From positions 1-41,280 of the forward strand of contig JAJXWR010000011.1 in the NCBI GenBank assembly GCA_021781515.1: a stretch of 41,280 nucleotides of DNA. The letters are read 5' to 3'. The notes under the pieces were generated by a model. That model was not told where the DNA came from. It ran no database searches and saw nothing but the letters and a program-made list of their open reading frames with translations. The position numbers and the translations under genes are program-made. The stretch comes from Pseudomonadota bacterium. Its GTDB lineage: Bacteria > Pseudomonadota > Gammaproteobacteria > Pseudomonadales > Moraxellaceae. This document shows, piece after piece, positions 1 through 41,280 of this stretch. Every line of letters starts with the position of its first letter. Position 1 is the stretch's first letter.

Positions 1-238
1 ACTGATGCAGCAGTTGCGGCAGTTTTCCGCCAAGGGGCCGTTGCTGATCGGGGTTTCCCGTAAATCCATGTTAGGTGAACTGTTGGGGCAACGACCCGTG
101 CATCAGCGACAGGCCGCAGGAGTCGCCATGGCCTTCTGGGCCGCAGAACAAGGGGCTGCAATAATTCGTACCCATGATGTGCAGGCGACAAGAGATGTAT
201 TAACTGTCTGGGAAACACTAAGGAGCCCAAGCCAATGA
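1..238 (+). CDS. folP: Dihydropteroate synthase, C-terminal end (partial)
   Basis: Only the last ~78 codons are in the window; the frame is open to the left edge. FolP condenses 6-hydroxymethyl-dihydropterin pyrophosphate with p-aminobenzoate in folate synthesis. The fragment holds the family's late landmarks: the GVSRKSMLGELLG segment, which carries the pterin/phosphate-contacting Lys-Ser, and the terminal RTHDV motif that binds the pyrophosphate. It ends in ATGA, so its stop overlaps the glmM start by 4 nt, which suggests translational coupling. The folP-glmM junction is standard in gammaproteobacteria, usually just after ftsH. The identification rests on both motifs and the context. Confidence 0.95.
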   Translation, partial: LMQQLRQFSAKGPLLIGVSRKSMLGELLGQRPVHQRQAAGVAMAFWAAEQGAAIIRTHDVQATRDVLTVWETLRSPSQ

Positions 239-1572
239 GTCGGCGATATTTTGGAACGGATGGAGTGCGCGGCAGGGTGGGTGAAGAGCCGGTGACACCA
301 GAGTTTGCACTGCGGCTTGGGTATGCAGTAGGCCGGGTTCTGGCGGGAAATCGGGAAGAAGCGTCGGTGGTAATGGGCAAAGATACCCGTCTGTCGGGAT
401 ATCTGCTGGAGTCTGCCATGGAGGCAGGACTGGCTGCTGCAGGGGTCAATGTGCGTTTGCTGGGGCCGATGCCGACGCCTGCTATCGCCTATTTGGCCAG
501 AGCGTTTCATGCGCAGGCGGGTATTGTTATTTCTGCATCACATAATCCTTATTATGATAATGGCATCAAGTTTTTTGGACCGAATGGCCGTAAATTGCCG
601 GATTCTACAGAAGAAACGATTGAAGCTTGGATGGACCGGCCCATAAAGATCATTGCGCCGGATCGCATTGGTCGGGCATTTCGTCAGGAAGATGCCAAGG
701 GACGTTATATTGAGTTCTGTAAAGCCAGTTTTCCGAACTACCTGAGTCTGCATGGATTGCGTATTGTGGTGGATTGTGCACATGGGGCCACTTATCAGGT
801 GGCCCCCAGTGTTTTTTCCGAACTGGGGGCCGAGGTTTTTCGTATTGGGGTGACACCAGACGGGCTGAATATTAACCAGGGCTGTGGAGCCACCGATACC
901 CATGCATTAGCGATGGCGGTGCGTACGCACCGTGCGGACATTGGTATCGCACTGGATGGTGATGGTGACCGGGTCATCATGATTGATGATGAAGGAGAGG
1001 TGGTCGACGGAGACGAGTTGATTGTCATGATTGTTCGTGAACGACTGGAGCAGGGCATCAACGTACAGGGCGTGGTGGGAACGCTCATGAGTAATCTGGC
1101 GATGGAACTGGCGCTGCAGGATCTGGGCCTGGAGTTTGTGCGTGCGCGGGTGGGTGACCGCTATGTTATGGCCGAACTGGAGCAGCGCCAATGGATGCTG
1201 GGAGGCGAAGCTTCTGGGCATATTCTCTGTCTGGATAAAACCTCAACGGGTGATGGAATTGTTGCTGCGCTACAAGTGTTGGCGCGTTTGGTGCGTACGC
1301 AGAAAACCCTGAAAGAAGAACGGCAGCGCCTGCATAAATTTCCACAGATCATGATTAATGTACAGGTAAAGGAACGTCGGGATCCCATGCAGGATGCAAT
1401 GATCCAGGCTGAAGTGTTGCGGTTACAGGCAGCTTTGGGGCGGGGTCGGGTGTTGCTGCGGGCGTCAGGGACTGAACCACTGATTCGGGTGATGGTGGAA
1501 GGGGAGCACGACATTCAGGTGCAGGACGCTGCTGAACAACTGGCCGAATTGGTCCGGCAACGGATGGCCTGA
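235..1572 (+). CDS. glmM: Phosphoglucosamine mutase
   Basis: Interconverts glucosamine-6-phosphate and glucosamine-1-phosphate in the cytoplasm, feeding UDP-GlcNAc for peptidoglycan and LPS. The 445-residue length is normal for the family. The start MSRRYFGTDGVRG is the typical N-terminus. The phosphoserine loop ISASHNP places the catalytic serine at residue 102, and the Mg-binding loop DGDGDR and the C-terminal phosphate-binding RASGTEPLIRVM are present. The ATG overlaps the folP stop (ATGA). It is followed after ~130 nt by tpiA. No anomalies are seen. Confidence 0.98.
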   Translation: MSRRYFGTDGVRGRVGEEPVTPEFALRLGYAVGRVLAGNREEASVVMGKDTRLSGYLLESAMEAGLAAAGVNVRLLGPMPTPAIAYLARAFHAQAGIVISASHNPYYDNGIKFFGPNGRKLPDSTEETIEAWMDRPIKIIAPDRIGRAFRQEDAKGRYIEFCKASFPNYLSLHGLRIVVDCAHGATYQVAPSVFSELGAEVFRIGVTPDGLNINQGCGATDTHALAMAVRTHRADIGIALDGDGDRVIMIDDEGEVVDGDELIVMIVRERLEQGINVQGVVGTLMSNLAMELALQDLGLEFVRARVGDRYVMAELEQRQWMLGGEASGHILCLDKTSTGDGIVAALQVLARLVRTQKTLKEERQRLHKFPQIMINVQVKERRDPMQDAMIQAEVLRLQAALGRGRVLLRASGTEPLIRVMVEGEHDIQVQDAAEQLAELVRQRMA

Positions 1573-1703
1573 GGCTCTCCGGTGTGGCTAGCGATTTTCT
1601 TGATTACTGTTGCTGAGGACTGCGGGTTTAGGTACAATCCGCATCCTTGAACGCATCGTCAACTTGCACGGACAGTGGCAGTGAGCTGGCACGGGAGGGG
1701 TTG

Positions 1704-2498
1704 ATGGATAAAAAATGGGTAATCGGCAACTGGAAAATGCATGGGTCGCTGGCATCCAATGCCCTCCGGATAGAAGCACTGCTGGCTGGCTACGCCGTGT
1801 ACGCAGCTCAGTTGGAACGGGTGTCGATGGTTGTTTTGCCACCGCTCGTTTATCTGGGGCAAATGCAGGAAAAGCTGAAAGCACAAAAAGATCAGGAAAA
1901 TATACAGCTAGGTGCGCAACTGGTGGCGGCGGCGGAGCAAGGTGCCTATACCGGACAATGTTCAGCAGCGATGTTGCGGGAATTTTCTGTGTCGATTGTG
2001 CTTGTCGGGCATTCTGAGTGCAGGCAGTACTTGGGTTTTGATGCCAGTGCCTTAGGTTTGCAGCTACGGCAGGTGTTGTTGCAAGGGATGCGGCCGGTGT
2101 TATGTATCGGTGAGGGAGCGGCGGAACGACGTTCTGGACGTACTCAGGAGATTTTGTGGGCGCAACTTGATGTGCTCAAGGCGCTGGGTCAGGAGTTTGC
2201 GGCGACGTTATGGGAGCGGCTGATTGTGGCCTATGAGCCGGTGTGGGCCATAGGAACAGGAGACAGTGCAACGCCAGAGTATATTCAGCAGATACATGAG
2301 TGGATACAGCAGCAACTGGGTGTAGTGGGTAAGCCTCCAGAGGTCAGGGTGCCGGTATTGTATGGAGGCAGCGTATCGGCCGCAAATGTACGTGCTATTA
2401 TGGCGCTGGCGGCTGTCAGTGGCGTACTGGTGGGAGGGGCTTCGTTACAGGCGGACGGCTTTCTGGAGTTGAGCCGCTGTGTCGCTGAAACTCAATGA
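1704..2498 (+). CDS. tpiA: Triosephosphate isomerase
   Basis: Interconverts dihydroxyacetone phosphate and glyceraldehyde-3-phosphate. The open frame extends upstream to a TTG at 1647, but the ATG at 1704 is chosen because GGGAGGGG lies directly before it and the protein then starts MDKKWVIGNWKMHGS, the family's normal N-terminus. That gives 264 residues, slightly above the usual ~250. Visible motifs are the substrate lysine in GNWKMH, the catalytic His in LVGHSE, the catalytic Glu in AYEPVWAIGTG, and the phosphate-binding YGGSV. Its position between glmM and secG matches Pseudomonas-type gammaproteobacteria; enterics place tpiA elsewhere. Confidence 0.97.
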   Translation: MDKKWVIGNWKMHGSLASNALRIEALLAGYAVYAAQLERVSMVVLPPLVYLGQMQEKLKAQKDQENIQLGAQLVAAAEQGAYTGQCSAAMLREFSVSIVLVGHSECRQYLGFDASALGLQLRQVLLQGMRPVLCIGEGAAERRSGRTQEILWAQLDVLKALGQEFAATLWERLIVAYEPVWAIGTGDSATPEYIQQIHEWIQQQLGVVGKPPEVRVPVLYGGSVSAANVRAIMALAAVSGVLVGGASLQADGFLELSRCVAETQ

Positions 2499-2522
2499 GA
2501 CCGACGATGGGAATGTGATATT

Positions 2523-2903
2523 ATGGAAACGCTGGTTCTGGTCATTCATTGCCTGGTGGCGGTGGTGATGGTGGGGTTGATACTGCTGCAACGGGGCAAA
2601 GGCGCAGAGGCTGGTGCTTCTTTTGGTAGTGGAGCATCACAGACTGTATTTGGTGCGGCTGGTGCGGCATCGTTTCTGACGAAGCTGACGGCAGGGCTGT
2701 CGGTTGTTTTTATGATGACCAGTCTGACACTGGCCTATTTTGCCCATGTTGATGTAAAATCGAGACAACAACTGAGTTTGCCAGCGGCTTTGTTGAATCC
2801 GGCTTTAAAAGCGGTTCCATTGACAACAGCGAAGGGTTCGGGTACAGGTAATGTGGGTGGGGTGTCGGGAAATCCACTGGATTTCTCCAGATTGCCAAAA
2901 TAA
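2523..2903 (+). CDS. secG: Protein-export membrane subunit SecG
   Basis: Small inner-membrane partner of SecYE that assists SecA-driven protein export. The 126 residues contain two hydrophobic segments (about residues 2-20 and 50-72) separated by a cytoplasmic loop with the family signature LLQRGKGAEAGASFG and a GA-rich stretch. The C-terminal tail after the second segment is poorly conserved and ends in a Gly/Asn-rich stretch. It begins 24 nt after tpiA and is followed by tRNA-Leu, the standard arrangement. The start is ATG with only a weak ribosome site in front. Confidence 0.95.
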   Translation: METLVLVIHCLVAVVMVGLILLQRGKGAEAGASFGSGASQTVFGAAGAASFLTKLTAGLSVVFMMTSLTLAYFAHVDVKSRQQLSLPAALLNPALKAVPLTTAKGSGTGNVGGVSGNPLDFSRLPK

Positions 2904-2937
2904 GTCAAAAATAAGGGTTAAGGTTAAATTAATAATT

Positions 2938-3022
2938 GCGGAAGTGGTGGAATTGGTAGACACGCTATCTTGAGGGGGTAGTGGCTTATGCCGTGAGGGT
3001 TCAAGTCCCTCCTTCCGCACCA
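2938..3022 (+). tRNA. tRNA-Leu (anticodon GAG)
   Basis: An 85-nt class II tRNA. The acceptor stem GCGGAAG (2938-2944) pairs with CTTCCGC (3012-3018), the discriminator is A, and CCA is encoded. The anticodon stem CTATC/GGTAG encloses the loop TTGAGGG, giving anticodon GAG (reads CUC/CUU). A long variable arm follows, as expected for leucine, and the T-arm carries GGTTCAAGTCC. It lies 34 nt after secG, the position of leuU in E. coli, so it may be cotranscribed with secG. Confidence 0.97.
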
Positions 3023-3124
3023 TATCTGGTCAGGGTATAACAGGTAACTATTTGTTTTTGTTGTGAATAATATTCTTGCTTAAGGGTATTATTGAGAAAT
3101 ATACAGTTGCTGGTTTTAAAAAGG

Positions 3125-3153
3125 TTGACAGGAAGTTATTTGCAGAGTAAAAT
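3125..3153 (+). promoter_or_regulatory. Sigma70 promoter of the initiator tRNA
   Basis: A perfect -35 box TTGACA (3125-3130) is followed by a 17-bp spacer and the -10 box TAAAAT (3148-3153). The predicted start, near 3160, is just before the tRNA-fMet 5' end at 3168. The segment between -10 and start, TCGTGCC, is GC-rich, a feature of stringently controlled stable-RNA promoters; that last point is inference. Confidence 0.8.
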
Positions 3154-3167
3154 TCGTGCCTCTTTGA

Positions 3168-3244
<77 letters not shown>

Positions 3245-3261
3245 ATTGTGTTAGGAAGAAG

Positions 3262-3288
3262 GCCCACAATATTCTGTGGGCTTTTTTT
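3262..3288 (+). terminator. Rho-independent terminator after tRNA-fMet
   Basis: A perfect 7-bp stem GCCCACA (3262-3268) / TGTGGGC (3275-3281) with a 6-nt loop, followed at once by seven T residues. It separates the tRNA transcript from the rimP operon. Confidence 0.9.
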
Positions 3289-3332
3289 CAGGTTCATGGG
3301 CTTTAATCGGGTTCATGCGCTTTTTAGGTTCA

Positions 3333-3360
3333 TAGTGGACTTAATGTAGTGGGCTTAATG
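3333..3360 (+). repeat. 14-bp tandem duplication before rimP
   Basis: TAGTGGACTTAATG (3333-3346) is directly followed by TAGTGGGCTTAATG (3347-3360), 13 of 14 identical. Just before it, GGTTCAT occurs three times (3291, 3310, 3327), twice continued as GGTTCATGnGCTTT. The block fills the space between the tRNA terminator and the rimP ribosome site. Confidence 0.85.
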
Positions 3361-3381
3361 CCCATTTTTTTTTGGAGTGGT

Positions 3382-3843
3382 ATGACGGTTCTTACAAAAG
3401 TAGAACGCTTGCGTGAATTGGTGCGACCGGCTGTTGATGCCTGCCAGGTGCTGTTGTGGGGGGTGGAATTTTTTCAGCAGGGGCGTCGGAGTGTCTTGCG
3501 TCTCTATATCGATACTGAAAGTGGTGTAACCGTCGATACTTGTGCAGAAGTCAGCCGGCAGGTCAGTGCCTTGCTTGATGTTGAAGATCCTATCGCCGGA
3601 GAGTATGTGCTGGAAGTGTCATCACCGGGCTGGGATCGGCCGTTATTTACTCTGGAACAGTTTAAGTTATTTGAAGGCTCGGTCATCAGTGTCCGACTGC
3701 TGATGCCTGTGGCGGGTCGACGTCGCTTCAAGGGGCAGTTGATCGAAGTGACAGAGGAAGGTCAACTAAGCATGAATGTCGATGGCGAGTCGGTGCAGAT
3801 GGCGTTTTCCCAGATCGATAAAGCCAATCTGGTTGCAGAATAA
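3382..3843 (+). CDS. rimP: Ribosome maturation factor RimP
   Basis: Needed for maturation of the 30S subunit. The start at ATG 3382 (MTVLTKVERLRELV) has GGAG 4-8 nt upstream and gives 153 residues, the normal size; the frame is open further upstream but without family similarity. Conserved features are the N-terminal domain with VEFFQQGRRSVLRLYID, the VLEVSSPGWDRPL signature near residue 80, and a C-terminal SH3-like barrel. It is the first gene of the rimP-nusA-infB operon and is 28 nt from nusA. Confidence 0.95.
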   Translation: MTVLTKVERLRELVRPAVDACQVLLWGVEFFQQGRRSVLRLYIDTESGVTVDTCAEVSRQVSALLDVEDPIAGEYVLEVSSPGWDRPLFTLEQFKLFEGSVISVRLLMPVAGRRRFKGQLIEVTEEGQLSMNVDGESVQMAFSQIDKANLVAE

Positions 3844-3871
3844 AATCAGTAATTGACCGAGGGTCAGAGGG

Positions 3872-5344
3872 ATGAGTAAGGAAATTCTCGCAGTTGTAGA
3901 TTCCGTGAGCAATGAGAAGGGTGTGGGCCGGGAAGTTATTTTTCAGGCGCTTGAGCAGGCGTTGGTAGCGGCTACCCGCAAACTGATGGAAAGCGAAGAA
4001 GTGGATGTACGGGTCATGATTAACCGCAAGACAGGCGATTATGAGACCTTTCGCCGATGGACGGTGGTTGCCGATGCGGACCATGAAATGCCGGCGCAAC
4101 AACTGGCATTTAGCGATGTACAGGAAGAAGGGCTGAAAATCGGTGAAGTGCGCGAGATAAAAATCCCTTCGATTAATTTTGGCCGGATTGCTGCACAATC
4201 GGCCAAACAGGTGATTGTGCAGAAAGTGCGTGAAGCGGAACGTACCTTGATTGTTGAGGCGTTCCGGAACCGGATCGGAGAAATTATCCGTGGTACGGTC
4301 AAAAAAACGACCCGCGATGGGGTGATTCTGGATCTGGGTTCCAATGCCGAGGCTTTTATGAGCCGTGATGAAATGCTGCCCAGAGAATCATTCCGGATGG
4401 GTGAAACCGTCAGTGCGGTGCTGTTTGCTGTGAATATCGAAGGCCGGGGGGCGCAATTACTGGTGTCACGCACCCGACCAGAAATGCTGATTGAGCGATT
4501 CAGGATTGAAGTTCCGGAAATTGGTGAAGAAATCATTGAGATCAAAGGGGCGGCCCGGGATCCTGGCTTACGCGCTAAAATCGCCGTGAAAAGTAATGAC
4601 CACCGGATTGACCCACAGGGTGCCTGTATTGGTATGCGGGGTTCCCGCGTGCAGCAGGTCAGTGAGTCGCTGGGGGGCGAGCGGGTAGATATTGTACTTT
4701 GGGACGATAATCCAGCGCAGTTTGTGATCAATGCGTTGCAGCCGGCGGAAGTGGCGGCCATTGTGGTGGATGAAGATGCGCATGCGATGGATGTCGCCGT
4801 TAACGAAGATCAGTTGGCAATGGCTATTGGCCGCACAGGACAGAATGTACGTCTGGCATCGGAGTTGACCGGCTGGAAATTAAATGTCATGACCATTGCT
4901 GAAGCAGAGTCACGGCATCAGAATGAAATGGAAAAACATGTCCGGCTGTTTTGTGAGGCGCTGGACGTGGATGTTGATCTGGCGACCTTGTTGATCAATG
5001 AAGGGTTTACAGCACTGGAAGAAGTGGCTTATGTGCCGTTGGAAGAAATGCTGAACATTGAAGGGCTGGATGAGGAACTGGTGTTGGCCTTGCGTCAGCG
5101 AGCCAAGGATGCACTGTTGACGCAGGCCTTGGTGTCAGAAGAACACAGTGGAGTGGCGGCCGATGATCTGCTGACGATGGAAGGAATGGATCCACAACTG
5201 GCGCAAGCGTTTGTGGAACATAAGATATGTAGCAGGGAAGATTTGGCGGAACAGGGCGTGGATGATATTGTCGACATCAATGGCATCGACCGGGAAAAGG
5301 CGGCTGCATTGATTATGAAAGCCCGCGAACCCTGGTTTAAATAG
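3872..5344 (+). CDS. nusA: Transcription elongation/termination factor NusA
   Basis: Binds RNA polymerase and modulates pausing, termination and antitermination. The 490-residue protein has the N-terminal RNAP-binding domain (about 1-130), an S1 domain (about 135-200, with [19 protein letters not shown]), two KH domains (about 200-345, including [12 protein letters not shown] and [13 protein letters not shown]), and two C-terminal acidic repeats (about 360-490) of the kind found in proteobacterial NusA that contact the alpha subunit. AGAGG lies just before the ATG. It sits between rimP and infB as usual. Confidence 0.98.
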
Positions 5345-5365
5345 CGTTTTGAGGAGAACCAGAGA

Positions 5366-8095
5366 ATGGCTGATGTTACTGTACGACAACTTGCCGAAAC
5401 GGTAGGTCGCTCCGTTGATACGTTATTGCAACAGATACAGACGGCGGGTCTGGGAACTCGACAGGCTGAAGATCTGATGAGTGATACAGATAAAACCACG
5501 TTGTTAAATTTTCTGAAGCGGTCGCATGGGGAAGCGGAGCAGGATTCGCATAATATTACCCTCAAGCGTAAAACCACCACGACGTTGCGGACGACGGCTC
5601 CGGCTGGAGGCAAGAGTAAGCCGGTAGCGGTTGAAGTCAGGAAAAAACGCACCTACATCAAAGATGAACCGACAGAGCCGGATACAGAAGAGACGCTCGC
5701 TGAGCGGCAGCGCATGGAAGCGGAATTGCGCCGTCAGGAAGAGGAACGTCTGGTGCAGGAAGCACAGCGACAGGCTGAAGAACAGCGGCGCAAGGTTGCC
5801 GAGGAAGCGCAGCGGCAGGCCGAAGCCCTGCAGTTAAAGGAAGAAGCGCTGCGGCAGCAACGGGAAGCCGAATTAGCCAAAGAACGTGATCGTAAATCAG
5901 GATTGACGCATCCTCCTGCGCGGCCTCGCGAAGAAACTGCCGCCGAAAAACAGCGTAAAGAAGCGGAAGCCAGCAGGCTGCGTGCCCTGGAAGAGCAACG
6001 GGCGCGGCAGGAAGAACAGAATCGCAAAGAACAGGAAGAAATTGCCCGTAAACGTACCTTGGAGCAGGCCCGGCGTATTGCAGAAGATTTGGAGCGTCGG
6101 GGTCGTGACAAGGATGAAGTTCGCCTTGAAGATGTGCCATTGGCTCGGGGACTGGTCGGATCGGCCTATGAAGATTCATTTGCTCGGGAAGATCGGGAAA
6201 TACGGCGGGGTGGCGTGACCCGGTCCTCTAAAGGCCGTGGCAAGAAACGCGAAGAGGAAGTGACTTTCAAGCCGCAGCCTAAACCCTTAAGTTCGGCATT
6301 ATCGCGTAAACACGGGTTTGAACGTCCGGTAGAAAAACAGGTATACGACGTGGCGCTGGGGGAAAACATCAGCGTTGCTGACCTGGCGCAGAAAATGGCG
6401 GTCAAGTCTCGCGAAGTCATCCGGGTACTAATGAAAATGGGGGAAGTCGTCACCGTTACCCAGGCGGTCGATCAGGCAACAGCGGCACTGGTGGTCGAAG
6501 AAATGGGACATCGACCCGTGTTTGTCAGTGCGTCGGCGCTGGAAGATTCGCTCAGGGAATCCATGACCGATGCGGCGGGAGTCTCCATGCCGCGCGCCCC
6601 AGTGGTCACAATCATGGGGCATGTGGACCATGGTAAAACCTCGCTGCTGGATTATATTCGGCGCACGCGTGTGGCTGCCGGGGAGGCGGGAGGCATTACC
6701 CAGCACATCGGGGCTTATCATGTTGAAACCCCGCGGGGCATGATTACTTTTCTGGATACTCCGGGACATGCGGCGTTTAGCGGCATGCGGGCGCGCGGTG
6801 CCAAGTTGACCGATATTGTAGTTATTGTCGTGGCGGCCGATGACGGTGTTATGCCACAAACTGAAGAGGCGATTGACCACGCCCGGGCCGCCGGGGTACC
6901 GATTATCGTTGCGGTTAACAAGATGGACAAGGCCTCTGCCGATCCGGATCGGGTGATGAATGAACTCTCAGTGAAACAGGTGGTGCCCGAGGAATGGGGT
7001 GGCGACGTTCAGGTGGTGCGGGTGTCGGCACATTCTGGCCTTGGGATTGATGAATTACTGGAAGCAATTCTCATTCAGGCGGAACTGCTGGAATTGCAGG
7101 CGGTGGTCGAAGGTTCAGCGCAAGGGGTGGTCATTGAAGCGCGGATTGACAAGGGGCGCGGTGCCGTTGCCGCATTGCTGGTGCAAAAAGGCACACTCAA
7201 TCATGGTGATCTGGTGCTGGCGGGGATGCACTATGGTCGGGTTAGAGCCATGCATGATGAGAATGGTCAGACCATTCGCTCTGCCGGGCCTTCAATCCCG
7301 GTAGAAATTCTTGGTTTGCCAGAAGCACCGGATGCTGGTGATGAATTTCTGGTTGTGGATGATGAACGTAAGGCACGGGAAGTGGCTGATTTCCGGGCAG
7401 TACGCGATCGGCAGTCGCGCATGTTGCGGCAGACAGGTTCAAAGCTGGAAAATGTATTTGCGACCCTGGGCAAAAATGAGGCATCCAGCGTTAATCTGGT
7501 GTTGAAAGCCGATGTGCGTGGGTCGTTGGAGGCACTGAATGGAGCATTGCTTGATTTGGGAAATTCAGAAGTCAAGGTGGCCATTGTGGGGTCCGGGGTG
7601 GGTGCCATTACCGAGTCTGACGTTAATCTGGCGGAATCAACCGGTGCCGTCATATTGGGATTTAATGTGCGTACCGATGCCCAGGCACGTAACAAATGCC
7701 AGCAAGATGGTATTGAAGTCCGTTATTACAGCATTATTTATGAATTGATCGACGATGTAAAAGCCGCTATGTCTGGCTTGTTGAGTCCGGAACATCGGGA
7801 AACCATCCTGGGAGTGGCACAAGTCCGGGAAGTGTTCCGGTCTTCGAAATTCGGAGCGGCGGCCGGTTGTATGGTGATGGAAGGTACCATTTATCGTAAT
7901 CGCCCGATTCGGGTTCTGCGTGATGAAGTGGTAGTTTTTCAGGGCGAACTGGAATCGTTGCGGCGCTTTAAGGATGATGTGCAGGACGTCAGAAACGGCA
8001 TGGAATGTGGTCTGGCGGTGAAAGGCTATAGTGATGTCCGGGTCGGTGACAAGATTGAAGTCTATGAAGTCCAGATTATTCAGCGGAGTTTATAA
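5366..8095 (+). CDS. infB: Translation initiation factor IF-2
   Basis: GTPase that places initiator tRNA on the 30S subunit and promotes subunit joining. The 909 residues comprise an N-terminal IF2_N module (1-52), a long highly charged Glu/Arg/Gln-rich helical linker (about 110-300), a second IF2_N module (about 320-375), and the G domain beginning with GHVDHGKT at residue 418, followed by DTPGHAAF and NKMDK. The C-terminal domains bind fMet-tRNA. GAGGAG precedes the ATG. Internal starts, known in E. coli infB, cannot be judged here. Confidence 0.98.
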
Positions 8096-8101
8096 GTTGT
8101 C

Positions 8102-8470
8102 ATGAGTCAACGACAGGAACGTTTGGCCGATCAATTGCAGCGCGATCTGGCGGAGTTGGTGCGTCAGGAACTTCGGGATCCACGTATCGGGATGGTGACC
8201 GTCTCCGCCGTCAAGGTTAGTCGTGATTTAGGGTATGCGGATGTGTACGTGACCTTGTTGCAGCCTCAGCTACAAAAAGATACCGAGGCCAGGCAGTTGA
8301 GTGTTGCCCGGTTGAATGCAGCGGCGGGATTTCTGCGCACGGCCTTGGGGAAGACCTTGAGTTTAAGGGTGGTTCCGCGTCTGCGTTTTCATTACGATGA
8401 AGTACTCGCCAATGCTCAACATTTGGCTTCACTGATTGAGCAGGCAGTACAGGACGATGCCGCAGAGTAA
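8102..8470 (+). CDS. rbfA: Ribosome-binding factor A
   Basis: Small KH-fold protein that helps late 16S rRNA processing and cold adaptation. The 122 residues match the family, with the N-terminal RLADQLQRDLAELVRQELRD helix region and the VSRDLGYADVYV strand, ending VVPRLRFHYDE. It begins 6 nt after infB and overlaps truB by 14 nt, consistent with one transcript. Confidence 0.96.
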   Translation: MSQRQERLADQLQRDLAELVRQELRDPRIGMVTVSAVKVSRDLGYADVYVTLLQPQLQKDTEARQLSVARLNAAAGFLRTALGKTLSLRVVPRLRFHYDEVLANAQHLASLIEQAVQDDAAE

Positions 8471-9392
8471 AACAGTGGTATCTCAGGTAAAGCGACCTCG
8501 CCGTGTGATTGATGGGCTGCTGTTGCTGGACAAACCCCAGGGAATGAGCAGTAATCAGGCGTTGCAGCGGGTCAAGCACCTGCTACAGGCCGCCAAAGCA
8601 GGTCACACCGGTAGTCTGGATCCACTGGCAACGGGAATGTTGCCGATTTGCTTGGGAGAAGCCACTAAATTTGCTGGACGTGGCCTGGAAGCGCACAAAA
8701 CCTATGAGGTGGAGATGCGCTTGGGTTACGTGAGTACCACACTGGATGCAGAAGGGGAAATACGTCCGGGAAACCCGCCTGGCCCCATGCGGGCCAGCGA
8801 TATCGAGACAGTGCTGGCTGCATTCAGAGGTGAACAATACCAGACGCCGCCAATGTATTCGGCGTTGAAGCAGCAGGGGCGGCCGCTATATGAGCTGGCT
8901 CGGCAAGGAATAGAAGTAGAACGGGCACCCCGACGGGTGTGTATTGATCAGCTGGAGTTGCGGCAGCGTCAGGAGGATCACTGGATTTTGCGGGTATCGT
9001 GTAGCAAGGGTACCTATATACGTTCTTTGGTGGACGATATGGGGCAACGATTGGGTTGTGGGGCCTATGTGGTGGCGCTTCGACGTTTGCAGGTGGGATG
9101 CTGGACGCAGATGCACTCCTTGAATACCGTGGCGGAAGCGGTGGCTCAGGATACGTTGGCAGCGCTGCTGTTACCTGTGAGTGCTTTGGTGCAGGACTGT
9201 AAAAAACTGGAGCTTTGCGAGGCAATCGCTTACAATTTTCGCCAGGGACAAAGTGTGTTACTGCATGAATCGCCCGAAGTGCTGGGCGATCCGGGGGAAC
9301 GTGCTGTTTTTGTCAACGGTGCTTTTATAGGAATGGGTACATTGAGTGAGCAACAGCGACTGAGTCCCTTGAGGTTGCTGGCTGTTCATTGA
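8457..9392 (+). CDS. truB: tRNA pseudouridine-55 synthase
   Basis: Converts U55 to pseudouridine in the T-loop of tRNAs. The ATG at 8457 (MPQSKTVVSQVKRP) is preferred; the frame runs 21 nt further into rbfA but without extra family similarity. The 311 residues include the LLLDKPQGMSSNQAL start, the catalytic motif GHTGSLDPLATGMLP with the nucleophilic Asp, the YEV and CSKGTYIRSLVDDMG motifs, and a C-terminal PUA-like region (residues ~245-311). It ends 144 nt before rpsO. Confidence 0.97.
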   Translation: MPQSKTVVSQVKRPRRVIDGLLLLDKPQGMSSNQALQRVKHLLQAAKAGHTGSLDPLATGMLPICLGEATKFAGRGLEAHKTYEVEMRLGYVSTTLDAEGEIRPGNPPGPMRASDIETVLAAFRGEQYQTPPMYSALKQQGRPLYELARQGIEVERAPRRVCIDQLELRQRQEDHWILRVSCSKGTYIRSLVDDMGQRLGCGAYVVALRRLQVGCWTQMHSLNTVAEAVAQDTLAALLLPVSALVQDCKKLELCEAIAYNFRQGQSVLLHESPEVLGDPGERAVFVNGAFIGMGTLSEQQRLSPLRLLAVH

Positions 9393-9462
9393 AGCTGCTG
9401 ATCACAGGCATTTGTAGTCAGTGATTCAGTGAATTGCCAGAGAACCGGCCTGCGCAGACTGT

Positions 9463-9501
9463 AAAGATGCACGGTTTGACGTGGACATCCAATGCATCTT
9501 T
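9463..9501 (+). promoter_or_regulatory. Stem-loop in the rpsO leader
   Basis: A perfect 9-bp inverted repeat AAAGATGCA (9463-9471) / TGCATCTTT (9493-9501) encloses a 21-nt loop, 35 nt before the rpsO start. A TATAAT lies at 9512-9517, but without a good -35 box. In E. coli, S15 represses its own mRNA through a leader structure; that this stem serves such a role is inference. It lacks a long T-run, so it is a poor terminator for truB. Confidence 0.5.
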
Positions 9502-9536
9502 GAGTAAATCATATAATTAACAAAAGGAGTTTAGAC

Positions 9537-9806
9537 ATGGCACTAACTGCTCAGCAGAAGGCCGAAGTGGTTGCAAAATTTGCCCGTTCAGCGGGAGATA
9601 CAGGATCAGCAGAAGTTCAGGTGGCGTTGCTGACGGCACAGATTGAGGATTTACGGCCGCATTTTCAGGCACACAGCAAAGATCACCACTCTCGCCGGGG
9701 ACTGATCCGTATGGTCAACCAGCGCCGGAAAATGCTGGATTACCTGAGTGGTGAGGATCGGCAACGCTATCTTGACCTGATTCAGGCATTAGGCCTGCGT
9801 CGTTGA
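9537..9806 (+). CDS. rpsO: 30S ribosomal protein S15
   Basis: Primary 16S rRNA-binding protein of the small-subunit platform. The 89 residues are the canonical length. Motifs include [15 protein letters not shown] and the rRNA-contacting [19 protein letters not shown]. The strong ribosome site AAAAGGAG sits 9 nt before the ATG. It lies between truB and pnp, as in most gammaproteobacteria, where rpsO-pnp cotranscription and RNase processing are known. Confidence 0.98.
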
Positions 9807-9824
9807 AATAACAGAATAAAAGCA

Positions 9825-9855
9825 CTGATTGATAAAAGTGCTGATTGATAAAAGT
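9825..9855 (+). repeat. Tandem 15/16-bp duplication after rpsO
   Basis: CTGATTGATAAAAGT occurs at 9825-9839 and again at 9841-9855, a 16-bp period, 18 nt after the rpsO stop. No function is evident. Confidence 0.85.
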
Positions 9856-9984
9856 ACAGTAAAGATTGATTATTCCAGTACAGCGGTCTGCGCTTGCGTA
9901 GAGACAGACCGTTGTCATTGGGTAAATTGGCGAATGCTGATGATGGTGTGTCGTTGAGGGTGTGCCGATTGTGTAATGCGGGAG

Positions 9985-10024
9985 GCTTCTAAGGCCTGCG
10001 GATCGCTCCGCAATTCTTAGGGGC
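9985..10024 (+). promoter_or_regulatory. pnp leader stem-loop (possible RNase III site)
   Basis: GCTTCTAAG (9985-9993) pairs with CTTAGGGGC (10016-10024), including two G-U pairs. Inside it GCGGA (9998-10002) pairs with TCCGC (10007-10011) across a TCGC loop. The structure ends 68 nt before the pnp start. In E. coli a leader hairpin in a similar place is cut by RNase III and permits PNPase autoregulation; applying that here is inference from position and shape. Confidence 0.6.
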
Positions 10025-10092
10025 TTTGGCGTTGCTTCTGCCGAGAACCGGATAAAGTAACTACTTCAGTAAATACTACAGGAAAAGATTGA

Positions 10093-12186
10093 ATGTCAAT
10101 GTTTCGTGAAATCACTAAAGAATTTCAGTTTGGACAACATAAAGTCTCGCTGAGTACTGGAAAAATCGCTCGTCAGGCGACGGCGGCAGTGCTGGCCAGC
10201 ATGGGAAATAACACGGTGCTGGTGGCGGTAGTGGTGGCTAAATCGGTAAAGGCCGGTCAGGATTTTTTCCCGCTGACGGTGAATTATCAGGAAAAGACCT
10301 ATGCGGCAGGGCGTATTCCGGGCGGTTATCTGAAGCGCGAAGGCCGTCCCAGTGAAAAGGAAACCCTGACCTCGCGACTGATTGATCGCCCGGTTCGTCC
10401 ACTGTTTCCTGAGGGTTATCTGCATGAAATTCAGGTGACGGCCACGGTGTTGTCTACAGACAAGCTGTATGACACGGACATCCTGGCGTTGCTGGGCACG
10501 TCAGCGGCACTGAGCCTGGCAGGCATTCCCTTCAAGGGGCCGGTGGGCGCTGCCCGGGTGGCCTATATTGATCAGAACTATATCCTCAATCCGAGTTTTG
10601 AAGAATTAAAACGTTCGGATCTGGATTTGGTCGTTGCTGGTACTGATAAAGCCGTCTTGATGGTGGAGTCTGAAGCCAAAGAACTGACTGAAGATGAAAT
10701 GTTGGGGGCGGTATTGTTTGGTCATGATGAAATGCAGGTGGCTATTACGGCAATCAAGGAATTTGCCGCCGCAGCCCAGACCCAAACCTCCACTTGGCAG
10801 GCTCCGGCTCAGAATATGGCATTGCGCCAGACGCTTCAGGATCGTTTTGCTGCCCAGATTTCTGCCGCCTATACGGTTCGGGAGAAGCAGGTGCGTTATG
10901 AAAAACTGCAACAGCTTCATGATCAGGCGATCGCTGAATTTTTGCCAGCGGATGCCCAGGAAGCTGCCACCAAGGAACTTGATGCTCTGTTTGAAGATCT
11001 GAAATACCGCACGGTACGCGACAATATTTTAAGTGGCACCCCGCGCATTGATGGACGGGATACCCGTACCGTACGGCCATTGGCCATTGAAGTGGGGGTG
11101 TTGCCTTGTGTGCATGGCTCGGCGCTATTTACCCGTGGAGAAACGCAGGCATTGGTCGTGGCGACACTCGGCAGCGCCCGTGATGCGCAGATGATTGATG
11201 CGCTGGAAGGCAGCACCAATGAAAATTTCATGTTGCACTATAATTTTCCGGCGTATTCCGTGGGGGAGACTGGACGTGATTCCGGACCAAAACGCCGGGA
11301 AATCGGTCATGGACGCCTGGCTCGACGCGGCGTGCAGCCCATGTTACCCGCCAGTGACAAATTCCCCTATGCGATTCGGGTGGTTTCTGAAATAACGGAA
11401 TCGAATGGTTCCAGTTCGATGGCGTCAATTTGTGGCGCATCACTGGCCCTGATGGATGCCGGGGTGCCGGTAAAAGCACCGGTGGCGGGTATTGCCATGG
11501 GTCTGGTCAAAGAAGGCGAACGTTTTACCGTTTTGACGGATATTCTCGGTGATGAAGATCATCTCGGCGATATGGACTTCAAGGTAGCAGGGACTACAGA
11601 AGGCATTACGGCCTTGCAAATGGATATCAAGATTGAGGGTATCACCGAAGAAATCATGGAAATTGCGCTGGGTCAGGCACGAGAAGGCCGGCTGCATATC
11701 CTGCAGACCATGAATTCGGTACTGCCGGCTGCCCGTAAAGAGATCAGTGTCAATGCGCCGACTTATGCCACCATGCAGATTCACCCGGATAAAATCCGTG
11801 ACGTGATTGGTAAAGGCGGTGTAATGATCCGGCAAATCTGTGAAGAATCCGGAGCGGAAATTGATATTGAAGACTCTGGCGTGTTGCGCATCTACGGGCC
11901 GACTAAGGCCGCTGTGCAACTGGCCATGGAAAAAGTCCATGCGGTAACGGCAGAAGCGGAGGTGGGTGCTATATACGAAGGCACCGTAGCACGTATTGTT
12001 GATTTTGGGGCATTTATAACCTTGATGCCGGGAACTGATGGGTTGCTGCATATTTCCCAGATCAGTTCAGAACGTGTAGAGAATGTTGGCGATTATCTGA
12101 AAGAAGGTCAGAAAGTCCGGGTTAAGGTATTGGATGTCGATAATCGCGGCCGTATAAAGCTGAGCATGAAAGATTTAGGCGAATGA
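10093..12186 (+). CDS. pnp: Polyribonucleotide nucleotidyltransferase (PNPase)
   Basis: Phosphorolytic 3'-to-5' exoribonuclease of the RNA degradosome. The 697 residues contain two RNase PH-like domains separated by a helical domain, including [21 protein letters not shown] in the second core and the [19 protein letters not shown] motif. A KH domain with [11 protein letters not shown] (about 555-615) and an S1 domain (about 622-690, [15 protein letters not shown]) follow. AGGAAAAG lies 6 nt before the ATG; an ATG two codons later is an alternative start. The leader carries a strong stem-loop. The gene closes the conserved operon. Confidence 0.98.
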
Positions 12187-12210
12187 TCCCGGTTTCAATG
12201 TAAGAGGTAC

Positions 12211-12276
12211 GGGTGTTTGATCCTGTCAGGCAGACAGACAGGTTCGGACACCCTGCAGAACCTACTTGGCAGTAGG
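12211..12276 (+). other. Two stem-loops 3' of pnp
   Basis: The first is a 17-position stem, 12211-12227 against 12237-12253, with G-U pairs and one T-T mismatch: GGGTGT/ACACCC at the base and CCTGTC/GACAGG at the top, loop 9 nt. The second is CCTACT (12261-12266) / AGTAGG (12271-12276), loop TGGC. Neither is followed by a T-run. They may protect the pnp mRNA end from exonucleases or work with Rho; their role is inference. Confidence 0.6.
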
Positions 12277-12366
12277 TCGTCATTCATGCTAGCCTACGTG
12301 CCTTGAGAATCTGGGTGCAGGGTTGGGTTGCAGTACGGACGGTATAAAGAACCAGAAGCGGCAGTG

Positions 12367-12402
12367 AGTAAATGAAACAGCAGTAAATGAAACAGCAGTA
12401 AA
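12367..12402 (+). repeat. 15-bp tandem duplication upstream of the TatT-like gene
   Basis: AGTAAATGAAACAGC at 12367-12381 is repeated exactly at 12382-12396 and begins a third time (AGTAAA, to 12402). It lies about 57 nt before the next gene start, within its probable leader. Confidence 0.9.
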
Positions 12403-12458
12403 AAGGAACGCTGTGAAGCAGTAAGCAGTAACGAGGGATTAAACGAGGAATTATAAAA

Positions 12459-13511
12459 ATGAATAGATTGCCAAGGGTTGGGGCTCCCCGAGTAATTCTG
12501 GGTGTTTTGGGTGTTATAAGCATCGTGTTATCTGGCAGCATGCTGGATGCCTGTTCTCCGGTTAAATTAGGTGGAGAAATGGCTATTCAATTTACTGAAG
12601 ATCAGACCATGCCGTTTATGCTACGGGATGGTGATGTAGACATGGCCTGTGCTTCTGCGGAAACACTGAATCCGGTACTACGTTCCATTGCAGTCACGGG
12701 GGCGGATCCGGATCAGTTAGCGGCAGTGATCTATGTGACGGCAGCCTATTGCTCAGAGCAACGTTCATTTAATGCGGAATTGCGCTATCTTCGGGCACAG
12801 CACGATAATCTGATCACCGATGCGGAAGATGCGCGGATTGAGCAAAAACGTCAGGCCGCAGTGGGTGCTCGCCGGGAACTGGCCGGTTATAATTCGGCCA
12901 ACCGTTATTTCAAGAAAAAATTTGGTGTGGAAGTCGGTGATCGCTGCCCGTCGTTTCACCGTTCCTTTGATGAATTGTCCTTCATGTTGGGAATGATTGC
13001 CGGATTACAGGCACTCTCGGACGATATTAATTCGGAAAACCAGGTCGGCGTGCCGATGGACATTGCCGCTAAAGTGGAAAGGAGTATGGGCTGCCTGGAT
13101 AATGACCGCTGGTGGGGGGTTCCCACGGCGGTGCGTGCAGCGATATGGAATATGTTGCCGGGCGCAACCCCTCCGGGCATGGATCCGTGGCATTCGCTGA
13201 TTCAGTCCACTAAAATTGGTCATGACAAGGGAGTACGGCTGGCTTACGCCTTATATGCCATTTCGGCGCAATCCAAAGGCGATGATGGTCGCTTGCGCGA
13301 TGCCTTGCGTTTGTGGTCTAAAGATACGAAAAACTTTATGGTTGATCCGAATTATCGGATTTTTGATGCGATTGCTCAGGTGCAGATTCAGAATATATCC
13401 GATCGTTACTGGACGGAACACACCGGTTCCAGAACGCCCATCGGTGGCATTGGTTCATTCTGGGATGACAAGACCGATACGGGGCCGTCTCTGAATCTTG
13501 ATAATCTTTAA
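12459..13511 (+). CDS. Probable TatT-like lipoprotein (TRAP T-component type)
   Basis: A 350-residue exported protein. Residues 12-31 are hydrophobic and end in LDA-C, a lipobox with an unusual Asp at -2, so Cys32 is the likely lipidated residue. The mature part begins CSPVKLGGE and looks mostly helical, with segments reminiscent of the TPR-like TatT family (periplasmic lipoproteins partnering with DctP-type binding proteins in Treponema): a run of DARIEQKRQ and the late block GVRLAYALYAISAQSKGD followed by ALRLWSKDTKN. GAGGAA precedes the ATG. The next gene, 48 nt away, encodes an AdeT/DctP-like binding protein, which is the main reason for the call. No DctQ/DctM membrane genes are nearby. 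Family assignment from memory of motifs; unsure. Confidence 0.5.
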   Translation: MNRLPRVGAPRVILGVLGVISIVLSGSMLDACSPVKLGGEMAIQFTEDQTMPFMLRDGDVDMACASAETLNPVLRSIAVTGADPDQLAAVIYVTAAYCSEQRSFNAELRYLRAQHDNLITDAEDARIEQKRQAAVGARRELAGYNSANRYFKKKFGVEVGDRCPSFHRSFDELSFMLGMIAGLQALSDDINSENQVGVPMDIAAKVERSMGCLDNDRWWGVPTAVRAAIWNMLPGATPPGMDPWHSLIQSTKIGHDKGVRLAYALYAISAQSKGDDGRLRDALRLWSKDTKNFMVDPNYRIFDAIAQVQIQNISDRYWTEHTGSRTPIGGIGSFWDDKTDTGPSLNLDNL

Positions 13512-13559
13512 AAACAGGTTTTTTTCAACAACGACAACATCATACAAGGAGTAAAAACG

Positions 13560-14564
13560 ATGCAGTCTCTACAAAAAAAATGGGCCGCTCTGGCGTTGGC
13601 GGGTGGGTTGCTGTGTTCGGTTCCTGCGATGGCAGGACAGAAATTATGTGTATTTGATGTGCTGGGGGCCCAGGGCGACATCTATTCACAGATGAAGGAT
13701 TATCAGCTGGCTGCGCATCAATGGGGAGCGGATATTGAGCTGAAACCCTATACTGATGAACGGATTGCCTCTGAAGATTTCAAGGCTGGTCAATGTGATG
13801 GTGCTGTGTTGACAGGTTTGAGAGCGCGGCAGTTTAACAAATTCTCTGGCAGTATCGACTCCATTGGTGCGGTTACCAGTTATGCACAGTTGCAGGAAGT
13901 CATTAACACCATGGCTTCCCCAAAACTGGACAAGTACATGGAATCCAATGGATTTGAAGTTGCTGGTATTTCGCCGATGGGTGCGGCTTACCTGTTTGTG
14001 AATGACCGTTCAATTAATAATGTGGGGAAACTGTCGGGCAAGAAAATTGCCGTTCTGGACTACGATAAGGCACAAGCCAAAATGGTACAGAAGGTTGGTG
14101 CACAGCCGGTCTCTTCGGACATCACTAATTTTGCCGGTAAATTCAATAACGGTTCGGTAGATATTATTGCCGCACCAGCAGCGGCCTTTAAACCACTGGA
14201 ACTCTATAAAGGGTTAGGAACCCGTGGAGCGATTGTGCGTTTTCCGCTGGCGCAGTTGACGGTGCAGATTGTTATCCGTGCTGACAAGTTCCCGGCAGGT
14301 TATGGTGAGAAATCCCGTGCCTATGTGGCTAGTCGCTTTAATAAGGCCATGGGTGTGATTAAACAGGCTGAAAACAGCATTGATCCGAAGTACTGGATGG
14401 ATCTGCCACAGGCGGACAAGGACAAGTACATGATACTGTTACGTGACTCACGTATTTCGTTGACGCATGATGGTATTTATGATGCAAAATCCATGTCGCT
14501 GCTGAAGAAAGTGCGTTGTCATGACAATGCAGCCGCTGCAGAGTGTGCGGATACGCTGGAATAA
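13560..14564 (+). CDS. AdeT/DctP-like periplasmic solute-binding protein
   Basis: A 334-residue protein with a clear Sec signal peptide (residues 1-25, cleaved after PAMA). The mature sequence begins GQKLCVFDVLGAQGD and has the alternating pattern of a two-lobe binding protein, including a later hinge-like segment NVGKLSGKKIAVLDYDKAQ. It resembles the proteins named AdeT in Acinetobacter, once called RND pump parts but more like TRAP DctP binding proteins. AAGGAG sits 7 nt before the ATG. It is cotranscribed with the TatT-like lipoprotein and followed by a strong terminator, so the transcript is a two-gene unit. The ligand is unknown. A C-terminal Cys pair (CHDNAAAAEC) may form a disulfide. 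Confidence 0.65.
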   Translation: MQSLQKKWAALALAGGLLCSVPAMAGQKLCVFDVLGAQGDIYSQMKDYQLAAHQWGADIELKPYTDERIASEDFKAGQCDGAVLTGLRARQFNKFSGSIDSIGAVTSYAQLQEVINTMASPKLDKYMESNGFEVAGISPMGAAYLFVNDRSINNVGKLSGKKIAVLDYDKAQAKMVQKVGAQPVSSDITNFAGKFNNGSVDIIAAPAAAFKPLELYKGLGTRGAIVRFPLAQLTVQIVIRADKFPAGYGEKSRAYVASRFNKAMGVIKQAENSIDPKYWMDLPQADKDKYMILLRDSRISLTHDGIYDAKSMSLLKKVRCHDNAAAAECADTLE

Positions 14565-14626
14565 TCCGGTAACATAACTGAAAACGCTTGACTGAACGTC
14601 TAACCAGATCATTCAGTGTGTAATTA

Positions 14627-14663
14627 CGCCCCGTTTTGTTTGTACAAACGGGGCGTTTTCTTT
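14627..14663 (+). terminator. Strong rho-independent terminator
   Basis: CGCCCCGTTT (14627-14636) pairs perfectly with AAACGGGGCG (14646-14655), followed by TTTTCTTT. It ends the TatT/AdeT-like transcript and insulates rnpB. Confidence 0.95.
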
Positions 14664-14810
14664 GGTGCTGTTTTGAATACCTTTCACTGTGATTTGTTGT
14701 GAATCCACGGGCTGATCTCAATTAAATTTCGGGTATCGGGAATTGAATAAATTTACCGTGAAATGCGTGCATGGGCCTTGCGCTGAACCGCAAGACAAGG
14801 TAACTTGCTT

Positions 14811-15185
14811 AGTGAGAGCCGGTTGGGCAGTCGCTGCTGACGTTGAGTCAGGAGAGGAAAGTCCGGGCTCCATAGGGCAGTGTGCCAGATAACGCCTGGG
14901 CGACGTAAGTCGACGGAAAGTGCCACAGAAAATATACCGCCGTGGTTGTACTGGCATGAAGGTCCAGGAATCAGGGTAAGGGTGAAATGGTGCGGTAAGA
15001 GCGCACCGCACACGTGGTAACACGTTGTGGCAGGGCAAACCCCACACGGAGCAAGACCAAATAGGAATCTGATAGTGCGGCCCGCACTGGATTCGGGTAG
15101 GTTGCTTGAGCCAACAGGTGACTGTTGGCCTAGATGAATGACTGTTCTCGACAGAACCCGGCTTATAGACCGGCTCTCACTTTTA
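14811..15185 (+). ncRNA. rnpB: RNase P RNA (type A)
   Basis: Catalytic RNA that trims tRNA 5' leaders. The universal core is plain: GAGGAAAGTCCGGGCTCC after the P2/P3 region, GGGTAAGGGTGAAA and GGTAAGAGCGCACCG in the specificity domain, GAGCAAGACCAAATAGG, and the 3' block TAGATGAATGACTG with ACAGAACCCGGCTTA. The ends are set by a 13-bp P1 helix: AGTGAGAGCCGGT (14811-14823) with ACCGGCTCTCACT (15169-15181), followed by T residues that make P1 terminator-like. A weak promoter match (TTGCGC, 17 bp, TAACTT at 14778-14806) lies upstream. The strand is fixed by the core motifs. Confidence 0.97.
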
Positions 15186-15404
15186 CTTCATTTCTCTGCA
15201 GGTTCGGCTGAGGCTGAACAGGATAAATGGATGTCTCCCGCCTGTTGTAAATTTACTAAGGAATCCTGTGTCCTTGCCACAGTGTCGACTTCTCTGAAGG
15301 CTTCAGGGAGGCTGTGCATTTGAAAACCGCTGAATTCTGTTCCTGCCGCTTTGGTGCTAAACTGTCTGGTGAATACTCACGATTAACTGAAGGGATCTGT
15401 TTTC

Positions 15405-16559
15405 ATGCGACGTCCACCTATTGCTCTGCACTTACCGAAACGGCTGGAAGGTGTACAGCGTTACCTGAAGAATGCGGTGGATCGCCGACGCTATCCAGAG
15501 CGCTTTATTCAACACAGTAGTACGCCGCGTGATGAGATTTTGCGTGACGGGATATGCTGTGTCTGGCATTATCGGCCTTTGCAGGAAGATAGTGTGTATA
15601 TTGAAGGGGAATCTTATACAGTGAAACGTCCGGCCTACCGCAGGCCTTTGGTGCTGGTGCCGCCGCTCGGCGTCTTTGCCTGGATTTTCGATTTGATGAT
15701 TGAGCGTTCCCTGGTGCGTTATTTTTTGGCGCAAGGTTTTGATGTTTATCTGATCGACTGGGGTAATCCCAAAGATCCTCCACACCAGTACCTCAGTCTG
15801 GAAAATTATGTGTTGCACTGGTTTCCCCAGGCAATGCGGGTAATCCGCGAGCACAGTGGGCAACAGGAAGTATCGATGATGGGGTATTGTATGGGCGGCT
15901 TGCTGGCGTTGTTGTATCTGGCCGCCGAACATGATGATCAGGTGAAAAGCCTGGTGACCATTGCCAGTCCGGTGGATACCCACAAAATGGGAGTGGCGGG
16001 AAAACTGTCAGCGGCAATGGGTGTTCCTACCCGGCTGATTCGGCGATTTTCCAACTTTCGTCTGGATCAGATTGATGCGAGTCGTTTTCATGTGCCAGGG
16101 AAATGGGTGTCAGTGGCGTTCAAGATGAGCAGTCCGTTATCCCCCTTGACCAGTTATCTGGATTTACTGCGAAATCTGGGAGATACCGAATATTTGATCA
16201 GTTATATGTCAATGAATGCCTGGTTTAATACCATGGCGGATTATCCTGGAGGCACCGTTCAGGAACTGATTCGTAAACTGGGGTTGTACAATCGGCTCGC
16301 CAAAGGTCAAATCAGAATTGGCAATAAAATGGCGGATTTTGCGGATATCCACTGTGATCTGCTGGCGTTTGCCGGTGCGAATGACCTTATTGTTCCCATG
16401 GAATCGGCGTATAAAATCATGGATGTGGTCAGCTCCCGTGATAAACGTTTTCATCTGGTACCCGGGGGGCATGCCGGGGTATTTACCGGAGCCCGTGCGG
16501 TATCGACGACGTGGGCCATAAGTGCTGAGTGGTTGGCACAACGTTCAGGAGCAGAGTAA
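15405..16559 (+). CDS. PhaC-like poly(3-hydroxyalkanoate) synthase / alpha-beta hydrolase
   Basis: A 384-residue alpha/beta-hydrolase-fold protein of the class III PhaC size. It has the modified lipase box GYCMGG with the nucleophile Cys162 (serine in ordinary lipases), the catalytic Asp327 in GANDLIVP and His356 in GGHAGVF, so the triad looks intact. The N-terminal part holds the LVLVPPLGVFAWIFDL and GFDVYLIDWGNP stretches typical of PHA synthases. Class III enzymes need a PhaE partner; none is visible, nor are phaA, phaB or a phasin. It starts 220 nt after rnpB and its end almost abuts pgeF. Whether it makes polymer or is an orphan acyltransferase cannot be told here. Confidence 0.75.
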   Translation: MRRPPIALHLPKRLEGVQRYLKNAVDRRRYPERFIQHSSTPRDEILRDGICCVWHYRPLQEDSVYIEGESYTVKRPAYRRPLVLVPPLGVFAWIFDLMIERSLVRYFLAQGFDVYLIDWGNPKDPPHQYLSLENYVLHWFPQAMRVIREHSGQQEVSMMGYCMGGLLALLYLAAEHDDQVKSLVTIASPVDTHKMGVAGKLSAAMGVPTRLIRRFSNFRLDQIDASRFHVPGKWVSVAFKMSSPLSPLTSYLDLLRNLGDTEYLISYMSMNAWFNTMADYPGGTVQELIRKLGLYNRLAKGQIRIGNKMADFADIHCDLLAFAGANDLIVPMESAYKIMDVVSSRDKRFHLVPGGHAGVFTGARAVSTTWAISAEWLAQRSGAE

Positions 16560-16564
16560 CTGCC

Positions 16565-17353
16565 ATGCCCGAGGCATTGAACTTTATCGTCCCGCCATGG
16601 CCGGTTCCTGCTTCGGTGCATGCCCTGACCACCACCCGTAGGGGTGGCGTCAGTGAGGGGGGGTATGCGGGGCTGAATCTGGCGGCGCATGTCGGTGATG
16701 CGACAGCGGCTGTGGCCAGTAATCGGCAGATTCTTTATCAAGAGTTGCGGTTGGGGCAACCGGTGGTCTGGTTGCAGCAGGTGCATGGAACTCAGGTGTT
16801 GGTGAATCCCCGTGCTGAAGCCGGTGCCGCAGCGATAAGTGCCGATGCGGTTTATGCCAACGAACCCGGGGTGGTTTGTGCTGTGCTAACGGCGGATTGT
16901 TTGCCTTTGCTGGTGACCAATGCTGCCGGAACGGAGGTTGCTGCGATTCACGCCGGTTGGCGCGGGTTGGCCGCTGGTGTCATTGAAGCGACATTGCACT
17001 ATTTTCAGGCAGAAGTATCCGCCTTACAGGTCTGGCTGGGCCCCGCCATTGGCCCAGACGCTTTTGAGGTGGGTAAAGAAGTGTGCGATGTTTTTACCGA
17101 CGCTGACCCAGCGGCGCTGCAGGCATTCCAGCCGGGACGTCCGGGCCATTATCTGGCGGATCTGTATGCGTTGGCACGTCTGCGTCTGGAACGCCTCGGT
17201 GTGGCCAGTGAACATGTTTACGGCGGTACGTATTGCACCTACACACAATCCTCGCTTTTTTATTCCTATCGACGGGAAAATTGCACCGGGCGGATGGCCA
17301 GCCTGATCTGGCTGGACCCGATCTCGGCCACCGATTTCGTCGACGAGCGCTGA
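16565..17353 (+). CDS. pgeF: Peptidoglycan editing factor PgeF (YfiH, multicopper-like fold)
   Basis: Removes misincorporated L-Ser-containing muropeptide precursors (purine nucleoside phosphorylase-like laccase domain family). The ATG at 16565 (MPEALNFIVPPWPV) with AGGAG upstream gives 262 residues. The motifs are complete: QQVHGTQVL, TADCLPLL, AIHAGWRGLAAGVIEA with the metal-binding His, LGPAIGPDAFEVG, and the C-terminal TYCTYTQSSLFYSYRREN. It begins 5 nt after the PhaC-like gene. Its stop is only 7 nt from the stop of the convergent rho gene; a small hairpin (17352-17365) spans both stops. Confidence 0.93.
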   Translation: MPEALNFIVPPWPVPASVHALTTTRRGGVSEGGYAGLNLAAHVGDATAAVASNRQILYQELRLGQPVVWLQQVHGTQVLVNPRAEAGAAAISADAVYANEPGVVCAVLTADCLPLLVTNAAGTEVAAIHAGWRGLAAGVIEATLHYFQAEVSALQVWLGPAIGPDAFEVGKEVCDVFTDADPAALQAFQPGRPGHYLADLYALARLRLERLGVASEHVYGGTYCTYTQSSLFYSYRRENCTGRMASLIWLDPISATDFVDER

Positions 17354-17360
17354 TAGTTCA

Positions 17361-18620
17361 CTATCGTCTCTTCATCATTTCGAAAAATTCTTCATTGGTC
17401 TTGGTATCTTTCATTTTATCAAGCAAGAACTCAATCGCTGAAATTTCCTCCATCGGATGCAGGAGTTTACGTAAGATCCATACTTTTTTCAGTTCATCAT
17501 CACTGATTAGTCGTTCTTCACGTCGGGTTCCGGATTTTTTGATGTTAATGGAGGGGAAAACGCGTTTTTCGGCAATTTTACGATCCAGGTTAATTTCATG
17601 GTTCCCCGTGCCCTTGAACTCTTCAAAAATGACTTCATCCATTTTTGAGCCAGTGTCGATCAGGGCAGTGGCGATAATCGTCAGTGATCCCCCTTCTTCG
17701 ATATTACGTGCGGCTCCAAAAAAACGTTTTGGTCGTTCCAGTGCATGGGCATCCACTCCACCCGTCAGCACTTTCCCTGAACTGGGAATCACGGTGTTGT
17801 AGGCGCGCGCCAGGCGGGTAATCGAATCCAGTAAAATTACCACATCTTTTTTGTGTTCAACCAGGCGTTTGGCTTTTTCAATGACCATTTCAGCGACCTG
17901 CACATGGCGAACGGGGGGTTCATCAAAGGTGGAGGCCACCACTTCGCCGCGTACGGTTCGCTGCATTTCTGTAACTTCTTCCGGGCGTTCGTCGATTAAC
18001 AATACAATCAGAAAACATTCCGGATTATTGCGGGTGATGGACTGCGCCAAGGTTTGCAGGAGCATGGTCTTGCCGGCTTTAGGTGGAGCAACGATCAGGG
18101 AGCGTTGGCCCTTGCCGACTGGAGACACGAGGTCGATAACCCGGGAAGTCAAGTCTTCCGTGGAACCGTTCCCCAGTTCCATGAACATCCGTTGTGTAGG
18201 GAACAGCGGCGTCAGGTTTTCAAAAAGAATTTTATTTCGTGCGTTTTCCGGGGAATCAAAATTAATCTGGTTGACTTTGAGCAGCGCAAAATAACGTTCA
18301 GATTCTTTGGGGGGGCGAATGGTGCCGGTAATGGTGTCGCCGGTGCGCAGGTTGAAACGGCGAATCTGGCTGGGGGAGACGTAGATGTCGTCAGGGCCTG
18401 CCAGATAGGAACCTTCCTGCGAGCGCAGGAAACCAAAACCATCCGGGAGGATTTCCAGTACCCCGTCACCGAAAATTTCTTCTCCATTGCGGGCATGGGT
18501 TTTCAGGATGGCAAAAATAACATCCTGTTTGCGATTTCTGGCCATGTTTTCCAGGCCCATCTGTTCCGCAATTTGTACCAGTTCAGCAATCGGTTTTTTC
18601 TTGAGTTCAGTTAGATTCAT
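17361..18620 (-). CDS. rho: Transcription termination factor Rho
   Basis: Hexameric RNA helicase that ends transcription at rut sites. With the start [14 protein letters not shown] at 18620 it has 419 residues, exactly the E. coli length; a TTG 15 nt upstream is possible but lacks family support. The N-terminal RNA-binding domain has [30 protein letters not shown], Walker A is APPKAGKT, Walker [17 protein letters not shown], and the secondary RNA-binding and R-loop segments ([16 protein letters not shown]) are present. The start codon has almost no Shine-Dalgarno sequence, which may matter for autoregulation. It lies downstream of trxA as in E. coli and Pseudomonas. Confidence 0.98.
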
Positions 18621-18943
18621 AGGTAATAGCAACAATGAGACTGTGTTGAGTGTGTTGGATTCGTCAGAAAAGCCAAATCCGTCAGGATTAAAATCAACGT
18701 TTACGGTTCAATAGTGAGTGTGGACGGTCAGTACGAGAACGTTTCAGAAGATCCAGAGTGGCAGATAATGTCTGACCCCAGTGAACAAAACCATACAACG
18801 TACAGATGTTATATTTTATAATACCGCTTCTGTCAAATTATTGTATGAAAAATGGGAGAAAAGCAACGAACCCATCCCTGGACTCAATGTTTACACCACT
18901 GATTCATACCAGCGGCCTGCTGTACAAGGAGGCGAGTGCTGCC
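18621..18943 (-). promoter_or_regulatory. rho leader and trxA-rho intergenic region
   Basis: A 323-nt gap without a convincing gene. On the minus strand it holds the rho promoter (18808-18836) and a predicted ~180-nt untranslated leader before the rho start. In E. coli the rho leader mediates attenuation by Rho itself. The leader contains the pair GGATTT / GAATCC-like complementarity around 18659-18682, but no leader peptide I can support. Just after the trxA stop a 5-bp GAGGC/GCCTC repeat (18929-18945) is the only terminator-like structure. Confidence 0.55.
18808..18836 (-). promoter_or_regulatory. Sigma70 promoter of rho
   Basis: Read on the minus strand: a perfect -35 TTGACA (18831-18836), a 17-bp spacer, and -10 TATAAC (18808-18813). 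Predicted transcription begins near 18801, so rho can be expressed separately from trxA. Confidence 0.8.
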
Positions 18944-19273
18944 TCAGAGGTGAGAATCAACAAACGCCATCAACTGGGATTTGGACAGTGCTCCCACTTT
19001 ACTGGCTTCGACATTGCCAGCCTTGAACAGCGTCAGTGTCGGAATGCCTCGTACACCGAACTTCTGGGCAGTTCCGGGGTTGTCATCTACATTCACCTTG
19101 ACGATTTTCAGTCGTCCCTGATACTCCGCTGCGATTTCATCAAGAATCGGGGCTACCATTTTACAGGGACCACACCAAGGGGCCCAGTAATCGACCAGCA
19201 CAGGGGTATCCGCTTTCAGAACATCACCTTCAAAATCATTATCAGTAGTGTGGACAATTAAATCAGTGCTCAT
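18944..19273 (-). CDS. trxA: Thioredoxin 1
   Basis: Cytoplasmic protein disulfide reductase. The start [14 protein letters not shown] at 19273 has GAGGAG 7 nt upstream and yields 109 residues, the standard size; the open frame continues upstream without similarity. The active site WCGPCK (Cys34, Cys37) follows the usual [10 protein letters not shown] strand, and the cis-proline is in RGIPTLTLF. It is upstream of rho on the same strand and divergent from ppx, as in Pseudomonas. Confidence 0.98.
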
Positions 19274-19431
19274 GAATTGCTCCTCTTCGTGGGAAATCAA
19301 GCAAAGACATGGTAACATTTTTTTCATCAGTGTGCAGAAAGATCCGGTGGTCTGGATTAATCATTTGTGCATGGCCTGCCGTGGTGGTGTGATGACGGGG
19401 CAGTCAAGGGCAGATTATTGAGGAATAGCGT

Positions 19432-20925
19432 GTGCGAGAACCCGAACAGTATGAGGTGTTGGCGGCGGTTGATCTGGGATCAAACAGTTTTCATATGGTG
19501 GTAGCCCGCCCTGATCTGGGTGGTTTTCAGGTGATGGACCGATTGTCTGAAAAAGTACAGTTGGCCGCTGGTCTGGATGATCGGGGACGACTGAATGATT
19601 TAGTGCAGGAACGGGCGTTGGCTTGTCTTGGTCGTTTTTCTCAGCATCTGCGGGAAGTGGAACCTGGCAGTATGCGCGTGGTGGCGACCAATGCCTTGCG
19701 AATGGCGCGCAATGCCGATGTGTTTTTGAAAAAAGCTGAACGTATTCTCGGTTGTCCGATTGAGGTGATTTCCGGGAGGGAAGAGGCACGGCTGATCTAT
19801 CTGGGGGTGACGCATACGCAGGTGTACCGGGGACGGCAGCTGGTGGTGGATATTGGCGGGGGATCCACGGAATTTATTATTGGTGAGCAGGGCGATCCAG
19901 TTCTGCTGGAATCGTTGCATATGGGCTGTGTCAGTTTTCAGCGACGTTTTTTTTCCGAGAGCCGATGGACTGCCGCTGCTTTTCAGGCGGCCGTAATGGC
20001 GGCGCGGCAACAGGTGATGTTGATAGCTCAGGAGTACATCAAGGCAGGATGGGATGTCGCCATAGGCTCTTCGGGAACCATGAAGGCCGTATTAGCCATT
20101 GTGGAGGGGATGGGCTGGTCCGACGATGGGGCCGTGACGCGGGCGCATCTGTATGAACTGCTGCATCGGCTGACTGATTTTGGGGCGGTATCTGCCATTG
20201 ATTTTCCGGGAATCAAGGAAGACCGTAAGCCATTACTGGCACCGGGTTTAAGTATTGCCTTGGGTTTCTTTGAAGAACTGGGCATTGAACGGATGTATTA
20301 CAGCGATGGAGCCCTGCGTGAAGGGGTGCTGTTTGATATGTTGGGGCGGATGGGGCACGAAGATGTGCGACAACGCACCATTGCGAGTATGCAAAGACGC
20401 TATCGGGTGGATGTCAGTCAGGCTACACAGGTCTGTCTGACGGCAATGACAATGGCCGATACGTTGGGGGCCGCAGGACAGGGGTATCTGCTGGACAGTG
20501 AACTGTTGCGTCAGGCGGCGCAACTGCACGAGATTGGCCTTGGGGTCTCGCATAGCGGCTTTCACAAGCACGGTGCCTACCTATTGCGCTATTCTGACAT
20601 GCCGGGGTTTTCCCGGCCGGAACAGGAACGTCTGGCGATGATCGTCGGTTGTCACCGACGCAAGATTCGTGAAGAGCAATACGCAGCGCTGCAGGAGTCA
20701 GGGACGGAGCTGATATTGACTTGCCTTGTGTTAAGGCTGGCGATCCTGTTGCATCATTCCAGGCACCGGGATATTCTGAGCGGCTGGACATTGGCAATGG
20801 AAGGGCAACAACTGGAATTGCAGTTTAGCAAAGGCTGGCTGGAACGACATCCGTTGACGCTGATGGATCTGCAGCAGGAGCAGGAATACCTGCGTCCTTT
20901 GGGCTGGGAACTGAAAATCAGTTGA
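19432..20925 (+). CDS. ppx: Exopolyphosphatase (Ppx/GppA family)
   Basis: Hydrolyses inorganic polyphosphate (or pppGpp in GppA). The 497 residues begin at a GTG with GAGGA 8 nt upstream. The actin-like ATPase fold motifs are visible: AAVDLGSNSFHMVVAR near the N-terminus, ISGREEARLIYLGV, VDIGGGSTEFIIG and IGSSGTMKAVL. A C-terminal HD-like domain (about 310-497) carries QLHEIGLGVSHSGFHKH. Being adjacent and divergent to trxA favours Ppx over GppA, as in Pseudomonas. The 158-bp gap to trxA must hold both promoters, though none stands out. Confidence 0.93.
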   Translation: MREPEQYEVLAAVDLGSNSFHMVVARPDLGGFQVMDRLSEKVQLAAGLDDRGRLNDLVQERALACLGRFSQHLREVEPGSMRVVATNALRMARNADVFLKKAERILGCPIEVISGREEARLIYLGVTHTQVYRGRQLVVDIGGGSTEFIIGEQGDPVLLESLHMGCVSFQRRFFSESRWTAAAFQAAVMAARQQVMLIAQEYIKAGWDVAIGSSGTMKAVLAIVEGMGWSDDGAVTRAHLYELLHRLTDFGAVSAIDFPGIKEDRKPLLAPGLSIALGFFEELGIERMYYSDGALREGVLFDMLGRMGHEDVRQRTIASMQRRYRVDVSQATQVCLTAMTMADTLGAAGQGYLLDSELLRQAAQLHEIGLGVSHSGFHKHGAYLLRYSDMPGFSRPEQERLAMIVGCHRRKIREEQYAALQESGTELILTCLVLRLAILLHHSRHRDILSGWTLAMEGQQLELQFSKGWLERHPLTLMDLQQEQEYLRPLGWELKIS

Positions 20926-21041
20926 ATCTTGGCAAATTGCTGGTTAAACAGCAGCAGTACCCAGCGGTTTTGCGGTAAAATACGTCGTAGGTTGGTGTTT
21001 TTTCATTCGCAGTTGGCCGACAAAGGCCCGTTGGAGGTGGC

Positions 21042-22298
21042 ATGTTTAGTACCCGTCAGACCTTGGCCCAGGTGGATGCCGAGCTGTTTTCCGCCATGGA
21101 ACAGGAGCGGCAGCGTCAGGAAGCCCATATTGAACTGATTGCTTCAGAAAATTATTGCTCAGTGGCCGTGATGCAGGCGCAAGGATCGGTGTTGACCAAC
21201 AAGTATGCCGAAGGTTATCCGGGCAAGCGTTATTATGGGGGGTGTGAGCATGTAGACACCATCGAGCAACTGGCTATTGACCGGGCCTGTCAGCTGTTTG
21301 TCGCAGATTATGCCAACGTGCAGCCGCATTCAGGTTCTCAGGCCAATGCGGCGGTGTTCCTGGCACTGTTACAGCCGGGCGATACCGTGTTGGGAATGAG
21401 TCTGGCGCATGGGGGGCATCTGACGCATGGGGCGGCCGTCAACTTTTCAGGGCGTCAGTACCATGCGGTGCAATATGGGTTGAATGCAGAAACCGGTGAG
21501 GTTGATTATGCGCAGGTCGAGCGTTTGGCGCAGGAACATCGCCCACGGCTGATCATTGCGGGTTTCTCCGCCTATTCCCGGGTTATGGACTGGCAACGGT
21601 TTCGCGATATAGCTGATCAGGTAGAAGCCTGGCTGATGGTGGATATGGCGCATGTGGCTGGACTGGTGGCGGCGGGGGTCTATCCGAATCCGGTACCGGT
21701 GGCCGATGTCACTACAACGACGACGCACAAGACCTTGCGCGGGCCACGTTCAGGGCTGATTCTGGCTCGGGCGAATGCCGAGGTGGAGAAAAAACTCAAT
21801 TCAGCGGTGTTTCCGGGTATTCAAGGCGGGCCGCTGGAACATGTGATTGCGGCCAAGGCGGTGTGCTTCAGGGAAGCAATGCAGCCGGAATTTGTTGCTT
21901 ATCAAAAGCAGGTGATTGCCAATGCACGGGCAATGGCGGATGTTTTCCGGCAACGCGGCTTTGATGTGGTGTCAGGAGGAACGGACAACCATCTGTTCCT
22001 GGTCTCATTTATCCGGCAAGGATTGACAGGCAAAGAAGCGGATGCGGCACTGGGGCGTGCAGGTATTACGGTGAATAAAAATGCCGTTCCCAATGACCCG
22101 CGTTCGCCGTTTGTGACGTCCGGAATCCGGGTAGGAACCCCTGCAGTAACCACGCGGGGGTTTGCCGAGGCGGAAGTGGTGACGCTGGCTGGCTGGATGT
22201 GCGATATTCTGGATCAGCCACAGGACGAAAGCATACAACAGCGAGTGGCTCAGGAGGTGGCGAAGTTGTGTGCCCGTTTTCCGGTTTATGGAAATTAG
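21042..22298 (+). CDS. glyA: Serine hydroxymethyltransferase
   Basis: PLP enzyme converting serine and tetrahydrofolate to glycine and methylene-THF. The 418 residues match the E. coli length. GGAGGTGGC precedes the ATG. Motifs include the N-terminal [23 protein letters not shown], the PLP lysine Lys230 in [14 protein letters not shown], and the C-terminal [16 protein letters not shown]. The stop is only 3 nt before the nrdR start, so it heads a dense operon through ribA. Confidence 0.98.
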
Positions 22299-22301
22299 CT
22301 C

Positions 22302-22772
22302 ATGCACTGTCCCTTCTGTGCGGCACTGGACACCAAGGTCATTGATTCACGTCTGGCCGCAGAAGGCAACCAGGTGCGTCGGCGTCGCGAGTGTATTTCC
22401 TGTGGTGAGCGGTTTACCACCTTTGAAACGGCGGAACTGGTGATGCCGCGTGTCATTAAGTCAGATGGTTCCCGTCAGCCCTTTGATGAGATTAAATTGC
22501 GCCGGGGTATGACACATGCCTTACAGAAACGTCCCGTCAGTCTGGAACAGACGGACGCCTGTGTTAATCGGGTAATGGCCCGGTTAAGGGCGATGGGTGA
22601 ACGGGAAGTGCCGGCTCGCCTGATTGGGGAGCAGGTGATGGGAGAACTGCGGCAACTGGATCAGGTGGCCTATGTGCGCTTTGCCTCGGTGTACCGGAAT
22701 TTCCGGGACCTGGCGGAGTTTCGCGATGTGCTGGATCACCTGGACGGAGAGGCCGATGTTCAGCACCGCTGA
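22302..22772 (+). CDS. nrdR: Transcriptional repressor NrdR
   Basis: Zinc-ribbon/ATP-cone repressor of ribonucleotide reductase genes, active with (d)ATP. The 156 residues show the zinc ribbon with Cys3, Cys6, Cys31 and Cys34, the RRRREC linker, and the ATP-cone beginning [16 protein letters not shown]. No NrdR box is evident near its own start. It overlaps ribD by 17 nt and follows glyA by 3 nt; the nrdR-ribD linkage is common in proteobacteria. Confidence 0.97.
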
Positions 22773-23865
22773 TCGGGTGTTCATGGCGCAAGCCTTGGCG
22801 TTGGCACGTCGGGGGCTTTATACCACGCACCCCAATCCGCGGGTGGGATGTGTCTTGGTCAAAGAGGGTGAAGTGGTTGGGCAGGGATGGCACGAACGGG
22901 CCGGAGGGCCGCATGCGGAAGTGATGGCGTTGCGCCATGCCGGCGCAGAGGCTGCAGGCAGCGTGGCCTATGTCACCCTGGAGCCCTGTGCCCATACGGG
23001 GCGTACGCCGCCTTGTGCTCAGGCACTGATTGATGCGGGAGTGGTGCAAGTGATTGCGGCGCTTGAGGATCCTAATCCACTGGTGGCGGGTCAGGGATTG
23101 TCACGGTTACGCAGTGCCGGTGTGCAGGTTCAGCAAGGTTTGCTGCAGGCCGAGGCCGAGGCACTGAACCCGGGGTTTTTGCGACGGATGCGCGGTGGTT
23201 TGCCTTGGGTTCGGCTGAAAATGGCCTGTAGCCTGGATGGACGTACAGCGATGGCTGATGGCCAGTCGCAATGGATTACTGGTGCGGCGGCACGACGGGA
23301 TGTGCAGCGCTGGCGAGCTCGCTCCGATGTTGTGTTGACGGGGGTGGGAACGGTGATTATGGATAATCCGGCACTCACCGTGCGGCCTGAACTGTGGGAC
23401 GCCGGTGAATATCCGGATCGGCCGCCAGTACGTATGCTACTGGATTCGGGGTTACGTGCCCCCTTGGCTTCAAGGATGTTGACGGAATACGCCGGGGCAG
23501 ATGTCTGGTGGTTATGGGCCGGGGAGCGTGTCGGTGCGAGAGGTGGGGCGCAGGAGATTCCGTCGTGGGTGCATCAGCAGCAGTTTCCCGGACAGCGCCC
23601 GCAACCGATGGATGTGCTGCGCTGGATGGCGCAGCAGGGGTGGCAGGAAGTTCTGATTGAGGCCGGAGCCAACGTGGCTGGCAGTTTTCTGCAGGCGGGT
23701 GTGGTCGATGAACTGATTGTGTATCAGGCCATGACGCTGATGGGCTCAGCGGCACGACCACTGGTGGAGTGGCCGCTGCAGACCATGGCACAGCAACAGC
23801 GGTTACAATTAGTGGAAGAACGTCACATTGGTAACGATCGGCGCTTATTGTTGAGGCGGTGTTGA
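22756..23865 (+). CDS. ribD: Bifunctional riboflavin deaminase/reductase RibD
   Basis: Carries out the second and third steps of riboflavin synthesis. The ATG at 22756 ([14 protein letters not shown]) with GGAGAG upstream is chosen over open frame further into nrdR. The 369 residues include an N-terminal deaminase domain (1-145; zinc ligands His53 with Glu55 in GGPHAEV and the cysteines of [11 protein letters not shown]) and a C-terminal NADPH-dependent reductase domain (about 150-369; begins [20 protein letters not shown] in pattern). The stop overlaps the ribE start. Confidence 0.97.
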
Positions 23866-24536
23866 TGTTTACCGGTATTATTGAGGCAGTGGGAACCGTC
23901 AGGCAATTACAGCGGCGTTCCGGGGATTTACGTCTTGGGGTGGAGACTGGTCGTCTGGGGATGCAGGATGTGCATTTGGGGGATTCCATTGCGACGCAGG
24001 GGATCTGCCTCACGGTGGTTGAGTATTCAGCGACGGCCTTTGCGGCAGATGTGTCCCTGGAAACGGTGGCGCACTCAACGATTGCCTCTTGGGTACTCGG
24101 AAAACGGGTCAATCTGGAAAAGGCGATGCAGCCGTTGTCGCGGTTCGGCGGACATCTGGTGAGCGGCCATGTGGACGGGGTTGGAGAAATCATGGCCATG
24201 AGCCACAGCGCCCGGGCTTTGAACGTGTCCGTACGTGCACCACAGGAACTGATGCGTTATATTGCCCTGAAAGGTTCCATCTGTGTTGATGGTATTAGTC
24301 TGACTGTCAATGGACTGCAGGCGGATGCTTTTGATCTGACGCTGGTGCCGCATACAATGCAGCAGACGGCCTTCGGCGACTGGCAAACCGGCGTACAGGT
24401 CAACCTTGAAGTCGATATTATTGCCCGGTATCTGGAGCGCCTGTCGGCAACCGACCGGCAGACAGGAATGCAAAAAACCTCTGGTTTGTCATCGGGAATG
24501 GATCGTGATTTTCTGGCGCAGCATGGGTTTCTTTGA
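23865..24536 (+). CDS. ribE: Riboflavin synthase alpha chain
   Basis: Dismutates two 6,7-dimethyl-8-ribityllumazines to riboflavin (ribC in some nomenclatures). The ATG at 23865 gives the canonical [10 protein letters not shown] start, with GAGGCGG 5-11 nt upstream, overlapping the ribD stop by 1 nt. The 223 residues consist of two homologous lumazine-binding barrels; the second begins after GGHLVSGHVDGVG, and KGSICVDGISLTVNG is the matching second-barrel motif. It is 58 nt from the ribB fusion. Confidence 0.97.
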   Translation: MFTGIIEAVGTVRQLQRRSGDLRLGVETGRLGMQDVHLGDSIATQGICLTVVEYSATAFAADVSLETVAHSTIASWVLGKRVNLEKAMQPLSRFGGHLVSGHVDGVGEIMAMSHSARALNVSVRAPQELMRYIALKGSICVDGISLTVNGLQADAFDLTLVPHTMQQTAFGDWQTGVQVNLEVDIIARYLERLSATDRQTGMQKTSGLSSGMDRDFLAQHGFL

Positions 24537-24594
24537 GATAGGACACTGCTTCAGAAACTGTACCAGAACCCATCAACTGTGTGAGTGAGAAATA

Positions 24595-25704
24595 ATGGCT
24601 GTGCTCAGTAAAATCCCGGATCTGGTGGATGCCTTACGGCAGGGAAGAATGATTATCCTGATGGACGATGAAGATCGGGAAAACGAAGGTGATCTGATTA
24701 TGGCGGCGGAAAAGATCCGTCCCGAAGACATCAATTTCATGGCGACCCATGCCCGCGGCCTGATTTGCCTGACACTCACCCGTGAACGCTGTCAGCAATT
24801 GAATCTGCCCCTCATGGTAGATAAAAATGCTTCCAGTCATGGCACTAATTTTACCGTGTCCATTGAGGCGGCCGAGGGAGTAAGTACTGGTATTTCAGTG
24901 GCCGATCGTGCCCATACCGTGCAGGTGGCGGTAGCACGTCAGGCCAGCCCCCGGGATATTGTCATGCCCGGGCATATTTTTCCGCTGATGGCGCAGACCG
25001 GTGGCGTGCTGGTACGTGCCGGTCATACTGAAGCCGGGTGTGATCTGGTTGGGTTGGCAGGGCTGGAACCGGCAGCGGTCATTGTGGAAATCATGAACGA
25101 AGATGGCAGCATGGCGCGTCGTCCGGATCTGGAGCGGTTTGCAGAGCGGCATCAGTTGCAGATGGGAACCATCGCTGACCTGATTCATTACCGTATGGTG
25201 CATGAACAGACGGTGCAACTGGAAGGCGAGCAGTTACTGCCGACCGTCTGGGGGAATTTTCGGGTGTTGCGCTTTGCGGACCGGGCCGGCGGTCAGACAC
25301 ATCTGGCGTTGGTGCATGGGGATCTGGAAGCGCATACCCCCACCGTCAGAGTGCATGCGTTGAACCCGTTGCGCGATCTGCTGCGGGTGTTACCGCCCAT
25401 GGATACGAAACCGGGGTGGGATCTGCATGCGGCCCTACAGGAAATCAGCCGTGCACCTTGTGGGGTGTTGGTGCTGCTCGGGCAGGATTACCGATCCAGT
25501 GAGTTGCAGGAGCAGTTGCAGCAGCTGACGGGGTCCAGTATCAGCAAAACCCAGAGTTCGGGCGTGTACCGCAGTATAGGCACTGGATCACAAATACTGC
25601 ACCATCTAGGGGTACGCCGCATGCGATTATTGAGTTCGCCCATGCGATTTAATGCCTTGTCAGGCTTTGATCTTGAGATTGAAGCCTATGTTTCCGCCCC
25701 ATGA
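24595..25704 (+). CDS. ribB: DHBP synthase fused to a degenerate GTP cyclohydrolase II-like domain
   Basis: Residues 1-205 are a complete 3,4-dihydroxy-2-butanone-4-phosphate synthase: [12 protein letters not shown] (metal-binding Glu), the [20 protein letters not shown] substrate loop, and GHTEAGCDL. Residues ~206-369 align in layout with GTP cyclohydrolase II, but the zinc-binding cysteine cluster and the RQEGRGIGL motif are absent: where RibA has [14 protein letters not shown] this has [14 protein letters not shown]. The protein is thus of the RibBX type described in proteobacteria; its C-terminal half is unlikely to hydrolyse GTP. An intact ribA lies at 28205. The start has a weak ribosome site. 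Confidence 0.93.
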
Positions 25705-25778
25705 AATTGTTGTTTTTTATTTGTATTTCAGTTTGATAGCCATATTTTAAGTTTCTTTATTATTATCTGAGGTAAATC

Positions 25779-26267
25779 ATGCAACAATTACCATCCCCCA
25801 TAACCCTTATTGAAGGGGATTTCAGCCAGGCTGCCACAGGGCGTTATGCGTTGGTGGTTGCCCGCTTTAACAGCTTTGTTGTCGAATCCCTGCTCAGTGG
25901 TGCACTGGATACTTTGCGCCGGCACGGTGTACCAGAGACAGCGATCACCGTGGTGCGCTGTCCGGGGGCCTGGGAATTGCCGCTGGTCGTCCGTCGTCTT
26001 TGTAAAACCGGGCGTTATGACGCGCTGATTGCCTTGGGCGCTGTTATTCGCGGAGGGACTCCGCATTTTGATTATGTGGCAGGAGAATGTGCCAAGGGGC
26101 TCGGTGTGGTGCAACTGGAATCTTCAGTACCGGTTATTTTTGGCGTATTAACCACGGATTCAATCGAGCAGGCCATTGAACGAAGTGGCACTAAAGCCGG
26201 TAACAAAGGCAGCGATGCGGCACAGTCGGCCATTGAAATGGTCTCGCTGCTGAAGCAGGTGTTCTGA
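25779..26267 (+). CDS. ribH: 6,7-dimethyl-8-ribityllumazine synthase
   Basis: Condenses the pyrimidine and the butanone phosphate into the lumazine that RibE uses; forms icosahedral or pentameric shells. The 162 residues have the N-terminal VVARFNSFV substrate-binding stretch, [27 protein letters not shown] with the catalytic His, and the C-terminal [18 protein letters not shown] is 7 nt before the ATG. The 74 nt before it are unusually AT- and T-rich compared with the neighbours. It overlaps the nusB start by 1 nt. Confidence 0.98.
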
Positions 26268-26722
26268 TGTCTGAGCAGGAGCGCACGTTCAAGCCGTCTG
26301 CACGTCGCCGGGCCAGGCGTTTTGTGCTGCAGGGGTTGTATGAACATTTGCTGACGGGGCATCCGCCGCTGGAGATTGAGTCACGATGCCGGGCCAGTAA
26401 CGATCTGCGCAAGACGGATGTGGAGTATATGCATGAATTATTCGCTGGATGTACCAGGGAATGTGATGCATTGGTTACGACACTGGCGACCTGTCTGGAT
26501 CGTCCCTGGAAACAACTTACGCCGGTGGAGCGTGCGGTGCTTCTGATCGGCTGTTATGAACTGTTACACCGTCCCGATATTCCCTACCCGGTGGTCGTCA
26601 ACGAAGCGGTTGAACTTTCTGTGCATTTTGGGACGAGCGAAGGACATCGCTATGTCAACGGAGTGATGGACCGGTTGGCACATCAACTACGGATCGACGA
26701 ATGTGCACAGTCGCCTCGGTGA
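26267..26722 (+). CDS. nusB: Transcription antitermination protein NusB
   Basis: Binds boxA with NusE (S10) in rRNA antitermination. The 151 residues are all-helical in pattern with RRRARRFVLQGLYEHLLT at the N-terminus and the family's PWKQLTPVERAVLLIGCYELLHRPDIP stretch, followed by VVNEAVELSVHFGTSEGHRYVNGVMD. It overlaps ribH by 1 nt and thiL by 20 nt; the ribH-nusB-thiL-pgpA order is standard. Confidence 0.97.
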   Translation: MSEQERTFKPSARRRARRFVLQGLYEHLLTGHPPLEIESRCRASNDLRKTDVEYMHELFAGCTRECDALVTTLATCLDRPWKQLTPVERAVLLIGCYELLHRPDIPYPVVVNEAVELSVHFGTSEGHRYVNGVMDRLAHQLRIDECAQSPR

Positions 26723-27638
26723 GTTTGAACTGATTCAACAGTTTTTTCACCGGCAAATGTGCCGAAGTGATATTCTCACCGGTATAGGCGATGATGCTGC
26801 CGTCGTCGTACCAACGGCGGGTGAAACGTTGTTGGTGTGTACGGATACGATGGTGAGTGGACGGCATTTTTTTGCAGAGGCAGATCCGCAATCTGTGGGT
26901 TGGAAACTCCTGGCGGTCAATTTATCTGATATGGCGGCGATGGGGGGAATCCCGCAATGGGCGACACTGGCATTGACGTTGCCTGAAGCGGATACGGCGT
27001 GGCTGGGTGGTTTTGCCAATGGTTTTTTTGCGTTGGCGGAACGATTCGGGGTGGCGCTGGTGGGGGGGGATACAACGTGCGGGCCATTGACCTTAAGCCT
27101 GACCCTGTTGGGTAAAGCGCCACCGGAACAGGTCATACGACGTTCGGGGGCGCATCCGGGCGATGGGATTTATGTGAGTGGCTACCCTGGAGAAGCGGCC
27201 TGTGCGCTGGATTGTCTCTGCAAGCAGAGGCAGCCGGAGGCAGAACATCGAAGGCGTCTGGAGTATCCTGAGCCGAGGGTGGCGCTGGGCGTGGAGTTGC
27301 GGCGATGTGCCACGGCAGCAATTGATGTGTCGGATGGATTATTGCAGGACTTGCAGCATCTGTTACAGGCTTCCGGCGTTGGTGCAGTCATTGACCGCCA
27401 GGCGTTGCCGCTACGAAAAAACGTCAACCCGGATCGCCGCCCACAATTGCAGCAGATTCTTGGGGGGGGTGATGATTACGAACTGCTTTTTACGCTGCCA
27501 GCGTCGGAGGAGGTGCAGGGATCGGTGGATTGTCCGGTGCATTGTATCGGCAGGATTGAAGCAAGGCAGGGGATGCGCTGGCTGGATACGGGTGCATTGA
27601 TTGATGAACGTTTGTTGCAGGGATTTCGACATTTTTGA
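26703..27638 (+). CDS. thiL: Thiamine-monophosphate kinase
   Basis: Phosphorylates thiamine phosphate to the cofactor. The GTG at 26703 gives MHSRLGEFELIQQFF, the normal ThiL start, inside the end of nusB; no ATG nearby would serve. The 311 residues carry the ATP/Mg motif GIGDDAAVV near residue 27, the NLSDMAAMGG motif, GGDTTCGPL, AIDVSDGLLQDL, and the GGGDDYELLFT box. The stop lies inside the probable TTG start of pgpA. Confidence 0.96.
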   Translation: MHSRLGEFELIQQFFHRQMCRSDILTGIGDDAAVVVPTAGETLLVCTDTMVSGRHFFAEADPQSVGWKLLAVNLSDMAAMGGIPQWATLALTLPEADTAWLGGFANGFFALAERFGVALVGGDTTCGPLTLSLTLLGKAPPEQVIRRSGAHPGDGIYVSGYPGEAACALDCLCKQRQPEAEHRRRLEYPEPRVALGVELRRCATAAIDVSDGLLQDLQHLLQASGVGAVIDRQALPLRKNVNPDRRPQLQQILGGGDDYELLFTLPASEEVQGSVDCPVHCIGRIEARQGMRWLDTGALIDERLLQGFRHF

Positions 27639-28126
27639 AACGTTACTATCCGCCGGGATTTGATTCAAAAAATATATGGCACTGGTTAGCGGTGGGCCTG
27701 GGATCCGGACTGGCACCCAAAGCGCCGGGGACTTGTGGATCGCTGGCGGCGGTGCTGTGTTTTATTGGTTTGCAGCATCTCTCCTTGCTGTATTTTGTGA
27801 TCTGGCTGTTGTGCAGTTTTGTTGTTGGGCTGTATGCCGCTACGGTGGCCGGGAAGAGTTTTGGTGTGCATGATCATGGCAGTATTGTCATTGATGAGTT
27901 TGTCGGGCAGTGGTTGAGTCTGTTCCCTTTAGTGGTGTATGGGCAGCATTCTCCCTGGTTCTGGGGGGTGGCTTTTGGCGCTTTTCGTGGCTTCGATATT
28001 CTCAAACCCTGGCCGGTGGGGTGGCTTGACCGACAGGTGAAGGGCGGCTTGGGGGTGATGCTGGATGATGTGGCCGCCGGTGTAATGGGAGCGGTGGTCG
28101 TATGGGTTTTGGTACGATTTTTTTAA
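27635..28126 (+). CDS. pgpA: Phosphatidylglycerophosphatase A
   Basis: Inner-membrane phosphatase producing phosphatidylglycerol. The frame begins at a TTG (27635) overlapping the thiL stop by 4 nt, with AGGGA upstream; it gives 163 residues. There is no in-frame ATG before the conserved core WLAVGLGSGLAPKAPGTCGS, so the TTG is accepted. Further motifs are SIVIDEFVGQWLS and the FRGFDILKPWPVGWLDRQV block. Several hydrophobic segments (about 45-72, 98-115, 140-160) fit a small multi-pass protein. Confidence 0.93.
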   Translation: MKRYYPPGFDSKNIWHWLAVGLGSGLAPKAPGTCGSLAAVLCFIGLQHLSLLYFVIWLLCSFVVGLYAATVAGKSFGVHDHGSIVIDEFVGQWLSLFPLVVYGQHSPWFWGVAFGAFRGFDILKPWPVGWLDRQVKGGLGVMLDDVAAGVMGAVVVWVLVRFF

Positions 28127-28204
28127 CTGACCACTGAATAAACAGTGGCTACATAGGGTGCGTTTTTGTCGGCAACCCGTACACCAATGCGTGGGGATTG
28201 AATA

Positions 28205-28825
28205 ATGCCAGTAGAGTTTGTGGCGAGTAGTGTATTACCGACCGGATATGGGCGATTTACCATTCATGCATTTGCCGATGCGGTCTCTGGTAAAGAACAT
28301 ATTGCACTGGTCATGGGGGATGTGGCCTGTGGTGCACCGGTGCTGACCCGTGTGCATTCTGAATGCTTGACCGGTGATGTGTTTGGGAGCCAGCGCTGTG
28401 ACTGTGGGCCGCAACTGGATTTGGCCATGCGTCTGATTGCGGCGGAAGGCCGCGGGGTTATTCTCTATTTGCGCCAGGAAGGTCGGGGTATCGGGCTGGT
28501 GAATAAAATTCGTGCCTATGCGCTGCAAGATCAGGGAGCGGATACGGTGGAGGCCAATGAGCAACTGGGCTTTGCTCCAGATTTGCGCGAATACTCCATG
28601 TGCGGAAAAATGTTGCGCACACTGAAAATCCGGCAAATTAAATTAATGACGAATAATCCGCTGAAGGTAGATGCTTTACAGTTGCATGGTTTTGAAGTAT
28701 TGGAAAGGGTGCCCTTGCAAACGGGTAAAAATCCACATAACCTCAGCTACTTGCAAACCAAGCAGGATAAAATGGGGCATATGCTGGAGAGTTACGTCGC
28801 TCCTGCGGATAAAGAGCAATCCTGA
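28205..28825 (+). CDS. ribA: GTP cyclohydrolase II
   Basis: First committed step of riboflavin synthesis from GTP. The 206 residues contain the zinc ligands Cys54, Cys65 and Cys67 in [18 protein letters not shown], the catalytic [12 protein letters not shown] segment, and the [11 protein letters not shown] motif. It stands alone, separate from the DHBP synthase fusion whose own cyclohydrolase half is degenerate. No FMN riboswitch is seen in the 78 nt upstream, which instead hold a CCACTG/CAGTGG hairpin (28131-28148). Its stop lies in a hairpin shared with the convergent dxs. Confidence 0.97.
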
Positions 28826-28833
28826 TCCGCAGG
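28802..28833. terminator. Hairpin between convergent ribA and dxs
   Basis: A perfect 9-bp inverted repeat CCTGCGGAT (28802-28810) / ATCCGCAGG (28825-28833) with a 14-nt loop. It overlaps the ribA stop and ends 2 nt before the dxs stop. A good T-run is absent on both strands, so a bidirectional terminator role is inference. Confidence 0.55.
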
Positions 28834-28835
28834 TG

Positions 28836-30737
28836 TTAGTGTGGAACTGACTGCAACAGCGCATAGCGTTGCTGTATGGACCGTTGTAGCTGTTCAGTAT
28901 CCAGGCCGGCATCCGTGAGCATCTCGGCAGGTGAGCCGTGTTCAATAAAACGGTCCGGAATTCCTAAAATAAGCAGAGGTATGTGCAGGTTTTTTTCCAT
29001 GAGGTACTCTGCGACCGCACTGCCGGCACCGCCGGCGCGTTGATGTTCTTCGACGGTTACCAATAGCTGGAACGAGCCGGCCAGTTCATCAATCAGCGCA
29101 TGATCCAGCGGTTTGACAAAACGCATATCCACAACACAGGCATCCAGCGATTCTGCAACAATCAATACACTGTGCAGCAACGGGCCAAACGCAAGAATGG
29201 CAATGTTTTTGCCGTGGCGCCGTTTGTTGGCTTTACCGATGGCTATGCACTCCAGCGAGGGGGGGGGCGGCAGACCTACCCCATTCCCCCGAGGGTAACG
29301 TACAGCAGCCGGCCCGGGATACTGATAGGCCGTATTGAGCATACGCCAGCATTCTGCTTCATCCGATGGGGCCATTATGACCAGGTTCGGCAGGGTACGC
29401 ATAAATGCCAGATCAAACACGCCGGAATGGGTGGGGCCGTCTTCGCCGACCAGACCGGCGCGGTCGATTCCCAAGGTAACATCCAGATTTTGCAGGACGA
29501 TGTCGTGGATCAACTGATCATAACCCCGTTGCAAAAAGGTGGAATAGATGGCTACCACCGGTTTTTCGCCTTCACAGGCCAAACCAGCAGCCAAGGTCAG
29601 TGCGTGCTGTTCGGCAATGGCAACATCATGGTAGCGGTTAGGAAATTCCCGGGCAAATTGCTGCATGCCTGAGCCTTCACACATGGCCGGAGTAATTCCG
29701 ATCAGCCGACTGTCGGCATGTGCCATGTCGCACAGCCATTTGCCAAATACTTCGGAATATTTCAGTGGCTTGGGTATGTTCTGTGACGTCAGTCGTTCCT
29801 GTACAGGTGCAATTTTGGAAATCGCATGGTACCCAATGGGGTCGACTTCCGCCGGTTCAAATCCTTTGCCTTTCGTGGTATAGACGTGCAGTAACTGCGG
29901 GCCACGGGCTTCGCGCAAATTGGCAATTGTACTGAGCAGTTCTTCCAGGTTGTGGCCATCCAGCGGGCCGACATAATTGAATCCCAGACTTTCGAACAAC
30001 GTTCCTGGCGCATGCAGGATATGTTTCATGCTCTCTTCGGTGCGTCGGGCAAAATCCAAGGTGGTGGGCATGGTAGAAAGTACCCGTTTACCGCCTTCAC
30101 GCAAGGCGATATAGGTTCGGCTGGACCAGATGCGTGCCAGATAATTGGACAATCCGCCTACGTTTTTTGAAATGGACATGTCATTGTCATTCAGGATGAC
30201 CAGCATGTCGGTGCCTAGGTGTCCGGCATGGCTCATCGCTTCAAACGCCATCCCCGCCGTCATGGCACCATCACCAATAACGGCGCAGACTCGGCGCTGG
30301 GGGTGGCGGCCCTGAGCGGCCAACGCCATGCCTAATGCTGCTGAGATCGATGTGGAGGAGTGCCCCACCCCGAAGGTGTCATACTCAGACTCCCGGCGTA
30401 ACGGGAAGGCCGCCAGCCCCTGGCGGTGGCGCATACTGAGCATGGCTTCCCGACGTCCTGTCAGTATTTTGTGGGGGTAGGTCTGATGGCCCACATCCCA
30501 CACCAGACGATCCCAAGGCGTCTCGTAGCAGTAATGCAGCGCCAGGGTCAGTTCGACTACCCCGAGCCCTGCACCAAAGTGACCGCCAGTCTGACCCACA
30601 GTCCAGAGCAGATAGGTGCGCAACTCTTCCGCCAGTTCAATCAATGCCTCCGGTGGCAGGGTACGTAATTGTCCCGGGTGCTCAATTTCATCAAGAAGCG
30701 GTGTTTCTGGGCGATCTGTGGGGAAACGGGTCAACAT
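28836..30737 (-). CDS. dxs: 1-deoxy-D-xylulose-5-phosphate synthase
   Basis: Thiamine-diphosphate enzyme opening the MEP isoprenoid pathway and also supplying thiamine and pyridoxal synthesis. The 633 residues are typical. Motifs are GGHFGAGLGVVELT, VWDVGHQTYPHKILTGR, the ThDP motif GDGAMTAGMAFEAMSHAG with NDNDMSIS, the transketolase pyrimidine domain with AIAEQHALTLAAGLA, and the late DRAGLVGEDGPTHSG. It starts 40 nt after ispA in the same direction; that gap has a perfect TATAAT (30765-30770, minus) but no matching -35. Confidence 0.98.
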   Translation of the reverse strand: MLTRFPTDRPETPLLDEIEHPGQLRTLPPEALIELAEELRTYLLWTVGQTGGHFGAGLGVVELTLALHYCYETPWDRLVWDVGHQTYPHKILTGRREAMLSMRHRQGLAAFPLRRESEYDTFGVGHSSTSISAALGMALAAQGRHPQRRVCAVIGDGAMTAGMAFEAMSHAGHLGTDMLVILNDNDMSISKNVGGLSNYLARIWSSRTYIALREGGKRVLSTMPTTLDFARRTEESMKHILHAPGTLFESLGFNYVGPLDGHNLEELLSTIANLREARGPQLLHVYTTKGKGFEPAEVDPIGYHAISKIAPVQERLTSQNIPKPLKYSEVFGKWLCDMAHADSRLIGITPAMCEGSGMQQFAREFPNRYHDVAIAEQHALTLAAGLACEGEKPVVAIYSTFLQRGYDQLIHDIVLQNLDVTLGIDRAGLVGEDGPTHSGVFDLAFMRTLPNLVIMAPSDEAECWRMLNTAYQYPGPAAVRYPRGNGVGLPPPPSLECIAIGKANKRRHGKNIAILAFGPLLHSVLIVAESLDACVVDMRFVKPLDHALIDELAGSFQLLVTVEEHQRAGGAGSAVAEYLMEKNLHIPLLILGIPDRFIEHGSPAEMLTDAGLDTEQLQRSIQQRYALLQSVPH

Positions 30738-30777
30738 CCTGTATACCTGATAGACTAAAAAAACATTATACCTTTAA

Positions 30778-31677
30778 CTACCAGTCACGGAACACTAAAA
30801 ACCGGGTGAGTTGATGCAATAGCGGGGTATCGAGCTGCAGTTTTTGCAAGAGGGCAAAGGCGTCAGTGTGTAATTGCTGTCGTAATTCCTGGGCGGCTTT
30901 CAGTCCCAGCAATTGCGGATACGTTGATTTTCCCAAGTGTTGATCCGAACCGGTCCGTTTTCCCAAACTTTCAGTGGATCCAGAGACGTTCAATATATCA
31001 TCCTGCACCTGAAAACACAGGCCCAGCAAATTCCCTAGTTCGTGCAGAGCCTCAAGCGTGTCAGGATTAAGGATGCCGGCGGCCAGTGCTCCCAATACCA
31101 TACTGGCCGCCATGAGGGCTCCGGTTTTGAGGCGGTGAATATTTTCCAGGGCAGCCAAGGTCACGGGGGCGTTTTCTGCCAGCAGGTCCAGGCTTTGACC
31201 CCTGGCCATATCCAGTGCAGCCTGAGACAGGTATTTAAGCATTAGCAAGCAATGAGCATCTGTCAGATGCGGTGCCTGGGTCAATTGTAAAAAGGCCAGG
31301 GACTGTAAACTGTCGCCGGCCAGTAGCGCCAGTGCCTCACTGTCAAACTGGCGGTGGCAGGTGGGCATTCCGCGGCGTAAATCGTCGTCATCCATACAAG
31401 GCAGATCATCGTGAACCAAGGAGTAGCAGTGAACCAGTTCCAGTGCCAGTGCCGGGGCGTCTGCGGCTACCCACGTACCACCCAGCGCCTGGCATGTGGC
31501 GTAGATCAGTGCTGGTCGCAGGCGCTTGCCTCCATTGAAAACGCTGTAACGCATTGCCGCTTCGAGTGAACCGGCGGTTTTTGGTTGACTATCGAACAGA
31601 ATTTGCGCAGAGGCAGTTACACGTGAAGCGACCTCGTTGAGGAATTTCTGCAGGTCAGTAGTAGCGTCGTTGTTCAT
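30778..31677 (-). CDS. ispA: Geranyl/farnesyl diphosphate synthase
   Basis: Prenyltransferase that elongates DMAPP with IPP. The 299 residues show the GGKRLRPAL substrate motif, the first Asp-rich motif in LVHDDLPCMDDDDLRRG, and the second in CFQVQDDILNVSG. The GVKSTYPQLLG-equivalent LGKSTYPQLLGL is also present. It lies between xseB (24 nt) and dxs, the standard order, so it takes up products of the pathway Dxs starts. The ribosome site is weak. Confidence 0.97.
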   Translation of the reverse strand: MNNDATTDLQKFLNEVASRVTASAQILFDSQPKTAGSLEAAMRYSVFNGGKRLRPALIYATCQALGGTWVAADAPALALELVHCYSLVHDDLPCMDDDDLRRGMPTCHRQFDSEALALLAGDSLQSLAFLQLTQAPHLTDAHCLLMLKYLSQAALDMARGQSLDLLAENAPVTLAALENIHRLKTGALMAASMVLGALAAGILNPDTLEALHELGNLLGLCFQVQDDILNVSGSTESLGKRTGSDQHLGKSTYPQLLGLKAAQELRQQLHTDAFALLQKLQLDTPLLHQLTRFLVFRDW

Positions 31678-31701
31678 GCTATTTCAGGGTCAACTGGTTG
31701 T

Positions 31702-31956
31702 TTAAGGGGTGTCAGAGGGCTCGGCAAGTACCAGACGCACTCGTTGTTCCGCCTGATCCAGCAGCCGCTGGCATGAACGGGTCAGAACCACCCCCCTTTC
31801 GAAGGCGGATAATGCATTTTCTAACGTAGTCTCACCACGTTCCAGAAATTGCACTAGGGTTTCCAGTTCCTGCAAAGCAGGTTCAAAATCACGCAGAGAC
31901 AGTAGCGAAGGATCAACGGTCGCACTGGGTGGAGTCGATGCAGGTGTATCTGCCAT
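31702..31956 (-). CDS. xseB: Exodeoxyribonuclease VII small subunit
   Basis: Small helical subunit that partners XseA in single-strand DNA degradation. The start MADTPASTPPS at 31956 has GAGG about 9 nt upstream and gives 84 residues, near the family's ~80; 12 nt of extra open frame is ignored. The conserved core is FEPALQELETLVQFLERGETTLENAL followed by AFERGVVLTRSCQRLLDQAEQRV (given in two pieces). The N-terminal ~25 residues are Pro/Ser/Thr-rich and not conserved. xseA is not in the window. Confidence 0.95.
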   Translation of the reverse strand: MADTPASTPPSATVDPSLLSLRDFEPALQELETLVQFLERGETTLENALSAFERGVVLTRSCQRLLDQAEQRVRLVLAEPSDTP

Positions 31957-31976
31957 CAAAAACCTCAATAGATGTC

Positions 31977-33002
31977 TCAGTGGTGGGTGGGAGCCGTACT
32001 GCCAGCAAACAATACGCTAGCCAACTGTCGGGATCGCTCATGATCGGCCTTGGTTTTTTTAGCCAGGTCGGCTGCACTGCAATTGACATTGTTCAGTTGT
32101 TGCAGGTTGATTTCCCCACTGGCATTGGCTTCTGCATAGCGACTGCAATCTTCTTCCGCAGAAATACGGTGAATCAGGGATTTGTATTCCGTCCAGGCGC
32201 TGGCTATTTTTTTCTGCTCTTCAAGACAGGTTTGCGCATTCATGCAGATACTCACCAGAAAACGTCCACGAAAGCCTGCACGACTCGGTTGATCCAGTGG
32301 CTTGGCCTGTAGTTGTTGCAGATCGCTCTGGCTCAGGTTATAGACTTGATTGGGCTGATCATCCTCAATGGATCCAGACTGCATGCGGCTGGTTATCCCA
32401 TAACAGAGCTTGTCGCGCATCGGCATGACATACAGATGCGTCACATCATTCTGCACCGGCCCTAGGTAAATACCTAAGTCTTCTTTAACGGGCAGACTGG
32501 TATAGCTAATCAGACTGAAGCGTCCAGATTGACCTTCAAACGCTAGTGGACAGTCTTTGGTGTCAAAATTATCTTCACGCAGTGTTCCCAACAGATCGCC
32601 AAAGAAAGCATTCCAGCGGTGATCACTTAACCGCAGCAGTTCATTACGTTCTTCAATTTTAGACAACCCTTTACGGTACAGGCTGTCTGCCGGATCGCCA
32701 TGAACCGCAGCGGCGGCATGCTGAATGGTTTCAGTGAGAACGGCACCGTCCGTACCAGGAAGATGGCAGGTAGCGACCGCATTAAATTTATCCTGCTCAA
32801 TACGGTCACATTCCGTACTGTATTTTTGTTGCACCAAGCACAGACGGTTACCGTGTTCCGTTTCCTGAACCTCCTGCAGGCAGTCACTCCATGCCGGTTT
32901 CAGAAAAACCAGTCCAGCAAAAAGGCAACCCAACAAGGGCAATTCTTTGCCTGAAAACAGATTGCCTGAAAACAGAGTCTGTATTGTCCTCGGAATTGGC
33001 AT
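31977..33002 (-). CDS. Cysteine-rich exported protein of unknown function
   Basis: I do not recognise the family. It has 341 residues: a positively charged start, a hydrophobic stretch (about residues 20-38, ending LKPAWS) that is a probable signal peptide, then a mature part with ten cysteines spread along it, enough for five disulfides. Several Cys sit in NRLCLV, STECDR, VATCHL, TKDCPL, DKLCYG, VSICMN and EEDCSRY contexts. There are no further membrane segments. It begins with ATG after GGTGAGG and ends 20 nt before xseB, so it probably leads the xseB-ispA-dxs transcript. A 15-bp duplication sits in its signal-peptide region. Confidence 0.7.
   Translation of the reverse strand: MPIPRTIQTLFSGNLFSGKELPLLGCLFAGLVFLKPAWSDCLQEVQETEHGNRLCLVQQKYSTECDRIEQDKFNAVATCHLPGTDGAVLTETIQHAAAAVHGDPADSLYRKGLSKIEERNELLRLSDHRWNAFFGDLLGTLREDNFDTKDCPLAFEGQSGRFSLISYTSLPVKEDLGIYLGPVQNDVTHLYVMPMRDKLCYGITSRMQSGSIEDDQPNQVYNLSQSDLQQLQAKPLDQPSRAGFRGRFLVSICMNAQTCLEEQKKIASAWTEYKSLIHRISAEEDCSRYAEANASGEINLQQLNNVNCSAADLAKKTKADHERSRQLASVLFAGSTAPTHH
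32947..32976. repeat. 15-bp tandem duplication inside the exported protein gene
   Basis: TTGCCTGAAAACAGA (plus strand) is present twice in a row, 32947-32961 and 32962-32976. Being 15 bp it keeps the frame and repeats the residues LFSGN/LFSGK just before the signal-peptide core of the minus-strand gene. Confidence 0.9.
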
Positions 33003-33241
33003 GTCACTACCTCACCTGTTTAAACTTATAGCTAGCTTACCGTATGATAGCAGTTATTAGCTAGAGTCAGCAGGCGAAATAGCTGACAACAGCAAACCAG
33101 TGCAGCGAAACTTCTCCAAGAGAGAACGTTCGATTACACGCACTTGTGAGCAGTCAACAGAACTGTTCGGAGAATGACGCAGGCTGGCATAAGCAATACT
33201 GAACACTGTTTCAAGTCAGGGTGTTAAATTCCAGCCTGGAA

Positions 33242-33505
33242 TCAGGCCATTGACTTGATATGTTCATTCAGCCGGCTTTTGTGACGTGCTGCCTTGTTTT
33301 TATGGATAATGCCTTTGTCGGCCATACGGTCAACGACAGGAACGCAGGTAATAAATGCAGCAACCGCCAGTTCTTTGTTGCCAGAGGCAATGGCTGCATA
33401 AGTTTTTTTGATATAAGTACGGACCATAGAACGTAAGCTGGCGTTGTGCTGACGTTGTTTGTCATTCTGGGTAGCGCGTTTTTTTGCCTGTCTGGTGTTG
33501 GCCAA
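33242..33505 (-). CDS. rpsT: 30S ribosomal protein S20
   Basis: Primary 16S rRNA-binding protein. The 87 residues are standard, rich in Lys/Arg, with [19 protein letters not shown] at the N-terminus, [12 protein letters not shown], and the late [14 protein letters not shown]. The start codon is TTG (33503-33505), with AAGGAG 6 nt upstream. E. coli rpsT also starts with UUG and this weak start takes part in S20 autoregulation, so it is likely a conserved control feature. The gene is divergent from murJ, with the lipoprotein gene lying between them. Confidence 0.97.
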
Positions 33506-33521
33506 GATCAGCTCCTTGGGT

Positions 33522-33549
33522 CATGTCTATAGACTCATGCCTATAGACT
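33522..33549. repeat. 14-bp tandem duplication in the rpsT leader
   Basis: CATGTCTATAGACT (33522-33535) is followed directly by CATGCCTATAGACT (33536-33549), one mismatch. The first copy holds the perfect palindrome GTCTATAGAC. The block is 17 nt from the rpsT start, just upstream of its ribosome site. Confidence 0.88.
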
Positions 33550-33597
33550 GAAATGAATTTAAACCACCAATGAAGGTCGTCTTATGATAGGGGCAAC

Positions 33598-33626
33598 ATT
33601 TTCCTTATTTAGGATAGCGATGTCAA
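33598..33626 (-). promoter_or_regulatory. Probable promoter of rpsT
   Basis: Minus strand: perfect -35 TTGACA (33621-33626), 17-bp spacer, then GAAAAT (33598-33603) as a 4-of-6 -10 box. Predicted start near 33591 gives a leader of about 85 nt that includes the tandem palindromic repeats. Confidence 0.6.
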
Positions 33627-33914
33627 GTGTTTGCAATTTAATTATTCTATTCGGCCTGAAATGGCGTCGCCGAAGCGACGGCATAGACAAGATTGCCTGT
33701 TCTCAGGGTCGTATGCAAGATCTGATGCTTTCCTTAGTGTAGTGATCTTCTGCCGAAAGACAGAAGATCACTACCAACTTACATGAATACGAGTTGACAC
33801 CCCGGAGGATGAAACTTATCAAGTGACTGTTGTCGCTGTTAGCATACATCAGAAATTATTGCGGGATTGTTCCATTTTTATGTGACTTTCACGGTAATTT
33901 ATTAAATGGACAGA
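33627..33914. other. Gene-free gap with two hairpins
   Basis: Between the rpsT promoter and the lipoprotein stop there is no gene I can support. It holds two strong stem-loops: ATGGCGTCGC (33661-33670) / GCGACGGCAT (33675-33684), nine of ten paired with a CGAA loop, and the perfect 14-bp GTAGTGATCTTCTG (33739-33752) / CAGAAGATCACTAC (33761-33774) with a CCGAAAGA loop. On the plus strand a promoter-like TTGACA (33794-33799), 17 bp, TATCAA (33817-33822) points into the lipoprotein gene's 3' end. Confidence 0.6.
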
Positions 33915-35609
33915 TTATTGGCTGCTCAGAAGTACGCCATTTCCCACGGTCAGCAGTGAACCATTAAAACTGACTATGTCACTCAACTGGGTGGTGGTAT
34001 TCGTCAATAGAGTGTTCCAAGTACTTCCTGAACTGGAGATGAGTGCATCACTGGCGGGGCCAACGGCGACAAAGTGCTGTCCGTCCCAGGCCACACTGGT
34101 CAGCGCGGCACTGGTAAGAGGCAAGGTCGCCTGAGTCCAGTGGATTTTGTCGGTGGAGTACAAAATCACTCCCTGACTCCCGTTGCTGGCGGTGGCTACA
34201 TCAGCACTGGCAGAAGCGGCGAGGCCAGTGATGCTGTATCCGGCGGTCAGGCCGCTCGTCAATGTGGACCAGGTAGTCCCGTCTGTGGAACTTAGTAACG
34301 TTGCATTGTCACCGCCTGCTACGTATTGCGTTCCGTCCCAGATCACTGTACGTAAGGAGTTACTGGTTCCTGAGGCTGGATTTATCCAGTTACTGAAGTC
34401 CGTAGACTCTGCGATGTTGCCGTTTAAGCCTACAAAGACCAGATTTCCAGGGGTGCTCGCCCCGGCGGCAGCGTAGTAGGTGCCTCCAGTTCCAATGTTA
34501 GTCCATGGGGTACTACCGGTATCATCTGCATGTGTATAAAAATTTTTATTGCTGCAAAGCAGAACAAACTTCTTGAAGTTGCCAATCCAGAACACCCCAT
34601 TGATCGATGGACAGACGCCTTGCACTGAATACCAGTGATTGCTGTCGGCTGAGAAAAAAGTATATCCAGAACTTCCTGCCAGCACGGCGTTGGCACTACT
34701 GGCCGCTACTCCGGTGAAGTTGGTGCTGCTGGAAGGGAAGCCGTTCAACGATTTAAGGTTGAGTGAGGTTGAAGAGGTTGAAGAGGTTGAAGAGGTTGAA
34801 GAGGTTGAAGAGGTTGAAGAGGTTGAAGAGGTTGAAGATGTTGAAGATGTTGAAGAGGTTGAAGAGGTTGAAGAGGTTGAAGAGGTTGAAGAGGTTGAAG
34901 AGGAAATCAAGGTGAATATATCTGTTTCATTGTTCTGATGCAGTATCAGTAAGGGGCCATTTACATAACCATTCTGAGTATAGGGGGTGGTGTTCCCGCA
35001 CGTGCTGGAATTGGTGGGTGTCAAGGAAATCGTATTGGCGCTGAATGTCCAGCCCCCTGTTTCATTACAGGCGGGAGAAGGTTGAGTATATTGATAGGTG
35101 GTACTGGATAAATTCAAAGTGAAATTTTGCGCTTTTACATCACTGGTCTGGCCATTGAGGATACGCTCCGCCATCAGCCAGTTTCCTGTTGCACTGCTTA
35201 AAGGATTTGACGTTTGTAGCTGCCAGGATCCTGTATGGGTGCTGGTGGAGAGGGTTAATGAGTTGCCTGACAGGGTGGTATTTTCCTGGTAGGTGGAAGT
35301 CGCATTACAGGTACTGGCGGCATCCGGGGAAAAACTTACAGCAGATGATGTACTGCTCCAAGTGCCAAATTCCATGCACACAATGTTCGTCGATGGATCT
35401 TCTTCATAGATACTATAGGCATAGGGCGTAAATTCGAGGTATACAGTATTTCCCTGCGCTGTGTTGGCACTCCATGTACCCAAGGGATTGATTCCTGCAC
35501 TGGAGTTATTGCTGGATCCCCCGCCACCACCACCACAGGCGCTTAGTATTATACTGAGGAAGCACAGGCAGAGTGCGGTGATGTTGCGTTTGTAGTGACT
35601 GTATAACAT
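33915..35609 (-). CDS. Surface-type lipoprotein with Ser/Thr repeat linker and beta-propeller-like C-terminus
   Basis: I do not recognise a named family. The 564 residues start with a lipoprotein signal (lipobox LSAC, Cys25) followed by six glycines and a Ser/Asn stretch. Residues ~40-130 and ~140-235 are two similar beta-rich modules, each opening G(T/N)W and each holding a Cys pair (VCMEFGTW...[15 protein letters not shown]...STCGNT). Residues 237-282 are the repeat SST from a 15-copy 9-bp array. Residues ~285-564 contain about seven repeats of ~41 residues, such as [19 protein letters not shown] and [19 protein letters not shown], suggesting a seven-bladed propeller. AAGGAG precedes the ATG. 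An FNR-type site lies upstream. Confidence 0.75.
34765..34899. repeat. 9-bp tandem array, 15 copies
   Basis: Fifteen consecutive copies of GAGGTTGAA on the plus strand; the ninth and tenth (34837-34854) are GATGTTGAA. On the coding (minus) strand each unit encodes Ser-Ser-Thr and the variants are synonymous (ACC to ACA). Because the unit is 9 bp, copy-number change would alter linker length without breaking the frame. Confidence 0.97.
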
Positions 35610-35657
35610 CAGTTAATCTCCTTGAATAATATGTGGTGAAGCGATGGCCTCGCTGCG

Positions 35658-35698
35658 ATTATGGAACTTAAAGAAAATTTCATCTTGATGCAGATCAA
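35658..35698 (-). promoter_or_regulatory. FNR/ANR-type site with class II spacing before the lipoprotein gene
   Basis: TTGATGCAGATCAA (35685-35698) is a perfect match to the FNR family consensus TTGAT-N4-ATCAA. On the minus strand it is followed after 21 nt by CATAAT (35658-35663), 5 of 6 to the -10 consensus. The predicted start near 35651 puts the site centre at about -40.5, the activating class II position. The start codon of the lipoprotein is 42 nt downstream. On the plus side no -10 box fits towards murJ. Confidence 0.65.
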
Positions 35699-35809
35699 GT
35701 ATTCCGTCGCTGTACCTGTGGGAGAGTTCAGTGGTGCAGATCGGCTGAAAGTCGGTGTGCTTGTGTTACCATAGCGGCATTCAACATCCGTCCATGATGA
35801 GAATGCAAA

Positions 35810-37417
35810 TTGCCTGTCAACGCTGAGTCTCGTGTCGTCAAACCCCGCCGTCTCTGGCGATCTACGTTAATATTGAGTGCCATGACCATGATGTCCCGGG
35901 TGGCCGGGATGATTCGTGATATGGTTTTTCTGGACATGTTTGGCGCTAATGCCATGATGGACGCTTTTTTGGTGGCGTTTCGTATCCCTAATTTTTTTAG
36001 AAGGTTGTTTGCTGAAGGGGCGTTTGCACAGGCGTTTGTTCCGGTACTGGCGGAATACCGGGTGCAACGGGGGGATGTGGCGGTCAAGGAGTTGATCAAT
36101 AAAGTGGCCAGTGCGTTGTCGCTGGTGCTGGGTGGGTTGGCGTTATTTGCCATGTTGGGGTCGCCCTGGATTATCAGGCTGTTCGCCCCTGGCTATCTGC
36201 ATGATCCGGTGCGTTATTCCTTGGCCAGTTCAATGTTGCGTCTGACTTTTCCGTATCTGCCACTGATTTCGTTGACGGCGTTGTCCGGGGCTATTCTCAA
36301 CAGTTATGAGCGATTTTGGGTGGCGGGGTTTACCCCGGTGTTATTGAATCTGTCGATGATTGCGGCAGCGGTCTGGCTGTGTCCGCATTTACAGATTCCG
36401 GTGACGGGTCTGGCCTGGGGGGTACTGTGTGCTGGAGTGATTCAACTGTTATTTCAGATTCCTTTTCTGATGCAGATCCGTTTGCTGCCGCACTGGCACC
36501 TGGACTGGCAGGATGCGGGTGTGCGACGCATCCTGCGCCTGATGATCCCAGCCCTGTTTGGGGTATCGGTGAGCCAGATCAATTTACTGCTCGATACCAT
36601 TTTGGCGACGTTTTTGCCGGCAGGTTCAGTGTCCTGGCTGTATACGGCTGAACGTCTGACAGAATTACCGTTAGGGCTGATTGGTATTGCAGTGGCGACG
36701 GTCATTTTGCCGTCTTTGTCGCATCGTCATGCAGAAGATAATGCGCAGGGCTTTGCCGCAACGCTGGATTGGGCGCTCAGAGTCGTCGTGATGGTTGGGG
36801 TGCCGGCTTCTCTGGCCATGTTGGTGCTGGCGCAACCGTTATTGGCAACGTTGTTTTTGCATGGCCAGTTTCAGCCCGTTGCCGTACACAAGTCAGCACA
36901 GGCACTGCAGGCGCTTTCAGGGGGGATTCTGGCTTTTATGCTGATCAAAGTACTGGCGCCGGGGTTTTATTCCAGGCAGGATACACGTTCGCCTGTGCGC
37001 ATTGGTATTCTCGCCATGGTTGCCAACATGGTATTTAATCTGCTGCTGGTCTGGCACTTCAAACATGTTGGCCTGGCGTTAGCCAGCACATTATCAGGTT
37101 TTCTCAATGCCAGTCTGTTATATATGGGGTTGAGAAAAAAACAGGTCTATCGTTTTCAGGGCCACTGGCGTTTATTACTGTTGCGTTTTGCCGCCGGTAA
37201 TGTGGCAATGGTGTCGTTTCTTATCCTGATTTTGCAACATATTGGAGATGACTTCTGGCTACGCCCGGGGTGGCATTTGAAATTACCGGTATTATTGGGG
37301 CTGATTATGGTCGGGGTGTTTATTTATTTTGCGGTATTAATCATGTTGGGACTCAGGCCATGGCATCTGGCGCATGAACATCAGGAGCCTGCATCTCTGG
37401 ATCATATCGGGAATTAA
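35810..37417 (+). CDS. murJ: Lipid II flippase MurJ (MviN)
   Basis: Moves lipid II across the inner membrane for peptidoglycan synthesis. The 535 residues form about 14 hydrophobic segments. Family motifs are SAMTMMSRVAGMIRDM, MMDAFLVAFRIPNFFRRLFAEGAFAQAFVPVLAEY (in two pieces: DAFLVAFRIPNFFRRLF and AEGAFAQAFVPVL), and LYTAERLTELPLG-type SWLYTAERLTELPLGLIG. The start is taken as TTG 35810 (MPVNAESRVVKPRR); the Shine-Dalgarno is weak and the start could be slightly different. murJ near rpsT is common in gammaproteobacteria, though here a lipoprotein gene is interposed. Confidence 0.95.
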   Translation: MPVNAESRVVKPRRLWRSTLILSAMTMMSRVAGMIRDMVFLDMFGANAMMDAFLVAFRIPNFFRRLFAEGAFAQAFVPVLAEYRVQRGDVAVKELINKVASALSLVLGGLALFAMLGSPWIIRLFAPGYLHDPVRYSLASSMLRLTFPYLPLISLTALSGAILNSYERFWVAGFTPVLLNLSMIAAAVWLCPHLQIPVTGLAWGVLCAGVIQLLFQIPFLMQIRLLPHWHLDWQDAGVRRILRLMIPALFGVSVSQINLLLDTILATFLPAGSVSWLYTAERLTELPLGLIGIAVATVILPSLSHRHAEDNAQGFAATLDWALRVVVMVGVPASLAMLVLAQPLLATLFLHGQFQPVAVHKSAQALQALSGGILAFMLIKVLAPGFYSRQDTRSPVRIGILAMVANMVFNLLLVWHFKHVGLALASTLSGFLNASLLYMGLRKKQVYRFQGHWRLLLLRFAAGNVAMVSFLILILQHIGDDFWLRPGWHLKLPVLLGLIMVGVFIYFAVLIMLGLRPWHLAHEHQEPASLDHIGN

Positions 37418-37426
37418 TTCAGAGTG

Positions 37427-37462
37427 GCTGATAATTCACAGAATACGGGTTGGCTTATCAGC
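37427..37462 (+). terminator. Inverted repeat after murJ
   Basis: GCTGATAA (37427-37434) pairs with TTATCAGC (37455-37462), 20-nt loop, starting 10 nt after the murJ stop. No T-run follows, so it is a weak terminator candidate. Confidence 0.4.
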
Positions 37463-37493
37463 GATCAAATGCGTATTTGCGATTTCAGGTAAC

Positions 37494-37563
37494 TCGTATT
37501 AAATATATTTAACCTCGTAAAGCCGTCGTAAATGCGTGTGTTATGGTGAGGACTGTGTATGAT
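37494..37563 (+). promoter_or_regulatory. Promoter region of the two-component operon with TCGTA boxes
   Basis: TCGTA occurs three times in the same orientation at 37494, 37515 and 37526, spaced 21 and 11 bp, i.e. two and one helical turns. A TTAAATATATTTAA palindrome (37499-37512) lies between the first two. The best -10 is TATGAT (37558-37563), without a recognisable -35, as expected for an activator-dependent promoter. OmpR-family regulators bind tandem direct repeats ~11 bp apart; autoregulation is inference. Confidence 0.5.
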
Positions 37564-37602
37564 AGTGCGTATGCATGACTGTGAATAAAGGGGGGAGCTT
37601 TT

Positions 37603-38283
37603 ATGGCACGAGTGTTGGTGATCGAAGACGATCAACAGACGGCAGTCGAGATGATTGATGAGTTGCAGCGCCAGGGGTTTACGGCAGAGCATGCGGACAA
37701 TGGCAAGTTGGGTCTGCAACGGGCGATGTCTGATGAATTTGATGTATTGACGGTAGACCGGATGTTGCCGGATACCGACGGCCTGACCGTGGTTAGTTCG
37801 CTGCGAGCGCGAGGGAAAAATCTGCCAGTGCTGATGATTAGTGCCCTGAGTGATATTGATGAGCGGATACGCGGGCTTCGTTCGGGGGGGGATGATTATC
37901 TGACCAAGCCTTTCGCCCCGGAAGAAATGATCGCACGTATTGAGGTATTGCTGCGGCGAACGGCTACAGAAGTACAGGTAAACCGGCTGCGTATCGCTGA
38001 TGTGGAACTGGATATCATCCGGCGTACCGCCATGCGTCAGGGGGAAGATCTGGATTTGATGCCCACTGAATACAAACTACTCGAATTTTTAATGCGTAAC
38101 AGTGGTCAGGTAGTGACTCGTACCATGATTTTTGAGGCCGTGTGGAACTATCACTTTGATCCGGGAACGAATGTGATTGATGTCCATGTCGGTCGGCTCA
38201 GGAAAAAAATTGATCCACCCGGCGTGTTGCCGTTGATTAAAACGGTGCGGGGAGCAGGGTATCGCTTTAGTGAAACCCGCTAA
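37603..38283 (+). CDS. OmpR-family response regulator
   Basis: Two-component response regulator, 226 residues. The receiver domain (1-~118) has the acidic pair Glu8/Asp9 with Asp10, the phosphoacceptor Asp52 in LTVDRMLPDTDG, the switch Ser80 and Lys102 in YLTKPF. The C-terminal winged helix (~125-224) has MPTEYKLLEFLMRNSGQVVTR and the recognition region VIDVHVGRLRKKID. GGGGGGAG lies 6 nt before the ATG. It is 30 nt upstream of its sensor kinase. The target genes are unknown. Confidence 0.93.
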   Translation: MARVLVIEDDQQTAVEMIDELQRQGFTAEHADNGKLGLQRAMSDEFDVLTVDRMLPDTDGLTVVSSLRARGKNLPVLMISALSDIDERIRGLRSGGDDYLTKPFAPEEMIARIEVLLRRTATEVQVNRLRIADVELDIIRRTAMRQGEDLDLMPTEYKLLEFLMRNSGQVVTRTMIFEAVWNYHFDPGTNVIDVHVGRLRKKIDPPGVLPLIKTVRGAGYRFSETR

Positions 38284-38313
38284 AAAGTCGTTATAAAAAA
38301 GTTAATTAAAAAC

Positions 38314-39735
38314 ATGATTGATCGTCAAACCATGAATGTCGCCAAGTATTGGCATACGACGGCATTTCGTCTGGTGCTGGTGTATGGAGCCTTGTTCTTA
38401 ACGACCGTGATGTTGCTCATGGGGCTGGTGTATTGGCGTACTGTCGGTTATCTGGCCGGTCAGATTGAATATGCTATCCAGCTGCGAATGCATCAGCTGG
38501 AACGTCTGGATGATGCATCGATGCGTCAGGCGGTTTATGGTCTAACTCGTCGTGATCTGTTGCATCAGGGTATCTATGGGTATTTTACCACTTCAGGACA
38601 GTGGGAGGCAGGCAATCTGGCTTCGGTGCCCCAGGGCATTAACTGGACACAGCATCTGGTGGAAAGTACTTATGAACTACGCAGCGAGTTTTATGACAAG
38701 GATGTCTTGCAGCCAGTGCATGAAGCCATTTTTCTGGCAACGCGGACGCCGCAGGGGAATTTCCTGATTGTCGGGCGTAATGTGGCGGCATTCAAGCATT
38801 TCCGGCTTATTGTAGAGGAAGCGCTGCTTGAAGGTGGATTGCTGGTCATTGTTCTGGGTTTACTGGTCAGTCTGGTACCTTCTTTGGGGGCGTTGCGTCG
38901 GGTGCGGCGACTGACACAGCGGTGCGAGCAGATTGCCCAGGGGGTATTTGCAGTACGACTGGAGGTCTCAGAGAAGAACGATGAGTTGGATATGTTGGCC
39001 TCAGTGGTCAATGTGATGCTGGATCGGGTAGAGCAATTGATGGATGAGGTGAGAAACGTCTGTAATAACATTGCTCATGATCTGCGCACCCCGATGACGC
39101 GGCTGCGTTCGCGGTTGCATCGTCTGCAACTGGTGGTGCCGGCGAATAATGCAGAAGAAGTAGAGGAAGTTTTACGTGAAACGGATGTGGTGCTTGGGCG
39201 TTTCCGGGCACTGTTGCGTATTGCGGAAATTGAAAGTCATAAACGTCGCTCGGCCTTCGGACTGGTATCACTTGGTGACTTATTGCAGCGGTTATTTGAA
39301 TTCTATGGACCGCTGACCGAAGAACGTCAGGTGCAACTGGAGATCAAAGCGAGTGTTAGCGCCCAGGTAATGGCGGATGAGGAACTGCTTTTTGAAGCAA
39401 TGGCCAATATTCTGGATAATGCCATTCGTTATTCACCGACGAACGGTAAAATCCGGGTGCAACTTTATAAAAAACAGGAGAGGCTGTTGCTGGATGTGTC
39501 CGATGAGGGCCCGGGAATACCGGAACACGAACGTCGGGCCGTTTTGAAACGCTACTACCGGGGAGATTCCGCTTCCGGCCTGGATGGACAAGGTTTGGGT
39601 TTGAGTATTGTGACGGCAGTGATGAATCTGCATGGGTTTGAATTTTCTTTTGAGGAAGCCAGCAAGGGTGCACTGGCCCGGGTGTGTTTTCCCTCGCTGG
39701 TGATTGGTCAGTCATCCGCTCAGACAGAACTATAG
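38314..39735 (+). CDS. Sensor histidine kinase
   Basis: A 473-residue inner-membrane kinase, partner of the preceding regulator. A first membrane segment (about 16-45) is followed by a periplasmic sensor region (~46-165), a second segment (about 170-192) and a HAMP domain (LRRVRRLTQRCEQIAQGVFAV onward). The dimerisation domain has His255 in NNIAHDLRTPMTRLRSR. The catalytic domain shows the N box NILDNAIRYSP, G1 DEGPGIP and G2 GQGLGLSIV. The sensor region is not recognisable, so the signal is unknown. The gene is convergent with the glycine-zipper gene. Confidence 0.93.
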   Translation: MIDRQTMNVAKYWHTTAFRLVLVYGALFLTTVMLLMGLVYWRTVGYLAGQIEYAIQLRMHQLERLDDASMRQAVYGLTRRDLLHQGIYGYFTTSGQWEAGNLASVPQGINWTQHLVESTYELRSEFYDKDVLQPVHEAIFLATRTPQGNFLIVGRNVAAFKHFRLIVEEALLEGGLLVIVLGLLVSLVPSLGALRRVRRLTQRCEQIAQGVFAVRLEVSEKNDELDMLASVVNVMLDRVEQLMDEVRNVCNNIAHDLRTPMTRLRSRLHRLQLVVPANNAEEVEEVLRETDVVLGRFRALLRIAEIESHKRRSAFGLVSLGDLLQRLFEFYGPLTEERQVQLEIKASVSAQVMADEELLFEAMANILDNAIRYSPTNGKIRVQLYKKQERLLLDVSDEGPGIPEHERRAVLKRYYRGDSASGLDGQGLGLSIVTAVMNLHGFEFSFEEASKGALARVCFPSLVIGQSSAQTEL

Positions 39736-39780
39736 CGGTTGCGGATTCTCTTTCACTGACCAATAGTGTGAGCGCAAGCC

Positions 39781-39811
39781 TAATGGGCTAACTGGAATGC
39801 TTAGCCCATTA
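39781..39811. terminator. Hairpin between convergent kinase and glycine-zipper genes
   Basis: A perfect 11-bp inverted repeat TAATGGGCTAA (39781-39791) / TTAGCCCATTA (39801-39811), 9-nt loop, centred between the two convergent genes. It lacks strong T-runs, so a bidirectional terminator role is likely but not proven. Confidence 0.6.
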
Positions 39812-39843
39812 AATGAGTTACTTGCCTGAGCGGCCGCTAGTAA

Positions 39844-40563
39844 TTAGCGGGGGATGATTTGGGTACCATTAACTCGCACTGGTTCACCTTGAGCGAGGTT
39901 GGGTTGATTTTGCAGGGTGATTTCATGACGTGAACCGTTTTCCATCTGCAGCGCCACGATCCAGACCTTGTTGGCCCGTTCGTGTTCTTCCACTTTGTTG
40001 CCAGCAAACATGCCACCCAGTGCCCCCAGTACAGTCGCCACGGTGCGGCCATTTCCCTGACCCATCTGGTGTCCCAACACACCACCGGCGACACCACCGG
40101 CTACTGCACCCAAGCCACTGTCCTTGCTGCCGGCTACGGTTTCTTCACGGATACTGCTAATAACGCCACAATTCGGGCAAGGGGGTGGTGCCTGTGTCTG
40201 TAAGGCGGCGGGTGTCATGCCCATTGGCTGCTGGTACGGAGACACGTCCTGCGCTGTATGAAGTGAGTCACCGGTACGATATGGCATGTGGTTACGTTCT
40301 CTTTCTTCCCTTTCTGCTCTTTCTCTTTCTCTGTAAGAGGCATTCGCATGGTTACTAGTGGGGGGCATTGTCGAAGATGGAGCCTCTGTAGAGGCGGAGT
40401 TTGGCATGGTCTGTGCCGAAGGTGCATCAGTGTTTGCTGTATGCAGCCAGCCCATCTGTCGGGAGACGACTACGCCGCTGGCAACAATGACACTGCCCAT
40501 GGCAATGGCCATTAAAGGGTTCATACTTCCTTTTTGAAGTACACGGGTAAATCGGTTACGCAT
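39844..40563 (-). CDS. Membrane-anchored glycine-zipper protein (SlyB-like C-terminal domain)
   Basis: The start MRNRFTRVLQKGS at 40563 (GGGGAA upstream) gives 239 residues. An N-terminal membrane anchor (about 14-38) is followed by a Ser/Thr/Pro-rich stretch, a highly charged Arg/Glu segment (YRERERAEREERERN), and PPPCPNCG, a CxxC pair. The C-terminal half is a glycine-zipper domain (GLGAVAGGVAGGVLGHQMG and VLGALGGMFAGNKVEEHE) like that of SlyB/PcpY-type outer-membrane proteins, then a small beta region ending QGEPVRVNGTQIIPR. No lipobox is seen. Probably envelope-associated; precise role unknown. Confidence 0.75.
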   Translation of the reverse strand: MRNRFTRVLQKGSMNPLMAIAMGSVIVASGVVVSRQMGWLHTANTDAPSAQTMPNSASTEAPSSTMPPTSNHANASYRERERAEREERERNHMPYRTGDSLHTAQDVSPYQQPMGMTPAALQTQAPPPCPNCGVISSIREETVAGSKDSGLGAVAGGVAGGVLGHQMGQGNGRTVATVLGALGGMFAGNKVEEHERANKVWIVALQMENGSRHEITLQNQPNLAQGEPVRVNGTQIIPR

Positions 40564-40610
40564 AGTGTATTCCCCAGAACATGGCAAAAAACGAAAACAG
40601 CAAAATATTC

Positions 40611-40691
40611 AGAACAGGACAGCGTCTGTTCTAGTGCGGCACCTAGACTAAATGAATTTTGGCCATAATGCTAGTTAATCGCTGGCATTAT
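40611..40691. other. Two inverted repeats between divergent genes
   Basis: AGAACAG (40611-40617) / CTGTTCT (40626-40632), and ATAATGCTAG (40665-40674) / CTGGCATTAT (40682-40691), ten positions with one T-G pair and a 7-nt loop. A TATAGT at 40691-40696 could be a -10 box for the acyl-CoA-binding protein, which would place the second repeat over its promoter. Operator function is inference. Confidence 0.5.
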
Positions 40692-40843
40692 ATAGTAGAT
40701 TGCGAATTACATCACAAAAGTATGGGGAGTGCCACGGAGGTGGGAAATTGGGTTCAAGCGGTATTAGCTGTTGCCCAAGTTTCAGGCAGCGACTATGATA
40801 ACTGCTTCGGTGATTCCCGCCATGTCTGAGAGAGGAGTGATGT

Positions 40844-41101
40844 ATGAGCGCTTTTGAACAAGCCCAGAAAGATGTAAAAACCTTGAGCCATCGTCCGGAT
40901 AATGATGAAATGCTGGCGCTTTACGCACACTATAAACAGGCGACTGATGGGGATGCACACGGGGATCGTCCTGGTTTGTTCGATCTGGTCGGTCGCGCAA
41001 AATTTGACGCATGGAGTGCACTTAAAGGCATGACAAAAGCCGATGCAGAAGCGGCTTATATAAAGAAAGTCGAGAAGCTGCTGGCGGCTGATCGTCGCTG
41101 A
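40844..41101 (+). CDS. Acyl-CoA-binding protein
   Basis: Small cytoplasmic carrier of long-chain acyl-CoA esters, 85 residues, four-helix bundle in pattern. Family motifs are MLALYAHYKQATDGDAHGDRP (in parts LALYAHYKQATDGD), FDLVGRAKFDAWSALKGMTKAD and AAYIKKVEKL. GAGAGGAG sits 7 nt before the ATG. It is an isolated gene between the glycine-zipper gene (divergent) and an IS607 element. Bacterial members are scattered, so transfer is possible but not shown by the sequence. Confidence 0.92.
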   Translation: MSAFEQAQKDVKTLSHRPDNDEMLALYAHYKQATDGDAHGDRPGLFDLVGRAKFDAWSALKGMTKADAEAAYIKKVEKLLAADRR

Positions 41102-41196
41102 ATACTGATCTGGCGCATTTTCAGCCGTGTATTGCACTGGAGCAATTAACTGATGCTTGATATTTGCACATACCTACCTATCTATAATTACTTCCT

Positions 41197-41280
41197 ATGA
41201 GCAAGCAATATCGGATATACGAATTCGCCCAACGTATCGGTCGAGCGACAAGTACGATTCGTCGCTGGGAACGGGAGGGC
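41197..41280 (+). mobile_element. IS607-family serine recombinase, N-terminus (cut by window edge)
   Basis: The last 28 codons of the window read MSKQYRIYEFAQRIGRAT then STIRRWEREG, the MerR-like helix-turn-helix that opens IS607 TnpA proteins, which are small serine recombinases. The frame is open to the edge. TATAAT at 41183-41188 ends 8 nt before the ATG, with no ribosome site, so the message may be nearly leaderless. IS607 elements lack inverted repeats, so the left end, somewhere in 41102-41196, cannot be placed. A MerR-type regulator is the alternative reading. Confidence 0.8.

Follow-up and report, generated by a model that had tools for sequence, protein, structure and literature searches.

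Proteins of the Pfam family Lipocalin_4, such as BACUNI_01346 (4qrl), contain a barrel of about 95 residues. In the outer-membrane lipoprotein NlpE (2z4h) a lipocalin-like barrel lies next to the membrane anchor; NlpE combines this single barrel with a different second domain. Among propellers, those of the Ycf48/PSII_BNR type (PF14870; 5ojr, 2xbg) have a repeat motif similar to the one described below, and XusB, a Bacteroides lipoprotein, is presented in the available text of its report as a seven-bladed propeller that binds ferric enterobactin and works with the TonB-dependent transporter XusA (PMC13142918).

Here we describe P0001, a predicted lipoprotein encoded in the window, that is, in the whole stretch of 41,280 nucleotides of contig JAJXWR010000011.1 (Moraxellaceae) that was analysed (Table 1). 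P0001 resembles the Lipocalin_4 proteins in the size of its predicted barrels; it differs in having two, one after the other, which stand at the base of a longer lipoprotein and each carry an invariant C-x22-C pair. It resembles NlpE in carrying a predicted barrel next to the anchor; unlike in NlpE, the second unit is another lipocalin-like barrel, which is followed by a stalk and a propeller. The Foldseek alignments listed with YCF48 in their title have 15-17% identity, and genomes of the family also encode Ycf48-like proteins (L007, PSII_BNR 78.5 bits). In contrast to these, P0001 is predicted to be lipidated, is stalked and fused to barrels, and neither it nor its paralogue P0002 matched PSII_BNR with the limit set at E 10, a limit at which the HMMER filters nevertheless drop most matches above E 0.1. 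XusB is a lipid-anchored seven-bladed propeller, as is predicted for P0001, and provides a precedent for a propeller as a surface binding head, whereas a double barrel and a repeat stalk are not described for XusB in the available text (PMC13142918). The Pfam and NCBIfam scans, which covered a part of the window ORFs, revealed no TonB receptor.

Both folds of P0001 are of known kinds; what is new is how they are arranged, the cysteine spacing that stays constant, and a base on which stalk and head are exchanged. This arrangement was not found described in the open-licence literature among the matches listed, as represented by titles, beginnings of abstracts and a few passages. We favour the reading that P0001 is an outer-membrane lipoprotein, an interchangeable platform for display whose binding head is the propeller, and consider it about equally likely to hold or to fail.

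Table 1. Features of the P0001 locus (window positions)
Feature	Positions	Strand	Basis
Whole gene, P0001, 564-aa lipoprotein	33915..35609	minus	Open frame, ATG at 35609
Shine-Dalgarno-like AAGGAGA, 7 nt before the ATG	35617..35623	minus	Sequence
Predicted lipoprotein signal peptide, lipobox LSAC (lipidated Cys25), then Gly-rich CGGGGGGSS	35535..35609	minus	Sequence
Module 1, residues 36-134, predicted lipocalin-like barrel, Cys78-Cys101	35208..35504	minus	AF2; VIA 4gzv Z 11.6; C-x22-C
Module 2, residues 135-236, predicted lipocalin-like barrel, Cys181-Cys204	34902..35207	minus	AF2; VIA 4qrl Z 12.8; C-x22-C
Stalk, 15 Ser-Ser-Thr units (residues 237-281), near-perfect 9-base tandem array, uncharged	34767..34901	minus	Repeat finding, sequence
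Predicted seven-bladed beta-propeller, residues 285-564	33918..34757	minus	AF2, Foldseek, VIA, blade repeat test

The P0001 gene and its lipoprotein signal

The lipobox consensus is used to assign bacterial lipoproteins, and a Gly, rather than an Asp, at position +2 is compatible with outer-membrane sorting. In P0001 the lipobox was read by eye as LSA/C25 (residues 22-25) followed by six glycines, so that by this consensus P0001 is a putative bacterial lipoprotein; the preliminary description of this DNA had also pointed to a lipobox. Lipoprotein-type signals were likewise present in the two relatives presented below, P0002 (IAGC) and P0005 (LSAC). As the reading frame is open, and as the self-similarity of the modules, the Ser-Ser-Thr (SST) units and the similarity of the blades all hold, the observation first made on this DNA is confirmed as real.

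A scan for promoters and terminators gave results at chance level. Just downstream of the gene lies a perfect 14-bp inverted repeat with an 8-nt loop (33739-33774), which has no T tract on either side and was not called as a terminator.

Two predicted tandem barrels with a constant cysteine spacing

The two N-terminal modules were aligned with each other and gave a score of 102, which none of 1000 shuffled sequences reached (mean 36.2, maximum 68). The cysteine pairs 78/101 and 181/204 have a spacing of 23 in both modules, which bears out the two similar modules of about 95 residues, each with a Cys pair, that had been proposed at first.

For residues 25-243, AlphaFold2 (AF2) predicted two consecutive barrels with a mean pLDDT of 73.8 and a pTM of 0.62, from a two-row alignment consisting of P0001 and one relative; two of the five models were poor (mean pLDDT 45.8 and 40.9). 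Both predicted barrels are antiparallel with about eight strands, eight in module 1 and nine in module 2. The search of this model with Foldseek gave no match under E 0.001: the first row was a sliding clamp with a poor alignment (TM 0.18), a Bacteroides lipocalin-like protein came second (probability 1.00), and sliding clamps made up the majority of the best 50 matches listed. With VIA-align 2, module 2 was superposed on 4qrl with a Z of 12.8 (2.3 Å over 96 residues), which was the best solved match, and module 1 on 4gzv with a Z of 11.6 (3.1 Å over 96 residues). Further VIA matches were other lipocalin-like proteins, including NlpE at a Z of 8.1 over 75 residues, near the level at which matches may be unspecific.

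The Pfam profile Lipocalin_4 (PF13648, cut-off 22.4 bits) did not match P0001 with the limit at E 10, but it passed the cut-off in P0002 (26.0 bits) and in P0005 (36.6 bits), in two stretches of each. Because P0001 itself misses the profile while its homologues pass, its modules are best described as predicted lipocalin-like (calycin-type) barrels by homology and fold, and not as direct Pfam members. The label 'unknown' that these modules had carried is thereby superseded.

In the model, the first cysteine of each module is located early in a long strand, and the second one in the loop that follows the next strand. This placement, which is the same in both predicted modules, fits one putative disulphide staple per barrel.

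A Ser-Ser-Thr stalk made of nine-base repeats

Between the double barrel and the propeller, Tandem Repeats Finder detected at 34756-34903 an array with a 9-base unit, 16.3 copies and 97% match, which had the top score (266) among the seven tandem-repeat rows of the window. At the protein level the array encodes 15 consecutive SST units, exactly the number of nine-base repeats counted initially. Thirteen of the 15 units are encoded by TCT-TCA-ACC and two adjacent ones by TCT-TCA-ACA, whereas the Ser codon used most in the rest of the gene is AGT; this near-uniformity of the stalk codons points to an origin of the array by duplication at the DNA level. The preliminary description also proposed that the stalk varies in length between strains and is possibly O-glycosylated. 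In the collections searched, the gene was found in no second strain. The profile of the dedicated O-oligosaccharyltransferase PglL_A (PF15864) had no match in the genome that carries P0001, and the control was likewise silent.

A predicted seven-bladed propeller head

Seven blade segments, delimited by eye, were distinguished in the C-terminal part of P0001. Compared in pairs, they had a mean score of 29.9, as against 20.8 (sd 1.0) for shuffled segments and a maximum of 23.6 in 200 shuffles, that is, 9 standard deviations above the shuffles. Blades 1 and 2 were divergent. Of the proposal of about seven repeats of some 41 residues, the number stood and the length needs a small correction: with these boundaries six repeats measure 39-44 residues and the C-terminal one just 30.

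AF2 modelled residues 279-564 with a pLDDT of 80.7 and a pTM of 0.83. The input was alignment A9, which includes five viral-contig propellers and in which some rows are out of step by a blade; two of the seven viral-contig propellers were set aside, one (L046) as a repeat of L045 and one (L040) as too repetitive, and alignments A5, A6 and A8 were left out because MAFFT had slipped whole blades. Separately, the viral contig of L040 carries a 1131-aa frame (L040:3-3395) with more than 12 near-identical blade-like repeats of about 40 residues.

In the model of P0001 seven blades were counted from the strands. The last blade is three-stranded, and the strand just after the stalk, which has a pLDDT under 50, probably completes this blade and closes the ring. 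Foldseek ranked first a seven-bladed propeller of designed sequence (E 1.7e-10, TM 0.78) and third Ycf48 (5ojr; E 2e-10, TM 0.70). VIA superposed the model on virginiamycin B lyase with a Z of 31.1 (2.2 Å over 271 residues, spanning model positions 1-286). Structure prediction, Foldseek and VIA support a closed seven-bladed ring for residues 285-564, as the preliminary description had suggested from the repeats. A fold in common with known propellers indicates no function.

Relatives keep the base and exchange stalk and head

Two relatives share the double module. First, P0002 is a 768-aa paralogue encoded in the same genome on contig C1, with 27% identity to P0001 residues 1-223 (E 5e-22, BLASTP comparison of the two sequences). 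In place of the SST stalk it has two stretches matching fn3 (24.5 bits, slightly short of the cut-off of 25), and its C-terminal propeller, in which seven blades were counted by eye, has 152 residues aligned to P0001 at 38% identity. Second, P0005 is a 384-aa protein from genome G223, which belongs to another genus of the family (contig JAJZHK010000080.1, MAG LL7.bin26; P0005 at L023/L039:4386-5537). It consists of CGGGGGGS, the double module and a C-terminus of about 140 residues with two Cys, for which neither Pfam nor sequence searches of the PDB gave a match and which is possibly a further type of head. Thus the whole stalk is exchanged in P0002 and exchanged or missing in P0005, and the double barrel is the sole part common to the three proteins: different C-terminal parts are exchanged on one base.

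Within this base, the C-x22-C pair is kept in all six modules, each of which starts with C-x-E-x-G-[TG]-[WY]; the residues invariant across the six are W, C, E, G, P, S and C. Searches of NCBIfam gave nothing near the cut-off for P0001, and P0002 and P0005 had no match there at E 0.001. In PHROGs, P0001 had no match, and the best one for P0002 was a family of tail proteins, which aligned with the FN3-like stretch (residues 243-338). Sequence searches of the PDB returned low-complexity or chance-level matches, or none.

That the double barrel is all the three proteins share could also mean that the tandem barrels are the working part of a cargo carrier or inhibitor, which would bind a small hydrophobic ligand or a protease, with the C-terminal parts as accessories. 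Structural matches to potempin E (8ehc, Z 9.7), which reportedly binds a protease, and to other bacterial lipocalin-like proteins would agree with such a role, as would a weak match of P0002 to Inh. However, the Inh match (17.7 bits) is below its cut-off of 25, the invariant residues look structural, and a shared position near the membrane suits a base equally well. We consider a cargo or inhibitor function improbable, and retain the display platform as the preferred reading.

Composition and membrane location

The composition of 33 window ORFs chosen for comparison was computed after removal of the first 25 residues of each. Mature P0001 has 1.5% Lys+Arg, the lowest value (the next is 5.1%), and 35.1% Ser+Thr, the highest. 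Its relatives have similarly few basic residues (2.6% in P0002 and 1.1% in P0005), compared with 12.3% in an AdeT-like protein, 10.1% in the 341-aa neighbour, 7.7% in a glycine-zipper protein, 4.2-5.6% in three Ycf48-like proteins of the family and 4.7% in a 390-aa protein on the P0002 contig, all of them presumed to be exported. A depletion of Lys and Arg of this degree is typical of extracellular proteins. The composition therefore favours exposure outside the cell, as a hint and not as a proof.

Routes to the surface were searched for in the genome itself. It encodes a type II secretin (529.6 bits, cut-off 351.35), which favours surface display; the type II secretion machine is reported, in the available text of PMC7857515, to export the lipoprotein PulA. 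SlipAM (PF04575), the Slam partner, was silent in this genome (0 of 1), as it was in the controls (0 of 14 genomes).

The opposite orientation deserves consideration, in which P0001 would form a bridge within the periplasm. The available text of PMC7521688 argues for a periplasmic location of the lipocalin-like lipoproteins of dual-membrane bacteria, which speaks against surface display of P0001, and two structural matches of the modules point the same way: the N-terminal domain of NlpE, at the near-unspecific level given above, and TP0751 (5jk2, Z 9.2), which combines a disordered region and a lipocalin in one lipoprotein. Against such a bridge, all three proteins are poor in Lys and Arg and rich in Ser and Thr, unlike the comparison proteins, and no conserved gene for an inner-membrane partner was seen nearby. 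The exchange of stalk and head between relatives also counts against it, because a fixed partner would not favour such exchange. We regard a periplasmic bridge as possible but rather unlikely, and surface display of P0001 as plausible.

Distribution and genomic place

The double module is rare: it was found in 2 of 348 genomes of the family. In the order sample 2 of 390 genomes matched and in the class sample 4 of 369, the own genome included in both. The other matches were weak (E 6.9e-4 for G459, and between 5e-5 and 7e-4 for G722, G910 and G1067) and were taken for chance. Lipocalin_4 exceeded its cut-off in G111 and in G122 (in G122 solely with neighbours in frame). None of the six matched frames has the full C-x-E-x-G-x-[WY] motif and two of them (G459 and G910) have C-x22-C; these two contain stops and resemble other genes read in antisense. 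The closest call was the G459 frame, which starts with C-x-E-x-G and might conceivably be a decayed relative. The proteins in G111 and G122 (L049 and L050) are single short secreted lipocalin-like proteins of the family that lack the C-x22-C pair.

In named genomes, none of the 19 stretches matched by P0001 was confirmed, and with the double-module alignment A3 one of 26 stretches was, namely L039, which is the same contig as that of G223. With whole P0001 as the query, 7 of 38 near genomes matched, including the own one, and the six other matches, of which G029 was the best (E 1.3e-13), were confined to residues 352-563 in the propeller part. The genus is represented by two more genomes, drafts with completeness of 94% and 91%, in which the modules had no match. 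In viral contigs the modules were found in 0 of 4 and, with alignment A2, in 0 of 56; blades of the paralogue P0002 were found in 7 of 20, as propellers in otherwise unrelated ORFs. Plasmids gave no match to P0001 or P0005, and phages none to P0001.

MurJ was located in six relatives, and its surroundings were compared in G001, G004, G005 and G006 (it is also present in G002 and G003). The upstream side of MurJ is occupied by plsC in G001, G004 and G006 and by rpsT in G005 (gene names by eye), with a further lipoprotein gene in between in G004. As other genes occupy this side in the four relatives read, the place of the P0001 gene differs between relatives. The gene in G004 (L027:4146-5576) is lipoprotein-like and has Gly/Asp-rich repeats of about 38 residues; the window genome also has a lipoprotein gene there, and the region near MurJ is perhaps a site where lipoprotein genes come and go. 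No ligand, partner or operon was found, and by eye the window and the P0002 contig have no neighbour in common.

Elsewhere in the window, the neighbouring 341-aa ORF (31977-33002) has a signal-peptide-like start, many Cys and nothing over the Pfam or NCBIfam cut-offs, and near its start a 15-base unit is repeated exactly twice (32947-32976). A 350-aa ORF (12459-13511), likewise with no family match over cut-off in Pfam and NCBIfam, adjoins the gene of the AdeT-like solute-binding protein (13560-14564, PF19582 386 bits).

A gene this rare could be a lineage-specific orphan, retained by chance and with no selected role. Almost none of the relatives searched, and neither of the remaining genomes of the genus, has the double module, and P0001 has no match in plasmids and phages, as would be expected of such a gene. 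The frame is nevertheless intact and preceded by a ribosome-binding site, the predicted folds are complete, and there are a paralogue and a cross-genus relative, the C-x22-C pair being conserved throughout the six modules; all of this speaks against an orphan without a role. We judge chance retention very improbable.

A proposed display platform

If the display platform, our preferred reading, is right, the Sec and lipoprotein pathways would acylate Cys25, and two disulphide-stapled lipocalin-like barrels would form a rigid base beside the outer membrane. An uncharged Ser/Thr stalk of about 48 residues would lift the propeller, and slippage might change the stalk length in steps of three residues. 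The face or the rim of the propeller would then bind a ligand or a partner protein. Relatives would keep the anchor and the double barrel and replace either the stalk by FN3-like domains, or stalk and head together by another C-terminal part.

Somewhat more tentatively, the three proteins may represent a small, rare family in which a disulphide-stapled double lipocalin is the universal holder, while the spacer (SST, a pair of FN3-like domains, or none) and the head (a propeller or an unrecognised domain) are exchanged, giving a plug-and-play surface display with a reach tunable by repeat number. If this is right, it adds a domain arrangement to those described, in which various lipoprotein heads reuse one base, a pair of small beta-barrels. 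The natural replacement of SST repeats by FN3-like domains would offer a clean test of how much stalk is needed by a lipoprotein head, and the double barrel would be a candidate scaffold for surface display in strains used in the laboratory.
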